NCBI RefSeq assembly: GCF_002288265.1
Contig: NZ_CP016778.1
Span: 1,178,001-1,242,000, forward strand
Length of the DNA stretch: 64,000 bases
Direction: 5' to 3'
DNA from: Candidatus Planktophila versatilis
GTDB lineage: Bacteria; Actinomycetota; Actinomycetes; Nanopelagicales; Nanopelagicaceae
The notes under the pieces are model-generated. The model was not told the DNA's origin and made no database searches. It saw nothing but the letters and a program-made list of their open reading frames with translations. The position numbers and the translations under genes were made by a program. This document shows positions 1-64,000 of this stretch, in pieces. The first letter of the stretch is position 1. Each line of letters begins with the position of its first letter.

Positions 1-46
1 TGCAGAGTAGATGTATGCCAAATGCAATCTGGTAGACGATATTCAT
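1..46 (-). CDS. 5' end of a probable membrane protein gene (partial)
   Basis: Only the first 15 codons are inside the window, reading MNIVYQIAFGIHLLC before the left edge. The stretch is hydrophobic, as for a first membrane segment. A good Shine-Dalgarno sequence (AAGGAG on the minus strand, 51-56) lies four bases before the ATG at 46. The gene diverges from the SpoU methylase gene. The family cannot be named from so few residues. Confidence 0.5.
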   Translation of the reverse strand, partial: MNIVYQIAFGIHLLC

Positions 47-78
47 GATGCTCCTTGGTATTAGCCGTAAAGTAAGTT

Positions 79-84
79 TAGAGT
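79..84 (+). promoter_or_regulatory. -10 element of a leaderless promoter for the SpoU methylase gene
   Basis: TAGAGT is followed by exactly six bases and the ATG at 91, with no Shine-Dalgarno sequence. This is the TANNNT-6/7-ATG arrangement of actinobacterial leaderless promoters, and it recurs through the window. Confidence 0.55.
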
Positions 85-90
85 GCATCC

Positions 91-741
91 ATGGAAATCA
101 ACACACCTGCCGTCATCGGACCGGGTGAATTTTTCCCAGTTGTTGGCGTTGGCCCACATGAGAAGCCATGGCCAACGGGTGCTCAATACGACCCAGAATT
201 GTTGGAAAACGGCGACCGCAGGAATGTCCTCGATCATTACAGGTATTGGTCGGTTGCAGCCATTGTTGCTGACCTAGACAGTAAACGTCATAAGCTACAA
301 ATTGCGATCGAGAACTGGCAACATGACCTAAACATTGGATCTGTTGTGCGCACCGCTAATGCTTTTAATGTGTCATTGGTCCACATCATCGGCAAACGCG
401 ATTGGAATAAACGCGGGGCAATGGTTACTGACCGATACCTGACAGTCATGCATCACCCCACTGTTGCTGACTTTGCAACATGGTGTAAGGAGAATGAAGT
501 TCCCATCATTGGAATCGATAACGTTCCTTCTTCAAAACATCTAGAGGGTTCGGCACTTCCTGAGAAGTGCGTCCTGCTCTTTGGGCAAGAAGGCGCTGGA
601 ATGTCAGATGAGGGCATTGCAGTCTGTGAAGTCCTCTACGCCATTGAACAATATGGATCTACCAGGTCAATGAACGCCTCAGCCGCTGGGGCTATTGCGA
701 TGTATCACTGGGCCCTGCAGCACTTACCGCGTAAGTTTTAG
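91..741 (+). CDS. SpoU/TrmH-family RNA 2'-O-methyltransferase
   Basis: This 216-residue protein is a SPOUT-fold methylase that transfers a methyl group from S-adenosylmethionine to the 2'-OH of a tRNA or rRNA ribose. The three family motifs are visible: NIGSVVR at residues 81-87 with the catalytic-type Asn and Arg, LLFGQEGAGM at 162-171, and the knot-forming GSTRSMNASAAGAIAMYHW at 189-207. The first 50 residues have no recognisable motif and may be a substrate-binding extension. The ATG at 91 is chosen because a -10 element sits six bases upstream; the overlapping ATG at 83 is out of frame. The RNA target cannot be told from sequence. Confidence 0.88.
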   Translation: MEINTPAVIGPGEFFPVVGVGPHEKPWPTGAQYDPELLENGDRRNVLDHYRYWSVAAIVADLDSKRHKLQIAIENWQHDLNIGSVVRTANAFNVSLVHIIGKRDWNKRGAMVTDRYLTVMHHPTVADFATWCKENEVPIIGIDNVPSSKHLEGSALPEKCVLLFGQEGAGMSDEGIAVCEVLYAIEQYGSTRSMNASAAGAIAMYHWALQHLPRKF

Positions 742-748
742 TGTTGTT

Positions 749-1702
749 TTAGAAGCCGACTTCTCTAGAAGCTTCTTCACTTTCTAGCGCCTCTCTTACT
801 GTGGCAAGACGACGATCAACTTCATCGGCTTCTTCCATTCTCCCAAGTTGGCGCATGACAGCCACCATCCGGGTTTCAATATCTAGAATAAAGTCAAAGT
901 CTTTTGGCTCATCTTCAGCAATGATTTGAAGCACGTTATCAAGTGTAGAAAGCCCATCTTCTAGCTTTCCAAGCAGAATTTCGGCCTTGCCGTATTCAAA
1001 GAGGGCAAATGTTTCGCGGCGATGATCATGGGCAGTTTCAAATACATCAATTGATTTGCGAGCGGCTTGGAGGGCCTTTTCGCCTTCGCCAATTTCAACA
1101 TAGCAGGATGCAATTTTCTGATCACAACGAGCAACGTTGATTACTTCCTTTTCCATCTTAAACATCTTGCGCGCTTCCTGGAAACAGATGATCGCCTCAT
1201 TGAAGTTCTTTAGTTCGCGCTGAGCGCATCCAATGAGGTGCATATCATTTGCCGCCCCAATGGTGTTTCCGTCGACTAGATGTTCTTGCGAACATTCATA
1301 CATGGTCTCAATTACTTTTTCGTAATTCTTGGATGAATACCACCACTCACCCAGGGTGCAGGCAAGCTCAAGTGCAATCGGTGATTTGTTATCGCGCAAA
1401 ATTGCAACAGCCTTACTCATTGCAGTTGCTGCTTCATCCATACGTTTTAATTGATTGAGGTTATAACCAATGGCTGAATACGCCTGAGCTAAACCTTCAC
1501 TCGGCGCCAATGCGCCCAACTCCGAAAAAATATCTCGCGCGGTTTCGGCGAGCGCTAACGCTTCGTCGTATTGGCCACGAGCAAAGATGCGGGCGGAGAG
1601 TTCGTAGAAAGTGTTGGCACGTTCTTCACCTTGGACCTCAGGGATTCGATCCCAGAGCATTTCTTCAGTGACGAGCTCTTCCTGGCCGTAGTCTTCGCTC
1701 AT
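749..1702 (-). CDS. Tetratricopeptide-repeat protein
   Basis: The 317-residue soluble protein is built of helical-pair repeats over most of its length. Clear TPR units include the one at about residues 32-59 (AxxxFARGQYDEALALAETA type) and later ones containing YNLNQLKRMDEAATAM and FNEAIICFQEA. TPR proteins are protein-interaction scaffolds. No catalytic domain, signal peptide or membrane segment is seen. The start at 1702 is preferred over the upstream in-frame ATG at 1792 because GGGAGG lies six bases before it and TPR-like sequence begins soon after. The role is unknown; the gene converges with the methylase gene. Confidence 0.75.
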   Translation of the reverse strand: MSEDYGQEELVTEEMLWDRIPEVQGEERANTFYELSARIFARGQYDEALALAETARDIFSELGALAPSEGLAQAYSAIGYNLNQLKRMDEAATAMSKAVAILRDNKSPIALELACTLGEWWYSSKNYEKVIETMYECSQEHLVDGNTIGAANDMHLIGCAQRELKNFNEAIICFQEARKMFKMEKEVINVARCDQKIASCYVEIGEGEKALQAARKSIDVFETAHDHRRETFALFEYGKAEILLGKLEDGLSTLDNVLQIIAEDEPKDFDFILDIETRMVAVMRQLGRMEEADEVDRRLATVREALESEEASREVGF

Positions 1703-1860
1703 ATGTGACCTCCCGTTGGCTTGCGCCGTGCTTGGCAGATTCCTGCACTTTAGACCTAACGCTGGCTGGCTCGTGGTTATTTCGAGTGGCACGAGGGTAA
1801 ATTCTCGATTAACCTACGCTTCTTGCGAATGATTTGCATCTAGCTGGAGAGGCCTCACCC

Positions 1861-3048
1861 ATGAATGAAGTAGTACGCGAGCTTCCTCGCGTCCCCCTGC
1901 GTGATCGCCTCACACCCGATGAGTGGCGCCGGATGGGGCTCATGTTCGGCTTCATCGCATTCCTGCACGTTGCAGGCGCCTTTCTCATGTGGAAGGCCAC
2001 AACGGGCAACTATAAGTTAGCCGATGGCACCTTATTCGGTTGGGGAACTGCCGTTCTCGCCTACACCCTTGGCATGCGACATGCATTCGATGCCGATCAC
2101 ATCAGCGCAATCGATAACACAACACGAAAGTTAATGTCAGAAGGACAACGGCCATTAGCAACTGGATTCTTCTTCTCCCTCGGACATTCCTCGGTAGTTG
2201 CAGCACTTGCAATATTACTCACCTTCGGAATTAAGGCCGTTGGTAGCCAATTGAAAGATGAAGACTCTGCCCTTAACCACTACACCGGCATTATTGGCCT
2301 TACCGTCTCAGGCACATTCTTAATGCTCATTGCAATCTTGAATTTAATTGTCCTGGTCTCGATTGTTGGCGTCTTTTTCAAGATGCGCAAAGGGTTATAT
2401 AACGAAGAAGAGCTTGAAAAGCACCTGAACTCTCGTGGTCTGCTCATGCGCTTCTTCGGTCCGATTGCACGCCGCATTGATAAGAGCTGGAAGATGTATC
2501 CACTTGGAATTCTCTTCGGACTTGGTTTTGATACCGCAACTGAAATTGGTCTACTAGTCCTTGCAGGTTCTTCTGTGATTGCCGGTCTGCCATGGTGGGC
2601 AGTTATCTCACTTCCACTCTTCTTTGCCGGTGGCATGAGTTTGCTCGACACTATCGATGGCTCATTCATGAATTTTGCTTACGGTTGGGCTTTCTCGAAA
2701 CCAGTACGTAAGGTGTATTACAACATCATTATTACTGGGCTCTCAGTAGCAGTTGCACTCTTCGTAGGTGGCCTTGAAATCTGCCAAGTAATTGCCGAGC
2801 AGTTAAACCTCACAGGTGGATTCTGGGAATATGCACTTGCCTTTAACTTAAATTCAGCCGGTTATTACATCGTCGCTGCCTTTGTAGTTGTGTGGGGTGT
2901 GGCCCTTCTTCTGTGGCGTTTTGGCAAGATTGAAGAGCGTTGGCATGACTCAGCACATGCTGCCCAAATGGCTCGTGGAGAAAATACTGATCACGCTGCA
3001 GCGGGAATTGATCTCGGTCCAATTAATGATGGATGGAAGATCGACTAA
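1861..3048 (+). CDS. HoxN/NixA-family nickel/cobalt permease
   Basis: This 395-residue multi-pass protein belongs to the NiCoT family of secondary transporters for Ni2+ or Co2+. The diagnostic segment RHAFDADHISAIDN is at residues 73-86 in the second membrane helix; its His and Asp residues form the metal filter. A second signature, FSLGHSSVV, is at 105-113, and LGFDTATEIGLL occurs in the second half. About eight hydrophobic helices are seen. The start at 1861 follows GGAGAGG and fits the family N-terminus better than the upstream ATG at 1834. Ni versus Co preference cannot be read from sequence; cobalt for B12 or nickel for an enzyme elsewhere are both possible. Confidence 0.92.
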   Translation: MNEVVRELPRVPLRDRLTPDEWRRMGLMFGFIAFLHVAGAFLMWKATTGNYKLADGTLFGWGTAVLAYTLGMRHAFDADHISAIDNTTRKLMSEGQRPLATGFFFSLGHSSVVAALAILLTFGIKAVGSQLKDEDSALNHYTGIIGLTVSGTFLMLIAILNLIVLVSIVGVFFKMRKGLYNEEELEKHLNSRGLLMRFFGPIARRIDKSWKMYPLGILFGLGFDTATEIGLLVLAGSSVIAGLPWWAVISLPLFFAGGMSLLDTIDGSFMNFAYGWAFSKPVRKVYYNIIITGLSVAVALFVGGLEICQVIAEQLNLTGGFWEYALAFNLNSAGYYIVAAFVVVWGVALLLWRFGKIEERWHDSAHAAQMARGENTDHAAAGIDLGPINDGWKID

Positions 3049-3947
3049 CTCTGCTTTAAGGTGATTCTCTCCTGCGCAATTGCTGCACCAAATAGAACAA
3101 TGAGCGCGCCCACTGGCTCATTCCAGGTAATTGATTCGTTGAGAAAGATGATTCCAACGATAATTGCAACTAGTGGAGTCAGGTAAGTAACTGAGCTTGC
3201 GATCGCGCTACCAGCTAGCTGCATAACTTTGTAGTTCCATAAGTAGGCAAAGCCACTGCCAAAGACACCCAGACCAATCATTGCCAGTACTGGTCCAATT
3301 CGATATTCGTACTTAGAAATTCCATCTAAAAGAAAGAAAGGTAAGAGTGTGAAGGCAGCCAACGTGAGCTGCATAGCCATGAGGGACTCAGTTTGAATCT
3401 TAAGTGGAATCACATATTTGCGGGTGTAAGGAAATGAAATTCCATAGCAACTGACGGCAAGGAGTAAAGCAAGTATTGCCCAGAGTGGATTATCGCCGAG
3501 GCCTCTCCATGCACCCAGAACGGTAAGGACTCCAAGAAAGCCAAGTAATAGACCCAGCAGTTGTGATGGCTTCGGTTTTTCCTCTCGGTTGATAACCAAA
3601 ATTGCAATGATTGTCATCAATGGTGTCACGGCATTGATAATGCCTGCCAAAATTGAGGTCACTGCAGTTTCAGCAAGTGCAAAGAAGATTCCAGGAATGA
3701 CGTTAATAAAGATTGCAACAACCCACAGATGAAATCGCACCATGCGATCTTTAGGTAGGGATATTCCTCTTAATTTTGCGTAGATGAGAAGTGCAAGTGC
3801 GCCTAGTGCGCAGCGCACGAAGGCGACGCCAAAGGGTGTCAGGAATTCAAGACCTAACTTGATGAAGATAAAGGAACAGCCCCAGACAATTCCTAGTGTG
3901 ATGTATGCAGGGATCCAAGATCTCTGACGCTGCACGGGGGTGTTCAT
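3045..3947 (-). CDS. EamA-family (DMT superfamily) permease
   Basis: The 300-residue protein has about ten hydrophobic helices arranged as two five-helix EamA halves, the usual length for this family of metabolite or amino-acid exporters. A Pro-rich segment (NAVTPLMTIIAILVI) ends the first half and an equivalent one (YLTPLVAIIVGIIFL) is in the second. The substrate is not predictable. The 3' end overlaps the end of the convergent nickel permease gene by four bases. A leaderless-type -10 sits six bases before the ATG. Confidence 0.85.
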   Translation of the reverse strand: MNTPVQRQRSWIPAYITLGIVWGCSFIFIKLGLEFLTPFGVAFVRCALGALALLIYAKLRGISLPKDRMVRFHLWVVAIFINVIPGIFFALAETAVTSILAGIINAVTPLMTIIAILVINREEKPKPSQLLGLLLGFLGVLTVLGAWRGLGDNPLWAILALLLAVSCYGISFPYTRKYVIPLKIQTESLMAMQLTLAAFTLLPFFLLDGISKYEYRIGPVLAMIGLGVFGSGFAYLWNYKVMQLAGSAIASSVTYLTPLVAIIVGIIFLNESITWNEPVGALIVLFGAAIAQERITLKQS

Positions 3948-3953
3948 GGTGTG

Positions 3954-3959
3954 ACTTTA
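3954..3959 (-). promoter_or_regulatory. -10 element, leaderless promoter of the EamA permease gene
   Basis: On the minus strand TAAAGT is followed by six bases (CACACC) and the ATG at 3947. No Shine-Dalgarno sequence is present. Confidence 0.5.
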
Positions 3960-3966
3960 CTTAAGG

Positions 3967-4011
3967 GTGGGCCCAGACAGGCTCGAACTGTCGACCCACG
4001 GATTAAAAGTC
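3967..4011 (-). repeat. 3' fragment of tRNA-Lys (45 bp, att-like direct repeat)
   Basis: These 45 bases match the 3' part of both complete tRNA-Lys genes (5277-5321 and 6504-6548) without a mismatch. They cover the acceptor 3' strand, T arm, variable loop and the anticodon arm up to the 5' side of the anticodon loop, and then diverge abruptly. The fragment is in the same orientation as the intact genes and cannot make a tRNA. Such a partial duplication is the usual scar left when an element integrates into a tRNA gene with a crossover in the anticodon loop. Confidence 0.85.
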
Positions 4012-4075
4012 TGACCTAGTAAGTTCCTAAGCGTGTCTTTAAGTGCCGTACGTCCCACCGTTAATTGTGACTCGC

Positions 4076-4092
4076 ACCTGGAAGTACCAGGT
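4076..4092. other. Small perfect hairpin just beyond the metalloprotease gene
   Basis: ACCTGG-AAGTA-CCAGGT forms a six-base-pair stem with a five-base loop directly after the stop of the minus-strand gene ending at 4100. There is no T-run, so it is a weak terminator candidate at best. Confidence 0.3.
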
Positions 4093-4099
4093 AGAACCA

Positions 4100-5221
4100 C
4101 TAGCTCTTTGTCAGAGTTACGACTGCACTTGTTGCACCCGTGCTTTTGACAGTAAGTACATATGGTGCGCCCGGTAATTGAAACGTCTCGCCTTCGAGAA
4201 AACCTGTAAGGATCCATTTCTCAGGAAGGACTTCGGGATCCAGATTTACAACACTAGTTGGCAGATCAGAATCGCGTCTTTTTATCAGCATGGGACCAAC
4301 GGCACTCCCTTTGGGTTTTGTCCAAGCAGGCCCAATCATTCTTACTTGAATCTGCGGTTTATCGAGAAAGGTAGGGAAGGCAATGCAACGCTCTTCACCT
4401 GGCACGTAGTACTCGAAGAAATACCAGTTACCTATGTACTTGAATTGATAGACAATCTTGTCTGTAGTAAGTCTTGATTCATCAACAGTTATATCAACGC
4501 CAATTGTCACATTTTTTGCCTTCGGGGTGGAAAAAGTAATTGCGCGTTGCGTAGCGCTTAATGTGGCATCAAGACACCAATCATCACTGCCCATCAGATC
4601 TCTAAAATCTCCATACTCTTCAACCGAACAATTCTTTGCATTAAATTTTGTGTAATCAGACTTCTCACAGTAAAGGGTAGAAGAATGGTAAAAATTAAAG
4701 TTATGGCCAAGCTCGTGAATCAATGTTGTTGAACCAAAAGATTTAAGGTTTAACGCATTTCCGCCTTGTTCGCCAAGTCCTGCATATCCACACGAGTCGT
4801 TTACATTTACAGTAATCAAGTGGGTTCCTGTTGGAATTGACTTCAGCCCTGCGATTTTCATTGCTGTCTTTATATCCGCAGAGCTGTTGCAATGCTTCAC
4901 AGCTGTTCCGGATTTGCCGATAATGAATTTGGTGGACCCAAACTTCATTTTGTCGCGGGAGGCTTGCTTCCAAAAGGTAATCGCATCAGTAACAGTGCTC
5001 TTGGCGTAACTCAGCATCTCTCCTTCGCTCTCTGCCGTCGCTGATTCTGATGAATTCTCGGTCCAGAAATTTGGCTGGTCTTTTGGAGTTAATCCAACGT
5101 AAACAATCTTCTGTGTCGTAGTCCATTTGTTTTGCTGTGTGGCTGCTGGTGCAGAAGGCATAAAAGAAACTGTGAGGGCGACCGTAGTGATTCCAACCAG
5201 GATTCTTTTCATACGGTGCAT
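4100..5221 (-). CDS. Secreted metzincin-type zinc metalloprotease
   Basis: The 373-residue protein starts with a signal peptide (about residues 1-27: basic MHRMKR, a hydrophobic core, then APA-ATQ). The zinc-protease signature HELGHNFNFYH is at 169-179, giving the HExxHxxxxxH pattern of metzincins with Glu170 as the catalytic base. It is followed by a likely Met-turn, DLMG, at 208-211. Paired cysteines suggest an extracellular protein. It most resembles gametolysin/M11-like secreted peptidases, but the family assignment is from the motif only. The ATG at 5221 is preferred over the one at 5212 because a TAAAGT -10 lies six bases before it. The gene is the only one between the tRNA-Lys 3' fragment and a complete tRNA-Lys, which suggests acquired cargo. 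Confidence 0.82.
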   Translation of the reverse strand: MHRMKRILVGITTVALTVSFMPSAPAATQQNKWTTTQKIVYVGLTPKDQPNFWTENSSESATAESEGEMLSYAKSTVTDAITFWKQASRDKMKFGSTKFIIGKSGTAVKHCNSSADIKTAMKIAGLKSIPTGTHLITVNVNDSCGYAGLGEQGGNALNLKSFGSTTLIHELGHNFNFYHSSTLYCEKSDYTKFNAKNCSVEEYGDFRDLMGSDDWCLDATLSATQRAITFSTPKAKNVTIGVDITVDESRLTTDKIVYQFKYIGNWYFFEYYVPGEERCIAFPTFLDKPQIQVRMIGPAWTKPKGSAVGPMLIKRRDSDLPTSVVNLDPEVLPEKWILTGFLEGETFQLPGAPYVLTVKSTGATSAVVTLTKS

Positions 5222-5227
5222 TTGCGT

Positions 5228-5233
5228 ACTTTA
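5228..5233 (-). promoter_or_regulatory. -10 element, leaderless promoter of the metalloprotease gene
   Basis: TAAAGT on the minus strand is followed by ACGCAA and the ATG at 5221. The cargo gene carries its own promoter between itself and the tRNA. Confidence 0.5.
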
Positions 5234-5277
5234 CTCTGCCTCTATTTCAATCCAATAGGGCCAATCGAATACCAAAG

Positions 5278-5350
5278 TGGGCCCAGACAGGCTCGAACTG
5301 TCGACCCACGGATTAAAAGTCCGTTGCTCTACCGGCTGAGCTATAGGCCC
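5278..5350 (-). tRNA. tRNA-Lys (anticodon TTT), copy 1
   Basis: The 73-base minus-strand cloverleaf pairs GGGCCTA with TGGGCCC in the acceptor stem, with one G-U pair. The anticodon stem ACGGA/TCCGT encloses the loop CTTTTAA with anticodon TTT, and the T arm is GACAG-TTCGAGC-CTGTC. No CCA is encoded. It is identical to copy 2 over the whole gene; the exact repeat is 80 bp (5274-5353 and 6501-6580). Confidence 0.95.
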
Positions 5351-5357
5351 CACTGCC

Positions 5358-5448
5358 TAATTGGCTCATCTGTTCGACTATTTAAGTATTCGAACTCCGT
5401 TTGGTTCGATCAATTTATGTCTTGTTTAGGGTAGCCAATTAACAGATG
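5358..5448. repeat. Interleaved inverted repeats beside tRNA-Lys copy 1
   Basis: TAATTGGC (5358-5365) is inverted at GCCAATTA (5434-5441), and the adjacent CATCTGTT (5367-5374) is inverted at AACAGATG (5441-5448). The two pairs are interleaved rather than nested, so they do not make one simple hairpin. They lie in the gene-free 205 bp (5351-5555) between tRNA-Lys copy 1 and the next cargo gene. Apart from these repeats and the promoter at 5544, I see nothing else there. Confidence 0.45.
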
Positions 5449-5543
5449 TCCAGTAGGTAATGCGGATGCCAAGGTGGTTATTTGTAAAATTAAGCCAATT
5501 TAAACAAAAAAGTAATCCTCTACTGTCTCAAGAGTTAATTCCA

Positions 5544-5549
5544 TATAAT
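5544..5549 (+). promoter_or_regulatory. Consensus -10 element (TATAAT) of a leaderless promoter
   Basis: A perfect TATAAT is followed by six bases (GTCTGA) and the ATG at 5556. It is the best -10 match in the window and drives a secreted-protein cargo gene. Confidence 0.6.
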
Positions 5550-5555
5550 GTCTGA

Positions 5556-6467
5556 ATGAAACGACTGAGTTGTATTCTTGCGGCTTTTCTCATTCTGGGT
5601 GTTCCTCCAGCCTACGCAGCAACCATCACGCCTGGAACCTCTTGTAAGTCAGCAGGTCAAAAAGCAACATATAAAGGCAAGTCTTACACATGTATTAAGC
5701 TCGGCAAGAAACTTTATTGGGATAACGGGGTGCCAACTAAAAAACCCAATACTTCTCCATTAGACATGCCTGCCTCATGTAATGTCGTAGTGCCGACTTG
5801 GAGCATGGAAATTTCTGATCTTTGGCTTGATTACAGGGATGTATGGTTTTCTGCGATGCTAGTTAATGCGAGCATTAAATACATGGCTACTGACATAAAC
5901 GTCTATGTAGAATATTACGACAATTTTGGAATCTTCAAGAAGGACAAGATATCTGTCCCTAAATTATTCCCAGGGCAAACTTTAGAGTTTGGAGGCGGGG
6001 CAGACTTTTTTGAAGGAAAGTTTCCAACTGATGTGAGACTAAGGACTACCTGCAAAAGTACAGTTTGGAAACAATATAAAGTTATAAAAGGTAAGTCTCC
6101 ACTAAGCCTCGAACAATTCAGTGAAGAATTTTTGGACTATAATTATGGGGGTAAGCGACGAGATATTCTTCAGATTCAGGCAACCCTTAATTCAAGAATT
6201 ATCATAGATAACATTTTTGACCAGGCCTTAACGTGCGATGATCGTGGCTGTAATTTCTTTCTCTACGGCACTTTTAAGGACACGTTTGGAAATACATTTG
6301 GTGGTATTGCAACAGAATACCTATCTGGATTTTTTGAAAATGAGATAGAACCTGGAGAGACTGGCTATATCAATTTACAGGTAGGTGCCTTGTTGACTGA
6401 TATACCGCTCTATCCATGGCTATCTCGAGTAACTCGATTTGAATACACGCTTATTCCAAAGTTTTAG
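5556..6467 (+). CDS. Secreted protein with N-terminal Cys-pair module, function unknown
   Basis: The 303-residue protein has a signal peptide (about residues 1-22, ending YAA). A roughly 40-residue module follows, with PGTSCK, GQ, YTCIK, GKKLYW and NGV in order and two cysteines. The same module opens the secreted protein at 40339-41196. The rest is beta-rich with further cysteines and matches no family I recognise. The gene is visibly more A+T-rich than the housekeeping genes around it. It is the only gene between two identical tRNA-Lys genes, is convergent with copy 2, and has its own strong promoter. A surface or extracellular role is inferred from the signal peptide alone. Confidence 0.75.
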   Translation: MKRLSCILAAFLILGVPPAYAATITPGTSCKSAGQKATYKGKSYTCIKLGKKLYWDNGVPTKKPNTSPLDMPASCNVVVPTWSMEISDLWLDYRDVWFSAMLVNASIKYMATDINVYVEYYDNFGIFKKDKISVPKLFPGQTLEFGGGADFFEGKFPTDVRLRTTCKSTVWKQYKVIKGKSPLSLEQFSEEFLDYNYGGKRRDILQIQATLNSRIIIDNIFDQALTCDDRGCNFFLYGTFKDTFGNTFGGIATEYLSGFFENEIEPGETGYINLQVGALLTDIPLYPWLSRVTRFEYTLIPKF

Positions 6468-6504
6468 ACTTCATAGCAGATACGAGTAGGAATTGGACTG
6501 AAAG

Positions 6505-6577
6505 TGGGCCCAGACAGGCTCGAACTGTCGACCCACGGATTAAAAGTCCGTTGCTCTACCGGCTGAGCTATAGGCCC
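6505..6577 (-). tRNA. tRNA-Lys (anticodon TTT), copy 2
   Basis: This gene is identical to the tRNA-Lys at 5278-5350 in every base, including seven acceptor pairs, the CTTTTAA anticodon loop and no encoded CCA. The flanks diverge within a few bases. Two identical copies 1.2 kb apart in a compact genome are unusual and mark a duplicated integration-type locus. Confidence 0.95.
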
Positions 6578-6625
6578 CACATACAACTAGCGCCAACTGC
6601 GCGCTAGAAGCTGAACTTTATCACC

Positions 6626-7591
6626 TTAGCGACCGCGGCTGGCACGCAGTAATCGGTCGCGGATGGCTACTGAGATGTCATCTCCTGCTGGCTGGTGCAC
6701 AACAACACGGGTTAATGAGCGCTCATCTGCACTTCGTAGCGCGGCGTAAAGAACGCGCGCAAACTCTTCATTGTTTGCAGGTGATGCCAAGCGAACAACT
6801 CCTTGCGGTGTGTGAACACTTGCAAGTGCAATAAATCCATCACCTGGTTGTGGCTGGCAATCAAGTGCCACTGTGGCTTCCGGTGAGTAATGATTTTCAA
6901 GTGATCCACTTACTCGAATATCTGTCTCGGATTCTTCAAGGTGTAATCCAGTTACCTGCTCAATCATCTCTGCCGTGATTGCACCAGGTCTTAAAATTCT
7001 TGGAGCAATACCCGTGCAATCAATGATTGTTGATTCAACGCCGACCTGCGATGGGCCGCCATCAAGAATGAGATCACCGTCAACTAGATAGGCTGCAAGT
7101 TCGGCGTTGACAGCTGCTGCAGATGTTGGTGAGACATGTCCAAAGCGATTAGCGCTAGGTGCGGCAATACCTTTACCGCCAAGCTTCTTAAATTCTGCAA
7201 GCAGCGCAAGTGCCACAACATGGTCTGGGACTCGTAGCCCAACGCTCTCTTGTCCCCCAGTAATAAAATCTTGCACGAGATCAGTTCTCTTAAAAATCAG
7301 CGTCATGGGTCCTGGCCAATATTTACGTCCTAATGAAATTGCATATTCTGGGATTTCATCGGCCCAATCAGAGATATCTGCCATTTCACTCACATGCACA
7401 ATCAGCGGGTGATCAGCCGGACGTCCCTTTGCTTCATAAATTCTGGCAACTGCAGCAGCATTTGTGGCATCGGCGCCCAGCCCATAGACAGTCTCAGTCG
7501 GTAGCGCGACCAGTGAACCCGCTTTAAGTTGCTGGGCAGCGCGCGTAATTACATCTGCTGTGCACTCAGATACGAATTGCCCGCTGCTCAT
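6626..7591 (-). CDS. L-threonylcarbamoyladenylate synthase, long Sua5 form
   Basis: The 321-residue protein makes threonylcarbamoyl-AMP from threonine, bicarbonate and ATP, the first step of t6A formation at position 37 of ANN-decoding tRNAs. The YrdC/Sua5 core is in the first two thirds, with LPTETVYGLG, KGRPADHPL, WPGPMTL, PSAN and the ESTIIDC/LRPG segment. The remaining third is the C-terminal Sua5 domain. The start at 7591 (MSSGQF) is chosen over the upstream ATG at 7630 because a GATAAT -10 lies seven bases before it and the longer form would overlap the divergent gene. It is divergent from the glycosyltransferase gene with a 39-bp gap. Confidence 0.9.
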   Translation of the reverse strand: MSSGQFVSECTADVITRAAQQLKAGSLVALPTETVYGLGADATNAAAVARIYEAKGRPADHPLIVHVSEMADISDWADEIPEYAISLGRKYWPGPMTLIFKRTDLVQDFITGGQESVGLRVPDHVVALALLAEFKKLGGKGIAAPSANRFGHVSPTSAAAVNAELAAYLVDGDLILDGGPSQVGVESTIIDCTGIAPRILRPGAITAEMIEQVTGLHLEESETDIRVSGSLENHYSPEATVALDCQPQPGDGFIALASVHTPQGVVRLASPANNEEFARVLYAALRSADERSLTRVVVHQPAGDDISVAIRDRLLRASRGR

Positions 7592-7598
7592 GAGTTCA

Positions 7599-7604
7599 AT
7601 TATC
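7599..7604 (-). promoter_or_regulatory. -10 element, leaderless promoter of the Sua5 gene
   Basis: GATAAT on the minus strand is followed by seven bases and the ATG at 7591. The divergent gene at 7631 instead has a Shine-Dalgarno sequence (GAGAAG). Confidence 0.45.
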
Positions 7605-7630
7605 CAGCCTTTTTGCGAGAAGATAACCAC

Positions 7631-8770
7631 ATGGCCGAGCGCATAAAAGTGATGCAGATTATCGCCCGCATGAATGTGGGTGGACCTGCCGTCATCGTGG
7701 CCGAATTAATGCGAGGCCTTGATGCATCCAAATTCGAGCAAGTGCTTGTCACTGGTTATTGCGATGTCAATGAAGCAGATTACCTGGAAGAAGTAGCCAC
7801 AGATATCAAGGCAACTCGGATTGCCGGCCTTGGTAGATCAATATCACTAGTGACTGACCTCAGAGCATTTATCGGTCTGGTTGCAATGATCAAGAAAATT
7901 CAGCCTGATGTAATTCACACCCATACTGCGAAAGCTGGCGTCCTGGGCCGGCTTGCTTCGATTATCGCCGGACGCGGTGCAATCCGAATTCACACATTTC
8001 ACGGCCACTTGTTACACGGTTATTTTTCTGGATGGAAAACCCAACTAGTTATTGCGATTGAGAAAGCACTTGCTGCGCGCACCCATCACCTCATTGCCAT
8101 TGGCACGGTTGTGAAGAATGACCTGCTAGCTGCCGGTATTGGTAAGCCAGCGCAATTCAGCGTCTTCTTTCCTGGATTACCGGAGCCAAAGAGGTTCGAA
8201 AGGGCCGAACTACGTAAAGAGTTAGAACTAGACCCGGCAACTATTTACTGCACATTTGTAGGTCGACTCACACAGATTAAAAGACCTGACCGACTACTCG
8301 ATGTTGCCACCGACATCGCAAAACAGAACGTGGCCGTGCACTTTTTGGTGGCCGGTGAAGGAGAGTTATTTGAAAGCTCTCGTTTGCGAGCTACTGCAAA
8401 GAAACTACCAATAACTTTCTTAGGATGGCGCAAAGATATTGACCAACTGTTTGCAGCTAGTGATATTGCAATTCTGACAAGTGATAATGAAGGAATTCCA
8501 CTTACGCTGATCCAAGGGGCACAAGCAGGTTTACCTATAGTTGCTCCAGCTGTCGGTTCTATTTCAGATATCGTCGAAGATGCAAAGACAGGCTTTCTTA
8601 CCGCCCCCACCGCTAGCGCCATGGCAGCACGTGTCATTGAATTAGCCGCTGATTCGCAGTTACGAAATCAGTTGGGCGCCGCAGGCAGAGAGCAAGCACA
8701 TACATACTTCTCATTAGAGCGAATGCTCCGAGATCACACAGGAATCTATAACGCACCCCACAAGAAGTAA
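7631..8770 (+). CDS. GT4-family glycosyltransferase
   Basis: This 379-residue cytoplasmic GT-B enzyme retains the two Rossmann halves. The N-terminal half has MNVGGPAVIVAELMRGL near residues 14-30 and a THTAKAG / HTFHGHLL nucleotide-side loop. The C-terminal half has FVGRLTQIKRPDRLLD and the donor-binding acidic segment SDNEGIPLTLIQG, where Glu and the following Glu-like position contact the NDP-sugar. It probably adds a sugar to a lipid-linked or surface glycan. The start at 7631 follows GAGAAG; the longer reading frame from 7529 would run through the Sua5 start. The sugar and acceptor are not predictable. Confidence 0.85.
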   Translation: MAERIKVMQIIARMNVGGPAVIVAELMRGLDASKFEQVLVTGYCDVNEADYLEEVATDIKATRIAGLGRSISLVTDLRAFIGLVAMIKKIQPDVIHTHTAKAGVLGRLASIIAGRGAIRIHTFHGHLLHGYFSGWKTQLVIAIEKALAARTHHLIAIGTVVKNDLLAAGIGKPAQFSVFFPGLPEPKRFERAELRKELELDPATIYCTFVGRLTQIKRPDRLLDVATDIAKQNVAVHFLVAGEGELFESSRLRATAKKLPITFLGWRKDIDQLFAASDIAILTSDNEGIPLTLIQGAQAGLPIVAPAVGSISDIVEDAKTGFLTAPTASAMAARVIELAADSQLRNQLGAAGREQAHTYFSLERMLRDHTGIYNAPHKK

Positions 8771-8772
8771 GG

Positions 8773-8778
8773 GATAAT
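8773..8778 (+). promoter_or_regulatory. -10 element, leaderless promoter of the SIMPL protein gene
   Basis: GATAAT is followed by six bases and the ATG at 8785. It sits just after the stop codon of the glycosyltransferase gene. Confidence 0.45.
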
Positions 8779-8784
8779 AGAGTC

Positions 8785-9489
8785 ATGACAACTCGTAGCC
8801 GTATCTCAACTCTTGCCGTGTTAACACTAGCCATTGCAGCTTTAGTAGCTCCATCTGCCAACGCAGCCGCTACTCGTTACATCACCATCAGCTCGCAAGG
8901 TAGCGTCAAGGTTGTTCCTGATGCAGTGCGCATCAACGCAACTTCTACAAATATTGCTGCGACTAGCAAAGAAGCTCTGGCGGCAACAGCGAAGACTTCT
9001 GCTGCGGTCCGCGCTGCTCTGACTTTGGCCAAAATTGATAAGAAAGATATTGCAAGTACAAGTGTTTCGGTATACCCGGAATACAAATACGATAACAACA
9101 CCACTGTTCTCGTGGGATACCGCGCATCGCAATCATTCACAATTACTGTGCGAGCGGCAGCTACTGCCGGCGATGTCATTGATGCAATAGTTTCAGCAGG
9201 TGGCGATAGCCTTCAACTCAATGGCGCTACTCCTTTTGTGCTAGATAACACAAAAGCGGCAACGGCGGCTCGCACAGTTGCAGTCAAAAATGCTCGTGCA
9301 AAAGCAGCATCATATGCATCACTTCTCGGTGTAAAACTTGGGAAAGTTAATTACCTGGTAGAAAACTCTGCGCCAACTCCTTACATTCCAGTGGTGGCAG
9401 TTGCAAAAGCAGAATCAGATGCGACAGTCGTTGATCTTGGCGAACAAGATGTCACTGTCTCTGTCACAGTGCAGTGGTCACTGCTCTAA
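8785..9489 (+). CDS. Secreted SIMPL-domain (DUF541) protein
   Basis: The 234-residue protein has a signal peptide (about residues 1-28, ending ANA-AAT) and one SIMPL domain filling the rest. Family features seen are ISSQGSVKVVPDAVRI at the start, IDKKDIASTSVSVYPEY and YRASQSFTITV in the middle, and AVKNARAKAASYASLLGVKLGKV toward the end. SIMPL proteins form oligomeric rings in the periplasm or cell wall. Their biochemical role is poorly defined, with links to oxidative stress. No lipobox or membrane anchor is seen. Confidence 0.88.
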   Translation: MTTRSRISTLAVLTLAIAALVAPSANAAATRYITISSQGSVKVVPDAVRINATSTNIAATSKEALAATAKTSAAVRAALTLAKIDKKDIASTSVSVYPEYKYDNNTTVLVGYRASQSFTITVRAAATAGDVIDAIVSAGGDSLQLNGATPFVLDNTKAATAARTVAVKNARAKAASYASLLGVKLGKVNYLVENSAPTPYIPVVAVAKAESDATVVDLGEQDVTVSVTVQWSLL

Positions 9490-9521
9490 ATCCCATATTT
9501 ATAGGGGCTTTTTAATCGAGT

Positions 9522-9550
9522 TTGGTCGTGCACCCGTAAGCCGGTACGAT
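9522..9550 (+). promoter_or_regulatory. Probable tRNA-Glu promoter (-35/-10)
   Basis: TTGGTC (9522-9527) and TACGAT (9545-9550) are 17 bases apart and end 15 bases before tRNA-Glu. Confidence 0.45.
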
Positions 9551-9565
9551 TTGCGAGCCTCAAAC

Positions 9566-9638
9566 GTCCCCATCGTCTAGGGGCCTAGGACATCGCCCTT
9601 TCACGGCGGTAACACGGGTTCGAATCCCGTTGGGGGCA
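9566..9638 (+). tRNA. tRNA-Glu (anticodon TTC)
   Basis: The 73-base cloverleaf has acceptor GTCCCCA/TGGGGGC, anticodon loop CTTTCAC (TTC, reading GAA) and T arm ACGGG-TTCGAAT-CCCGT. No CCA is encoded. It is first of a tRNA-Glu/Asp/Phe group. Confidence 0.95.
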
Positions 9639-9682
9639 CAAGAGGCAAGAAGCAGTACGAAGTAAAGGCTTTGATTTATCAA

Positions 9683-9756
9683 GGCCCGGTAGCGCAGTTG
9701 GTTAGCGCGCCGCCCTGTCACGGCGGAGGTCGCGGGTTCAAGTCCCGTCCGGGTCG
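9683..9756 (+). tRNA. tRNA-Asp (anticodon GTC)
   Basis: The 74-base cloverleaf has acceptor GGCCCGG/CCGGGTC, anticodon stem CCGCC/GGCGG with loop CTGTCAC (GTC), and T arm GCGGG-TTCAAGT-CCCGT. The discriminator is G and no CCA is encoded. It follows tRNA-Glu by 44 bases and is probably co-transcribed with it. Confidence 0.95.
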
Positions 9757-9760
9757 CGAA

Positions 9761-9794
9761 AGAAGAGAGTGTCCACACGCTCTCTTCTCTTTTT
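9761..9794 (+). terminator. Rho-independent terminator after tRNA-Asp
   Basis: A 12-bp stem (AGAAGAGAGTGT with ACGCTCTCTTCT, one G-U pair) with loop CCAC is followed by a run of Ts. It ends the tRNA-Glu/Asp transcript. Confidence 0.8.
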
Positions 9795-9832
9795 AAAGTA
9801 CTGCCGCAACGTGATAACTAAAACTAAATAAT

Positions 9833-9906
9833 GGCTCGGTAGCTCAGTTGGTACGAGCGCGCGACTGAAAATCGTGAGGTCGACAGTTCGATCCTGTCCC
9901 GAGCCA
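9833..9906 (+). tRNA. tRNA-Phe (anticodon GAA)
   Basis: The 74-base cloverleaf has acceptor GGCTCGG/CCGAGCC, anticodon loop CTGAAAA (GAA) and T arm GACAG-TTCGATC-CTGTC. The discriminator is A and no CCA is encoded. It stands 38 bases after the terminator, so it probably has its own promoter. Confidence 0.95.
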
Positions 9907-9922
9907 CTTCTATTTTTCTTTA

Positions 9923-10114
9923 TTAACCTGCAGAACCTGAGCCAGATGGTCCTGCTTTACGTTGCACCTGTGGTGCCCCACCACTGCGTTGTCCACCGCG
10001 AATCTTTGACCCTGATTCAGAGTGAGTCTGGGAACCAGGTGCGCCCTTCTTATTCTTCTTCGCTTCTAGGGCAGCAAGCATCTTTGCTTTCATATCTTCG
10101 TTTTTATCTGACAT
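9923..10114 (-). CDS. DUF5302 small basic protein
   Basis: The 63-residue protein has a short charged helix (residues 5-22, MKAKMLAALEAKKNKK type) and a Gly/Ser/Arg-rich disordered tail with a KIRGG segment and a QRKAG near the end. This is the layout of the actinobacterial DUF5302 family, for which no function is known. It lies directly after the WecA-like gene, and a leaderless -10 overlaps the end of that gene. Confidence 0.75.
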   Translation of the reverse strand: MSDKNEDMKAKMLAALEAKKNKKGAPGSQTHSESGSKIRGGQRSGGAPQVQRKAGPSGSGSAG

Positions 10115-10120
10115 GTTCGC

Positions 10121-10126
10121 AGTCTA
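10121..10126 (-). promoter_or_regulatory. -10 element, leaderless promoter of the DUF5302 gene
   Basis: TAGACT on the minus strand is followed by six bases (GCGAAC) and the ATG at 10114. Confidence 0.5.
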
Positions 10127-11164
10127 CCCCTCAGAAGGAATTCTTAAGAAATAAATCAACTGTGCCACCCATGCGATGGCGCCTAGAACAATCACTTGCG
10201 TGCCCCACGTATCAGGCCAGATATAGATTGCGAGAGCAACAAAACCATAAAAGCCAGCAAAGGCCCACAAGGTAAATGCGGTGATGCGACGATTAAGGCC
10301 GACGCGCATCAAGCGATGAGAAAGGTGATCACGGCCTCCTTGGAAAGGTGAGATGCCGCGATAAAGACGCGATGTTACTGCCACAGTTGTATCAAGAATG
10401 GGCGTTGCCATAAGAAATAGCGGAATAGCGAGTGACTTATAGGTAGGAATAACTCCAGGACTTAAACGAATTGTTAACACCGAAACGATGATGCCTAGAA
10501 AGAGTGAGCCGGCGTCGCCCATATAAATCTTTGCTGGAGTGCGATTCCAGATGAGAAATCCAGCTGTGGCACCGGCGGTCACTATCGCAAGGGCGCTCAC
10601 CAGCACCTGCTGGCGGTCATAGGCGATAAAGAAGAGGAAGAAGGTAATGACGGCAACTGTGCCGGCGGCCCCACCATCATGATTATCAAAGAAATTAATG
10701 GAGTTACAGACGCCAACTATCCAGAGCACTGTGATTGCATAATTGACGATGTGATTACTGAAGGCAAAACCCATGGTGTCGGTGACGGTAAGAATGACGG
10801 CAACGATGATTCCGGTAAATGTCTGCGCAACTAGCCGTGGCCATGGAGCTAAACCACGTAAGTCATCCCATAAACCCATCGCTGAAATTGCAATTGCTGG
10901 AACTAATACCGAGCTAGCAAGTTTGAGGGCGGCTAATGAGAAATCGGTTGCAATGAGAGCACCGTAGGATGCAGAGATAATTCCAATAGCAATTGCCACC
11001 CCACCTAAATATGGAACGGGTTCTTTCTGCGCCTTGCGCTCTAGTGTGGGTGCATCAACGGCATCAAAGCGCAGCGCAAGATATCTGATTGGTGGCGTAA
11101 TCAGACCAACGAGTGCGAAGGTGAGAAAACCTAATAAGAAAAATTGCGCGATTGAATAACTCAT
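10124..11164 (-). CDS. WecA/TagO-like undecaprenyl-phosphate sugar-1-phosphate transferase
   Basis: The 346-residue membrane enzyme has about eleven helices and belongs to the MraY/WecA/TagO family. It moves a sugar-1-phosphate (usually GlcNAc-1-P) from a UDP-sugar to undecaprenyl phosphate and so starts lipid-linked glycan assembly on the inner leaflet. Visible motifs are KEPVPYLGG at 48-55, the Mg-binding WDD at 99-101, NSINFFDNHDG at 154-164, MGDAGSLFLG near 215, and GRDHLSHRL near 280. The last places it with WecA/TagO rather than MraY. A cell-wall polymer or arabinogalactan-like linker is a likely product. Confidence 0.88.
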   Translation of the reverse strand: MSYSIAQFFLLGFLTFALVGLITPPIRYLALRFDAVDAPTLERKAQKEPVPYLGGVAIAIGIISASYGALIATDFSLAALKLASSVLVPAIAISAMGLWDDLRGLAPWPRLVAQTFTGIIVAVILTVTDTMGFAFSNHIVNYAITVLWIVGVCNSINFFDNHDGGAAGTVAVITFFLFFIAYDRQQVLVSALAIVTAGATAGFLIWNRTPAKIYMGDAGSLFLGIIVSVLTIRLSPGVIPTYKSLAIPLFLMATPILDTTVAVTSRLYRGISPFQGGRDHLSHRLMRVGLNRRITAFTLWAFAGFYGFVALAIYIWPDTWGTQVIVLGAIAWVAQLIYFLRIPSEG

Positions 11165-11179
11165 AAAGTAAATGGTTAG

Positions 11180-11377
11180 CTAATTCTGTGCCTTGAAGTA
11201 ATTTTGGCGAAGATCATCGACTTCAGATTTACGATATCTACGATGTCCACCTAGCGTGCGAATCGAAGTGAGTTTTCCGGCTTTCGCCCAACGAGTAACG
11301 GTCTTGGGATCAACGCCAAATAAGTCGGCAACCTCGCGCGGAGTCAGAAGCACTTCTGCATCAGGCAGACGACTCAT
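11180..11377 (-). CDS. bldC: BldC-like MerR-type DNA-binding regulator
   Basis: The 65-residue protein is a single winged helix-turn-helix of the MerR superfamily without an effector domain. Residues 10-60 carry LLTPREVADLFGVDPKTVTRWAKAG followed by the wing GGHRRYRKSEV, as in streptomycete BldC. BldC binds head-to-tail on direct repeats and controls developmental genes in Streptomyces; in a small non-sporulating actinobacterium the targets are unknown. A strong GGAGG lies seven bases before the ATG. The WecA-like gene follows 15 bases downstream on the same strand. Confidence 0.9.
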   Translation of the reverse strand: MSRLPDAEVLLTPREVADLFGVDPKTVTRWAKAGKLTSIRTLGGHRRYRKSEVDDLRQNYFKAQN

Positions 11378-11448
11378 GTATTTCCTCCAAAAAACTTGGC
11401 CTTATTCGAGTGTCCGATTTGGGCCGTTATGTCGCGAAGTATTCCCCA

Positions 11449-11463
11449 CCACCACGCTGGTGG
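11449..11463. other. Hairpin in the bldC upstream region
   Basis: CCACCA-CGC-TGGTGG makes a six-base-pair stem with a three-base loop in the 117 bp between the hypothetical gene (ends 11495) and bldC. There is no T-run, so it is a leader hairpin or weak terminator at most. Confidence 0.3.
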
Positions 11464-11494
11464 CAATACCGAGCTTCTTACCGAAATATGAAGA

Positions 11495-12310
11495 TTAGGT
11501 TGCTGATTCGAACCCTTGCACCAATCTCCAGCGCGAAACAAGCTTTTCATAGCCCTGCCCGGCGATGGCGCCATCGGCTGCTGCCAATCCAGACAAGCTA
11601 TGCGCAACATCTTCGATCGAAGTATCGTCATCAAGACCATCTTTACCTTGCGCTCGAAGTGAAGCATCAAGGTATGCGGCCAAGCCGCCGTAATCTAACT
11701 CCACCAGTGACTCTGGGTGAAAGAGCTCAAGCCAATCGAGTAAATTCTCAATTTCTCCTTCGACTGGGCCTTGGCCAAATGCACCCAAGACAATTTCATG
11801 CGAACTCATAGCACGTTCGCGAGCTTTAGCCATTGTTGTTCGCGCAAATGAAAACGGACCATCGTCATCTTCCCCGCGCACCCGCTCTTCCGGAGTAAAT
11901 AGTGAGAACCAGCGCGGTGGAATCACCCAGGTTTCGGTGATGATATGCGGAACTCGATCTTCAATGAGATCTACTCCCGTTGTGATTACTTCTTCCAGGG
12001 CCGATGAGATAAAAAATGGAGTAATCGATGATGGCAGTGATTCTTTAAAATCATCGAGTGCTGCCCAACAACGGGTTGCAGTTGACCATGGTGATACATA
12101 ACGAGTGTCTTTGATATCTAATACATGTGCACCATCGGGGCGACCTGCTGGTGGTTCTGGAAATACTAGTCTGCGAAGTGCGAGCGCTTGCTCTTCTTTG
12201 CGAGTATCAGTATTTGCATCAATACTCTGCCAACGAAGTCGGTCAAGGGAATCAAATGCGGAAAGAGGTTCGTAGATGCGCAGGGATGCGACATACGGGG
12301 TTGGTCTCAC
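11495..12310 (-). CDS. Actinobacterial conserved protein of unknown function
   Basis: The 271-residue soluble protein starts RPTPYVASLRIYEPLSAF, an opening I associate with a conserved actinobacterial family of unknown role. It has no signal peptide, membrane helix or recognisable active site. The middle is acidic (RGEDDDGPF near 145), and it contains WVIPPRWFSLF, a pattern typical of this family. The start is GTG at 12310, supported by a TAGACT -10 seven bases upstream. A 7-4-7 palindrome covers the start and the -10. The gene lies between bldC and the DUF3073 gene. Confidence 0.7.
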   Translation of the reverse strand: MRPTPYVASLRIYEPLSAFDSLDRLRWQSIDANTDTRKEEQALALRRLVFPEPPAGRPDGAHVLDIKDTRYVSPWSTATRCWAALDDFKESLPSSITPFFISSALEEVITTGVDLIEDRVPHIITETWVIPPRWFSLFTPEERVRGEDDDGPFSFARTTMAKARERAMSSHEIVLGAFGQGPVEGEIENLLDWLELFHPESLVELDYGGLAAYLDASLRAQGKDGLDDDTSIEDVAHSLSGLAAADGAIAGQGYEKLVSRWRLVQGFESAT

Positions 12311-12326
12311 ATAGAAAAGTCTATGT
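12309..12326. promoter_or_regulatory. 18-bp palindrome over the -10 and start of the gene at 12310
   Basis: ACATAGA-AAAG-TCTATGT is a perfect 7-4-7 inverted repeat. It contains the proposed TAGACT -10 (12318-12323 on the minus strand) and reaches the GTG start at 12310. It is placed like an operator, but the palindrome could also be chance around an AT-rich promoter. Confidence 0.4.
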
Positions 12327-12337
12327 AGAAAAACTAC

Positions 12338-12514
12338 TTATGCGCGAGGGATGTAATTTCCTTCAGCAAACGGATCGTCATCCTCTTGATTTTGCTGGCT
12401 CGGAGTATCGCCATGAAGTTCTTTGGCAAGGCGATCGAGGTCCATCTCCTGAGAGTTGTACTTTAAATCGCGAGCGACTTTGGTCTGCTTTGCTTTTGCA
12501 CGGCCGCGACCCAT
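12338..12514 (-). CDS. DUF3073 small protein
   Basis: The 58-residue protein begins MGRGRAKAKQTKVARDLKYN and continues with a MDLDRLAKELHG helix and an acidic Gln/Asp tail. This is the unmistakable layout of the actinobacterial DUF3073 family, whose function is unknown; the basic N-terminus suggests nucleic-acid or ribosome contact. A full AAGGAGG lies six bases before the ATG. It is an independent short gene upstream of the conserved gene at 12310. Confidence 0.92.
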   Translation of the reverse strand: MGRGRAKAKQTKVARDLKYNSQEMDLDRLAKELHGDTPSQQNQEDDDPFAEGNYIPRA

Positions 12515-12634
12515 GGGCGACCTCCTTACGAATATCTAGCGTGTCAGACGCGTAGGTTATCGCGCCTTGGCACTTGACTCCAAAGCCACCGCAAATGAGC
12601 GCGTTTTAGCCTGAATAAGGGGCCTGGCCCTGCC

Positions 12635-13330
12635 TTACTTCGCCTTGGATATCTGGACGATGCAGAAGAGGTTCAGATACCAGGATCGGAAGAAGAAGGG
12701 CCGAAAAACCTGTTTGAATGAATCGGCCCTAAAGACCTCAGCTGCAATATTCAGGACCCTGAAGGCGTCATTGATGTGGTCCCTGGAAATATAAAGATTA
12801 AAGCCATCGAAACCGAGCTTTTTAGCCTTCGGTGCCGTAAAGAGTTTTCTAAAAAGTCGGAGGGAAAGACCCGGTTCACATGGAACATACATCGTTAGTT
12901 TCCCACCAGGCTTTAAAACCCGCCGCCATTCAATCATCGCTTGTTCAGGATTAGAAAGATGCGCAATCAAGCATGTAGCAATCACTCGATCAAAAATAGC
13001 ATCCTCAAAAGGAAGCGCAAGTGCATCGCAGGCCAAAACGGATGCAGATGACGGCAGGAATCCCTTTATTCGGTTTAATCTGTCAGCATCGATATCTGTT
13101 GCAAGATATCTCTCATATCCTTGTGAAACAAATCCTATGTGTTCGCCTTCGCCAAAACCAAGTTCAAGAATATGACTTCCTGCATTAGAGCGAAATGGTT
13201 TTTCCATCACCTTATGCGGGTACTTCCACAAAATACTCAGAATTCCATCGGAGTCATGTCCCATCATCCGGGAGTAGTACTCCTTGTAGTAGAGCTCTAC
13301 ATTTCCGCGATTTGATTCGGATTTACTCAT
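12635..13330 (-). CDS. Class I SAM-dependent methyltransferase
   Basis: The 231-residue protein has the Rossmann methyltransferase motifs: ILELGFGEGEHIGFV near residue 50 for SAM binding, an acidic end of strand 2 (ATDID), a CDALALPF segment, and WRRVLKPGGKLTMYVP near 140. It resembles Methyltransf_11 enzymes acting on small molecules or lipid/sugar substrates. Its start overlaps the end of the GT-C-like gene by four bases (ATGA), so the two are translationally coupled at the tail of the purine operon. A joint role in modifying a glycolipid is possible but is inferred only from coupling. Confidence 0.85.
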   Translation of the reverse strand: MSKSESNRGNVELYYKEYYSRMMGHDSDGILSILWKYPHKVMEKPFRSNAGSHILELGFGEGEHIGFVSQGYERYLATDIDADRLNRIKGFLPSSASVLACDALALPFEDAIFDRVIATCLIAHLSNPEQAMIEWRRVLKPGGKLTMYVPCEPGLSLRLFRKLFTAPKAKKLGFDGFNLYISRDHINDAFRVLNIAAEVFRADSFKQVFRPFFFRSWYLNLFCIVQISKAK

Positions 13331-14658
13331 CTTTTAGTAAATCTCTGCTTTAGAAACACAAATCCCACAACCTGTAGCACCAAGCTCAACGACATCGTTG
13401 GAATTCTGAATCGATGATCCCCAATTGTTGCAACACTTGCAAGCCATGACGCAATTACTGGTAGAAGTAAAAGGTAAGAGAGATGTTTCTCCACGTTTCC
13501 AAGGCGCTTTAAGGCAACAAACCCATAGAACAGCAGAGCAAGGCCAGATAGCAACCAGATCCAAGAAATGATTTTTCCACCGATTCCGTAAACCAAATCA
13601 TTGCCGTCTTGAGAATTCTTTCCAATATGAATAATTGGATTTATTTTTAACCAAGGGTTTCTGGCCATCGTGCCGTTAGCTATCGGACCACTCCACGGCG
13701 ACCAGAAATAGATTGATTTATTCCATGTTAATTGCAGAGTCTTGATTGGGTTGGATACATACCATTTTGCTGCGCAGGCCAGGAATTCACCATCTGATGG
13801 TTGCTCACCTTTGACTTTTGACTCACATTTAATGTTTGGACCTGTGTGATCATAGCCACCAGATGTCTCCGGACCAGTTCCTATCTTGAGCGCAGCAGAG
13901 ATATTTGTTGAGATAATTGGTTTATCAATCGATGCCACGTTGCGTTGAATAAGGATTGCCGGCGCAATTGCCATTACTCCAATAACGCCCACAAGAATCA
14001 GGGCCTGCACTTTGCGGCTCTTAGACATCAACGCCCACACCACTGCAATGACAATTGAGGTCAGAATCCAACGCGGCTGCATAAATGTGGCAAGGGCCGA
14101 GAAACCACCCACACCAAGAACTCGAATTACCAAACGGCGATCATTGGGGCTCTGCAAAGATTTGATAATCAGACCCACAACCATCAACATGCATGCTGCG
14201 ATTGGGCTTTCATAACCAACTGCCATCGAACTTAAGGAAAGGGTGGGATTAATGGCAAGAATGATCCCGATGAGAAATAGATAAGGGCGCAATTTCGTAT
14301 CGCGAAGTTGCTTAACAAAGTAGTAGCTGGCGTAGGCATAGAAGAGGGTCTGCGTAATTGAAATGAGCCAAATTATTTGTGTGACTGATATCTTCGCTAA
14401 GCCCCACAGCAGTATGGGATATCCGGCTGGCCAGTAGGAAAGAACGTCCTTATCCGATAAATATCCATCTGCAAGCAATCCGTCAACGCCACTGAAGTAA
14501 TTTTCACCATCTGCGCCAAGCCAACCGCCATTGGGGGTGTTAATCATGGTGATCAACTTGATAAGAAAACCAAGAACCGGAATCGCAATGATGTAGAAAT
14601 TAACGTTCTTACTCTGCTTCACTTGTTGTTGACGGGCCATCTTTGACTTACCTGCCAT
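13327..14658 (-). CDS. Polytopic membrane protein, GT-C glycosyltransferase-like
   Basis: The 443-residue protein has about ten to twelve hydrophobic helices after a basic N-terminus (KSKMARQQQVKQSK). An acidic patch GADGENYF sits in the first extracytoplasmic loop near residue 50, where GT-C mannosyl/arabinosyl-type enzymes keep their catalytic Asp. A large loop at about 265-330 contains two Cys residues. It is therefore probably a lipid-phospho-sugar dependent transferase (GT39/ArnT-like). The substrate is unknown. It starts five bases after purM and shares its stop with the next methyltransferase start. Confidence 0.65.
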   Translation of the reverse strand: MAGKSKMARQQQVKQSKNVNFYIIAIPVLGFLIKLITMINTPNGGWLGADGENYFSGVDGLLADGYLSDKDVLSYWPAGYPILLWGLAKISVTQIIWLISITQTLFYAYASYYFVKQLRDTKLRPYLFLIGIILAINPTLSLSSMAVGYESPIAACMLMVVGLIIKSLQSPNDRRLVIRVLGVGGFSALATFMQPRWILTSIVIAVVWALMSKSRKVQALILVGVIGVMAIAPAILIQRNVASIDKPIISTNISAALKIGTGPETSGGYDHTGPNIKCESKVKGEQPSDGEFLACAAKWYVSNPIKTLQLTWNKSIYFWSPWSGPIANGTMARNPWLKINPIIHIGKNSQDGNDLVYGIGGKIISWIWLLSGLALLFYGFVALKRLGNVEKHLSYLLLLPVIASWLASVATIGDHRFRIPTMSLSLVLQVVGFVFLKQRFTKR

Positions 14659-14663
14659 TGAAT

Positions 14664-15722
14664 TTATCCTTTGTACTCAGAGACCAAGTATGAACGTGGG
14701 GCATCATTATCTTGAGCAGGCTCAACGACTCCCGCAATCCAGGCCGACATTCCACGAGCTGCTAGGGAGCGAATAACCAGATCACCAATGGCTGGATCAA
14801 CGATGGCACTCATGCCGATGCCGCAATTCCAGGTGCGTTCCATATCTGCTTGGGGCACCGATGCACTTTCTGCTAAAAACTGTGTTGCCATAGGTAGTGA
14901 CCAAGTTGAGCGGTCATATCGCGCACGCAACCCGGCCGGAATAACGCGCGCAGTGTTATCGGCTATTCCCCCACCAGTGATGTGGCTAAAGGTGCGCAAC
15001 TTTTCTCCTTGAGCCTTAATCAGTGCTAAACAATCAAGTGTGTAAATTTCAGTAGGAGTCAGCAGGACTTCTCCAAGCGTGGCATGTAATCCTTCATACT
15101 TTTTATTGAGATCAAGTTTCTGTGAGCTCAGAATGTGGCGAATCAGTGAATACCCATTTGCATGAAAGCCACTTGCCGGCATTGCGATAATCAAATCTCC
15201 ACTTTTAACTCGCTCGGCACTTAATTGTTTCTCAGCATCGACCACACCGGTTGCCGCGCCTGCAATATCAAACTCATCCTCATCAAGTAGGCCAGGGTGT
15301 TCAGCAGTTTCACCACCAATGAGAGCGGTTCCTGACTTCTGGCACCCACGTGCAATTCCGGCAACGATATCTGCAATTCGCTCAGGAATTACTTTGCCAA
15401 CTGCGATGTAATCAGTCATAAACAAGGGTTCTGCCCCGCAAACAACAAGATCGTCAACAACCATCGCAACCAGGTCTTCACCAATGGTGTCGTACTTTCC
15501 TAATTGGCGAGCAATCTCAGTTTTTGTGCCAACGCCATCTGTCGATGTTGCAAGAAGTGGCTGCTTCATGCCTTTGAGCGCAGATGCATCGAAGAGTCCA
15601 GCAAATCCGCCAATGCCACCCATTACCTCTGGGCGTGAAGCGCGCGCAATAGATGCCTTCATTAATTCGACTGCGCGATCTCCAGCATCAATATCAACAC
15701 CAGCATCTTTATATGTTGCCAC
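14664..15722 (-). CDS. purM: Phosphoribosylformylglycinamidine cyclo-ligase (AIR synthetase)
   Basis: This 352-residue cytoplasmic enzyme closes the imidazole ring, turning FGAM and ATP into AIR, step five of purine synthesis. The N-terminal AIRS domain shows GVDIDAG near residue 8, the GVGTK loop and a VDDLVVCGAEPLF segment; the C-terminal domain has SGFHANGYSLIR and HITGGGIADN. Length is normal. The start is a GTG that overlaps the purF stop by one base, so translation is coupled. It is the last purine gene of the run in this window. Confidence 0.96.
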   Translation of the reverse strand: MATYKDAGVDIDAGDRAVELMKASIARASRPEVMGGIGGFAGLFDASALKGMKQPLLATSTDGVGTKTEIARQLGKYDTIGEDLVAMVVDDLVVCGAEPLFMTDYIAVGKVIPERIADIVAGIARGCQKSGTALIGGETAEHPGLLDEDEFDIAGAATGVVDAEKQLSAERVKSGDLIIAMPASGFHANGYSLIRHILSSQKLDLNKKYEGLHATLGEVLLTPTEIYTLDCLALIKAQGEKLRTFSHITGGGIADNTARVIPAGLRARYDRSTWSLPMATQFLAESASVPQADMERTWNCGIGMSAIVDPAIGDLVIRSLAARGMSAWIAGVVEPAQDNDAPRSYLVSEYKG

Positions 15723-17194
15723 TACTTGTGAACCTCTGTGATTTCTAGGCGCATCTTTCCTTCAGACATATCTGTTGGGATTGCAATGGGATATTTACCG
15801 GAGAAACATGCAGTGCATAACTTATCTTCGGCGACATTTGTGGCTTCAATCAGGCCTGCCTCAGAGACATAGGCAAGTGAATCCGCGCCAATGGAACGGC
15901 GAATTTCTTCGACTTCTAAGCCACTAGCAATGAGTTCGGCGCGGGTAGCAAAATCAATTCCATAGAAGCAGGGCCATTTCACAGGTGGGGATGAGATACG
16001 AACATGGATTTCCAGGGCTCCAGCTTCGCGCAACATACGAACAAGTGCCCGTTGGGTATTTCCACGGACAATTGAGTCATCGACAACGATGATGCGCTTA
16101 CCTTCAATGATTTCGCGAAGTGGATTAAGTTTCAAACGAATTCCAAGTTGGCGAATGGTCTGTGATGGCTGGATAAATGTGCGCCCCACATAGGAGTTTT
16201 TCACCAGGCCAAGGCCATATGGGATTCCAGATTGCTTTGCATAACCAATTGCTGCTGGTGTTCCAGATTCAGGAACTGGAATAACAAGATCTGCATCCAC
16301 GGGAGCCTCGATAGCTAAGCGCTGACCAATTCGCCCGCGCACGGCGTGGATACCCTGGCCAGCAATTGTTGTGTCAGGACGAGCTAGATAGACATATTCA
16401 AAGATGCAGCCTTTGGGATCAGGTGTTGCCCACATCTGCGAACGAATTCCATCTTCATTGATGGCAAGGAATTCACCAGGTTCAACTTCACGAACAAATG
16501 CGGCACCGACAATATCCAGGGCGGCAGATTCAGATGCGACTACCCAACCGCGTTCGAGTTTGCCAATGACAAGTGGTCGAACACCATGGCGATCACGGGC
16601 TGCATACAAGGTATGTTCATCCATAAAGACGAGTGAGAATGCACCTTCAAGTTTTGGCAAGACTGCAAGTGCACTTGCCTCCACATTGTTCTCATCTTGC
16701 AGACCAATGAGTGCGGTCATGATTTCAGTGTCAGTTGTGGCACCGCGTTCATTCTTTGAAAGGTTTGTCTCTAACTTTTGCACAATTTCAGCAAGAGAGC
16801 CGGTATTTGTCAGATTTCCATTATGTGCAAGAGCTAACGTTCCATACTTCGTAGGTCGAAGTGTGGGCTGGGCATTTACCCAGGTACTAGATCCGGTTGT
16901 GCTGTAACGACAGTGACCAATGGCAAGATTGCCAACCAGGGAAGCTAGGTCGGTCTCGGTAAATACTTGGGAAACAAGACCCATATCCTTATAAATCAAG
17001 ATTCTTTCACCATCAGATGTTGCGATACCTGCTGATTCTTGCCCACGATGTTGAAGTGCATACAAACCATAGAAGGTGAGCTTTGCTACCTCTTCACCCG
17101 GTGCCCATACTCCGAAAACACCACAGGCATCTTGTGGTCCAAGGTCAGCATCGAGCAGATTGTGATTTAACAATCCATCTGGGCGCCGGCTCAT
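15722..17194 (-). CDS. purF: Amidophosphoribosyltransferase
   Basis: The 490-residue enzyme commits PRPP and glutamine to purine synthesis by making phosphoribosylamine. A 23-residue propeptide precedes Cys24 (CGVFGVW), the N-terminal nucleophile of the Ntn glutaminase domain, so self-cleavage is expected. The glutaminase part includes HRGQESAGI and GHCRYSTTG. The PRTase part has the PRPP loop VVDDSIVRGNTQ. Conserved cysteines (about 449-452, KLCTACFSG) match those that bind an Fe-S cluster in the Bacillus-type enzyme. The start overlaps the SCP gene by four bases. Confidence 0.96.
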   Translation of the reverse strand: MSRRPDGLLNHNLLDADLGPQDACGVFGVWAPGEEVAKLTFYGLYALQHRGQESAGIATSDGERILIYKDMGLVSQVFTETDLASLVGNLAIGHCRYSTTGSSTWVNAQPTLRPTKYGTLALAHNGNLTNTGSLAEIVQKLETNLSKNERGATTDTEIMTALIGLQDENNVEASALAVLPKLEGAFSLVFMDEHTLYAARDRHGVRPLVIGKLERGWVVASESAALDIVGAAFVREVEPGEFLAINEDGIRSQMWATPDPKGCIFEYVYLARPDTTIAGQGIHAVRGRIGQRLAIEAPVDADLVIPVPESGTPAAIGYAKQSGIPYGLGLVKNSYVGRTFIQPSQTIRQLGIRLKLNPLREIIEGKRIIVVDDSIVRGNTQRALVRMLREAGALEIHVRISSPPVKWPCFYGIDFATRAELIASGLEVEEIRRSIGADSLAYVSEAGLIEATNVAEDKLCTACFSGKYPIAIPTDMSEGKMRLEITEVHK

Positions 17195-17487
17195 GGCGCA
17201 ATCTTAAGCGGTAGAAGTGAAGTGAGGTCTGCTCGAACACCTGAGGCAGTAATCAGACCTGCTGCCATTGCATCGGCCCAGGTGCGTTCACCGCGAGCGA
17301 GTGCGAGCCAGGTCTGGGCATCCATCTCAATCACATTAGCTGGAGTTCCGCGCGTATGTGTGGGGCCTTCACCACACTGCACTGCGGCATAGGGAGGAAC
17401 TCGTACTTCTATCGCGCGCCCTGGCGAACGTTCGGTCAGAAGTGCAAGCGTTGCTTTTACTTCTTGAAGAACAACTGGGTCGCGCAT
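17191..17487 (-). CDS. SCP2-like protein of the actinobacterial purine operon
   Basis: The 98-residue protein matches the small bacterial sterol-carrier-like family found between purL and purF in many actinobacteria. Signs are the strand-rich core EVRVPPYAAVQCGEGPTHTRG, NVIEMDAQTWLALARGERTWADA, and a closing SGVRADLTSLLPL. No catalytic residues are evident and the function in purine synthesis is not known. It sits six bases after purL and overlaps purF by four, so it is surely co-expressed. Confidence 0.85.
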   Translation of the reverse strand: MRDPVVLQEVKATLALLTERSPGRAIEVRVPPYAAVQCGEGPTHTRGTPANVIEMDAQTWLALARGERTWADAMAAGLITASGVRADLTSLLPLKIAP

Positions 17488-17493
17488 AGCTAA

Positions 17494-19725
17494 TTAGCCA
17501 AACAACTTCGGAAATGTTTGCGTGTGTGCTGTGTGCAGTTCAGCTAGCGCAATAGCTGCGCCATTGATAACAAGAGCATCTCCACCAGTTACACCAATCT
17601 TTGTCAGTGCAATCTTTTGCGCTGCTGCCTCACTTGTGAGTGCATTGGTTTGGGCAGGATCAATTGCCACAACAACGCGACCTGGGCTCTCACTCAACAG
17701 TGCAATTCCAACGTTCTCCAATTGGATTGTTGCACCTGTGTGATGGCGCAGCACCATCTCTGTCAGTGTTGCCGCTAAGCCGCCCTGGCTTAAGTCATGA
17801 GCTGCAGTAAATATCTTCTTTGTGCGACCAGCCACAAGAAGTTCTATCAGACGCATCTCACGTTGAAGATCTGCAATCGGTGCAATACCGCCACGCTGAT
17901 TATGCAAATATGCCCATTCGCTTCCAGCCAAGTCTTCCTTTGTTTCACCAAGGAGATAGAGATCAAGGCCAGCGCGATCAAATGACATCGGCGTGCGCGT
18001 GCGCACATCATCAATGACACCAAGTACACCAATGACTGGGGTAGGAAGGATTGCAACAGATCCCGTCTGGTTATAAAACGAGACGTTTCCACCGGTAATA
18101 GGTAGTCCCATCTCTAAACATCCATCTGCTAACCCGCGCACAGATTCGGCGAATTGCCACATCACACCAGGATCTTCCGGTGAGCCAAAGTTAAGACAGT
18201 TGGTCACCGCAAGTGGTTTAGCGCCTGCAGTTGCAATATTTCGTGCTGCTTCTGCCAGAGCTAACTTCGCACCCTGGTAAGGATTTAAGTAAGACCAATT
18301 GGCGTTGGCATCTGTTGCAACTGCCACACCCAGATGTGTCTTCTCATCAATACGCACCATTCCGGAATCATCAGGTTGCGATTGAATGGTATTTCCTTGA
18401 ACATAACGATCGTATTGATTGGTGACCCATGATTTATCTGCCAAATTTGGAGTTACTGCCAACTTCAAAACGGTAGCTTTGATTTCATCTGGCGTTGATG
18501 GAATAGGAACGTTGATTACTTCCTTGGCAACCGCATCAATATAGGAAGGTTGTGCCAGTGGACGTTGATAGACCGGTCCATCATGGGCAACTGTGCGAGG
18601 TGGGACATCAACAATAAGTTCGCCGTTCCAGGTAATTTCAAGGTGTTTGCCATCGGTGACTTCACCAATCACATTAACTGTGACATCCCATTTCTCGCAG
18701 ATTTCAAGGAAACGTGCAATCTTGCTTGGCTCCACAATTGCGCACATCCGCTCTTGTGATTCAGACATCAAGATTTCTTCTGGTGAAAGTGATGGGTCGC
18801 GCAGCGGAACTTTATCTAACTGCACTTTCATTCCACCTGAACCGCCGGATGCGAGTTCTGAGGTAGCACAAGAAAGTCCCGCACCACCCAAATCTTGAAT
18901 TCCAACAACGAGATCTTCGGCAAATATCTCAAGTGAACATTCAATCAAGACTTTTTCAACAAAGGGGTCGCCCACCTGAACTGCCGGACGCTTTGCTGGT
19001 CCCTTAGATTCAAATGTCTCTGATGCAAGTACAGATACGCCACCGATTCCATCACCGCCGGTTTTTGCTCCGTAAAGAACTACGAGATTTCCGGCACCGG
19101 CTGCTTTTGCGAGCTTAATATCGCTATGTTTCATGACGCCTACGCAGAGGGCATTGACCAGTGGGTTTCCAATATATGTTTCATCAAAGACAACTTCGCC
19201 ACCAATATTTGGCAAACCTAAGCAGTTTCCATATCCACCAACACCAGCAATGATTCCAGGTAGTACGCGACGAGTATCTGGTGCATCTGCTGGTCCAAAA
19301 CGAAGTGGATCCATGATTGCAATTGGCCGTGCACCCATTGTAAGAATGTCACGCACGATTCCACCCACACCGGTGGCAGCGCCTTGATATGGCTCGATAA
19401 ATGATGGGTGGTTATGAGATTCAATTTTAAAAGTTACGGCATAGCCTTGTCCGACATCAACAACGCCAGCATTTTCACCAATACCAACCAGGAGCGCATC
19501 ACTTTTGACTGCCTTCTCACCAAATTGCTTCAAGTGAACTTTTGATGATTTATACGAACAGTGTTCAGACCACATCACTGAATACATGGCTAGCTCTGAG
19601 GAAGTGGGGCGCCGTCCTAGAATCTTTTTAATGCTTGCATATTCATCTGCTTTCAACCCAAGTTCTGCAAAAGGTTGAGTTGCATCTGGATTAGCTTGGG
19701 CAATTGCAACGGTATCAAGTGCCAT
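17494..19725 (-). CDS. purL: Phosphoribosylformylglycinamidine synthase, large subunit
   Basis: The 743-residue subunit is the short PurL type, which works with separate PurS and PurQ proteins. It converts FGAR to FGAM with ATP and ammonia channelled from PurQ. Seen are the N-terminal [31 protein letters not shown] and the internal repeat of the AIRS-like domain with [12 protein letters not shown] and [11 protein letters not shown] final segment carries [10 protein letters not shown]. The start overlaps the purQ stop by one base. Confidence 0.96.
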
Positions 19726-20393
19726 TAGCCCACCAAGGTTTTCAATACTGAAGTAAAGAAGCCCAAACCATCTGCTGATGGTCCGGTCAGTGAATCAATT
19801 GCATGTTCTGGGTGGGGCATCAGACCAACAACATTTCCACGTGCATTAGTGATGCCGGCAATGAGATTGCGAGATCCATTTGGATCTTCACCGACATATC
19901 GCGCAATGATGCGACCTTCACCTTCTAGCTCTGCCAGGGTCTTGTCATCGCACATATATGCGCCTTCGCCATTTTTTAGCGGGATTAGAATTTCTTGACC
20001 TTGGGTATAGGAAGAAGTCCATGCAGTGTTTGTATTTTCAATCTTAAGTTTCTGGTCGCGACATAAGAAATGTAGCTCGTGATTACGTGTGAGTGCCCCC
20101 GGAATCAAATGCGCTTCGGCAAGTACCTGAAAGCCGTTACAGATACCGAGAAGCGGCATCCCGCCATTAGCTGCATCAATGATGGGCTCCATCACTGGCG
20201 AAAAGCGCGAGATCGCACCGCAGCGAAGATAATCACCGTAGGAAAAACCGCCGGGAAGAATGACTGCATCTACCCCTTTTAAATCGGCGTCGTTATGCCA
20301 CAAAGATATGGCTTCCCCACCTGCGTGACGAACTGCGCGGGCCGCATCTCGATCATCAAGCGTGCCTGGAAAAGTAACAACACCTATTTTCAT
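19725..20393 (-). CDS. purQ: Phosphoribosylformylglycinamidine synthase, glutaminase subunit
   Basis: The 222-residue class I glutaminase supplies ammonia to PurL. The nucleophile elbow is GICNGFQVL near residue 84 (Cys), and the His-Glu pair is in MPHPEHAID near 195. [11 protein letters not shown]-like N-terminus and [13 protein letters not shown] are typical. It starts five bases after purS. Length is normal for stand-alone PurQ. Confidence 0.96.
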
Positions 20394-20398
20394 AACTT

Positions 20399-20644
20399 CT
20401 ACTTCTCCACTCGCACTGTGAAGTTTTCAATCACTGGATTTGATAACAATTTTTCGGCTGCCTTCTCAACTTCGGCCAACTGTGATGGCGTTGGATCCCC
20501 ATCTACCTCTATTTCAAATCGCTTTCCTTGTCTGACATCTTTGGCAAAGCTAAATCCAAGTCGTGGAAGGGCAGCAGCAACGGCCTTTCCTTGTGGGTCA
20601 AGAATTTCGGGCTTTAACATCACATCAACCACGATCTTTGCCAT
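20399..20644 (-). CDS. purS: Phosphoribosylformylglycinamidine synthase, PurS subunit
   Basis: The 81-residue subunit bridges PurL and PurQ in the FGAM synthase complex. It has the expected pattern [29 protein letters not shown] and a final [13 protein letters not shown]. It lies between purC (21 bp away) and purQ, the canonical order. Confidence 0.95.
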
Positions 20645-20665
20645 TTTTATCTCCCTAGTTTTCGC

Positions 20666-21547
20666 TTAGAACTTACTGCCGGTAATTCGTTCATATGCAT
20701 CTTGATAACGTGCTGCTGTCTTCGCAACAATTTCTGCTGGTAGCTCTGGTGGCGCAGATTTCTTATCCCAGCCACTAGCAGTTAACCAATCACGTACAAA
20801 TTGTTTATCAAAAGAAGGTTGTGATTTTCCAGGAGCCCAACCATCAGATTCCCAAAATCTTGATGAATCTGGAGTGAGAGCTTCATCTCCTAGTGTAATT
20901 TCACCCGCCATATTAATTCCAAATTCAAATTTAGTATCTGCCAAAATGATGCCACGCCCGCGTGCGAAATCGGCTGCAGTGTCATAGAGAGCAAGAGTAA
21001 GCCGGCGAAGATCTTCGGCTGCTTCTGCCCCGACTATTTTGCTCGCGCTCTGGAAATCTATATTGATATCGTGATCACCTACTTCAGCCTTTGTTGCTGG
21101 CGTGAAAATGCTTGCTGGCAGGGCTGAACCATCTAATAACCCTGCTGGAAGTGGATTTCCACACACTTCTTGGTTGATTTTGTATTCCACCAGCCCGCTG
21201 CCGGTCAGATATCCACGGCCCACACATTCAATGGCAAACATTTCAAGCGGTTGCACAATAACTGCGCGATCAGCAACAGATTCGGGTACCTCATCAGAGA
21301 TGACATGGTTAGGAACGATGTCGGCAAGTAATTCAAACCAGAAGAGTGAGAGCTGAGTCAGGATTGCACCCTTATTAGGAATAGTTGTTGGCAATACCCA
21401 ATCGAAAGCTGAAATGCGATCAGATGCCACAAGCAGAATTTCGCCCGATTCATTTGAATATAAGTCGCGGACTTTTCCGGTGCGAAGGTGGTTCCAACCC
21501 TCAATCGATGGTGCTGGCGGCGGGCCAGCTACACCGAAGCCGCTCAC
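20666..21547 (-). CDS. purC: SAICAR synthetase
   Basis: The 293-residue enzyme joins CAIR and aspartate with ATP. It shows the N-terminal GKVRDLY phosphate-loop region, SDRISAFD near residue 43, IECVGRGYLTGSG near 106, and KFEFGI with DEALTPDSSRFW toward the end. The start overlaps the end of purB by four bases. Length matches family members in the actinobacterial/eukaryotic-like branch. Confidence 0.95.
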   Translation of the reverse strand: MSGFGVAGPPPAPSIEGWNHLRTGKVRDLYSNESGEILLVASDRISAFDWVLPTTIPNKGAILTQLSLFWFELLADIVPNHVISDEVPESVADRAVIVQPLEMFAIECVGRGYLTGSGLVEYKINQEVCGNPLPAGLLDGSALPASIFTPATKAEVGDHDINIDFQSASKIVGAEAAEDLRRLTLALYDTAADFARGRGIILADTKFEFGINMAGEITLGDEALTPDSSRFWESDGWAPGKSQPSFDKQFVRDWLTASGWDKKSAPPELPAEIVAKTAARYQDAYERITGSKF

Positions 21548-22965
21548 CGAATAGAGCCGGGCTTGTACTGCGCAGCGGCAGGGTGCGCGGATGAAATCGC
21601 CTCAATGCGACTCACAACTCGAGCAACTTGTTGGCGAGCATCGCCAGTAAATTCAAGTGGATTTCCAATGAGTGCATCGAGTGCTGCTCTGTCGAATGGA
21701 ATGCGATTATCTTGTGCAATCGCATCAAGGAAATTATTTTGCTTTCCTTCGCGCATTCCTAGTGCTGCCGCAACTGCATGTTCCTTAATCACTTCATGTG
21801 CAACTTCGCGACCGACTCCTGCTTTTACTGAAGCCATCAAAATCTTTGTTGTCGCTAAGAACGGCAAGTATCTTTCTAGCTCTGCCGCAATAATGGCCGG
21901 GAATGCACCAAACTCATTCAGGACTGTGAGCATGGTTTCAAGTAGCCCATCGATAGCATAGAACGCATCAGGTAGGGCGACTCGGCGAACAACGCTGCAT
22001 GAAACATCGCCTTCATTCCATTGATTGCCAGCGAGTTCAGAGACCATCGATGCATATCCGCGAAGAATGACAGTGAGTCCATTTACTCGTTCGCATGAAC
22101 GGGTATTCATCTTGTGTGGCATGGCAGATGAGCCCACTTGTCCGGCCCTAAAGCCTTCAGTGACAAGTTCAGCACCAGCCATCAGTCGAATGGATGTAGC
22201 AAGCGAGGAAGGAGAAGCCGCAATTTGAACAAGAGTTGTTACTACATCGTAATCAAGTGAGCGCGGATAGACCTGACCAGTTGAATCTAATACCCGGTTG
22301 AAACCAAGTTCAGCTGCGATAGCAGATTCCAGTTTCTGATGGGCTTCGGTTGAACCCAAGAGATCAATCGAATCTTGCGCTGTTCCAACTGGACCTTTAA
22401 TTCCGCGCATGGGATAGCGATCTTGAAGAGAGACAAGTCGTTCATAGGCAAAGAGAAGTTCTTCCGCCGCTGATGCAAAACGCTTCCCCAGAGTTGTTAT
22501 CTGTGCTGGAACATTATGTGAGCGCCCAGCAATGGGTTGGTCCGAGTACAGCGCTGCTTTTGCAGCAAGTGCGGCAAGGAGTGCGACTGTCTTATTGTGA
22601 ACAATCGAAAGTCCATTGCGAACTTGAAGTGCTTCAATATTTTCGGTCAGATCACGACTGGTCATTCCGGCATGGATTGCTTCGTGGCCAGAAAGTGCGT
22701 TAAATTCTTCGATACGGGCTTTGACATCGTGGCGAGTGATCTTCTCGCGGGCATCGATAGATGCTAGATCTACTTTTGATATAACTTTTTCATAATCTGC
22801 GATTACTGAGTCAGCAATCACATGCCCTAGCTTTGCTTGCGCCTTGGCTACTGCAATCCAGAGTTTGCGTTCAGCAATGATTTTTTCTTCGGGCGCAAAG
22901 ACTTTGCGCATCTCGGCGGATGCATAACGATTAGCTAATACGCTCACTGGTGCATTCTCCTCCAT
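21544..22965 (-). CDS. purB: Adenylosuccinate lyase
   Basis: The 473-residue enzyme releases fumarate in two steps, from SAICAR and from adenylosuccinate. Characteristic features are TRHDVKARIEEF near 60, the His-containing GMTSRDLTEN, GRSHNVPAQITTLGKRFA, and the signature loop GSSAMPHKMNTRSCERV near 273. It starts directly after purD. The first eight residues are dispensable by comparison with relatives; an alternative start slightly inside is possible. Confidence 0.95.
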   Translation of the reverse strand: MEENAPVSVLANRYASAEMRKVFAPEEKIIAERKLWIAVAKAQAKLGHVIADSVIADYEKVISKVDLASIDAREKITRHDVKARIEEFNALSGHEAIHAGMTSRDLTENIEALQVRNGLSIVHNKTVALLAALAAKAALYSDQPIAGRSHNVPAQITTLGKRFASAAEELLFAYERLVSLQDRYPMRGIKGPVGTAQDSIDLLGSTEAHQKLESAIAAELGFNRVLDSTGQVYPRSLDYDVVTTLVQIAASPSSLATSIRLMAGAELVTEGFRAGQVGSSAMPHKMNTRSCERVNGLTVILRGYASMVSELAGNQWNEGDVSCSVVRRVALPDAFYAIDGLLETMLTVLNEFGAFPAIIAAELERYLPFLATTKILMASVKAGVGREVAHEVIKEHAVAAALGMREGKQNNFLDAIAQDNRIPFDRAALDALIGNPLEFTGDARQQVARVVSRIEAISSAHPAAAQYKPGSIR

Positions 22966-24210
22966 TTAATTGCCCTTCTCTGCCACCGACGCATTAAGTG
23001 CGATATCGCTGCGGTAGAAAGAGCCTTCGAGTGCAATCTGTGAGATGACTCGATATGCGCGGTCCCGAGCTTCGGTGAGATCAGCGCCCATTCCGGTAAT
23101 TGTCAGCACCCGGCCGCCACTTGAGAGTAGCGATGCTCCGTTCTGTGTTGTGCCAGAGTGAAAAATCTGGGTTTTCTCAACTGTGGGTTTTAATGTGATG
23201 ACTCCGCCCGTCTTGGGTGATTCCGGATATCCGCCAGCTGCAAGTACAACAGTGACGGCGCTTTCATCACGCCAGTGCAGAACTTCATCATCTAGATCAT
23301 CGGTAGCAGCCTTATAGAGAAGTGTGGCCAGCGGTGTTACCAATCGTGGAATAAGTACTTGTGTTTCCGGATCTCCAAAACGCGCATTAAATTCAATCAC
23401 TCGGATTCCATCATCGGTCAGCGCTAACCCGGCATAGAGCAGCCCCACAAAGGGAGTCCCCCGCGCTGCCATCTCGGCAATCATGGGCGCTAATACTTTC
23501 TCATAGGTTTCTTCAACGATGTCATCCGGTGCCCAGGCAAGTGGCGAGTATGCCCCCATGCCTCCGGTGTTTGGTCCCAGATCGCCATCGAAGGCGCGTT
23601 TGAAATCTTGCGCAGGTTGCATCGGTAAAATGTTTCGGCCATCTGAAATTCCAAAGAGTGAAATTTCTGGGCCAGCTAAATATTCTTCAATAACAACACG
23701 GGTGCATGTAAGCGCATGCGCCAGTGCGACATCGCGATCACTGGTGACCACCACTCCCTTACCTGCGGCAAGGCCATCATCTTTAACAACATAGGGCGCA
23801 CCAAAATTGTCGAGTGCTATCTCTATCTCTGATTGCTTAGTACAAGTAAAACTATGCGCAGTGGGAACTCCAGCATCGCGCATGACCCCTTTTGCGAAAT
23901 CTTTAGAACCTTCAAGTTGCGCTGCGGCCTTTGAGGGACCAAAGACGGCAAAACCAGCGCTGCGCAATACATCTGCAACACCATTAACAAGTGGAACTTC
24001 TGGGCCAATGACTACTAAATCAACTTCTAACTTCGTAGCTAACTCGCAGATTGCATCATTATCTGTCACAGCAACTGGATGAATTGTGGCAATAGTTGCA
24101 ATGCCAGGATTTCCTGGTGCTACATGGAGTTCGGTACATGCTGTATCTGCCTGTAGTCCTAGTGCGAGTGCGTGCTCACGGCCGCCGCTTCCGACTAGGA
24201 GGATTTTCAT
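22966..24210 (-). CDS. purD: Phosphoribosylamine-glycine ligase (GAR synthetase)
   Basis: The 414-residue ATP-grasp ligase makes GAR from phosphoribosylamine and glycine. Visible are ILLVGSGGREHALALG at the N-terminus, FGPSKAAAQLEGSKDFAKG near 92, PYVVKDDGLAAGKGVVV near 138, and the GARS signature FNARFGDPETQ near 273. It begins three bases after purA. It is the monofunctional bacterial form. Confidence 0.96.
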   Translation of the reverse strand: MKILLVGSGGREHALALGLQADTACTELHVAPGNPGIATIATIHPVAVTDNDAICELATKLEVDLVVIGPEVPLVNGVADVLRSAGFAVFGPSKAAAQLEGSKDFAKGVMRDAGVPTAHSFTCTKQSEIEIALDNFGAPYVVKDDGLAAGKGVVVTSDRDVALAHALTCTRVVIEEYLAGPEISLFGISDGRNILPMQPAQDFKRAFDGDLGPNTGGMGAYSPLAWAPDDIVEETYEKVLAPMIAEMAARGTPFVGLLYAGLALTDDGIRVIEFNARFGDPETQVLIPRLVTPLATLLYKAATDDLDDEVLHWRDESAVTVVLAAGGYPESPKTGGVITLKPTVEKTQIFHSGTTQNGASLLSSGGRVLTITGMGADLTEARDRAYRVISQIALEGSFYRSDIALNASVAEKGN

Positions 24211-24213
24211 GGC

Positions 24214-25521
<1,308 letters not shown>

Positions 25522-25529
25522 TTAGGTTG

Positions 25530-26564
25530 TTATTTAAGTAGTGATGTGCCGGTGGAGCGAAGGTCTTCACATGCTACGCCAACGCGTGCTGCGATTCCCG
25601 CTTCTGCCGCTTTGCCCCACGCACGTGGGTCGTAGGCCTTCTTATTTCCCACTTCGCCGTCAATCTTTAAGACACCATCGTAATTCTTCATGATGTGGTC
25701 AACGACTGGGCGGGTAAAGGCGTACTGGGTATCGGTATCAACATTCATCTTGATCACGCCGTAATCAAGTGACTCGCGAATCTCTGAAAGTAGTGAGCCA
25801 GAGCCGCCATGAAAGACGAGATCCATAGGCTTACTTCCAGCAGGTAAACCAAGCTTTGCCGCAACTGCCTCTTGCAAAGTCTTTAGAATCTTTGGCTGCA
25901 ATACAACGTTTCCTGGCTTATATACACCGTGCACATTTCCAAATGTTGCTGCCACCATGTACCGAGCTTTTGCATCTGTGCCGAGAGTTTCAATAGTGAG
26001 AAGGGCATCTTCTGGAGTTGAGTAGAGCTTTGCATCATGCTTTGCCTCGATGCCATCTTCTTCTCCGCCCACGACGCCAATTTCAATTTCAAGCACGGTG
26101 CGAGCTGCAACAGATTTATCAAGAAGTTCGCGAGCGACCTTCATATTCTCTGGCATATCAACAGCTGATCCATCCCACATATGTGAGTTAAATAGTGGCT
26201 GCTTGCCTTCTTTAATTCGCTGCGCACCGAATTCAAGAAGCGGACGCATGAATCCATCTAGCTTCTCTGCTGGGCAGTGATCTGTGTGAATACCAATATT
26301 GACTTTGTAATTCTTGGCCACCACATGGGCGAACTCTGCTAGCGCTACTGCGCCATCAACCATGTGCTTTACCGTTGAACCGGAGGCGTATTCGGCTCCG
26401 CCCCAAGAAAATTGAATAATTCCATCGGATTCTGCTTCGGCGAAACCACGAATTGCTCCGATGATTGTTTGTGATGAGGAAACGTTGATTGCTGGATAAG
26501 CAAATGATCCCGCTTTCGCGCGGTCTAACATTGCTGCATAAACTTCAGGGGTTGCTATTGGCAT
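25530..26564 (-). CDS. fba: Class II fructose-1,6-bisphosphate aldolase
   Basis: The 344-residue zinc enzyme cleaves fructose-1,6-bisphosphate to DHAP and G3P, or the reverse in gluconeogenesis. Zinc-ligand and substrate motifs are NIGIHTDHCPAEKLDG, EIEIGVVGGEEDG, NVHGVYKPGNV and VFHGGSGS, with NVDTDTQYAF near the end. The start at 26564 (MPIATP) is favoured over the upstream one at 26606 because GGGAG lies just before it. The 150 bp upstream contain two hairpins and a small ORF on the same strand. Confidence 0.94.
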   Translation of the reverse strand: MPIATPEVYAAMLDRAKAGSFAYPAINVSSSQTIIGAIRGFAEAESDGIIQFSWGGAEYASGSTVKHMVDGAVALAEFAHVVAKNYKVNIGIHTDHCPAEKLDGFMRPLLEFGAQRIKEGKQPLFNSHMWDGSAVDMPENMKVARELLDKSVAARTVLEIEIGVVGGEEDGIEAKHDAKLYSTPEDALLTIETLGTDAKARYMVAATFGNVHGVYKPGNVVLQPKILKTLQEAVAAKLGLPAGSKPMDLVFHGGSGSLLSEIRESLDYGVIKMNVDTDTQYAFTRPVVDHIMKNYDGVLKIDGEVGNKKAYDPRAWGKAAEAGIAARVGVACEDLRSTGTSLLK

Positions 26565-26657
26565 CTGAGGCTCCCAAGTGAGTGAGTAGAACTGGTGTAA
26601 ACGCATCGACGCGGCACTGGGTCTTTGTCAGGCTTACGCCTAATCCAACCACCTACC

Positions 26658-26693
26658 CCCGCGTAAGAAAAATCGACTCACTTACTACGCGGG
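26658..26693. other. Hairpin in the fba leader region
   Basis: CCCGC-GTAAG pairs with CTTAC-(TAC)-GCGGG, a ten-base-pair stem with a three-base bulge and a 13-base loop. It lies about 95 bp before the fba start. There is no T-run in either direction, so a plain terminator is unlikely. Confidence 0.4.
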
Positions 26694-26698
26694 AGCAG

Positions 26699-26740
26699 CT
26701 GCAGGCGGTAAACCCCCTACGGGTGGAGGAGTTTCTGCAG
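26699..26740. other. Second hairpin, overlapping the 3' end of the 33-aa ORF
   Basis: Two CTGCAG hexamers (26699-26704 and 26735-26740) flank a seven-base-pair stem (minus strand AAACTCC with GGGGTTT). Together they could form one stem interrupted by a five-base bulge. The stop codon of the small ORF lies in the loop. Confidence 0.35.
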
Positions 26741-26818
26741 GTAGGCGATCAGCCCTGCTATGAGGGCGGGGTTGCCGAGGATTTTGAGCAGAATTGTAAT
26801 GATGGCTGCGATTGTCAT
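26717..26818 (-). CDS. 33-residue hydrophobic peptide upstream of fba
   Basis: The reading frame starts at ATG 26818 after AAAGGAAA (six-base spacing) and ends at 26717. It encodes MTIAAIITILLKILG, then NPALIAGLIAYL and QKLLHP: one membrane-spanning length of Ile/Leu/Ala with two Lys, ending in a short basic tail. Size and composition resemble membrane-active small peptides (type I toxin-like or subunit-type), but no family is recognised. It is the first gene of the strand-uniform run leading into fba and the purine genes. Real expression is not proven. Confidence 0.5.
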   Translation of the reverse strand: MTIAAIITILLKILGNPALIAGLIAYLQKLLHP

Positions 26819-26946
26819 AATTTTCCTTTCATATTTCAGATGGATGTGGCGATAGCTGCGAATCATCAGCCTTCATCGATAAGAAATGGGACTCAATCTG
26901 GCGCTCTGTTGATAAATACCGCTAGAAAAATCTCCTGACAAAGGAG

Positions 26947-26952
26947 TAATCT
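26947..26952 (+). promoter_or_regulatory. -10 element, leaderless promoter of acs
   Basis: TAATCT is followed by seven bases and the ATG at 26960. A GGAG at 26942-26945 is too far from the start to be an ideal Shine-Dalgarno sequence. Confidence 0.45.
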
Positions 26953-26959
26953 CGCGTAT

Positions 26960-28924
26960 ATGAGTGGCAATTCTGAATCACTAGAAAATCTCTCCACCGA
27001 AAATAGAACTTTTCCTCCATCAAGTGCTTTTGCTGCCCAAGCAAATGCAGGGGCTGACCTCTACGCACACGCTGATAAAGATCGCTTAGCTTTCTGGGAT
27101 GAGCAGGCCAGTGCTCTGAATTGGCATAAGAAATGGGATAAGACGCTGCAATGGGATTCACCCTTTGCGCAATGGTTTGTTGGTGGCGAGATTAATGCGA
27201 GCGTTAACGCAGTAGATAGACATGTTGCCGAAGGTAATGGTGATCGCATAGCTTTTCATTTTGAGGGCGAACCTGGCGACACTCGAACTATTTCTTATGC
27301 ACAACTACTTGCCGATGTTAGTAAAGCTGCTAATGCTCTGACTGAAATTGGAATCAACTCAGAAGATCGTGTTGCGATTTACATGCCACTCATTCCAGAA
27401 GCAATCATTGCCATGCTGGCATGTGCCCGTATTGGCGCAATTCACTCTGTTGTCTTTGGTGGATTCTCCGCCGACGCGCTCCTATCTCGCATTCAAGATG
27501 CCGATGCCACATTAGTCATCACAGCAGATGGTGGTTTTAGAAAAGGTTCAGCATTTGCCCTTAAACCACTTGTAGATGAAGCACTGAAAGGTGAGACAAA
27601 CGTTGCAAATGTCTTAGTGGTAAAGCGCACTGGGCAAGAGACCGCCTGGACTGAAGGCAGGGATATCTGGTGGCATGATCTTGTCGATCGCCAGAACCCA
27701 ACGCATACCCCAGAGTATTTCGATAGCGAGCACCCTTTATTTATTCTCTACACATCCGGAACAACAGCTAAACCAAAGGGAATTTTTCATACCACCGGTG
27801 GCTATCTCACCCAAGCCGCATATACCCACAAGGTTGTTTTTGATATCAAGGCTGAAACAGATATCTATTGGTGCACTGCAGATGTGGGTTGGATTACCGG
27901 CCATACCTACATGGTCTATGGACCGCTAATTAATGGTTGCACCCAAGTTATTTATGAAGGTACACCTGATACGCCACACAAAGGTCGCATCTTTGAAGTT
28001 ATCGAAAAGTATGGCGTCACTATTTTGTATACAGCACCAACGCTCATTCGCACCTGGATGAAGTGGGGCGATGAATTTCCTAATAAGTTTAATCTCACAA
28101 CACTTCGCCTACTCGGTTCTGTCGGTGAACCAATTAATCCGGAAGCATGGATGTGGTACCGCGAAGTTATTGGTGGCAGTAACTGCCCAATCGTTGATAC
28201 CTGGTGGCAGACTGAAACTGGGGCGATCATGATCTCCCCTCTTCCAGGTGTGACTGCCACAAAACCTGGATCTGCAATGCGGCCATTACCCGGTATCAGC
28301 GCGAAAGTTGTTGATGACAAAGGTGTAGAAGTTGGAAATGGACATGGTGGTTACCTCATCCTTGATCAACCATGGCCATCAATGTTGCGCGGTATCTGGG
28401 GTGAAACTGAACGTTATAAAGAAACCTACTGGTCTCGTTTTCCAGGAATTTACTTTGCCGGCGATGGTGCCAAGCTCGATGATGACGGTGCTATCTGGCT
28501 TATGGGTCGAGTCGATGATGTGATGAATATTTCTGGCCATCGCATATCTACTACTGAAGTTGAATCGGCACTTGTCTCCCACGAGGCAATCGCTGAGGCT
28601 GCCGTCGTTGGCGCAGCTGATGAACTTACCGGTCAGGCAATTGTTGCCTTCGTTATTTTACGAGGCGGAACAGCCCATGCCGATGGTGATGCACTCGTAA
28701 AGGAGCTACGCAACCACGTTGCTAAAGAAATTGGGGCTATTGCAAAGCCTCGTCAGATCATGGTGGTCAATGAACTTCCTAAGACCCGAAGCGGCAAGAT
28801 TATGCGAAGGCTGTTAAAAGATGTTGCTGAAAATCGTGCGGTAGGTGATGCAACAACTCTGGCAGATCCCAATGTGATGAAGTTGATTTCTGAAGGTTTG
28901 AAAACTTCTAAAGACGAGGATTAG
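26960..28924 (+). CDS. acs: Acetyl-CoA synthetase
   Basis: The 654-residue enzyme activates acetate to acetyl-CoA through acetyl-AMP. It has the ACS N-terminal domain (WHKKWDKTLQWDSPFAQWF), the AMP-binding loop YTSGTTAKPKG near 268, TADVGWITGHTYMVYGPL, DTWWQTETG near 414, and the C-terminal PKTRSGKIMRRLLK, whose Lys is the usual acetylation switch. Full length for the family. It allows growth on acetate or recycling of overflow acetate. Its end overlaps the convergent CvpA gene by 17 bp. Confidence 0.96.
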   Translation: MSGNSESLENLSTENRTFPPSSAFAAQANAGADLYAHADKDRLAFWDEQASALNWHKKWDKTLQWDSPFAQWFVGGEINASVNAVDRHVAEGNGDRIAFHFEGEPGDTRTISYAQLLADVSKAANALTEIGINSEDRVAIYMPLIPEAIIAMLACARIGAIHSVVFGGFSADALLSRIQDADATLVITADGGFRKGSAFALKPLVDEALKGETNVANVLVVKRTGQETAWTEGRDIWWHDLVDRQNPTHTPEYFDSEHPLFILYTSGTTAKPKGIFHTTGGYLTQAAYTHKVVFDIKAETDIYWCTADVGWITGHTYMVYGPLINGCTQVIYEGTPDTPHKGRIFEVIEKYGVTILYTAPTLIRTWMKWGDEFPNKFNLTTLRLLGSVGEPINPEAWMWYREVIGGSNCPIVDTWWQTETGAIMISPLPGVTATKPGSAMRPLPGISAKVVDDKGVEVGNGHGGYLILDQPWPSMLRGIWGETERYKETYWSRFPGIYFAGDGAKLDDDGAIWLMGRVDDVMNISGHRISTTEVESALVSHEAIAEAAVVGAADELTGQAIVAFVILRGGTAHADGDALVKELRNHVAKEIGAIAKPRQIMVVNELPKTRSGKIMRRLLKDVAENRAVGDATTLADPNVMKLISEGLKTSKDED

Positions 28925-29378
28925 AAAGAACCTTCTCTACCTCTTTACGAATATCAGCAATCACCTCAGGTGCGTGGTTACTGACCTGCAGATAGAAGCG
29001 GCTCTCAGATACTGAGTTCTGCCCTGCTGGCCATGGCGCCCACAATAAAATTGTGCCAATTACATAGAAGAGAAGAACATACTTACCAACTTCAAATGCA
29101 CTCCCAATCAGCGAATCTGCCAGCCGAAGTGGTCCGCGAATAACGGTGACCTTAAGGCCTTTAGCAATCTGCGTTCCTACAAAAGCAGCTCCGTAGGCAC
29201 CGACGATGATTGCGATGATGAGCCAACCTGATTGATCGTATTTAACAACTAGATACATCGCACCTACGCCACCAGCGATGAAGAATATTGTTCTAATAAC
29301 TGTAGTGACCAGGCCGTTCTTATAACCGTTAAAGAATGCACCAATGGCAACAAGTGCGAAGATAAGATCAAAAATCAT
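28908..29378 (-). CDS. CvpA-family membrane protein (MarP-like position, no protease domain)
   Basis: The 156-residue protein has four hydrophobic helices and the CvpA pattern: DLIFALVAIGAFFNGYKNGLV at the start, then LRLADSLIGSAFEVGKYVLL. A short soluble tail (residues 125-156) follows. It is the last gene of an nth-tlpA-cvpA run with four-base overlaps. In mycobacteria the same neighbourhood carries MarP, a CvpA-type membrane domain fused to a serine protease; here the protein stops after the membrane part. Its function is not established. Confidence 0.85.
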   Translation of the reverse strand: MIFDLIFALVAIGAFFNGYKNGLVTTVIRTIFFIAGGVGAMYLVVKYDQSGWLIIAIIVGAYGAAFVGTQIAKGLKVTVIRGPLRLADSLIGSAFEVGKYVLLFYVIGTILLWAPWPAGQNSVSESRFYLQVSNHAPEVIADIRKEVEKVLSNPRL

Positions 29379-29899
29379 TTCACTCCCAAATACTTTATCG
29401 CTGCTAGCTCAATCTCTTCGGTGGACTTAAATGGTCCGTATTTCTTGTATACAACTGTGCCAGATTCATCTACCAGCCAGGTTACAGGCACGCCCATACC
29501 AAATTTGCCACGAGTCGCACCAGTTGCATCATAAAGAATGGGCCATGAAATTCCGTGGCTTTGAACAAACTTTCTTACGCTCTGCTGGTTCTTCTCTTCC
29601 ACGGCAATTCCCACTAGATCGACTTGGTCGCTGTATTTAGCTAAGAAGTGAGCGAGGTGCGGTAACTCTTGCTTACAAGGTTCACACCACGTGCCCCACA
29701 CATTGATTAGCGCTGGCCCGCGAATGGAATCGGCAGCGATTGCGCTACCGCCACCAAGACACTCCAGAGGTTCACCTGTTCCACTTTCGACCTTTATTTT
29801 TTCACAATCCACCACTACGCCTTTAACTTGAATAGGTTCTATGGAAGAGCAAGCGGTGAGAGCCAAAAGAAGTACAAAGAGTCCAGAGAGTTTCTTCAT
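29375..29899 (-). CDS. TlpA/ResA-like thioredoxin-fold lipoprotein
   Basis: The 174-residue protein has a lipoprotein signal with lipobox LTAC (Cys17), then a thioredoxin fold with the redox site WCEPC near residue 72 and a cis-Pro segment [12 protein letters not shown] near 137. It should be anchored outside the membrane and reduce disulfides, for example of apocytochromes or secreted proteins. The gene overlaps nth upstream and cvpA downstream by four bases each, a conserved actinobacterial arrangement. Confidence 0.9.
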
Positions 29900-30594
29900 C
29901 TGAAATCCTTCTCCGTCTTCACCAGTAACTTCGCCTTTGCTTTATCCATTTCACCAATTCCAAATGATGGGCAAATCTTTGCGACCGGACATGCACCACA
30001 CGCTGGTTTACGAGAATGACAAATACGCCGGCCATGCCAAATCATTCGTTGAGAAAGATTCGTCCATTCTTTCTGCGGGATGAGTGCACCGACTTCATGC
30101 TCAACTTTGACGGAATCCTTCGATGTTGTCCAAGCAAAGCGTCGCGATAACCGGCCAAAGTGGGTATCTACAGTAATTCCTGGAATACCAAATGCGTGTC
30201 CGAGTACGACGTTGGCAGTCTTTCTTCCCACACCAGGCAAGGTAACGAGCTCTTCAATAGTGGCCGGAACTTTCCCATCGAAATCTTCAACAAGTTTGGT
30301 TCCGAGGCCTTTGAGATGCCTTGCCTTTGCATGGTAAAAACCAGCAGAAAAAATGTACTCTTCAATTTCAGCAAGTGGTGCTCGCGCGTAGTCTTTCGCC
30401 TTCTTATATTTTTTAAAGAGTGCTGGCGTCAGGGTATTAATTCTCCTGTCGGTGCATTGCGCTGATAGAACAACTGCCACAGTTAACTCAAGCGGGTTTG
30501 TAAAATCTAACTCGCAGCGTACCTCTGGGTAGGTCCTGGTCAAGATCCGATAGATAGCGCGAGCGTTACTTCGAGTTTCGCTATCGGCGGCCAT
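29896..30594 (-). CDS. nth: Endonuclease III
   Basis: The 232-residue base-excision DNA glycosylase/AP lyase removes oxidised pyrimidines. It has the helix-hairpin-helix [13 protein letters not shown] with the catalytic Lys and the [11 protein letters not shown] segment with the catalytic Asp. The C-terminal Fe-S loop is C-x6-C-x2-C-x5-C ([17 protein letters not shown]). It is divergent from the Crp-family gene with only 17 bp between the start codons. Confidence 0.95.
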
Positions 30595-30599
30595 GCGAG

Positions 30600-30606
30600 T
30601 AAACTA
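30600..30606. promoter_or_regulatory. Shared symmetric -10 of divergent leaderless promoters (nth / crp)
   Basis: The seven bases TAAACTA read TAAACT on the plus strand and TAGTTT on the minus strand. Each -10 is exactly six bases from its start codon: GTG at 30612 for the Crp gene and ATG at 30594 for nth. Five base pairs are common to both elements, so the two polymerases cannot bind at once. Confidence 0.6.
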
Positions 30607-30611
30607 CCGAT

Positions 30612-31295
30612 GTGCCCCAAGAAGATGAAGTCGTACGACGCGCCCCGCTCTTTACCGCCCTTGATGATGCTCAGGCAGCTTCGCTGCGCGCTTCAATGGA
30701 TTCAGTCAAGATCCCCAAGGGCGGCATCCTCTTTAAAGAAGGCGATGAGGGTGAACATGTCTATGTCATCTTCGAAGGCAAATTAAAGCTAGGTACATCT
30801 AGCGGTGATGGGCGAGAAAATCTGCTCTCAATTCTTGGACCCGGTGAGATGTTCGGTGAACTCTCCCTCTTTGATCCAGGCCCACGAACCTCAACTGCCA
30901 CAGCAGTTACTGATGCAAAACTCTTTTCGCTCAGTCACGAAAAATTGATTCCTTGGCTTAAGGGAAATCCAGAAGTATCACTTCACCTGCTCACTCGTTT
31001 GGCGCAACGCTTGCGTCGCACCAATGAAGCCGTTGGCGACTTGGTCTTCTCTGATGTTCCAGGCCGCGTTGCAAAAGCACTTATTGATTTAGGTACCCGC
31101 TTTGGAAAGCAGAGCAGCGAAGGTTTATTTGTTCATCACGACCTGACACAAGAAGAGCTCGCTCAATTAGTTGGAGCATCACGCGAGACGGTAAATAAAG
31201 CCCTCGCAGATTTCGCTGGCCGTGGCTGGCTCAAACTCGATGGTCGCGCAGTGTTGATTACAGATCTAGAGCGCCTGGAAAAGCGCGGTAAGTAA
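30612..31295 (+). CDS. Crp/Fnr-family regulator (GlxR-like cAMP receptor protein)
   Basis: The 227-residue protein has an N-terminal cyclic-nucleotide domain with GEMFGELSLFDPGPRTSTATA, the phosphate-binding cassette (Glu and Arg present), near residues 77-97. A C-terminal Crp helix-turn-helix follows, with LTQEELAQLVGASRETVNKALADF near 178-199. It matches actinobacterial GlxR/Crp global regulators in size and in its position next to nth. The start is GTG at 30612; the ATG at 30610 is out of frame. The promoter is leaderless and shared with nth. Confidence 0.92.
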   Translation: MPQEDEVVRRAPLFTALDDAQAASLRASMDSVKIPKGGILFKEGDEGEHVYVIFEGKLKLGTSSGDGRENLLSILGPGEMFGELSLFDPGPRTSTATAVTDAKLFSLSHEKLIPWLKGNPEVSLHLLTRLAQRLRRTNEAVGDLVFSDVPGRVAKALIDLGTRFGKQSSEGLFVHHDLTQEELAQLVGASRETVNKALADFAGRGWLKLDGRAVLITDLERLEKRGK

Positions 31296-31757
31296 TTACC
31301 TTACTTCGACAGTTAACTCGACCTCAACCGGTGAGTTAAGCGGAAGTTCTGCAACACCTAACGCGCTACGCGCAGCAACTCCAGCATCTCCCCAGATATG
31401 CATAAAGAGCTCTGATGCACCATTGGCAACTGCTGGCTGAGAAATAAATCCGGGTGCACCGTTGACGTAACAGACAATACGAACAACTTTCACAATGGAA
31501 TCTACGGGTGCAACAAGTTCAACAGCAGAGAGCGCATTCAGTGCACAAATTTCAGCCAGTGCCTTAGCTTCTTCAACGGTGATATCTGAGCCAACTTTTC
31601 CTTCGCGCGCAATCTTTCCATCGACCATCGGAAGTTGACCGGCGGTAAAGACAATGTTGCCGGTGCGCACTGCTGGAACATAGGCAGCAAGTGGCTTAGA
31701 GGAAACTGGAAGTACTAGCCCTTTTTCGGCCAGCTTTGCCCGAACATCAACGCTCAT
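31296..31757 (-). CDS. RidA-family protein
   Basis: The 153-residue protein is of the larger actinobacterial RidA (YjgF/UK114) subtype. It shows the NIVFTAGQLPMVDGK and ALAEICALNALSAV segments and ends with the strand SPVEVELTVEV. RidA proteins hydrolyse reactive enamines and imines made by PLP enzymes, but this subtype lacks some hallmark residues, so activity is uncertain. Its ATG overlaps the stop of the DUF4177 gene by one base. It is convergent with the Crp gene with no gap. Confidence 0.88.
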   Translation of the reverse strand: MSVDVRAKLAEKGLVLPVSSKPLAAYVPAVRTGNIVFTAGQLPMVDGKIAREGKVGSDITVEEAKALAEICALNALSAVELVAPVDSIVKVVRIVCYVNGAPGFISQPAVANGASELFMHIWGDAGVAARSALGVAELPLNSPVEVELTVEVR

Positions 31758-31909
31758 TACTTAATCTCACGTTTCATGTATGCGACGAGTTGTTCCCCGC
31801 CAGGTGCTGGAATAACAGTGACAAGTTCCCAACCATCTGAGCCCCAGGTATCAAGAATTTGTCTAGTTGCATGTGAAAGTAGTGGAACTGTGGCATATTC
31901 AAACTTCAT
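31757..31909 (-). CDS. DUF4177 small protein
   Basis: The 50-residue protein starts MKFEYATVPLLSHATRQIL and has DTWGSDGWELVTVIPAPGG and LVAYMKRE. The EYATVPL, GWELV and AYMKR elements are those of the actinobacterial DUF4177 family, always found before this type of RidA gene. The function is unknown. GAGG lies nine bases before the ATG, and its stop overlaps the ridA start as TAATG. Confidence 0.9.
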   Translation of the reverse strand: MKFEYATVPLLSHATRQILDTWGSDGWELVTVIPAPGGEQLVAYMKREIK

Positions 31910-31931
31910 TAGTTATTGCCTCTCCCTGTGC

Positions 31932-32384
31932 TTAATTGGTTAGCGCTGCTTTAACCAGCGATGAAACGAGTGCACCGTCTGCTTTTCCTGCAATCTGTGG
32001 CTTTATTGCTCCCATAACCTTACCCATATCAGCTGGTCCCGCTGCACCAGTTGATGCAACTGCAGCAGCGATTAACTTCTTAATGTCATCTTCGGAAAGT
32101 TGTGCAGGAAGATACTTGGCAATGACTTCACCTTCAGCTTTTTCTTCCGCAGCTCTATCGGTGCGTCCAGCTTTTGCAAATTCTTCTGCAGCCTCACGAC
32201 GCTTCTTGCCTTCACGAGAAAGCACAGTAATGATTTCGTCATCAGAAAGAACTCGTGCTTCTTTTCCAGATACCTCTTCGTTGGTAATAGCGGTCAGAAC
32301 CATTCGGATGGTGCCCGATACAACTTTGTCGCTGCTACGAATTGCCTCTGTCAGGTCACTCTTGAGTGTCTCTTTTAATCCCAT
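31932..32384 (-). CDS. GatB/YqeY-domain protein
   Basis: The 150-residue protein is the stand-alone YqeY type, related to the tRNA-binding tail of GatB. Features are SDLTEAIRSSDKVVSGTIRMVLTAI-type helix opening, KKRREAAEEFAKAGR near 79, LPAQLSEDDI near 112 and a closing MGKVMGAIKPQIAGKADGALVS. The role is unproven, possibly tRNA binding or amidotransferase-related. GAGAAG precedes the ATG. It diverges from the metallophosphoesterase gene by 38 bp. Confidence 0.9.
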   Translation of the reverse strand: MGLKETLKSDLTEAIRSSDKVVSGTIRMVLTAITNEEVSGKEARVLSDDEIITVLSREGKKRREAAEEFAKAGRTDRAAEEKAEGEVIAKYLPAQLSEDDIKKLIAAAVASTGAAGPADMGKVMGAIKPQIAGKADGALVSSLVKAALTN

Positions 32385-32407
32385 AGCCGTATCTTCTCAT
32401 GCCCCAC

Positions 32408-32413
32408 TATTGT
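32408..32413 (+). promoter_or_regulatory. Weak -10 candidate before the metallophosphoesterase gene
   Basis: TATTGT lies nine bases before the ATG at 32423, slightly longer than the usual 6-7. It is the weakest of the leaderless candidates. Confidence 0.3.
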
Positions 32414-32422
32414 TGGTTAATC

Positions 32423-33238
32423 ATGAGTTATGTACTCCGCGAGGCCGAGATGCCTATCTTGCCGGCAGGCCACGCAGATATTCGAATCCTGCATTTTTCT
32501 GACCTTCACCTCACGCCAGCTCGAAAGAGTGAGATTGCAGATATTAAATCCTTTGCCTCACTTAAACCCGACCTTGTCATTAGTACCGGTGATTTCTTGG
32601 CCCATAAGCACGCCGTGCCTGTGGTCTTAGCTGCACTCGACTCTCTCTTAGATATTCCTGGGCTCTTTGTCTTTGGATCTAATGATTACTTCGAACCAGT
32701 ACCGAGGAATCCGCTTAAGTACCTACTTCCCAACCATGGAAAACGTGTGCACGGCCCCGAACTTGCCTGGCAAGAACTTGATTCTGGTTTGCAAGCACGT
32801 GGCTGGAAGAACCTCAACACTTCGCGCGCAATGGTGACCATCAATAAAACGGTGATTGAAGCTCGCGGCACAGATGATGCACATCTGGAATTTGATGATT
32901 ACTCACTCGTTGCCGGGCAACCAGAAAAATGTCATGTCGCTATCGGTGTTACCCATGCACCATATCTGCGTATTCTTAAGGCTATGTCTGATGACAACCT
33001 CGATGCAATATTTGCTGGCCACACTCATGGCGGTCAGGTGCGCTTGCCATGGCCTGGTGGATCAAAGGCGCTGACTACTAATTGCGATCTGCCCAATTGG
33101 CGCGCCCGTGGATTAACGGTTGTGAAAGGTGAACCGCTTCTTAATGTTTCTGCAGGTATGGGAACCGGACCATTCTCACGAATTCGCGTTGCAAGTCCAC
33201 CAGAAGTTTCTTTGGTAACTCTTACCGCTGGTTTCTAA
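32423..33238 (+). CDS. Metallophosphoesterase
   Basis: The 271-residue protein has the calcineurin-like metal-site motifs in order: HFSDLHLTP (DxH), STGDFLAH (GD), FGSNDY (GN-D type), GVTHAPYL and FAGHTHGGQVRLP (GHxH). It belongs to the YkuE-like group of metallophosphoesterases, which act on phosphodiesters or lipid-linked phosphates. The start at 32423 (MSYVLREAEM) is preferred; an ATG at 32450 preceded by GAGG is an alternative. It ends exactly where the convergent gmd gene ends. Confidence 0.88.
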   Translation: MSYVLREAEMPILPAGHADIRILHFSDLHLTPARKSEIADIKSFASLKPDLVISTGDFLAHKHAVPVVLAALDSLLDIPGLFVFGSNDYFEPVPRNPLKYLLPNHGKRVHGPELAWQELDSGLQARGWKNLNTSRAMVTINKTVIEARGTDDAHLEFDDYSLVAGQPEKCHVAIGVTHAPYLRILKAMSDDNLDAIFAGHTHGGQVRLPWPGGSKALTTNCDLPNWRARGLTVVKGEPLLNVSAGMGTGPFSRIRVASPPEVSLVTLTAGF

Positions 33239-34222
33239 TTAATTATTAAGTGCTGCAATATCAGCATCAACCATCAGTTCGGCAAGTTCTTTCCAGTGAG
33301 TAGTCGCACTCCAATTAAGCGCCTTCTTCACCTTTGATGGGTCACCAATAAGTGCATCTACTTCCGTTGGACGGATGTATTTCTTATCTGTCTCAACATG
33401 ATCTTGCCAATTTAGACCAGCTCGTGAAAATGCTGCTTCCGCAAAATCTTTCACGGTAGCTCCCACACCCGTTGCCACTACATAATCTGATGGCTTATCT
33501 TGCTGAAGCATGAGCCACATTGATTCGACGTATTCTTTTGCATAACCCCAGTCACGCACCGCGGTGAGGTTTCCTAGGAATACCTTCTCTTGCTTACCAG
33601 CTTTAATAGCAGCCACAGCGCGGGTAATTTTACGAGTCACAAATGTTTCGCCACGACGTGGGGATTCGTGGTTAAAGAGAATTCCATTTGTTGCATGAAG
33701 CCCATAGCCATCGCGGTAATTAACTGTGCACCAGTACGCCATCAGCTTTGCCGCCGCATAGGGTGATTGCGGACGGAAAACAGAATCTTCATTCTGTGGT
33801 GGTGGAGTTGATCCAAAGAGTTCGGAAGTTGATGCTTGATAGAAACGAATGTCGAGATCGGCAGAACGTATTGCCTCAAGTAATCCAACCGCACCGACGG
33901 CATCCACCTGGCCGGTGTATTGCGGCATAGTAAATGAAACCTGAACGTGTGATTGCGCACCAAGGTTGTATACCTCAGTCGGTTTGATTTCACGGATGAG
34001 GTTAGTTAGTCCTACTCCATCAATGAGGTCGCCATAGTGCAGGAATAGCTTTGGGTTCTTCTCATGTGGGTCTTGGTATATGTGGTCAATGCGTGAAGTG
34101 TTAAATGTAGAAGAACGACGAATCAGACCGTGCACTTCATAACCTTTAGCTAATAAGAATTCTGCAAGGTAGGAACCATCTTGACCGGTGACGCCGGTAA
34201 TTAATGCAACTTTTCTACTCAT
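33239..34222 (-). CDS. gmd: GDP-mannose 4,6-dehydratase
   Basis: The 327-residue SDR enzyme turns GDP-mannose into GDP-4-keto-6-deoxymannose, the precursor of GDP-fucose and GDP-rhamnose. It shows the NADP Rossmann motif [38 protein letters not shown] (catalytic Ser/Thr), [10 protein letters not shown] (Tyr-x3-Lys) and [16 protein letters not shown]. Its start overlaps the fcl stop by four bases, so both are one transcription unit. Confidence 0.96.
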
Positions 34223-35151
34223 CGTCGCGCTTCTCCCTTTGCAGTTGCATCTTTATACCAAGCGATAGTTGATGCGATTCCATCGCGTAAAGAAATCTGT
34301 GGGGCCCAACCTAGCGATTTCGCCTTCGAAACATCAAGGACCTTGCGAGGTGTGCCATCGGGTTTTGTCGTATCCCACGCGATTTCACCGGTAAAGCCCG
34401 CTAATTGCGCCACAAGTTGCGCCAATTCCTTAATGGTCAGGTCTTCACCTGTTCCAATATTCAGGTGCTCTTTTGCATCATATGTGTTGCCCAAGTGCAC
34501 CACTGCCGAAGCTAAATCATCGACATGTAAAAACTCGCGCTTAGGTGAACCTGTGCCCCATAAAGTTTCGGTAGCAACGTCATTCTGCGCGGCTTCGACA
34601 AAGCGGCGAATAAAGGCAGGAAGCACATGTGATCCCTGTAATTCGAAATTATCACGTGGGCCGTAGAGATTTGTGGGCATCAATGAAATCCAGGTGCGGC
34701 CATACTCTTTACGGAAAGATTTAATGAGTTCTATTCCAGCAATTTTTGCAATTGCATAGGCAGAGTTGGTCTCTTCAAGCGGGCCGGTGAGTAGATATTC
34801 CTCTTTAATTGGTTGAGCACAATCTCGTGGATAGATGCAGCTGGAGCCAAGAAAAATAAACTTTTCTACATCTGCCGCGTGCGCCGCTTCCATCAGGTTG
34901 TTTTGAATGCGCACATTATCGGAAAGGAATTCGACGGGATAAGCGTTATTTGCACCGATGCCGCCAACTTTGGCAGCAGCATCAACAACCAGAGATGGTT
35001 TTACTGATTTCAAGAAGGCTGTTGTGGCATCACGATCGAGCAGGTCGACAACTTTTCGGTTGATTGCAACCACTTCGGCGCCGGTGGCCTGATAGGCCCG
35101 CACAATTGCAGAGCCAGCAAGGCCAGTACCGCCTGCGACCACGATTGTCAT
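34219..35151 (-). CDS. fcl: GDP-L-fucose synthase
   Basis: The 310-residue SDR enzyme epimerises and reduces GDP-4-keto-6-deoxymannose to GDP-L-fucose. Seen are [16 protein letters not shown] for [37 protein letters not shown] with Tyr-x3-Lys, and [13 protein letters not shown]. With gmd it completes the de novo GDP-L-fucose route, implying a fucose-bearing surface glycan. A TAGACT -10 lies six bases before the ATG. Confidence 0.95.
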
Positions 35152-35157
35152 GGTCAG

Positions 35158-35163
35158 AGTCTA
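35158..35163 (-). promoter_or_regulatory. -10 element, leaderless promoter of fcl-gmd
   Basis: TAGACT on the minus strand is followed by CTGACC and the ATG at 35151. Confidence 0.5.
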
Positions 35164-35183
35164 GTTCTGCTTCCTGCGATTAT

Positions 35184-36263
35184 TTACTTTTGGGTGAATT
35201 CAGCAGCAAGTAACTCTGCGATTTGTGCAGTATTTAACGCTGCACCCTTGCGCAAATTATCGCCACATACAAAGAGGTCAATTGACTTTGGGTTATCCAA
35301 TGACTGACGGACACGGCCAACCCAGGTCGGATCAGTTCCCACTACATCAGCAGGAGTTGGAAATTGCATCTTCTCTGGATTGTCATAGAGGAAGACTCCC
35401 TCCGCCTTTTTTAGGGCCGATTGAGCTGCTTTCCGTGTAACAACCTTGGAAAAGGTGGCATGAACTGTGAGTGAGTGAGTAGTAATAACAGGAACGCGCA
35501 CGCATGTTGCAGCCACTTTAAGTTTTGGCATACCGAGAATCTTTCGTGACTCATTGCGAACTTTAAGTTCCTCCGATGAATATCCAGCTTCTTTAAGAGA
35601 ACCGGCCCATGGAACAACGTTCATGGCAAGCGGTGCTGGAAATGGTCCTAAATCAGTAATGGTGCCACGAAGATCTTCGGTTACTGATCCAAGATTCTTA
35701 CCAGCAACCTTTGAAATCTGATCGTGGAGCGCATCAATTCCAGGTTGCCCAGCACCCGATGCTGCCTGATAAGAAGAGACAACAAGTTCTTTCAAGCCGA
35801 ACTTCTTATCAAGTGCGCCCATAGCAACAATCATGGAAAGTGTTGTGCAATTCGGATTAGAGATAATTCCCTTTGGACGCTTCTTTACTTCCTTCGGATT
35901 TACTTCTGGAACAACGAGTGGAACTTTCTTATCCATGCGAAATGCACCAGAGTTATCAACGACGACAGCTCCGCGCTTTGCGGCAATCGGTGCCCACTCG
36001 GCTGAAATTTCATCTGGAACATCGAACATTGCAATATCAATACCATCAAAGGCTTCTGGTGAGAGTGCGACAACTGTGAGTTCTTCACCGCGGCACATCA
36101 ATTTCTTTCCAGCACTACGTGCAGATGCAATCAGACGAATTTCACCATAAACATTTTTGCGCTTACTCAAGATATCAAGCATCACTGTGCCGACCGCACC
36201 TGTTGCTCCCACTACTGCAAGTGATGGAAGTTTCTTCGCACTCTTTGCCTTCTTAGGTGTCAT
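35184..36263 (-). CDS. asd: Aspartate-semialdehyde dehydrogenase
   Basis: The 359-residue NADPH enzyme reduces aspartyl phosphate to aspartate semialdehyde for Lys, Thr, Met and diaminopimelate. It carries [16 protein letters not shown] for NADP, the catalytic Cys in [12 protein letters not shown], and [15 protein letters not shown] basic N-terminal extension of ten residues ([10 protein letters not shown]) precedes the Rossmann fold. The start overlaps lysC by four bases, the classic actinobacterial lysC-asd operon. Confidence 0.95.
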
Positions 36264-36781
36264 CGACCTGTTCCTCCATATACAACTGCTTCGATCTGAT
36301 CGGCATCGAGTCCAAATGCGGTGTGGGCAGCCTTTGCCGCGCGCTCAAGGTCTGCCTGACGAACGATGACCGAGATGCGAATTTCAGAGGTAGAAATCAT
36401 TTCAATGTTAACTCCGGCATCAGCCATGGCCGCGAAGAATGTAGCTGTCACACCTGGATGTGAACGCATTCCTGCTCCCACAAGTGAGAGTTTGCCGATT
36501 GTGTCATCGTAAATAATTGATGCAAATCCAACTTCGCCTTGAATGCGTTGCAATACAGTCGTTGCCTTCTGTCCTTCAGTCTTTGAGACGGTAAAGGAAA
36601 TATCTGTCAGGCCAGTAGCGGCGGCAGAAACATTCTGAACAATCATGTCAACGTTAATGTCGTTATCGGCAACGGCTTGGAAGATGCGGGCAGCAACGCC
36701 GGTGCGGTCAGGCACGCCCACGATTGTGACTTTAGCTTCTGACTTATCGTGCGCTACGCCAGAGATGATTGCTTGCTCCAT
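36260..36781 (-). CDS. lysC: Aspartate kinase beta subunit (internal start in lysC)
   Basis: Met251 of the lysC frame is preceded on the minus strand by GGAGG with a four-base spacer before the ATG at 36781, far stronger than expected by chance inside a gene. In corynebacteria the beta subunit (regulatory ACT domains only) starts at the equivalent Met, with the same MEQA/MEEA...[10 protein letters not shown] context. The product would be 173 residues containing both ACT domains, forming an alpha2beta2 enzyme with feedback control by Lys and Thr. Homology of position is known; expression here is inferred. Confidence 0.65.
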
Positions 36782-37531
36782 GGTGCCTCCATCCGGATGG
36801 TTTTCAACCACCCATGTTCCTTCGTTAGGTGAAAATGATGATCGGACGTGAATCGGTAAATTAAATCGGCGCGCATACTCGACACAACGCAAATGCAGAA
36901 CTTTCGCACCAGCTGCAGCAAGTTCTAACATCTCTTCATATGTAACAGTCTTTAACTTGCGCGCAGCTGGAACAACTCGTGGATCGGCTGAAAAGACGCC
37001 ATCGACATCTGTAAAAATCTCACAAACATCTGCCTCTAGTGCAGCGGCGAGCGCCACCGCAGTTGTATCGGACCCACCACGGCCTAAAGTTGTAATGTCT
37101 TTTGTATCTTGGGAAATTCCTTGGAAGCCGGCAACAATTGCAATAGCCCCACCATCGATAGCTTCCCGAATCCGACCCGGTGTCACATCAATGATGCGCG
37201 CTTTGCCATGAACTGAATCTGTAATTACGCCAGCTTGCGATCCAGTAAAGGAAAGTGCTTCAAAGCCAAGATTGTTAATTGCCATCGCAAGCACGGCCAT
37301 TGAAATGCGCTCACCAGCGGTGAGCAACATATCCAGCTCGCGTCCCTGCGGAATCGGAGTGACGGCATTGGCCAGTTCGATGAGTTCATCAGTGGTATCG
37401 CCCATGGCGCTGACCACGACGACAACCTGATTGCCGGCCTTTTTTGTCGCCACAATGCGGGCAGCCACGCGCTTCATGCCCTCGGCATCAGCTACAGAGG
37501 AGCCACCAAATTTCTGAACAATCAGACCCAT
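36260..37531 (-). CDS. lysC: Aspartate kinase (alpha subunit)
   Basis: The 423-residue enzyme phosphorylates aspartate, the first step to Lys, Thr, Met and DAP. The kinase domain starts [11 protein letters not shown] and includes [30 protein letters not shown] and [12 protein letters not shown]. Two ACT domains at about residues 265-415 bind the feedback amino acids. It precedes asd with a four-base overlap. No clear -10 is visible before its ATG. Confidence 0.96.
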
Positions 37532-37621
37532 GGCTTAAGTGTGAAGCAGGAGAAAAAATGACGCCACCCAATTATCCAAAAATCTTACTATGTGAGATGC
37601 TCCAGCGCCCAGATAATGAGA

Positions 37622-38227
37622 CTAAAGGTTTGTACGGCCCTCAAAGGCACGACCGAGCGTGACTTCATCTGCATATTCCAGATCTCCGCCCACAGGCAAA
37701 CCCGAAGCTAAGCGCGAGACGTTGATGCCCATCGGCTTAATCAGGCGAGCCAGGTAGGTGGCAGTGGCTTCACCTTCAAGGTTGGGATCTGTGGCCAAAA
37801 TGATTTCAGTAATCGATGAGTCTGCCAGCCGCTGCATTAATTCTCGGATGCGCAGTTGGTCTGGGCCAATTCCATCAATGGGACTAATGGCGCCACCAAG
37901 CACATGGTATTTCCCACGGAATTCGCGCGTGCGCTCGATTGCAATCACATCTTTACTCTCTTCAACGACACAAATCTTTGTTCCATCACGTCGTGGGTCG
38001 CGACAAATTCGGCACTCGGTCTCCTCTGAAACATTGCCACACTGCGTGCAGAACTTAACCCGCTCTTTCACCGTGCGAACTGCCTCAACTAAGTTAGCTG
38101 CTACTTCAGAATCTGCTTGCAAGATATGAAATGCAATACGTTGGGCGCTCTTGGGTCCAATTCCTGGCAGCCGACCTAGCGCATCAATGAGGTCCTGGAT
38201 CGCGCCTTCATACATTCCGGTTGACAT
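37622..38227 (-). CDS. recR: Recombination protein RecR
   Basis: The 201-residue protein loads RecA with RecO at gaps. It has the N-terminal helix-hairpin-helix ([20 protein letters not shown]), the four-Cys zinc finger [16 protein letters not shown] near 57-72, and a Toprim domain with [12 protein letters not shown] and [13 protein letters not shown]. Its ATG overlaps the dnaX stop by one base (TAATG). Confidence 0.96.
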
Positions 38228-39957
38228 TATTCGTGATTCGTTTCGCTAATGACAGTGGCACCAAGTTCGGAGGCAAGGAGCGCTGCACCCGATAGTTGGG
38301 ACTTATCTGTTGGAGCCTCTGATGTTCGCACCGCACGTGATTCTGGTGTTGCTGTTATATCAATACTTGGATCAACTGTAACTTCAATCTTGCGATCAAG
38401 GCCAACAACTTCAATAAATGCCTGGCGCAGAATCTCATCTGATTCGCTGCGCACAAATGAATCACGTGCACCTGAATTAACGATTCCGATAGTGATGTTC
38501 TTATCATCCACACCAAGAATCTGTGCACTAGCTGATAACAGTGACCAGGTAAGGCGGCGGCGCTTCTTCACATTTTCAATCACATCAGGCCACAACCTTC
38601 GCAGCCCTGCCACATCAATGGAATCAATCTGAGCTTTTGCAGGCGCAGCAGCTTCCTTCTTTGCATTACTTTCTTCAGCCACAACTTCGACGGCAGCAGC
38701 TTCTTTTACTGGCTTAACAGGGGCTTCCCGTTTTGCTTCAGCAGTTGCCGCACTTACATAATCGGCTCTATCAACGGCTCGAGGCTGTGGGGCAATACTT
38801 TCAACGCGCTCCAGCCGTTCGATGCGAGCGAGAAGTCCTGATTCACCGGCATCGCCCATCGGTAGCAATATGCGCCCGCAGATGAGTTCAAGAATAAGAC
38901 GCGGCGCAGTTGCTCCACGCATTTGAGTGAGTCCCTCTGCTGCAATATCTGCAGCGCGAGATAACGATGCTTGTCCGATGTTCTGTGCCTGCCCGCGCAT
39001 CCGTTCGAGTTGATCATCTGGAAGTTCGCGCAAGATGCTGTTGGCATTTGTCGCATCTAGCGCGTCAACAATCATGAGATCGCGCAATCGTTCGAGTAAA
39101 TCCTGAGTGAAGCGACGTGGGTCATGTCCTGATTCAATAACCCGGTCCACTGTCTTAAATAGCGTTGCACCATCGCGGGCAGCGATGGCATCCATCGCAT
39201 CATCAAGGAGCGCCCCATCGGTAAAGCCAAGAAGTTGAATTGCGATGTCATAACTCACTCCATCTTTGCCAGCACCGGCAAGGAGTTGGCCAAGGACAGA
39301 TAAAGCATCTCGAACTGAGCCACCGGAGGCACGAACTACAAGTGGCAGAACACCCTTTGCAACTTGCACGCCTTCTGATTGGCAGATGCCTTCAAGATGT
39401 GTGGTCAGAGTTCCTGGCGGTACTAAACGAAATGGGTAGTGATGGGTACGTGAGCGAATTGTTGAGATTAACTTCTCTGGCTCGGTTGTGGCAAAGATAA
39501 AAATTACGTGGGGAGGTGGTTCTTCCACAACTTTGAGTAGTGCATTTGAAGCACCTGGCCCTAGCTGATGTGCCTCATCAATAATGTAAATCTTGTACTT
39601 ACTTTGTACTGGTGCAAAGAATGCTTTATCGCGAAGATCGCGGGCATCATCGACCAGCCCATGTGTTGCCGCATCGAGTTCAATCACATCGATAGAGCCA
39701 GGACCATTTGCTACTAGATCTTTACATGATTGGCAGATGCCACATGGATTCGGCGTGGGTCCTTTTTCGCAGTTAAGTGAGCGTGCCATGATGCGAGCGC
39801 TCGAAGTTTTTCCGCAACCACGAGGTCCGCTAAAGAGATATGCGTGATGAGTTTTTCCTGATTCGAGCGCGTTTGAAAGCGGAACAGTGACATGTTCTTG
39901 GCCGATGACATCTGCAAATACAGAGGGGCGATACTTTCGATATAACGCTAACGACAT
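38227..39957 (-). CDS. dnaX: DNA polymerase III subunit gamma/tau
   Basis: The 576-residue clamp-loader ATPase has [19 protein letters not shown] at the start, Walker [14 protein letters not shown] near 45, the zinc module CGICQSC near 76, Walker [10 protein letters not shown] and sensor [10 protein letters not shown] Pro/Ala/Lys-rich linker (about 385-440) leads to a C-terminal tau-type domain. No clear slippery sequence for a separate gamma form was noticed. dnaX-recR is a conserved pair, and SRP RNA lies just upstream. Confidence 0.95.
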
Positions 39958-40042
39958 CTTTTTCTACTCTCGTGAAGGTCGCAATTCAATTCACTTCTAA
40001 TTGGCTGCGAGCTGATTAACTTCTGACTGCATTTATTGATTT

Positions 40043-40138
40043 GGGACCTCCGGTGCACCCGTCAGAGCGTACCTACCCTTGCTGTATTCCTACCCTGGGG
40101 GAGTTCGGTACGGTGGCGTCGCACCGGAGATCTGACCC
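40043..40138 (-). ncRNA. ffs: Signal recognition particle RNA (small 4.5S-like type)
   Basis: On the minus strand a long helix (CTCCGGTGC with GCACCGGAG) closes the molecule. The apical hairpin contains the conserved Ffh-binding pattern CAGG-GTA-GGAA-TAC-AGCA with a GGAA tetraloop at 40087-40090. About 96 nt matches the small bacterial form. The location between dnaX and a tRNA-Ser is the usual actinobacterial one. The ends are approximate. Confidence 0.88.
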
Positions 40139-40227
40139 AATCTTAAGTGTCAGAGCACTCACTTGGACACCGATACCCTTAGCCGGTCGGACTCACGGGC
40201 TTCATTGAAGCAGGTAGGTATGACTCA

Positions 40228-40315
40228 GGAGGATTCGCATAGCGGCCGAGTGCGCACGCTTGGAAAGCGTGTATAGGGCAACCTATCGAGGGTTCAAATC
40301 CCTCATCCTCCGCCA
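40228..40315 (+). tRNA. tRNA-Ser (anticodon GGA), CCA encoded
   Basis: The long-variable-arm cloverleaf has acceptor GGAGGAT/ATCCTCC, anticodon stem CACGC/GCGTG with loop TTGGAAA (GGA), a variable arm TATAGGGCAACCTAT, T arm GAGGG-TTCAAAT-CCCTC, discriminator G and an encoded CCA. Its 3' end is partly duplicated downstream at 41271-41291 and more weakly at 41530-41543. Confidence 0.95.
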
Positions 40316-40338
40316 GTAGGTGCAAAATAAATGAAAAC

Positions 40339-41196
40339 TTATTTGCAGTAGTCGCTCGTCTGTCCATTTTTGCCATCACGAGAAGGAAGCAATTTCACCG
40401 CCAAGCTGTCAGCTTGAGGCAGTGAATTAAGCCAACAAATACCGTAAGAATCTGCTGGATACTGAGAATGAGCGCTAGCCCAAGCAGGATCTTTTGATGC
40501 TTCATTTTTCTGACGCATATCATAAACGCCGAAATCTACAGAGACATTATTGAGGAAACCAACTTCCGTGGCAATCACTTCACCGACCGTTACAGCGACA
40601 GGCGGGCTTACTGGGTCAGTGCGAGTGTCTTCCTTTATCGGAAACGCATTAACTACCGCTTCAAATTTTGGGGTCAATTTTCTTAAATGATCGAATCGGA
40701 AGGAAACTCCACAATTTCCATCAAACTCAAAGAGATACTGAATCTCTCCCATTTCTCTATAACGAACAACCCGTGTGATCTTGCCATTTAGTGGGATCTT
40801 CACTGTTACCAAATTGTCGGTCGCATTATCAAAACCAAAACCACCATGAGCTTTGTAATTTCCGCCTCGTTCCTGTCCCGGATAAAGAATCGATGTGACC
40901 TTTGAAAGGTCAACCGGTGTTTGAAGAAGCGGAGTTGGACATGATGACGATGGAGTGGCACCAGCATTTGGAGATGAGGATGCCGGTGAAGTAGGAGAAC
41001 TGCCCTTGGTGCCAACTCCTTTATTCCAAACAAGTTTCTTACCACTCTTGATGCATGTGTACTTGATCTCTGCGGATGTACTGATCTGGCCAAGTTTTTT
41101 ACAAGTAGTGCCAGGTTTTACCGCCGCTGTTGCAGTTGAAAGGTTTAACGAAAGAACTAAGCAACCAATTACTATGGTTGCAGATACTCGCTTCAT
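40339..41196 (-). CDS. Secreted protein with Cys-pair module and M23-like domain
   Basis: The 285-residue protein has a signal peptide (about 1-25, ending ATAA). A module PGTTCK-GQ-YTCIK-GKKLVW-KGV follows, shared with the protein at 5556-6467, and then a Ser/Pro-rich linker (about 65-85). The rest has HGGFGFD, a strand-turn VKIPLNGKITRVV and SFRFDHL, which loosely follow the His-Asp and His elements of M23/LytM-like hairpin domains. The full HxxxD/HxH zinc site is not clear, so it may be non-catalytic. The gene lies alone between tRNA-Ser and a tRNA-Ser 3' remnant, convergent with the tRNA. Confidence 0.68.
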   Translation of the reverse strand: MKRVSATIVIGCLVLSLNLSTATAAVKPGTTCKKLGQISTSAEIKYTCIKSGKKLVWNKGVGTKGSSPTSPASSSPNAGATPSSSCPTPLLQTPVDLSKVTSILYPGQERGGNYKAHGGFGFDNATDNLVTVKIPLNGKITRVVRYREMGEIQYLFEFDGNCGVSFRFDHLRKLTPKFEAVVNAFPIKEDTRTDPVSPPVAVTVGEVIATEVGFLNNVSVDFGVYDMRQKNEASKDPAWASAHSQYPADSYGICWLNSLPQADSLAVKLLPSRDGKNGQTSDYCK

Positions 41197-41203
41197 ACCT
41201 CCA

Positions 41204-41209
41204 AGAATA
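41204..41209 (-). promoter_or_regulatory. -10 element, leaderless promoter of the secreted protein gene at 41196
   Basis: TATTCT on the minus strand is followed by seven bases and the ATG at 41196. A GGAGG directly abuts the ATG but is too close to act as a normal Shine-Dalgarno sequence. Confidence 0.45.
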
Positions 41210-41270
41210 TCAACGGGATAGTAACGCGAACAGAGGTTTGGAACGGCGAATTACCCAGGCTGAAGAGCAT

Positions 41271-41291
41271 AAATCCCTAATCCTCCGCCAG
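41271..41291 (+). repeat. Remnant of the tRNA-Ser 3' end (20 of 21 bases)
   Basis: These 21 bases match 40296-40316 (T-loop end, T stem, acceptor strand, discriminator, CCA and one more base) with a single C-to-A change. The copy is in direct orientation and separated from tRNA-Ser by one secreted-protein gene, like an attachment-site duplication. Confidence 0.75.
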
Positions 41292-41318
41292 GTGTGAGCC
41301 GGAAGTATTTGGCCCAGA

Positions 41319-41489
41319 TTACGAAGCGATAGTGAAAACTGTTGGCAGCGTGAGATGTTTATTAGACATCAAGCTTGAATACCCGCACTCATCGCAGAGA
41401 ACCATCGGTCCTTTTTCTGCATTCATAACAAGTTCGAGGTCTTGCGAACGGCACAAGAAACACTCTGGTAGATCATTAATTTGTGACAC
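41319..41489 (-). CDS. Small zinc-ribbon protein
   Basis: The 56-residue frame starts at GTG 41489, five bases after AAGGGG, and ends at 41321-41319. It has two Cys pairs, CFLC at residues 10-13 and CDEC at 32-35, spaced as in a zinc ribbon, with GYSSLM after the second pair. No other domain is present. An in-frame stop lies upstream of the GTG with no other start, so the start is well fixed. It lies between two remnants of the tRNA-Ser 3' end. The function is unknown; the family was not recognised. Confidence 0.68.
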   Translation of the reverse strand: MSQINDLPECFLCRSQDLELVMNAEKGPMVLCDECGYSSLMSNKHLTLPTVFTIAS

Positions 41490-41529
41490 AGCAACCCCTT
41501 CTTTAGCAAGTAATCGGCTGGGGAAGCGT

Positions 41530-41543
41530 CCTAATTCTCCGCC
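41530..41543 (+). repeat. Weak second remnant of the tRNA-Ser 3' end
   Basis: CCTAATTCTCCGCC matches the remnant at 41277-41290 (CCTAATCCTCCGCC) in 13 of 14 bases and the tRNA-Ser acceptor end in 12 of 14. It is short and could be chance, but it falls on the far side of the zinc-ribbon gene. Confidence 0.4.
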
Positions 41544-41602
41544 TCACCGTGTAGGTACTCAGCGGCTAATAGTGAATGTCAGGTAAATAATGGGCGAAGA
41601 AA

Positions 41603-43021
41603 TTAAATCTCTACGCCAATGTATTTCGTCTGCAAGAACTCATGCACTCCCTCAAAGCCACCTTCGCGCCCAAGGCCCGATTGCTTTACACCACCGAATG
41701 GCGCAGCAGGGTCAGAGATTAATCCGCGGTTGATTGCAACCATGCCAGCATCGATACCTTCTGCAAATCGGATGGCACGCTTTAAATCTTGCGAATACAC
41801 GAAACTCATGAGCCCATATTCAGTGTCATTAGCCAGTACAAGGGCCTCTTCATCAGTATCAAAGAGTGCAATCGGTGCAACTGGGCCAAAGATTTCATTA
41901 GCCAAGAGGTCATCATCTTTGGAAACTTCAAGCACGGTTGCTGGATAGAAAGCACCAGGACCATCAGGAGTAGTAGCACCGAGGTGAACTTTGGCACCAC
42001 GCGCTTTTGAAGCATCGACAAGTTCGGCAATCTTGTTTCGCTCTTTCATCGAAACACTTGCCCCAAGCTGTGTTCCAGCTTCTCGACCAACGCCCATTTT
42101 CATAGCCGCCATTGCCTTTGTAAATTCTGCAATGAATTTATCGCCAATAGCACGCGCGACATAGATGCGGTTGGCAGCATTACATGCAGCGCCACCATTG
42201 CGCATCTTTGCCAGCATCAAACCCTTTACGGCTTCTTCCACATTTGCATCATCTAGAACAACGAATGGCGCATTACCACCCATTTCCATCGAGCAACGAA
42301 TTACTTGATCTGCTGCTTCTTTAAGCAGAATCTTTCCGACCTGGGTGGATCCAGTAAATGACAAATTCTTTACCCGATCATCGTGAAGCAGTTTGCTAAT
42401 TGCTGGACCAGTTTTCGCTGGAAGAATTACATTTAAGACGCCCTTGGGTAATCCACAACGCTCAAGGATGTCGGCGATAGCGAGGGCAGTCAGTGGTGTT
42501 TCACCAGCAGGTTTCAAAATCATGGTGCAGCCTGCGGCAATGGCTGGACCAATCTTGCGCGTTGCCATTCCGGCAGGAAAATTCCACGGTGTAATTAAAA
42601 GCGAGACACCAATAGGTTGGTGTGTGACCAGAATTCGCTTATCCCCCGAAGGTGCCATTCTGAAATCACCTGAAATTCGAACAGTCTCTTCAGCAAACCA
42701 GCGGAAAAATTCTGCCGCGTAATTCACTTCAGCCCTTGCATCAGGTAAAGCTTTACCATTTTCTTTTGAGATCAGTTCAGCCAAGTAATCGGCTTCGGCA
42801 ATCATCATCTCAAAGGCTTTCCGCAAAATTTCACTTCGCACGCGTGGGGCAGTCTGTGCCCACGATGGGCCCGCGCGGTCGGCGGCCTCTACGGCGGCGA
42901 GGTTCTGATCATCACTGGATGTGGCAACTTTGGCGATAACAGAGCCGTCACTGGGGTCGATAACGTCTAGCGTGCCGATTCCATCTACCCATTGACCATC
43001 TATATATAACTGAGTGCGCAT
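41603..43021 (-). CDS. gabD: NAD(P)-dependent succinate-semialdehyde dehydrogenase
   Basis: The 472-residue ALDH-family enzyme oxidises succinate semialdehyde (or a related aldehyde) to the acid. It has TPWNFPAGMATRKIGPAIAAG, SFTGSTQVGKILL, MEMGGNAPFVV with the catalytic Glu, and NGGAACNAANRIYV with the catalytic Cys. The final part has NEIFGPVAPIALF and GGVKQSGLGREGG. It resembles GabD more than other ALDHs, but the exact aldehyde is inferred. A TATGCT -10 lies six bases before the ATG. Confidence 0.85.
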   Translation of the reverse strand: MRTQLYIDGQWVDGIGTLDVIDPSDGSVIAKVATSSDDQNLAAVEAADRAGPSWAQTAPRVRSEILRKAFEMMIAEADYLAELISKENGKALPDARAEVNYAAEFFRWFAEETVRISGDFRMAPSGDKRILVTHQPIGVSLLITPWNFPAGMATRKIGPAIAAGCTMILKPAGETPLTALAIADILERCGLPKGVLNVILPAKTGPAISKLLHDDRVKNLSFTGSTQVGKILLKEAADQVIRCSMEMGGNAPFVVLDDANVEEAVKGLMLAKMRNGGAACNAANRIYVARAIGDKFIAEFTKAMAAMKMGVGREAGTQLGASVSMKERNKIAELVDASKARGAKVHLGATTPDGPGAFYPATVLEVSKDDDLLANEIFGPVAPIALFDTDEEALVLANDTEYGLMSFVYSQDLKRAIRFAEGIDAGMVAINRGLISDPAAPFGGVKQSGLGREGGFEGVHEFLQTKYIGVEI

Positions 43022-43027
43022 AAGATA

Positions 43028-43033
43028 AGCATA
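43028..43033 (-). promoter_or_regulatory. -10 element, leaderless promoter of gabD
   Basis: TATGCT on the minus strand is followed by TATCTT and the ATG at 43021. Confidence 0.4.
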
Positions 43034-43114
43034 CTTACGAGATATCGATGGGTCACCTAAAATGGTTTCCTACGCAGCGGTGATGCCTTAACTGCAACGC
43101 CCGAGGGAGTAGAA

Positions 43115-45454
43115 GTGCCTAAGTCTTGGACCGATGATGCACCGGAGCCGGTAGCACTACAGGAACACGCGCACGTGAAAGATCCATTCTCCTACAAGGT
43201 AAAGCGCTTTCTTCTAGGCGGCGCACTCAATCGTCACTCACTTGGTCACCAACGCCTGAGCAAGAGATACGGGCTCGGAATTCTCTCTTCAGACTGCATT
43301 TCATCTTCTGCCTACGGTTCAGAACAGATTTTGATCGCACTCCTTCCCGCCTTTGGATTAGCAGCATTCGCAATCTTGATGCCAATGACAGCAATAGTTC
43401 TTGTAATACTTGTCATCATTACATTGTCATATCGAAATGTTATTGATGTGTATACGAAAACTGGTGGCGCATATATTGTCTCGCGCGATAACTTCGGGCC
43501 TGTTGTTGCCCAGATAGCTGCTGTCGCACTGATGCTTGATTACATCGTCACTCTCGCAATTCAAGCGGCTGCAGGAGTCGCTGCAATAATTTCGACTTTC
43601 CCTTCCGCTGAACCGTGGAAGATGCATATGATTTTTGCAGTCATCGCACTTCTTACATATGGAAATTTGCGTGGAGTTAAGGAAGCGGGAAAAGCGTTCG
43701 CATTTCCTACCTATTTCTTCATCGGATGTATGTTCATTGTCTTTGGTATGGGGCTCTACCGCTTAGCAAATGGAACTTTGCCTGTGCTCGATACCGATTT
43801 GCCTGGTGCCGTCGAATTAGGAGAACCACAAGGCTTGCTCACATTTGCAGCGATTTTCATCTTGCTTCGTGCCTTTGCAAATGGTGGATCATCTCTTACT
43901 GGCCTTGAAGCAATCTCCGATGGTGTTGCCCTCTTTAAAGCACCAGAGCATGTAAATGCCAAGCGCACTCTTGTCATCATGAGCTGTCTACTTGGAACTC
44001 TTGTTTTAGGAGTCTCCTACTTTGCTCATCACATCTATGCCATGCCATATGAATCTGGTGTTCCGACAGTAATTTCACAGATTGCAAAGGCTGCGGTGGG
44101 TACAGGCGCCTTTGGGTCATTTATGTTTATTATGGTTCAGCTAGCAACAATGCTTATTTTATTTGCTGGAGCAAACACCACATACAGTGCATTCCCGCTG
44201 CTAGTTAACTTTATTGCATCAGATGGTTACCTTCCACGCCAGCTAACTAAGCGCGGTCACCGTCTTGCATTCTCAAATGGAATTCTCTTACTTGCAGGTG
44301 GCGGACTCCTCTTGGTGGTAATCACGGCCGGATCTGTCGAACATCTCGTCGCCTTCTATGCCCTCGGAGTTTTTACTGGCTTTACATTGGCTGGGTTCGG
44401 AATGACTCGCTACTTCCTACGTAAAAAACCAAAGGGATGGAAAATTAAAGTCTTTGTCAACGGACTTGCCGGTTCAATCTCGCTAATAATCGTCATCATT
44501 TTCTCTGTCGTTAAATTCACCCAAGGCGCATGGTTGGTACTTGTGACGGCGCCAATCTTGGTAGCAACATTCTTGCGTTTACGCCGTCAATACACACGCG
44601 AACAAGATGCTCTCTCTGTGAAGACCGAGCAAGAGCGTGCCACGTCTATGGCACGTCACATTGTCACAATATTCGTCGATAGCGTCGATGTTGCGACAGT
44701 TGGAGCAGTTCGTTATGCACGAAGCCTTAAACCACACAAGATTAGAGCAGTGCATTTCGTCATTGATGATCGTCGCGCTGAAGATATTCAAAAGGCCTGG
44801 GCAGCATCTGTTGCCCTCGAAGATGTTCAGCTTGAACTCATTGATTGCCCAGACCGTCGAATCGCTAACTCTGCACTCGACTACGCAATTCGCAAGACCG
44901 AGAAACCTGATGTTGAGTTAACTATTTTATTGCCTCGTCGTTCATACTCACGATTCTTAGGTCGCCTGCTCCATGATCAAACAGCGGAAAACATTGCAGC
45001 ACCAATCTCACAGTTACAGCGTGTGGTGGCAACGATTGTGCCATTTGATGTCAACAGAATTACTTCAGGTAAACCACTTGCTATCAACCATGCGAGTGAG
45101 AGCCTGGCCCACGTTAAGACCACCGATGTCCAGAAGCCAACACAGGATGCTCCGAAGGTTTTTGCTCCGGTTACTCACTATGTAGACGATGTCACCGCAA
45201 TCGGAGAGATCCAATGGCGTAAGCGCTCTATGGTCCACGGCAGGGTAACTTCAATCTCAACTGCTCCGCGTGGTTCTGCGCCGATACTTCAGGTTGAAGT
45301 GTGGGATCACAGTGGTGGAATCACTTTGAACTTCTTGGGTCGCCGAGAAATAGCTGGCTTGGAAGTTGGTATGGAAATGCGCGCAGAGGGAATGGTCGGG
45401 GAAGAAGATGGACAGCTCGTTATTTTAAATCCTTCTTACGAACTACTTATCTGA
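43115..45454 (+). CDS. APC-family permease fused to a C-terminal OB-fold
   Basis: The 779-residue protein has about twelve membrane helices at residues 45-480, with SSDCISSSAYGSEQIL in helix 1 and GGAYIVSRDNFGP, as in actinobacterial amino-acid/potassium APC permeases. A cytoplasmic region (480-685) contains a UspA-like alpha/beta stretch (HIVTIFVDSVD...AVRYARSL). The last 90 residues (about 690-779) form a separate OB-fold with VHGRVTSISTAPRGSAPILQVEVWD, LNFLGRREIAGLEVG and a NPSYELL end. That tail is normally a stand-alone protein encoded near this permease in other actinobacteria. The start is GTG 43115 after GAGGGAG. The substrate is not predictable. Confidence 0.88.
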   Translation: MPKSWTDDAPEPVALQEHAHVKDPFSYKVKRFLLGGALNRHSLGHQRLSKRYGLGILSSDCISSSAYGSEQILIALLPAFGLAAFAILMPMTAIVLVILVIITLSYRNVIDVYTKTGGAYIVSRDNFGPVVAQIAAVALMLDYIVTLAIQAAAGVAAIISTFPSAEPWKMHMIFAVIALLTYGNLRGVKEAGKAFAFPTYFFIGCMFIVFGMGLYRLANGTLPVLDTDLPGAVELGEPQGLLTFAAIFILLRAFANGGSSLTGLEAISDGVALFKAPEHVNAKRTLVIMSCLLGTLVLGVSYFAHHIYAMPYESGVPTVISQIAKAAVGTGAFGSFMFIMVQLATMLILFAGANTTYSAFPLLVNFIASDGYLPRQLTKRGHRLAFSNGILLLAGGGLLLVVITAGSVEHLVAFYALGVFTGFTLAGFGMTRYFLRKKPKGWKIKVFVNGLAGSISLIIVIIFSVVKFTQGAWLVLVTAPILVATFLRLRRQYTREQDALSVKTEQERATSMARHIVTIFVDSVDVATVGAVRYARSLKPHKIRAVHFVIDDRRAEDIQKAWAASVALEDVQLELIDCPDRRIANSALDYAIRKTEKPDVELTILLPRRSYSRFLGRLLHDQTAENIAAPISQLQRVVATIVPFDVNRITSGKPLAINHASESLAHVKTTDVQKPTQDAPKVFAPVTHYVDDVTAIGEIQWRKRSMVHGRVTSISTAPRGSAPILQVEVWDHSGGITLNFLGRREIAGLEVGMEMRAEGMVGEEDGQLVILNPSYELLI

Positions 45455-45871
45455 AAAGAAATCTTTCAGTAACTGCGCACACTCAGCTTCACGTACTCCA
45501 GCAATGACTTCAACGTTGAAAATTGAACGCGGATCACGAAGTAAATCCCATACCGAGCCCACTGCTCCTGCTTTTTCATCCCAAGCACCAAAGATTAAGT
45601 GTGAAATTCTTGATTGTGCGATAGCACCCGCACACATGGCGCACGGTTCGAGGGTTACCACCAAGGTGCATCCATCAAGGCGCGAATTTTGTAATCGTGA
45701 AGCTGCATTACGAATAGCAACTACTTCGGCGTGGGCTGTCGGGTCGTTCTTTGCTTCGCGTTCATTGGAACCTATTCCAATAATAACGCCATCCTTATTC
45801 AAGACAATTGCACCAACTGGAACATCACCTGTGCGCACGGCGCCATGAGCGATTGCAATTGCCTCACCCAT
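45443..45871 (-). CDS. tadA: tRNA-specific adenosine deaminase
   Basis: The 142-residue zinc deaminase converts A34 to inosine in tRNA-Arg(ACG), which is itself encoded at 63501-63573. The active-site motifs are THAE-type TAHAEVVAIRNAA with the catalytic Glu and VTLEPCAMCAGAI with the two zinc cysteines. RISHLIFGAWDEKAGAVGS is typical. The 3' end overlaps the convergent permease by 12 bp. The start is the first ATG; a non-ATG start slightly upstream is possible. Confidence 0.94.
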   Translation of the reverse strand: MGEAIAIAHGAVRTGDVPVGAIVLNKDGVIIGIGSNEREAKNDPTAHAEVVAIRNAASRLQNSRLDGCTLVVTLEPCAMCAGAIAQSRISHLIFGAWDEKAGAVGSVWDLLRDPRSIFNVEVIAGVREAECAQLLKDFFSDK

Positions 45872-45900
45872 TAATTGATCTGGCGTACGAAGTGAAATTT

Positions 45901-46386
45901 CTACGACTCCAATAACTCTGCGAATTGCTCCCCAAATCCTAATCGATGAGCAATAGCTTCGATGAGTTCGTCTGGGAAAAGATTGGCATCATCACAGAGA
46001 GTTGAAAGTTCCATATGAGGTAAACCTAAGTCAGCAAAAATATCTAGGTCTCCTGTAGGAAGTGGCTCATCTTCTTCATCTGGTGCATCAATATCTGCAA
46101 TTTCTAAGAATTCAGCGGCCACCTCATAGTCGAGAGCTGCAGTGATATCGCTCATGAAGTATTTAACGTTACTACCTAGTACACGAATTGCGATGAAGAA
46201 TTCGTCATCGATAGCGATGAGAGCAACAGCACCGCCATTTGTTTGCTGCTTTTTTAACCGATCAATAATGTGAGTTAGGTCATCCGGGTCAGGCAATGCG
46301 GCAAGAGACCAACGGCCGTCTTCATGCCACGCCTCAATTGCGAAGTCCTGGGTCTGCTCTGACACATCAACCATTTTGGCACTCAT
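45901..46386 (-). CDS. tRNA adenosine deaminase-associated protein
   Basis: The 161-residue acidic soluble protein belongs to the actinobacterial family always encoded just before tadA. It has [20 protein letters not shown] near the start, [15 protein letters not shown] in the middle, an acidic stretch [14 protein letters not shown], and a C-terminal [23 protein letters not shown] helix pair. Its role is unknown. The start is uncertain: ATGs at 46386, 46374 and 46422 are in frame and none has a good signal; the last would overlap the divergent upp start. Confidence 0.82.
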
Positions 46387-46407
46387 TGGATTAGAAAGAA
46401 AGCCCTG

Positions 46408-46413
46408 TAGAGT
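46408..46413 (+). promoter_or_regulatory. -10 element, leaderless promoter of upp
   Basis: TAGAGT is followed by seven bases and the ATG at 46421. Confidence 0.5.
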
Positions 46414-46420
46414 AAATGAC

Positions 46421-47059
46421 ATGAAAGTTCACGTTGCTAACCATCCGTTAATCTCTCATAAATTAACCATTCTGCGCGATGAAAAGACCGATTCTCCAAC
46501 TTTTAGACTTCTCGTTGAAGAGTTAGTGACCCTGCTCGCGTATGAGGCAACCCGTGATGTTCGCACCACATCTATCTCCATTAAAACTCCGGTGACTGCC
46601 ACGACAGGATTGGTATTAGCTGAACCTCGTCCAGTTGTCGTACCCATCTTGCGTGCAGGTTTAGGAATGCTTGAAGGCATGACAAAGTTATTGCCAACTG
46701 CACAAGTTGGATTTCTCGGTATGGTTCGCAACGAAGAGACGCTGCAAGCAAGCACCTATGCAAACCGCTTGCCTGAAGATTTATCTGGTCGCCAATGTTT
46801 TGTCCTTGATCCAATGCTTGCAACAGGTGGAACGTTGGCGATGGCTATTAATTACCTCATCGAGCGAGGTGCGAATGAAATTACTGCCATCTGTTTACTT
46901 GCCGCCCCAGAAGGAATCAAGGCACTCGAGGATGAATTTAAAGATGCAGGAATTCCTATAACGCTAGTGACAGGCTCCCTCGATGAAAAGTTAAATGAAA
47001 AGGGATACATCGTTCCTGGTCTAGGCGATGCCGGCGACCGTCTCTATGGAGTTGTGTAA
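46421..47059 (+). CDS. upp: Uracil phosphoribosyltransferase
   Basis: The 212-residue enzyme salvages uracil with PRPP to UMP. It has [14 protein letters not shown] near residue 68, the PRPP-binding loop [14 protein letters not shown] near 128, and the C-terminal uracil site [15 protein letters not shown]. The start at 46421 fits the family N-terminus ([16 protein letters not shown]). It is followed directly by the malic enzyme gene (TAA then ATG). Confidence 0.96.
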
Positions 47060-48436
47060 ATGGCTTCTACATCACCCGGCTACGGAATCACGATTCGTGT
47101 TGAAGGATCACCAGAACTTCAACCTGTTGCATTAATTACTACAACAATTACCAATGCTGGTGCCACGATTACCGCACTCGACGTTGTTGAATCTTTGCTT
47201 GAAAAAGTAGTCATTGACGTTACTTGCGACACGATTGACTCTGACCACGCTCAACAAATTCATGATGCCCTCTCAGCCAATAATGGCCTTACCGTTCGCA
47301 AAGTAAGTGACCGCACTTTCTTGCTACACCTCGGCGGAAAGATCGAAGTAACTTCTAAGGTTCCATTGAAAACTCGTGATGATCTATCGCGTGCTTACAC
47401 TCCAGGCGTTGCTCGAATTTCGCAAGCAATTGTTGATGACCCATCCGATGTTCGTCGCCTGACCATGAAGCGCAATACGGTGGCCGTTGTTACTGATGGC
47501 TCTGCCGTGCTTGGCCTTGGAAATATTGGTCCAGCTGCCGCCCTTCCCGTCATGGAAGGAAAAGCTGCGCTCTTTAAGCGCTTTGCAAATGTGGACGCGT
47601 GGCCTGTCTGCCTAGATACACAAGATGTTGATGAAATTGTTCGCACAGTGCAACTTATTGCCCCTGTATATGGAGGAATCAATCTTGAAGATATCTCGGC
47701 ACCCCGCTGCTTTGAAGTCGAGCGTCGATTGCGTGAACTTCTTGATATTCCTGTATTTCATGATGATCAGCATGGGACTGCAATTGTCGTTCTAGCAGCG
47801 CTGCGCAATGCTCTTAAGTTGGTGAAGAAAGAGATGTCCACTGTGAAAATTGTTATGAGTGGCGCAGGAGCTGCTGGCACAGCGATTGCGCGACTACTTC
47901 TCTTAAGTGGCGCTCAGAATATTATTGCTTTCGATAAAGATGGACTCATCGGTGGAGATTCAAAATCATCAGACCCAATGCGTTCCTGGTTTATCGAACA
48001 CTCAAACCCTGGCAATTTTGCGGGTGATATTCACCAGGCGATGGTGGGAGCAGATATATTTATTGGAGTCAGTGCGCCTCACGTTCTCAAGGAAGCGGAT
48101 GTAGCTGCAATGGCAGCAGGTTCAATAGTTTTTGCACTTGCCAACCCTGACCCAGAAATTGATCCTGTTATCGCTCGAAAGTATGCAACTGTCGTTGCGA
48201 CCGGACGAAGTGACCACCCTAATCAAATAAACAACGTGCTTGCATTCCCGGGCATCTTCCGAGGTCTACTTGATGCGCAAGCTCATAAAATTACCGACAA
48301 ATTACTTGTTGCTGCAGCCGAGGCGATTGCCGATTGCGTAAGTCCTTCGCAGTTAAATACATCATTCATCGTCCCTAGCGTTTTTGACCCTAACGTTGTT
48401 GTTAAAGTTGCGGCGGCAGTGAAGGCTTCTGTGTGA
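47060..48436 (+). CDS. NAD-dependent malic enzyme with N-terminal ACT-like domain
   Basis: The 458-residue protein decarboxylates malate to pyruvate. An ACT-like regulatory part occupies residues 1-80. The malic domain follows with RAYTPGVARISQAI (catalytic Tyr), KRNTVAVVTDGSAVLGLGNIGP and EDISAPRCFEVE, and then the NAD domain with FHDDQHGTAIVVLAALRNAL, MSGAGAAGTAIARLL and ALANPDPEIDP. This is the short bacterial type without a phosphotransacetylase tail. It starts right at the end of upp and overlaps dedA by four bases. Confidence 0.94.
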   Translation: MASTSPGYGITIRVEGSPELQPVALITTTITNAGATITALDVVESLLEKVVIDVTCDTIDSDHAQQIHDALSANNGLTVRKVSDRTFLLHLGGKIEVTSKVPLKTRDDLSRAYTPGVARISQAIVDDPSDVRRLTMKRNTVAVVTDGSAVLGLGNIGPAAALPVMEGKAALFKRFANVDAWPVCLDTQDVDEIVRTVQLIAPVYGGINLEDISAPRCFEVERRLRELLDIPVFHDDQHGTAIVVLAALRNALKLVKKEMSTVKIVMSGAGAAGTAIARLLLLSGAQNIIAFDKDGLIGGDSKSSDPMRSWFIEHSNPGNFAGDIHQAMVGADIFIGVSAPHVLKEADVAAMAAGSIVFALANPDPEIDPVIARKYATVVATGRSDHPNQINNVLAFPGIFRGLLDAQAHKITDKLLVAAAEAIADCVSPSQLNTSFIVPSVFDPNVVVKVAAAVKASV

Positions 48437-49056
48437 TTGAGCTAGCCGCATCATTTGATTCACAACTCTCAACTCTTGCTCCATTCATCTTTTACATTGT
48501 TATTGGGGCAATAGTTTTTATTGAAACTGGACTTCTCTTTGGTTTTTTCCTTCCTGGTGACTCAATCTTGTTTAGCGCAGGCTTAGTCGCTGCTTCTCAT
48601 GGAAATATCAATATTGCTGTCTTAGTGGCAGTTATCTTGCTCGCGGCATTCTTCGGAGATCAAGTTGGGTTCGTCATCGGTCGTGTTGTGGGCCGGCCAT
48701 ATCTTGATAAGAGAAAGTCACCGCGTGTGCAACGAATGATTGCGAACTCCGAGCGTTTCTATGAAAAATCTGGCTGGTGGGCAGTTGTAGCAGCACGCTT
48801 CTTCCCTTGGATTCGAACTTTCGTTCCACCCATTGCGGGGGCATCGAAGATGAATTACTACAAATTTTTATCTGCCAATGTCGTGGGGGCAGTTCTGTGG
48901 GGGGCGGGAATTACTCTCGCTGGGTTCTATGCGGCAAGTGTTCCGTGGGTGAGAACATTCTCTTACGCGATTGCAGCCTTCTTCATTATTGGTTCAATCG
49001 TTTCCGGGATTGTGAATTATTCACGCCACCGACGAGAACCCCACAGTAAGTCATAA
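48433..49056 (+). CDS. DedA-family membrane protein
   Basis: The 207-residue protein has about five hydrophobic segments and the DedA/VTT signatures GFFLPGDSILFSAGLVA and RFFPWIRTFVPPIAGASKM with the conserved Arg and Pro. DedA proteins recycle undecaprenyl phosphate or other lipids across the membrane. The start is a GTG overlapping the malic enzyme stop. The last 71 bp overlap the convergent DMT gene. Confidence 0.92.
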   Translation: MIELAASFDSQLSTLAPFIFYIVIGAIVFIETGLLFGFFLPGDSILFSAGLVAASHGNINIAVLVAVILLAAFFGDQVGFVIGRVVGRPYLDKRKSPRVQRMIANSERFYEKSGWWAVVAARFFPWIRTFVPPIAGASKMNYYKFLSANVVGAVLWGAGITLAGFYAASVPWVRTFSYAIAAFFIIGSIVSGIVNYSRHRREPHSKS

Positions 49057-49942
49057 CGATTCCTGTAACTAGATAAGCACTTACCTGCACGCCTTCAGTA
49101 GGTGAATAAAAATCAATTATCAAGGATCCAACTAGTTGTCCGCCAACGCTGAATAGCGTAAAAGTTAGAACTCCTAGGTGTTGCACAATCGTTGAAGTAA
49201 AGGCAATGTAGATAACTCCAATGACGCCACCCGTGTAAATCCACCATGGGCCCGCAGGTAAAGGAACAAGTTCTGTTGGACCAAGTGCGATAAGCATGAA
49301 AAGGAAAATTACGAGGAAAGCAGTTCCCATAATGAAATTGAGCAGGGATGTTGTGAAACTCTGATGAGAATGTTCGTTTATCTGTCCATTGAGCGCACGC
49401 TGTACTCCAACAATCGCCCCCGCGATACAGCCCAAGATAACGGCGAAGATTGAAAGGTTTTGTGCATCAAGTCGGTCGAAGACCGAGATGAAGACTGCAA
49501 AGACTGTAAATAGCGCCGCCCCGATTCGTCGTGGAGTGATGTGCTTCTTGCCACCACCAGTTAACCCGATGCGATCAACAACAAGTGAAGCTGCGGTCTG
49601 TCCGGCAATAGATGCCACTGAATAAATTGCCACACCGATAAGGGGAACAATGTGCGTTTGCACTGCGACAAAACTTCCACCCAGCGCCCCAGCAAAGAGA
49701 GTCCATTTTGGTAACTCTTTGCGTGTAATGGCCCCACGTAAATTAGCTGCGCCAGCTTTGATAGCCGGATTAAACAGTGCAATCACCGCAATAATGGCTA
49801 GGCCTGATCCAAATGAAACAAGGGCTGCTTGGACGCCATTGCCGATTAAGTGTGAGAGTTCTCCATTTGCGCGTGCCTGAAGAGCAATCATGACTCCAGA
49901 TATTGCAGCCAATACATCTAAGCGTTGCGTCTTTTTAGACAT
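48986..49942 (-). CDS. DMT-family permease (DUF606/YdcZ type)
   Basis: The 318-residue protein has about ten helices in two related halves, each opening with a small-residue-rich helix near an ARANGEL / QRALNGQI pair (residues 23-29 and about 183-190). This internal repeat marks the DUF606/EmrE-related transporters. The substrate is unknown. Its 3' end overlaps dedA by 71 bp on the opposite strand. A TAGGAT -10 sits six bases before the ATG. Confidence 0.85.
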   Translation of the reverse strand: MSKKTQRLDVLAAISGVMIALQARANGELSHLIGNGVQAALVSFGSGLAIIAVIALFNPAIKAGAANLRGAITRKELPKWTLFAGALGGSFVAVQTHIVPLIGVAIYSVASIAGQTAASLVVDRIGLTGGGKKHITPRRIGAALFTVFAVFISVFDRLDAQNLSIFAVILGCIAGAIVGVQRALNGQINEHSHQSFTTSLLNFIMGTAFLVIFLFMLIALGPTELVPLPAGPWWIYTGGVIGVIYIAFTSTIVQHLGVLTFTLFSVGGQLVGSLIIDFYSPTEGVQVSAYLVTGIVMTYCGVLVGGVNNSQSRKRLNQ

Positions 49943-49948
49943 AACCCA

Positions 49949-49954
49949 ATCCTA
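49949..49954 (-). promoter_or_regulatory. -10 element, leaderless promoter of the DMT permease gene
   Basis: TAGGAT on the minus strand, followed by TGGGTT and the ATG at 49942. It abuts the stop codon of the ABC-F gene upstream. Confidence 0.45.
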
Positions 49955-51727
49955 TTAACTTTCGAGGGCTAACGTCACTTGCAGCCATTCTTCTTCTCGA
50001 CTCGCAAGTTCACTTTCAGCCGAAGCTAGTTCATGGGTGAGTTCAATTAAACGTTGATGATTCGCGCTTTCACGCTCTTGTTCGGCAAATAGTTCTGCAA
50101 TTCTCTCTTTACCTTTTACTATCTGCTTCTCAAGGCGGGCTAAATCTTTCTTGAGTTGTCTCTGTTCTGCAGCACTTGAACCAGATGACTGCTTCGGTGC
50201 CGTGTTACCCCGTGATGACACTGAATCAGCTCTTCGCTCAAGATATTCATCTACACCTCTAGGTAGATCTCGAAGATTTTCATCTCCAAGCAACCCATAG
50301 AAGCGATCACAGACTCGCTCGAGAAAATATCTATCGTGAGAGATAACAATCAGAGTTCCACCATAGCTGTCGAGTAAATCTTCGAGTTCGGTGAGGGTTT
50401 CGATATCAAAATCATTTGTAGGTTCATCGAGTAGAACAACATTGGGCGAATCCATAAGCAATCGGGTTAGTTGCAATCGTCGTCTTTCTCCCCCAGAAAG
50501 ATTTCCCACCGGAGTCCACTGGGCATCGCGATCAAAGCCCAGACGTTCGCATAGTTGTGATGCTGAAAGAGTCTTTCCTTTACCAATCTCCACATGGGTT
50601 GCAACTTTTTCTACCGCTTCAAGTAGGCGCCACTCTGGATCTAGCTCATCTAAATGTTGGGTGAGGAAGGCAATCTTTACTGTAATGCCTGTGACAAGTT
50701 TTCCAGCTGAGAGTTGATGCAAGCCAGCCAAAGTGCGCATGAGAGTTGTTTTTCCGGAACCATTAACCCCCACTATGCCGATGCGATCTCCTGGACCGAT
50801 ATTCCAAGTGAGATCTTCAATCAACTTCTTTTCACCAGCCCTGATAAGTGCATGGTGTAGTTCAAAGACAGTATTTCCTAGGCGGTTGAGTGCAAACTTT
50901 AAGAGTTCAGTTGAATCTCGCGGGGCGGGTTCGGCAGAGATCAATTCATTTGCCGCATCAACTCGAAACTTTGGTTTAGTTGTTCTAGCTGGTGCGCCAC
51001 GTCTAAGCCAGGCTAACTCTTTACGGATGAGATTGTTTCTACGGCTATCCAATACATTTGCCTGACGAGATCTCTCTGCTTTTGCTAAAACAAATGCTGA
51101 ATAACCACCGTCATACTCCTCTACTTTTCCAAGTACTACTTCCCAGGTTCGATCTGTGACTGCATCTAGAAACCAACGATCGTGAGTAACAACAAGAAGT
51201 GCTAAATCTTTTCGATTGTTTAAATGCTGGGCTAGCCAGGCAACGCCTTCAACATCTAAGTGGTTTGTTGGCTCATCAAGTAAGATCAGATCCAGGTCAT
51301 CAATGAGTAACTTGGCAAGACCTACCCGTCTTTTTTCACCACCTGATAGCGATGAGAAGACTCTTTCAAACAGGTGGTCATCGAATCCACCAAATAGTCC
51401 GGTAAATATCTCACGTATCTGTGGGTCACTAGCCCATTCGTGTTTCTCACGATTGCCAATCACAACATCACCAACGGTGGCATCGGCGGCGGCTGTATCA
51501 ATCTGAGAGAGAATTCCAATACGGGCTGCATTTGATTTTGTAACTCGACCTGCGTCTGGATCTTCTACGCCTGCAATAATCTTCATGAGCGTGCTTTTAC
51601 CCGAACCATTGCGCCCAACGATTCCGATTCGTTCACCCTCTGAGACTCCGAGTGAAACACGATCGAGAAGAGGACGAATATCGAAGGCCTTAGAAACCTC
51701 TTCGATATTTACAACATTGCGCGCCAC
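49955..51727 (-). CDS. ABC-F family ATPase
   Basis: The 590-residue protein has two ABC cassettes and no membrane part. The first has GRNGSGKSTLM, LSGGEKRRVGLAKLL and LLDEPTNHLD; the second has GVNGSGKTTLM, LSGGERRRLQLTRLL and LLDEPTNDFD. A charged linker with RRNNLIRKELAWLRRGAPAR lies between them. A C-terminal coiled coil (about 510-585, AEQRQLKKDLARLEKQIVKG type) makes it Uup-like. ABC-F proteins act on the ribosome E site, in stalling rescue or antibiotic protection. The start is GTG at 51727. Confidence 0.92.
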   Translation of the reverse strand: MARNVVNIEEVSKAFDIRPLLDRVSLGVSEGERIGIVGRNGSGKSTLMKIIAGVEDPDAGRVTKSNAARIGILSQIDTAAADATVGDVVIGNREKHEWASDPQIREIFTGLFGGFDDHLFERVFSSLSGGEKRRVGLAKLLIDDLDLILLDEPTNHLDVEGVAWLAQHLNNRKDLALLVVTHDRWFLDAVTDRTWEVVLGKVEEYDGGYSAFVLAKAERSRQANVLDSRRNNLIRKELAWLRRGAPARTTKPKFRVDAANELISAEPAPRDSTELLKFALNRLGNTVFELHHALIRAGEKKLIEDLTWNIGPGDRIGIVGVNGSGKTTLMRTLAGLHQLSAGKLVTGITVKIAFLTQHLDELDPEWRLLEAVEKVATHVEIGKGKTLSASQLCERLGFDRDAQWTPVGNLSGGERRRLQLTRLLMDSPNVVLLDEPTNDFDIETLTELEDLLDSYGGTLIVISHDRYFLERVCDRFYGLLGDENLRDLPRGVDEYLERRADSVSSRGNTAPKQSSGSSAAEQRQLKKDLARLEKQIVKGKERIAELFAEQERESANHQRLIELTHELASAESELASREEEWLQVTLALES

Positions 51728-51735
51728 GGTAGGAG

Positions 51736-51745
51736 AGCGTACCTT
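51736..51745. promoter_or_regulatory. Overlapping divergent -10 elements (ABC-F / kynU)
   Basis: On the plus strand TACCTT (51740-51745) is six bases before the kynU ATG at 51752. On the minus strand TACGCT (51741-51736) is eight bases before the ABC-F GTG at 51727. The two elements share the central TA. Confidence 0.45.
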
Positions 51746-51751
51746 TGAACT

Positions 51752-53026
51752 ATGAAGGTTACTGACCGCGCTTACGCGTTGGAATTAGATAAGAATGACC
51801 CGCTCGCCGAATACAGAAGCAAGTTCGTAATCACAGACCCTAACCTCTGCTACCTCGATGGAAATTCCTTGGGCAGATTGCCCCATGCCACCGTCAAAGC
51901 GGTGGGAGATTTCCTGTCCCACGAGTGGGGCAATGAAGTCGTTACCGGTTGGAGCCATTGGATCGATGAAGCGCAGGTAGCGGGAGATCTTCTGGGCCGA
52001 GCAGTTCTAGGCGCAGGCGCTGGACAAGTTCTAGTCTGTGACACAACTTCAGTTAATTTCTATCAACTTTGTTTAGCGGCAATTAACGCACGCCCTGGTC
52101 GAAAGACAATAATTACAGATGCGGCAAATTTTCCTACTGATCGTTACATACTCGATGGAATCGCAAAGAGCTATGGGCTGAACCTGGTAATCATCGACAA
52201 CGAAGATCCTGCCATTGCAGAAAATGAGTTAGTCACTGCAGAACTGCTAGAGAAGTACATGACAGAAGATGTCGCACTAGTAACTTTCGAAGTAATTCAG
52301 TATCGCTCTGGTGCTCGTTCGGACATTAAATCCATCACTGATTTGGCTAGAAGTTATGGTGCTCTCGTTGTGTGGGATGCCAGCCATGCAGCAGGAGCTA
52401 TTGAGATGAACTTCGATGACAACGGGGTCGATCTTGCAGTGGGGTGCACATATAAATATGGCAATGCTGGCCCTGGATCACCAGCATGGTTATATGTGAA
52501 TAAGAAGATTCAAAGTGAATTACAGACTCCCATTCAAGGATGGTTTGCAAATGAAGATCAATTCGGCATGGGAGCTGATTTCGTTAAAGCAGAAGGAATT
52601 CGCGGTTTCCAAATTGCTAGTCCGTCCATTATTGGAATACGTGGCGTGCAAGTTTCCTATTCGATGATTGAAGAGGCAGGTATAAACGTCATTGCATCGA
52701 AGGCTGCTATCGGAACTCAGATGATGATTGATTTATTCGATGAATGGTTAGCTCCGCTTGGTTACACCCTTTTAACATCGAGAAATCCTCAGGAACGCGG
52801 TGGACACATCTCACTCGGTCATCCTGATGCCGCAAGAATTTGCGTTGCACTTAGAAAATTTGCCAATGTAATCCCTGATTACCGCACTCCTAATGCGATA
52901 CGCCTGGCTATCTCCCCGTTAGCGACTTCCTATGTCGAGGTGTGGGATGGATTCCAGCGAATTACAGCCCTTACTGAGACCCGTCAATACGAGAAAATTG
53001 AAGGATCGGAATCTCGCGTCACATGA
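51752..53026 (+). CDS. kynU: Kynureninase
   Basis: The 424-residue PLP enzyme cleaves kynurenine to anthranilate and alanine. It has YLDGNSLGRLPHAT near 30, the PLP-phosphate segment CDTTSVNFYQL, VVWDASHAAGAIEMNF with the PLP-contacting Asp, and the Schiff-base Lys in GCTYKYGNAGPGSPAWLYV near 230. The end has GHISLGHPDAARI and YRTPNAIRLAISPL. It overlaps kynA by four bases, so the pair is one tryptophan-degradation unit. Confidence 0.95.
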   Translation: MKVTDRAYALELDKNDPLAEYRSKFVITDPNLCYLDGNSLGRLPHATVKAVGDFLSHEWGNEVVTGWSHWIDEAQVAGDLLGRAVLGAGAGQVLVCDTTSVNFYQLCLAAINARPGRKTIITDAANFPTDRYILDGIAKSYGLNLVIIDNEDPAIAENELVTAELLEKYMTEDVALVTFEVIQYRSGARSDIKSITDLARSYGALVVWDASHAAGAIEMNFDDNGVDLAVGCTYKYGNAGPGSPAWLYVNKKIQSELQTPIQGWFANEDQFGMGADFVKAEGIRGFQIASPSIIGIRGVQVSYSMIEEAGINVIASKAAIGTQMMIDLFDEWLAPLGYTLLTSRNPQERGGHISLGHPDAARICVALRKFANVIPDYRTPNAIRLAISPLATSYVEVWDGFQRITALTETRQYEKIEGSESRVT

Positions 53027-53817
53027 GTAATGAATTCGATTCCGCCCTTACATACAGTTCTTACCTTGCCATCGATGAATTACTTGCACTCCAAAAGCCA
53101 CTTTCCACCGGACCTGAGCACGATGAAATGCTTTTTATTATCATCCATCAAACCTATGAACTCTGGTTCAAACAGTTAATCCATGAGTTCTTCGAAGCCC
53201 AACGCGCACTTGAGTCTGGTAACACCCACTATGCACTTGCAATCCTTGGGCGGATCCGGACCATCATGAAGGTATGCGTTGCACAGGTAGATATTTTGGA
53301 AACGATGACGCCACTTCAATTTAATGCTTTTCGAGGCTTTCTCTCTTCCTCAAGTGGATTTCAATCAGCTCAATTTAGAAAAGTCGAAGCGATTCTTGGG
53401 CGTCGCGATAGCCGTATGTCGAGCCACCTTCCACCGGAGGTTCAATTAGAAATTGCTGAGATTACATCTCGCAATTCATTATGGGATTCTTTCCTGGATT
53501 ACCTACAAGCACGAGGTTACACACTTCCCCATGAAGTGATCTCGCGGGATAAATCCATTGCATATGAATCCAATCCGCTTGTTCAAGATGTTCTCTTAAC
53601 TGTTCATAAGCAAGATCCCGAGAGTTCCATGGTCAGTGAGCGACTGGTCGATATTGATGAAGGTATTCAAGAGTGGCGATACCGCCATGTGAAAATGGTT
53701 GAAAGAACTATCGGCAAGAAACCAGGAACCGGTGGTTCAAGTGGAGTCGAATATCTTGCAAGCACTCTCTTTAATCCGATATTTAAAGATCTCTGGGAAA
53801 TTCGCTCTCGCTTCTAG
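53023..53817 (+). CDS. kynA: Tryptophan 2,3-dioxygenase
   Basis: The 264-residue haem enzyme oxidises L-tryptophan to N-formylkynurenine. It has LTYSSYLAIDELLALQKPLS, MLFIIIHQTYELWFKQLIHE with the substrate-contacting His, QFNAFRGFLSSSSGFQS, and the distal RHVKMVERTIGKKPGTGGSSG containing the haem-ligand His. Length is normal for bacterial TDO. No kynurenine formamidase gene lies nearby. Confidence 0.95.
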   Translation: MSNEFDSALTYSSYLAIDELLALQKPLSTGPEHDEMLFIIIHQTYELWFKQLIHEFFEAQRALESGNTHYALAILGRIRTIMKVCVAQVDILETMTPLQFNAFRGFLSSSSGFQSAQFRKVEAILGRRDSRMSSHLPPEVQLEIAEITSRNSLWDSFLDYLQARGYTLPHEVISRDKSIAYESNPLVQDVLLTVHKQDPESSMVSERLVDIDEGIQEWRYRHVKMVERTIGKKPGTGGSSGVEYLASTLFNPIFKDLWEIRSRF

Positions 53818-55184
53818 CTAGGACCAGGAGTGCCGTAGGCGGACTGTGCAATCTCCTTGCGTCGCCTCATGTAATTCTCGGATGCACCAGTTATTAGATG
53901 TTCAAAACGCATCGATCCCTTAATAAGTGGGTGAAGATCTTCAGCAGTATTTTGAGATCCCCAGATTGGTGCCTCGCGGTTTACTAAGTCATCTACGTTA
54001 TGGGGATTTATCGTGCGATAAATGAGAGCCGCCCTTCTGAGAACTGACCACAATAAAAGTCGCTTCAGGCGATTAACGGGCCCTTGACGAGACATCTTTT
54101 TCTTACTTGCCAGGTCATACAGAATCTTCGCAATTTCTTGCCCGCCCACTGGATCTGGAAGATGCTCACATTGCTGATGTAGCCGCGCGCGAATTTGCAA
54201 ATCTTGTAATTTTCTTACTGTTGCAGTGATGTTGCTTAAATCTGACTGGTCGGCACGTAAGGCGAAGCCCATGTCATGACACCACTGTGCACGTGCTTCT
54301 TGATCATCAGTTCCTCGAATATTAGAGACAAATACTGTTGGTACTTGCGCCGGTAAAAGTTCATGAACTCCGTTATATCCGGTGGCACAGACGCTTGCAT
54401 CAAATGCGCGCAACACCTGAGCTAGTGGGAAATGGCGCACTACCCGAATATCTAAGCCATCGGGTGCCAACGAGGCGCCATTCTTATCAACTGGATCTTT
54501 GGTGAGTACAACCTGCAAATCTTTCCATCCAATAAGCCCTGAGAGTGCGGCATTCATTTTCTGATTCACATCACTATCACCGGTGCCAAGTTGCACTAGT
54601 ACAGCTGGGCGATTTATATCAAGACCTAAAACTTTTCGGGCTTCATCGCGTGATAGCGCCTTATCTTTTTGAAAGAGTGAGACCGGAGCGGTAAGGATGG
54701 CTTCATTGCGCCCAGCCGTTGGTCCGAAATCATAGCCTCGAGCAAAATCCCCAGGTTCAATAACTTGATCAACTAATTGCGATTGAAAGGGAAGAACAAA
54801 GCGCAAGAGATTCTTCTGCCACATACCTCGTCGTATCCACACAAGTTTTAACTGGGGATCCATCAATTTAGTTGCAATAAACCCTGGATAAGGAACAACT
54901 CCATCAAAGGCGATGACGCTGGCGCCAGTTTCCTGAGCTATCGCAACTAAGCGATCGCGAAAATAGGTATCCCATTTACCGCGCGGCATCCATCCGCGAG
55001 TCTTTCCTGGAATGTATTCACATTGAAAACCAGTTGCAGATGGAATCTCGGCAATTCCTCCAGCGACAGAGACAATCACAGGGGTGGCAAATTCCTGCAT
55101 TGCTTTTGCTATCGCAGTTGCTCTGGCGAGATGCCCCATTCCGATTCCGTTGCTTGTCGCAAGGATTATTGTCGGTTTAGCCAT
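53814..55184 (-). CDS. MurG-like GT-B glycosyltransferase
   Basis: The 456-residue protein opens with SNGIGMGHLARATAIAKAM, the Gly-rich acceptor-side loop of GT1/GT28 enzymes. A C-terminal half follows with VLVQLGTGDSDVNQKM, VRHFPLAQVLRAFDASVCATGYNGVHELLPAQVPTVF-type donor segments (about residues 265-310). An extra C-terminal stretch (380-456) of unknown role follows. It is the last gene of a three-glycosyltransferase run and ends four bases inside the convergent kynA. The sugar is not predictable. Confidence 0.8.
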   Translation of the reverse strand: MAKPTIILATSNGIGMGHLARATAIAKAMQEFATPVIVSVAGGIAEIPSATGFQCEYIPGKTRGWMPRGKWDTYFRDRLVAIAQETGASVIAFDGVVPYPGFIATKLMDPQLKLVWIRRGMWQKNLLRFVLPFQSQLVDQVIEPGDFARGYDFGPTAGRNEAILTAPVSLFQKDKALSRDEARKVLGLDINRPAVLVQLGTGDSDVNQKMNAALSGLIGWKDLQVVLTKDPVDKNGASLAPDGLDIRVVRHFPLAQVLRAFDASVCATGYNGVHELLPAQVPTVFVSNIRGTDDQEARAQWCHDMGFALRADQSDLSNITATVRKLQDLQIRARLHQQCEHLPDPVGGQEIAKILYDLASKKKMSRQGPVNRLKRLLLWSVLRRAALIYRTINPHNVDDLVNREAPIWGSQNTAEDLHPLIKGSMRFEHLITGASENYMRRRKEIAQSAYGTPGPS

Positions 55185-56700
55185 TGCGCAAAACTTTTCG
55201 AAGAATCAACTTCCCAAGCTTTTGGATAAAGATGAAAAGCTGCGCAGGAGAATTAATCTTCTTCCCCTCGCGCTTGAGAAACCGATTGAAGCGCTTGATG
55301 CGAGATTTTCTACCAGCATTGAGCTGAAGAAACTTCTCATCTGTCATCCAATTGAGTCCCCATTGTGCGGAGATATTTTCATACACATCACCGCCTGATG
55401 TGAGCGCGCGCGAAAGTGCTGGTGCAAAGATGACAAAAGCTCGATTATCTTCCTTATCAACAACTCCCACCAAGCCATGGCCTTGAGTTATCTGTAAGTC
55501 AACCAAATGCTTTAAATCAACCTTAGATGAGCCTTCAATAAATATGTAGTGCGGTGTTGCACTTGGTTCGATTAATTCAACAACGCTATCGATTGTCATA
55601 TTTATTTCTGAATCAATTTCGACAAATGTATAACTCTCATCTGCCTTTAACCAGCTATGGATTTCCCGAAGGTCGGCGAACTTATCTGCAGTTGGCGAAT
55701 ATCGACTTCTCAGAAGCTTCCATGGGCCCATCAATGTGAAATGAGCGGATGTGCCATTGACTGCTAGCAGCTCCTGTCTGCGCAGGAGCAAATCTCTTAA
55801 GGTTAAATTGCGGGAATCAACAAAGACTTGGTATGTGGGAACTTTCCAATCAAATTCATAGCGTGCCCGGACTGAATGCATCTCCGGAATAAACTGCGCT
55901 AACGCCGGATCATTATGGCGGTGAATCGACTCTTTATTTTTCTCGACTGTGCTAAATCCTAAATGCCAAGAGTGCGCCTCTCGCTCCGGAACTGTTCTTA
56001 GCCCATTTGTAAAGATACGCCAACCTAGTTCAGTATCTTCACCAGTGATGAGTTCGCGGTTATAGCCACCAAGTTTTTTCCACTGAGAATTCATAATTGA
56101 AAATGTTGCACCTACAAAAGTTCGATAACCTTCAAGTGCCGGATTTACTAAATCCTGCGTGCGATTGACTCGTTCTTCCCACAACTCTTTACTCCAGCTC
56201 TGAGAATGCAGCTGATGGAAGCCACCTTTACGTAGCGATTCAAAGAGCATGGCTGGTGTGTAATCCCAGTGATCGACAAATCGCTTCCAACCTAAGACTG
56301 CAAAATCATTTGCTTCATGATGCCACTTCATATGGTGGGCAAGGTGGTCAGGTTCGAAAACCATATCTGCATCGATGAACCACAGAACATCTTCTTTAAG
56401 TCCTGCTGCAAAATGATTGGTGGCTGCAGTTTTTCCCCAGTGAGATGGCGAGTTTTTATACTTCAATAGGCGTGTTTTTTTCGGTGAGATTGAAGGAATA
56501 GTGATTGGTGTGCTACTTCCATCGTCAATGACATAGACGTTGAATAAACGTGATGGGTAACTCTGCGAGGTAAGGGAGGCTAAAACAAGATCTAGCTTCT
56601 CTTGTCCATCTTTGCATGCGATGACCACGGCCACTGACAGCGAAGGTCTACTCACTAGCGCAAGATTTTGAGGGCGGTTAAACCTAAAATTGGTACTCAT
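55177..56700 (-). CDS. GT2-family glycosyltransferase
   Basis: The 507-residue protein has a GT-A fold at about residues 20-290: SVAVVIACKDGQEKLDLVLASL, VYVIDDGSSTP, FIDADMVFEPDHL with the metal-binding DxD-type Asp pair near 113-115, and GEDTELGWRIFTNG near 222. A C-terminal domain of about 200 residues (from 300) matches nothing I know and may set the acceptor. Overlaps of four and eight bases tie it to its neighbours. Confidence 0.85.
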   Translation of the reverse strand: MSTNFRFNRPQNLALVSRPSLSVAVVIACKDGQEKLDLVLASLTSQSYPSRLFNVYVIDDGSSTPITIPSISPKKTRLLKYKNSPSHWGKTAATNHFAAGLKEDVLWFIDADMVFEPDHLAHHMKWHHEANDFAVLGWKRFVDHWDYTPAMLFESLRKGGFHQLHSQSWSKELWEERVNRTQDLVNPALEGYRTFVGATFSIMNSQWKKLGGYNRELITGEDTELGWRIFTNGLRTVPEREAHSWHLGFSTVEKNKESIHRHNDPALAQFIPEMHSVRARYEFDWKVPTYQVFVDSRNLTLRDLLLRRQELLAVNGTSAHFTLMGPWKLLRSRYSPTADKFADLREIHSWLKADESYTFVEIDSEINMTIDSVVELIEPSATPHYIFIEGSSKVDLKHLVDLQITQGHGLVGVVDKEDNRAFVIFAPALSRALTSGGDVYENISAQWGLNWMTDEKFLQLNAGRKSRIKRFNRFLKREGKKINSPAQLFIFIQKLGKLILRKVLRNG

Positions 56701-57518
56701 AGGAGATTACCTCCAAATACCGGGTGTTTCCATCTTCCGACTACATGTTCATTTGCGCCGTTGAGATACTTGGAATAGTTCGTTGCATAAGTATGGAATG
56801 TAAAGGTGCGACGATAAATGTATCCGGCCCCAAAAGTTCTCCAGATTTTTCCACCGTTGTTAGTTACTCCGCTGAGTAAGAACCTGTCGACTGCAGTATT
56901 GCCATCTCCAAACCAATGTGCGGCTTCAGCTACTGCACGCTTAGCAAGAATTGTTCCTCCGCAAACCCAATCACTCCATAACTCAACGGCTTGAATCCCG
57001 TGAGGTGAAAATCTACGAACGGTTAGCTGCAAGGGTTCGAGATATACATAATTCATCGCCCTACCCACTACATCCGCACCGGTATCAAGGGCTGCATCCA
57101 ATAAATCTCTTAGGTGCTCAGGTCCGTAATAATCATCATCATCCATCTTTGCGATGAATTCTCCTGACGATGCCTGGGCTAATGAAGAGAGAATTGTGCC
57201 AAGGCTACTCTCCCGGTCAAATGTGTATATGTTTACTGAGATTTTTCGTTTCTCGAGAACTCGAATCAGTTTCTTGTGTGAGGCATTTATTTTAATTGCA
57301 TGCAGACCAAGTTGTAATTCAAATAAAGGAAGGCTTTGGCTGACTAACTGTTGCAGTAGATTGGTCAGATCATCTGGACGAACCGTAGAAACTAGAACAG
57401 AGACTGAAGGGTATTTCTTAACTTTCGACCTTCGTCGCTTACGTAATTGTTCTAGAGCATCAATTTCCTGAGAAAAGCTGGTGAGTTTATCTAGACTCTT
57501 AATTGCGGGCTCTGACAC
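56697..57518 (-). CDS. GT2-like glycosyltransferase
   Basis: The 273-residue protein has a GT-A core with SVSVLVSTVRPDDLTNLLQQL near 40, FIAKMDDDDYYGPEHLRDLL with the metal-binding DDDD near 125, and GGTILAKRAVAEAAHWFGDGNTAVDRFL near 195. It is shorter than its partner and lacks membrane segments. The start is GTG at 57518, six bases after a TAGTCT -10. It heads the glycosyltransferase run and diverges from the sulfotransferase operon. Confidence 0.82.
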   Translation of the reverse strand: MSEPAIKSLDKLTSFSQEIDALEQLRKRRRSKVKKYPSVSVLVSTVRPDDLTNLLQQLVSQSLPLFELQLGLHAIKINASHKKLIRVLEKRKISVNIYTFDRESSLGTILSSLAQASSGEFIAKMDDDDYYGPEHLRDLLDAALDTGADVVGRAMNYVYLEPLQLTVRRFSPHGIQAVELWSDWVCGGTILAKRAVAEAAHWFGDGNTAVDRFLLSGVTNNGGKIWRTFGAGYIYRRTFTFHTYATNYSKYLNGANEHVVGRWKHPVFGGNLL

Positions 57519-57524
57519 AGGGTA

Positions 57525-57530
57525 AGACTA
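57525..57530 (-). promoter_or_regulatory. -10 element, leaderless promoter of the glycosyltransferase run
   Basis: TAGTCT on the minus strand is followed by TACCCT and the GTG at 57518. Confidence 0.45.
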
Positions 57531-57553
57531 TCAATGTTCAAAACTTGGACTGA

Positions 57554-57559
57554 TAAGAT
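57554..57559 (+). promoter_or_regulatory. -10 element, leaderless promoter of the sulfotransferase-cys operon
   Basis: TAAGAT is followed by six bases (TCTAAA) and the GTG at 57566. Confidence 0.45.
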
Positions 57560-57565
57560 TCTAAA

Positions 57566-58438
57566 GTGTCTACCGAAGGTAAAATGCCCTCAATAAAGAA
57601 GTTTCTCCTTAATGTCAGGGCGCTACTTCCCTATTTCGTAGTCAATTACCTTCGCAAAGCCATTCAAGTGGAATCAAAAATAGTCTTCGTGCTCTCATTC
57701 CCCCGCTCTGGCACCCATGCAATTGGCAGTTTGCTCTCAAATGATCAGGTGGGATTTCATTACTACGGTGAATTCTTCATCTTCAATGCATGGAATAAGA
57801 ATATTGAAAAGATTAATCGCCACTATCCATTCTTTTCATTTAGATATTCACAAAACCTAAAACAGCAACGTAAGAAATGGTCCTATAACAAGTTCGAAAC
57901 GACATCTCTTGATTCTCGAAAAACCCTGAGTGCAATCAAGAAGATTCCTGGAATTCACGTCATCAAGATATTTCCTCAACACCTTCCTGATAAGGAATTG
58001 GAATCACTGATCTCCGAGTTCAAGCCGCACATTATTTTCTTGCGTAGAAATCATCTTGATCGTTTTGTATCGCACAAGAAAGCAAATGCCAGCGGCAAAT
58101 GGCATACAGCTTCTACTTCTGACTTAGTGATTAATCTTGATGCAAATGAGCTCAAGAGATTTACTAATGACTTTACAGACTTTTATACTCGCTATGTGAA
58201 ATTCGCTAAAGCGCAAGGTTGCCAGATTCTTGATGTTGATTTCGATGATTTACATAACCCGGAAAAGGTACGAGAGATACAGAGTTTTGCAGCATTCCCT
58301 GGCTTCTCAGATTGGGAAAAGTTAACTCTTGCACCAACAACGGTAAAACAAGATCGCTCGAGCAAGGTTCAAGATGATTTTCTTGCATCACTGGGCAAGA
58401 GTCATGCAGACTTCATATTTCCACGGGTGGGCTCATGA
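57566..58438 (+). CDS. PAPS-dependent sulfotransferase
   Basis: The 290-residue protein has the 5'-phosphosulfate loop [17 protein letters not shown] near residues 41-57 and the 3'-phosphate segment [19 protein letters not shown] near 154-172, the two PAPS-binding hallmarks. It would move sulfate from PAPS to a sugar or lipid hydroxyl. The start is GTG 57566 with a matching -10; an ATG at 57584 is an alternative. It overlaps cysD by four bases, so sulfotransferase and PAPS supply are one unit. The acceptor is likely a glycan, given the divergent glycosyltransferases, but that is inference. Confidence 0.85.
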
Positions 58439-59340
58439 GTATAAAGTCACGCATCCTTAAAGAACTCGAGAACGAATCGATAGAGATCTTCCGTGAAACG
58501 GCGGTGGGTTTCCGTAAACCGGTCATGATGTATTCAATCGGTAAGGATTCGACGGTACTTCTACACCTTGCTCGTAAAGCTTTCTATCCGGCAGCTATTC
58601 CATTCCCATTGCTACATATAGATACCACGTGGAAGTTTAAAGAGATGATCGCTTTTAGAGATCGAGTAGTTGCGCAAACCAATTCGAAACTTATTGTGCA
58701 TACAAATCAAGCTGGCGTGGATGCAAATATCAACCCATTTACTACTGGAATTTCCGAATACACCCGTGTGATGAAGACTGTTGCCCTGCGTGAAGCACTT
58801 GATTTCCATGGTTTTGATGCTGCTATTGGTGGTTCACGTAGAGATGAAGAGAAGAGCCGGGCGAAAGAGAGAATCTTTAGCGTTCGAGATCCTGGCCATC
58901 GTTGGAATCCGCGCGAACAACGCCCTGAACTGTGGAACACATATAACACTCGGCTGGGCCCTGGGCAGACCATGCGCGTCTTTCCAATTTCTGACTGGAC
59001 CGAGAATGACATTTGGCATTACATCCTGCAGGAGGGCATTGAAGTAAATCCACTCTACTTCGCCAAAGAACGACCAGTAGTCAAACGTGGTGAACAATTA
59101 ATAATGGTCGATGATGATCGTTACCCCTTGCAAGCTGGTGAAACTCCATTTATGAAGCAGGTTCGCTTTCGCACGCTGGGCTGTTATCCACTCACCGCAG
59201 CTGTTGAATCCAATGCTCTCACTATTGAGGATGTTGTTGAAGAAGTATTGCAAGTAAAGCTCAGTGAACGTGCTACCCGATTAATTGATGGCGATAATGA
59301 AGATTCTATGGAGAAGAAGAAGTCCGAGGGGTACTTCTAA
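58435..59340 (+). CDS. cysD: Sulfate adenylyltransferase subunit 2
   Basis: The 301-residue subunit is the ATP-pyrophosphatase-fold half of ATP sulfurylase, making APS from sulfate and ATP. It has [20 protein letters not shown] (the SGGxDS-like loop), [13 protein letters not shown], the [18 protein letters not shown] segment and [18 protein letters not shown]. Full length. It shares one base with the cysNC start. Confidence 0.96.
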
Positions 59341-61163
59341 TGTCCGGTGCAATTGTTCGCCTCTTAACCTGTGGCAGTGTTGATGATGGTAAATCAACTC
59401 TCATTGGCCGCCTATTAGTTGAGACAGATAGCATCCCGCACGACACAGTCGGGGCCGCAAGAAAAGTACGTCGCACAGGTTCGACTATCCCTGCTGGAGA
59501 AATTGACTTCAGCCTTCTCACCGATGGGCTTGAAGCTGAGCGCGAACAAGGAATTACTATCGATGTCGCTTATCGATCAATGAATCTTTTGGATGGTAAA
59601 CGTTTAATTATTAGCGATGCTCCAGGCCATGAGCAGTACACACGTAACATGGTGGTTGCAGCCTCACGTGCCGACATAGCACTGGTTTTAGTTGATGGAA
59701 TCAAGGGCGTGCGCACACAGACGTTGCGCCACTTAACAATCTGTTCTTTGATGGGCGTTTCCCGAGTAATTGTTGCCATCAATAAATTAGATGCTGTCGG
59801 TTTTGATAAGAAAGTCTTTGATGACATCTCAGCCGAGATTCAGAAAACTATCGATCGGCTTGAGCTCACAGATGTTCACATCATCCCGCTGAGTGCGTTG
59901 GCGGGCGATAATGTTGTTTTCCGCAGCGAAAATATGAACTGGTATTCAGGAAAAACCCTTATTGAGAGCATCCAAGACTGGAGCGAACCAGTTGACCATG
60001 AAGCACGGGGGTTGATGCGGATTCAGATGATTGCTCGAGCTGAAAATTTTCGCGGGGTTTCAGGAACTGTCCGTCGTGGAAGTTTCAGTAAAGGTGATGA
60101 AGTTACGATTTTTCCAAGCATGCAGAAGGCAAAAATTTCCTCGATAGTTACCTTTAACCAAGAGAGTGCGCACGCCCCCACTGATTCGGCGGTCACTTTG
60201 GTACTAACACCTGAAGTTGATGCGACCCGCGGTGACATCATCGCCCAGTCAACTGAAGATTTAATACCTTCTGATCGCTTAGCCGCCCACATTGTCTGGC
60301 TCAATGAAGAGCCCCTCATTCATAGTCGTTCTTACCTGCTTGTGAGTGGCGCAACCACGACCCCGGCAATTGTTACAAAAATCCGCCACAAGATTGATGT
60401 AAATACGGGTGAACATATCTCTTCAGATGTTCTACAGATGAATGAAATTGGCGATGTTGAAGTAGCCACAGATATCCCAGTAGTCATGCGACCTTATACG
60501 GATTCGAGAGAATTTGGTAATTTCATTCTTGTCGACCGACTGACCTTAAAAACAGTTGGTGCTGGAATGGTCCGTCACTCTCTTCGACGCGCCTCGAACG
60601 TTACGCACCAGGATTATGAAATAACAAAAGCCCAACGTGGGGTCCAAAAGTCTCAGAAAGCGCGCGTAATTTGGCTCACCGGTCTTTCAGGTTCAGGTAA
60701 GTCAACAATTGCTAATGCGCTAGAGCAACGGCTGTTTGCTTCAGGTGCTCACGCGTATGTTTTAGATGGTGACAACTTACGATTAGGCCTAAATATGGAT
60801 CTCGGATTTACACCAGAAGATCGCGCTGAAAATGTTCGACGAGTGTCTGAAGTTGCAAAGCTAATGGTTGATGCTGGCCTTATTGTCATTACCGCTCTGG
60901 TGAGTCCATTTGAGGTCGACCGACAGCGTGCCAAGAGCATCTTTGACGATGGTGAGTTCCTGGAAGTTTTTGTTGATACGCCAGTTGAAACATGTCGTTC
61001 CCGAGATCCAAAAGGTTTGTATAAGAAATCTGCTGCTGGGCAGATTCCAAACTTCACTGGTGTGGGACAAGACTATGAAAGACCTCTCGCTCCAGATTTG
61101 CACCTTGATGGAACCGCGTCAGTTGCAGACAATGTGGAGAAAATAATTAAGATTCTGCTATGA
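59340..61163 (+). CDS. cysNC: Bifunctional sulfate adenylyltransferase subunit 1 / APS kinase
   Basis: The 607-residue fusion has an EF-Tu-like GTPase (CysN, residues 1-430) with GSVDDGKSTLIGRLL, DAPGHEQYTRNM and NKLD. An APS kinase (CysC, 440-607) follows, with WLTGLSGSGKSTIANALE, LDGDNLRLGLNMDLGF and RDPKGLYKKSAAGQI. The GTPase drives APS synthesis with CysD and the kinase turns APS into PAPS. Together with the upstream sulfotransferase this yields and uses PAPS without any reductase in view. It overlaps the next gene by four bases. Confidence 0.96.
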   Translation: MSGAIVRLLTCGSVDDGKSTLIGRLLVETDSIPHDTVGAARKVRRTGSTIPAGEIDFSLLTDGLEAEREQGITIDVAYRSMNLLDGKRLIISDAPGHEQYTRNMVVAASRADIALVLVDGIKGVRTQTLRHLTICSLMGVSRVIVAINKLDAVGFDKKVFDDISAEIQKTIDRLELTDVHIIPLSALAGDNVVFRSENMNWYSGKTLIESIQDWSEPVDHEARGLMRIQMIARAENFRGVSGTVRRGSFSKGDEVTIFPSMQKAKISSIVTFNQESAHAPTDSAVTLVLTPEVDATRGDIIAQSTEDLIPSDRLAAHIVWLNEEPLIHSRSYLLVSGATTTPAIVTKIRHKIDVNTGEHISSDVLQMNEIGDVEVATDIPVVMRPYTDSREFGNFILVDRLTLKTVGAGMVRHSLRRASNVTHQDYEITKAQRGVQKSQKARVIWLTGLSGSGKSTIANALEQRLFASGAHAYVLDGDNLRLGLNMDLGFTPEDRAENVRRVSEVAKLMVDAGLIVITALVSPFEVDRQRAKSIFDDGEFLEVFVDTPVETCRSRDPKGLYKKSAAGQIPNFTGVGQDYERPLAPDLHLDGTASVADNVEKIIKILL

Positions 61164-61915
61164 ATTGGCTTCTCTTTGCCCTCGTAGGGTCAGCAGCTCA
61201 GTTAATTGATGGCTCTCTGGGAATGGGTTTTGGACTCACAAGTTCGACTCTCTTAGTCACGCTAGGGGCATCTGCAGTGGTTGCCTCTACCGCTGTTCAT
61301 ATCGCTGAAATCGGTACGACTCTCGCATCCGGTGCTTCTCACTGGCATGCTGAGAATATAGATAAGAAGATTCTTCTCAGGTTGGCTATTCCAGGAGGAA
61401 TTGGCGCGTTCTTAGGGGCCACATTCCTTACATTTATTGATCTTTCAAGTTCTAAGGTATTTATCTCAACGCTCTTACTTTTCTTAGGTTTCTTACTTCT
61501 CTACCGCAATGTATTTAAGACCGAACCACAAACTAATTTGTTAGAGATAAAAAATCCGCGTTTCCTCACCTACCTTGGTTTCACTGGTGGATTTGTTGAT
61601 GCATCAGGTGGTGGAGGTTGGGGCCCAATTGTTACGCCAACTCTGATGACAACGACAACAACTGAACCTCGTAAAGTTATCGGAACAGTGAGCGCAGCAG
61701 AATTTGTCGTTGCACTTTCTGCTTCTGCCGGATTCTTGGCACAGATTGGGCGCATTGATATTAATTGGTCAACAGTTGGCGGATTGGCACTTGGTGGAGT
61801 CATCGCCGCCCCAGTTGCAGCGCGCCTAGTTGGCCGTTTACCCGCAAAGTATCTTGGAATTATCGTGGCGGTAGGAATTATCGTATTGAATGCAATTCAG
61901 ATTATTCGTGCGTAA
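61160..61915 (+). CDS. TauE/SafE-family anion permease
   Basis: The 251-residue protein has about seven to eight helices and the TauE pattern: QLIDGSLGMGFGLTSSTLL near residue 14 and GFTGGFVDASGGGGWGPIVTPTL near 135, the two Gly-rich repeats. The family moves sulfite, sulfonates or related anions. Coupling to cysNC by a four-base overlap suggests sulfate or sulfite traffic for the sulfation system, either import of sulfate or export of excess. Direction is not predictable. Confidence 0.86.
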   Translation: MNWLLFALVGSAAQLIDGSLGMGFGLTSSTLLVTLGASAVVASTAVHIAEIGTTLASGASHWHAENIDKKILLRLAIPGGIGAFLGATFLTFIDLSSSKVFISTLLLFLGFLLLYRNVFKTEPQTNLLEIKNPRFLTYLGFTGGFVDASGGGGWGPIVTPTLMTTTTTEPRKVIGTVSAAEFVVALSASAGFLAQIGRIDINWSTVGGLALGGVIAAPVAARLVGRLPAKYLGIIVAVGIIVLNAIQIIRA

Positions 61916-62049
61916 AACTCGCTGAAACACGCATTAGTTGCAAGTTTTTACCACTTCATAGATAATTGGTTTGCGTTCATTCGCAAAACCAAAGGAGAGT
62001 ACTTCTCAAACGGTTTCTAAATCAGAAACATTTGCCGTACAGCTTTACA

Positions 62050-63456
62050 ATGACTACACAAGCAGCGATCCAATCGCAACATGCAGCAACACACCGATAC
62101 GTACCGTCCACATCAACTCCAGTTTCGCCAGAAAAAGTAGCTTCTGTACTTAAGGCTGAATGGGAATTATTCACACAAGGCACCAAAGCATCTGAGACTG
62201 AGAGCAAGCGGGCATTTAACTCACTGCCACTTGGCGTCACCTCTAGCTTCCAGCACTGGGATCCCTACCCGATCTCCATCTCATCGGCCAAGGGCGCATA
62301 TATGACCGATGTCGACGGTCGCCAATTACTCGACCTCTCTATGGGCTTTGGCGCAATGCTCGCCGGCCACCTGAACCCAATTGTGATTGAAGAGATTGAA
62401 GCCTCCCTGAAGCAAGGCATGCTCTTCGTGACTCCTTCCCCGACCTCAACTGATGCGGCAGAGCGAATCTGTAAGCGCTTTGGAATCGACCAAGTTCGAT
62501 TTACCAATTCAGGCACCGAATCAACAATGTATGCCGTCCGCGTTGCCCGCTCTGCGACCCAGAAGATGGGCATTCTAAAAATTGAGGGTGGCTACCACGG
62601 TAGCTATGACCCATTTGTAGTTTCTTCCAAGCCACCGGTTGCAGAAGCTGGAGACGCTGAAGAGCCAACTCCTTATATTGACTCAAATCTGGTGCCCGGA
62701 GATATCTATGTCGTTCCATTTAATAACATTGAAGCACTCGAGCGTATGTTTGCAAGCAACGCAAATAAAATTGCCTGCTTCATCGTCGAGCCTGTTCTAG
62801 AGAACATTGCGATTGTTCTTCCTGATGCAGGTTATCTCGAGCGAGTTCGTGAACTCTGCGATCAATACAACGTAATCCTGATCTTTGATGAAGTTAAAAC
62901 TGGACTCACAGCGGGTGCACACGGTGCATCTGCTCGACTTGGCGTAAAGCCAGATCTCATCACTCTTGCAAAATCTATAGGTGGCGGACTTCCACTTGCC
63001 GCCTTCGGTGGCAAGAAGAAATACATGGACTTTGTCAGCAACGGAAAAATGGCACACTTTGGAACTTTTAACGGTAACCCGCTTGCAATGGCAGGTGTTC
63101 GCGCCATAGATCGTATTTGTACTGATGAGGCACTTGCAGCAGCTGAAGAGTTGAACCTGCAGGCACTTACACGCATCGGTCAGATTATCGATGAATACCA
63201 ACTTCCAGCACACACTGTCGGTTTTGGTGTGAAGGGCTGCGTTACCTGGTCAACAACACCAGTTCGCAACTATCGTGACTATAAAGCATCTGACTTTGGT
63301 ATCGCAGAAGCGCACTGGTTATTTGCCCTCAACCGCGGAATCATCACTCCGCCAGGACTTGATGAGCAATGGTTAATTTCACTGGCGCATGGCCAGGCTG
63401 AAATTGATTTACTAGTTGAAGATTTCCGCGAGTTTGCGAAGGCAATAAGAGCGTAA
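62050..63456 (+). CDS. Class-III PLP aminotransferase (GSA aminomutase-like)
   Basis: The 468-residue PLP enzyme shows FTNSGTESTMYAVRVARSAT near 145, EGGYHGSYDPFV, LIFDEVKTGLTAGAHGAS with the PLP Asp, and the Schiff-base Lys in LITLAKSIGGGLPLAAFGG. The NSGTE and YHGSYD elements resemble glutamate-1-semialdehyde aminomutase, but a haem-synthesis role is not certain and a substrate-specific aminotransferase is possible. The start at 62050 (MTTQAA) is preferred; the frame is open from 61966. A terminator hairpin follows the stop. Confidence 0.8.
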   Translation: MTTQAAIQSQHAATHRYVPSTSTPVSPEKVASVLKAEWELFTQGTKASETESKRAFNSLPLGVTSSFQHWDPYPISISSAKGAYMTDVDGRQLLDLSMGFGAMLAGHLNPIVIEEIEASLKQGMLFVTPSPTSTDAAERICKRFGIDQVRFTNSGTESTMYAVRVARSATQKMGILKIEGGYHGSYDPFVVSSKPPVAEAGDAEEPTPYIDSNLVPGDIYVVPFNNIEALERMFASNANKIACFIVEPVLENIAIVLPDAGYLERVRELCDQYNVILIFDEVKTGLTAGAHGASARLGVKPDLITLAKSIGGGLPLAAFGGKKKYMDFVSNGKMAHFGTFNGNPLAMAGVRAIDRICTDEALAAAEELNLQALTRIGQIIDEYQLPAHTVGFGVKGCVTWSTTPVRNYRDYKASDFGIAEAHWLFALNRGIITPPGLDEQWLISLAHGQAEIDLLVEDFREFAKAIRA

Positions 63457-63463
63457 AGAAGAA

Positions 63464-63494
63464 AAGCCCCGAGTGTGAAAGGCACTCGAGGCTT
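63464..63494. terminator. Bidirectional terminator between the aminotransferase and tRNA-Arg
   Basis: AAGCC-C-CGAGTG pairs with CACTCG-A-GGCTT: 11 pairs with one mismatch and a seven-base loop. On the minus strand it is followed by TTTTCTTCTTT, so it serves tRNA-Arg best; on the plus strand the T-run is weak. Confidence 0.7.
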
Positions 63495-63500
63495 AACTTG

Positions 63501-63573
63501 TGCGCGCGAAGGGATTCGAACCCCTAACCTTCTGATCCGTAGTCAGATGCTCTATCCGTTGAGCTACGCACGC
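63501..63573 (-). tRNA. tRNA-Arg (anticodon ACG)
   Basis: The 73-base cloverleaf has acceptor GCGTGCG/CGCGCGC with one G-U pair, anticodon stem TCTGA/TCAGA with loop CTACGGA (ACG), and T arm AGGGG-TTCGAAT-CCCTT. No CCA is encoded. A34 is the TadA substrate, and tadA is in this window. Confidence 0.95.
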
Positions 63574-63656
63574 CTATTAAATTGTGTATTGCGAAAACGA
63601 ATACTACAGGCTTTTCTCGCTACTGAAAAACGCTTAAAACGAGCAGAAATTAATGC

Positions 63657-64000
<344 letters not shown>

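Follow-up and report, generated by a model that had tools for sequence, protein, structure and literature searches.

Freshwater actinobacteria with streamlined genomes rank among the most abundant bacteria of lakes, and these genomes show few obvious mobile elements. The window analyzed here, a stretch of 64,000 nucleotides from Candidatus Planktophila versatilis, contains a locus where copies of a tRNA-Lys gene alternate with single protein-coding genes, which raises the question of how these genes came to lie there. ARAGORN detects two tRNA-Lys(TTT) genes on the minus strand (5277-5350 and 6504-6577), embedded in an exact 80-nt repeat (5274-5353 and 6501-6580), and a third tRNA-Lys copy is found from position 3964. 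Within the latter, 3967-4011 is an exact copy of tRNA-Lys nt 30-74 (45 nt) and starts two nucleotides ahead of the anticodon loop (GA/CTTTTAA/TCC). The copies are spaced by about 1.31 and 1.23 kb, and each interval holds one long open reading frame, of 373 aa (4100-5221, minus strand) and 303 aa (5556-6467, plus strand), respectively. Each of these cassettes has tRNA-Lys copies, i.e. att-type repeats, at both ends, and integrase and transfer genes are absent inside. ARAGORN, the exact repeats, and the reading frames thus bear out an earlier note on this DNA, which had described a pair of identical tRNA-Lys(TTT) genes, together with a 45-nt partial copy, bounding two one-gene intervals. That note had called the third copy 3'-truncated: the truncation is real, whereas in the tRNA sense the 3' half is kept and the 5' half is gone, so that the copy is 5'-truncated. 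The locus is composed as follows.

6626..7630, minus strand: Sua5/YrdC-type gene, native upstream flank (immediately precedes tRNA-Lys in G134, G068, G001, and others)
6504..6577, minus strand: tRNA-Lys(TTT), native-side copy with its own chromosomal 5' half and upstream flank (ARAGORN; flank comparison with G134)
5556..6467, plus strand: cassette 1 cargo, 303-aa protein with a signal-peptide-like N-terminus and a short two-Cys module (open reading frame)
5277..5350, minus strand: second complete tRNA-Lys(TTT), apparently element-borne (80-nt identity to 6504-6577 only; 5' flank comparison)
4100..5221, minus strand: cassette 2 cargo, 373-aa predicted secreted M11 (gametolysin-type) metalloprotease (Pfam PF05548)
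4012..4103, minus strand: P' attachment arm, directly before the tRNA-Lys 3' half (G104 alignment; arm model)
3967..4011, minus strand: tRNA-Lys 3' half (nt 30-74), attR core and native 3' end (exact copy; downstream flank as in G134)
4012..6548, no strand: inserted DNA, core to core, 2,537 bp (excision restores the G134 empty site)
3045..3947, minus strand: EamA-type transporter, native downstream flank (immediately follows tRNA-Lys in G134, G068, G001, G132, and others)

A genome of the same species, G134, provides an empty site with a single tRNA-Lys. Removal of the 2,537 bp, core to core, yields the G134 sequence, with 1765/1829 nucleotides identical and no gaps. The 70-nt upstream flank of 6504-6577 agrees at 70/70 positions with the one ahead of the lone tRNA at this empty site, and the flank downstream of 3967-4011 is the one that follows the intact tRNA-Lys in G134. 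The inserted DNA is precise and missing from the same-species genome. Relatives carry different cargo at tRNA-Lys, with same-contig repeats in G000, G095, G104, and G130. Both an empty site with one tRNA-Lys and alternative cargo at the same tRNA, which the earlier note had suggested looking for, therefore exist. Chance does not account for the pattern, given the 45 exact nucleotides, the same-species empty site, and the recurrence in relatives. Insertion of the tyrosine-recombinase type at the anticodon loop, as initially proposed, is supported by the empty site, the alternative cargo, an attP-like arm, and integrase-bearing relatives.

The segment 4012-4103, abutting the tRNA-Lys 3' half, is this conserved attP-like arm. 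Arm and 3' half together (137 nt) are 90% identical in G104, in an element with wholly different cargo. A search of 296 family genomes with an arm model gave 25 matches in 21 genomes and seven genera, and all of the 18 matches outside the training set border directly on a tRNA 3' half severed at the anticodon: the halves start at nt 27-32, with an offset of 0-2 (one at 8), against a baseline of any tRNA match in 47/400 random 150-mers from the same tRNA-rich loci. In all, the arm is found before the 3' halves of eight different tRNAs, and the model detects it in not one of 295 actinobacteria outside the family. At its inner end, the metalloprotease cassette thus has the conserved P' arm of a lineage-specific integrative element family. 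An open reading frame across the arm (3957-4217) looked coding when compared with G104. The arm as a piece of a conserved protein was rejected, since other arms enter different tRNAs and diverge outside short motifs.

Within an element, the P and P' arms have 11-bp direct repeats in common, which vary with the integrase type (CTAACAC, TTTGCTTTC, CGTGCCA). The window's metalloprotease cassette has neither these repeats nor a recognizable P arm, and the P-arm repeats are also missing in the cassettes of G104, G123, and G045; the Cys-module cassette has no recognizable arm, its assignment resting on the tRNA flank. As the window's arms look degraded, its cassettes probably no longer move by themselves.

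Integrase-bearing elements of about 5-8 kb carry the window's arm at other tRNAs in relatives, as in G213 (tRNA-Lys-CTT, ~4.9 kb) and G111 (tRNA-Arg, ~7.6 kb). These autonomous members comprise a tyrosine integrase, an HTH/AlpA-like protein, a replication-type gene, cargo, the P' arm, and the tRNA 3' half. Related integrases adjoin tRNA-Asn, -Val, -Thr, -Met, and -Arg. At tRNA-Lys-TTT itself, the integrase element of G130 has a different arm, and no autonomous element with exactly the window's arm was found there. The P' arm is the one feature that the window's cassettes have in common with the integrase elements. One-gene cassettes are also present in relatives, in tandem at tRNA-Arg in G110 and at tRNA-Lys-CTT in G123, and a single cargo gene recurs at different tRNAs (G111 and G054). 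The 655-bp cassette of G110 matches the ends of the G111 element over 205 bp on the left (95.6% identity) and 182 bp on the right (96.7%); judging by these ends, it is clearly an internal deletion of a G111-type integrase element with both arms kept. This documents the shrinkage of integrase elements to one-gene cassettes. The genome of the window possesses just two tyrosine recombinases, placed like XerC/XerD, no further integrase, and no serine recombinase; an integrase search in a named genome collection (freshwater actinobacterial records and distant relatives) led to nothing. The absence of an integrase bears out the view that the cassettes are non-autonomous. Their mobilization in trans today seems less probable: G110/G111 show that one-gene cassettes can arise by internal deletion, and the window's metalloprotease cassette has lost the 11-bp repeats.

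We consider it likely that two insertions lie stacked at tRNA-Lys in this locus, the metalloprotease cassette being a CIME-like integrase-less derivative and the other one having come with an element-borne tRNA. Strand exchange by a tyrosine recombinase at the anticodon loop would have produced the two stacked insertions at one tRNA-Lys gene. For the metalloprotease cassette, the integrase may have been present in cis and then deleted, or have been provided in trans by a helper element that is now absent, while the Cys-module cassette would have been delivered by an element with its own complete tRNA-Lys. The cassettes may have stayed because their cargo is useful and the tRNA is still intact.

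A still-living cassette system is a less probable alternative, to which we give a minor share of belief: integrases of co-resident elements would regularly excise and insert one-gene circles in trans, generating integron-like arrays separated by tRNA halves. Such a system would fit the tandem one-gene cassettes in the window and G110, the two arms kept in the first G110 cassette, and the occurrence of the same cargo families at different tRNAs. An 88-aa cargo protein is 86% identical between tRNA-Arg (G111) and tRNA-Tyr (G054), and a metalloprotease with the same left boundary lies at the tRNA 3' end in G045 and G081 and, in G067, beside a decayed tRNA-Lys half at a different place. However, the window's genome has no integrase beyond XerC/D, and the P-arm repeats are absent from the window, G104, G123, and G045 cassettes. 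It is an equally tentative idea that the freshwater family runs an integron-like cassette economy with tRNA anticodon loops as recombination sites, in which a lineage-restricted integrase family with a shared arm architecture would have been retargeted to at least eight tRNAs and single-gene cassettes, often for exported proteins, would be moved in trans and stacked beside tRNAs. Integron gene cassettes are likewise tandem single-gene units with recombination sites between them, and depend on the IntI integrase and attC. Here, by contrast, there is no IntI, tRNA genes or halves apparently stand in the place of attC sites as separators, and the related integrases score far below integron-integrase cut-offs.

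That the cassettes are prophage remnants at tRNA-Lys, with the exported proteins as lysogenic-conversion genes near the attachment site, seems improbable. A 25.7-kb phage contig (IMGVR_UViG_3300027977_000180) does open with a 42-nt tRNA-Lys 3' half, after which come a Cys-module protein and a subtilisin-like secreted protease. In a second virus contig, a complete tRNA-Lys lies at the left end, and an integrase and a tRNA-Lys 3' half lie close to the right end. Yet the phage arm is unlike the window's, neither cargo protein has a match in PHROGs, the metalloprotease has none in IMG/VR, and the arm gave no exact pattern match there: neither phage genes in the insert nor a phage with the same arm were found. 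In addition, two fully read arm-sharing elements contain no recognized phage structural gene among the proteins searched.

Still less credit can be given to homologous recombination between tRNA copies, which would have brought in foreign DNA and replaced the tRNA-adjacent stretch with no site-specific enzyme. Homologous exchange would also explain the complete middle tRNA, and the native-side tRNA1, intact in the window, is a broken chimera, joined in the T loop, in G095 alone. A further point in its favor comes from a second target in the window:

40228..40315, plus strand: tRNA-Ser(GGA) (ARAGORN)
40339..41196, minus strand: tRNA-Ser cassette cargo, protein of 285 aa sharing the Cys module with the 5556-6467 protein (48% identity over 64 aa)
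41271..41291, plus strand: end of the tRNA-Ser cassette, a 21-nt repeat of the tRNA-Ser 3' end with 20/21 positions identical (sequence match)

The cargo at this site varies by strain, G134 and G068 having a different, two-gene cargo with no tRNA half seen. Against such an exchange, the tRNA-Lys insertion is exact with both native flanks intact, its 3' half starts at the anticodon, as in 18/18 arms, and the conserved arm is non-tRNA DNA.

The stacked-insertion reading also accounts for the middle tRNA-Lys. Over 70 nt, the 5' flank of 5277-5350 matches those of the element-borne tRNAs of G112 and G095 at 42 and 38 positions, respectively, and that of its own neighbor at 27, with a shuffle maximum of 31; searching IMG/VR with it led to nothing. 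The best reading is that the Cys-module cassette arrived with an element-borne whole tRNA, which would be why the middle copy is complete, and the earlier suggestion that a cassette can carry a whole tRNA holds in view of this flank homology. A local tandem duplication of the tRNA gene with unrelated insertions afterwards, to which the identity of the two copies might point, has next to no credibility and was rejected, as the two flanks are unrelated: identity stops 3 nt beyond either end of the tRNA, and the second copy's 5' flank resembles those of element-borne tRNAs in other species rather than that of its neighbor. Element-borne tRNAs recall tRNA-dependent lysogeny, described for phages such as the mycobacteriophage Fionnbharth (tRNA-Lys-TTT) with a common core of ~10 bp (PMC10865867), yet the native-side tRNA1 is intact in the window.

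Among known kinds of element, CIMEs and the additive genomic islands at tRNAs come closest. Like CIMEs beside ICEs/IMEs, the window's cassettes have att repeats at an RNA gene on both ends, stack in tandem, lack their own integrase and transfer genes, have integrase-bearing kin at the same kind of site, and might be mobilized by accretion (PMC3146451). They differ in often being single genes of 0.7-1.5 kb, and the shared arm makes integrase-less members traceable across tRNAs. Dehalococcoides has 15 ssrA islands without an integration module (PMC3146451); there, a serine recombinase and one tmRNA gene are involved, whereas here tyrosine integrases act at anticodon loops, in at least eight tRNAs. 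Streamlined plankton, namely Actinomarinales (PMC7771536) and Methylophilaceae (PMC10872708), is reported to have additive flexible genomic islands at tRNAs; in Methylophilaceae, tRNA-Lys-end repeats lie ahead of islands that range from 330 bp to 42 kb and hold 1 to 63 genes. The window shares with them the small cassettes, the variable cargo at tRNA-Lys, and the partial-tRNA repeats; those accounts report the pattern, whereas the arm, the autonomous parents, and a deletion derivative are identified here, in a different taxonomic order. By the accounts in PMC10872708 and PMC11389934, tycheposons are tRNA-bounded cargo elements of aquatic bacteria, of 4-200 kb, whose autonomous form has a tyrosine recombinase. 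Measured by these descriptions, the likeness drawn in the earlier note does not extend to membership, the window's cassettes being 1.2-1.3 kb long and devoid of a recombinase. A literature search for such cassettes in the freshwater actinobacterial group, or for integrase-less tRNA inserts, found no description of this family among the papers it listed.

The arm can serve as a concrete marker in searches for an element family whose traces are very small inserts, and the G111-type integrase and G110-type cassette form a matched pair for a direct test of trans mobilization. Much of the cargo looks exported, which would tie the system to surface and extracellular traits. The 373-aa protein carries the motif HELGHNFNFYH and matches Pfam M11 gametolysin (PF05548) with 25.8 bits (cut-off 21), so that its initial designation as a metzincin is upheld. 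Close homologs occur in 6/295 other family genomes, four of the six beside tRNA-Lys, and are missing from the same-species genome. The 303-aa protein has no match in Pfam, PHROGs, or NCBIfam; its homologs in the genus share the N-terminal module only, none being full-length, and its single-sequence fold has a mean pLDDT of 41.5. PADLOC, run on ten proteins, returned a single weak PtuB-like match (E 0.0032), in G104.

The earlier note had described two identical tRNA-Lys(TTT) genes and a partial third copy, and these features are present in the window as follows:

3967–4011, third tRNA-Lys copy, an exact match to tRNA nucleotides 30–74
5277–5350, minus strand, tRNA-Lys(TTT) gene (tRNA2, element-borne), within an exact 80-nt repeat
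6504–6577, minus strand, tRNA-Lys(TTT) gene (tRNA1, native-side copy), within the same exact 80-nt repeat

In the tRNA sense, the gene order is Sua5, tRNA1, a 303-aa gene on the opposite strand, tRNA2, a 373-aa protease gene, a conserved attP-like P′ segment (4012–4103, the arm), the tRNA 3′ half, and EamA. The third copy is 3′-truncated, as had been stated, if the plus strand is read, whereas in the tRNA sense the 3′ half is the part kept. An empty site with one tRNA-Lys, proposed as a check, is found in G134, a genome of the same species, with the arrangement Sua5, single tRNA-Lys, 20 bp, EamA. When 4012–6548 (2,537 bp, core to core) is removed from the window, 1765 of 1829 positions are identical to G134 without gaps, and the protease gene was not found in G134; the insertion is thus exact and not common to the whole species, bearing in mind that the relatives' genomes are partly drafts and absences from them weak. 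Other cargo at the same tRNA-Lys had also been anticipated, and different genes indeed occupy the space around it in many relatives. At least two copies of the tRNA-Lys 3′ half per contig were detected in four of the 80 genus genomes matching that half (G000, G095, G104, and G130). Several relatives (loci L032, L037, L039, L049) carry between tRNA-Lys and EamA a cytochrome-oxidase-like operon, judged from protein starts only, which is not at this site in the window or G134.

The arm recurs beside tRNA 3′ halves. The 2.5-kb insert of G104, with four genes quite unlike those of the window, ends in a 42-nt tRNA-Lys 3′ half, and the preceding DNA is 88% identical to the window arm (90% over the joint stretch of 137 nt). 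A family-wide search with the arm only gave partial matches in G286 (Lys-CTT), G054 (Tyr), and G074 (Asn), each directly preceding the 3′ half of the respective tRNA; in G020, at a locus with a Cys-module gene, the arm precedes a tRNA-Met half. A sequence-only model built from seven arms and searched in 296 family genomes yielded 25 matches in 21 genomes of 7 genera, and none in 295 actinobacteria outside the family, under stricter filters. All 18 matches outside the training set abut a tRNA 3′ half starting at nucleotides 27–32, the offset from the predicted core being 0–2 (8 in one case). Of these halves, 16 are complete to within a few nucleotides and two are cut short. As a control, 47 of 400 random 150-mers from the same tRNA-rich loci match any tRNA. 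The model includes roughly 12 nt of core and so has a small built-in bias to anticodon loops; the other 30 nt of each half do not depend on the model.

The window genome encodes two tyrosine recombinases, one adjoining rpsB and the other a CTP-synthase-type gene, which from these neighborhoods, where they are often placed, are probably XerC and XerD; no serine recombinase was found in that genome. A tyrosine integrase elsewhere with a matching attachment site had been suggested, and arm-bearing integrase elements do occur in relatives, at other tRNAs. The G213 element (~4.9 kb) starts at a complete tRNA-Lys-CTT. Behind it lie genes for a tyrosine integrase (382 aa), a 259-aa protein, an HTH protein (74 aa), a protein of 263 aa to which replication initiators are weakly similar, and an exported-type protein (343 aa); the arm and then the tRNA 3′ half close the element. 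Its 7.6-kb counterpart in G111 lies at tRNA-Arg, and related integrases in other genomes adjoin tRNA-Lys-CTT, -Asn, -Val, -Thr, -Met, and -Arg. In G130, tRNA-Lys-TTT itself hosts an independent integrase element of 9 kb with an arm of another kind (L117 1564–10709, with primase/helicase-like genes). Direct repeats spaced 11 bp, the same in both arms of each element, are present in G213, G111, and G130; they differ by type (CTAACAC, TTTGCTTTC, CGTGCCA) and resemble arm-type integrase sites.

At least one one-gene cassette can be traced to such an element. The G110 cassette measures 655 bp from core to core, lies behind a complete tRNA-Arg, and contains one gene, of 82 aa. Over its left 205 bp (tRNA, P arm at the opposite element end, integrase gene 3′ end) it shares 95.6% identity with one end of the G111 element, and over its right 182 bp (P′ arm plus tRNA half) 96.7% with the other. 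Judged from these ends, the cassette is an internal deletion of a G111-type element. Next come intervals with one gene each (351 and 282 aa), separated by another tRNA-Arg 3′ half; these tandem one-gene cassettes at tRNA-Arg(ACG) span L236 801–3774, the first keeping both attachment arms. G123 carries an arm-bearing one-gene cassette at tRNA-Lys-CTT, and G045 a two-gene cassette at tRNA-Val. An 88-aa cargo protein (86% identity) lies beside arms at tRNA-Arg and at tRNA-Tyr, and other cargo families likewise recur at different tRNAs.

Six other genomes encode homologues of the window protease (65–76% identity). The gene adjoins tRNA-Lys, on one side or the other, in G048, G039, G045, and G081; G067 and G097 have it at other places, and a decayed tRNA-Lys 3′ half can still be seen ahead of it in G067. 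The DNA from the tRNA 3′ end to the protease gene is homologous in G045, G081, and G067, so that in three species the left boundary falls at the tRNA 3′ end. Matches to the Cys module at the N terminus of the 303-aa protein, a module with no Pfam family match, occur in 108 of the 135 genus genomes, with as many as 13 in one genome (e.g. L131–L159). At the start of the phage contig IMGVR_UViG_3300027977_000180 (L076 1–2700) is a tRNA-Lys 3′ half; next come a lipoprotein-like gene and genes for an exported protein with the Cys module and a secreted subtilisin-like protease.

Simple in-place copying of tRNA1 into tRNA2 is ruled out, as identity reaches no more than 3 nt beyond the gene. The 70-nt 5′ flank of tRNA2 matches flanks of tRNA-Lys copies in G112 (42/70) and G095 (38/70), versus 27/70 for its own neighbor and a shuffle maximum of 31; the G112 and G095 flanks are 60/70 identical to each other, though their neighbors differ. 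A complete tRNA-Lys, together with its own upstream region, is thus part of some elements. In G095, two complete tRNA-Lys copies enclose just one gene, of 1,560 aa. The copy on the native side (L032 1575–1648) is chimeric, two variants being joined in its T loop, and its T stem is mismatched, so that the adjoining intact element-borne copy presumably does the work. This arrangement resembles tRNA-dependent lysogeny (PMC10865867).

The window cassettes could belong to a presently active system. We clearly favor the reading that they are derivatives no longer moving alone, because the 11-bp repeats are gone from the protease cassette, which has no visible P arm either, and no arm is seen in the Cys-module cassette.

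A one-gene cassette also occupies a tRNA-Ser site (40228–41291) in the window:

40228–40315, tRNA-Ser(GGA), followed by one Cys-module gene
41271–41291, 21-nt copy of the tRNA-Ser 3′ end, closing the cassette

This site repeats the tRNA 3′ end and not the anticodon half, which makes a recombinase of another type likely. Between the same flanks, G134 and G068 carry a different, two-gene cargo. Elsewhere in the window genome (G000, C1 271616–276374, L167), small exported-type genes fill a block of 4.7 kb between two tRNA-like genes that differ at six positions over 78 nt; they score 28 and 37.7 bits, and the latter is called as tRNA-Gly ACC.
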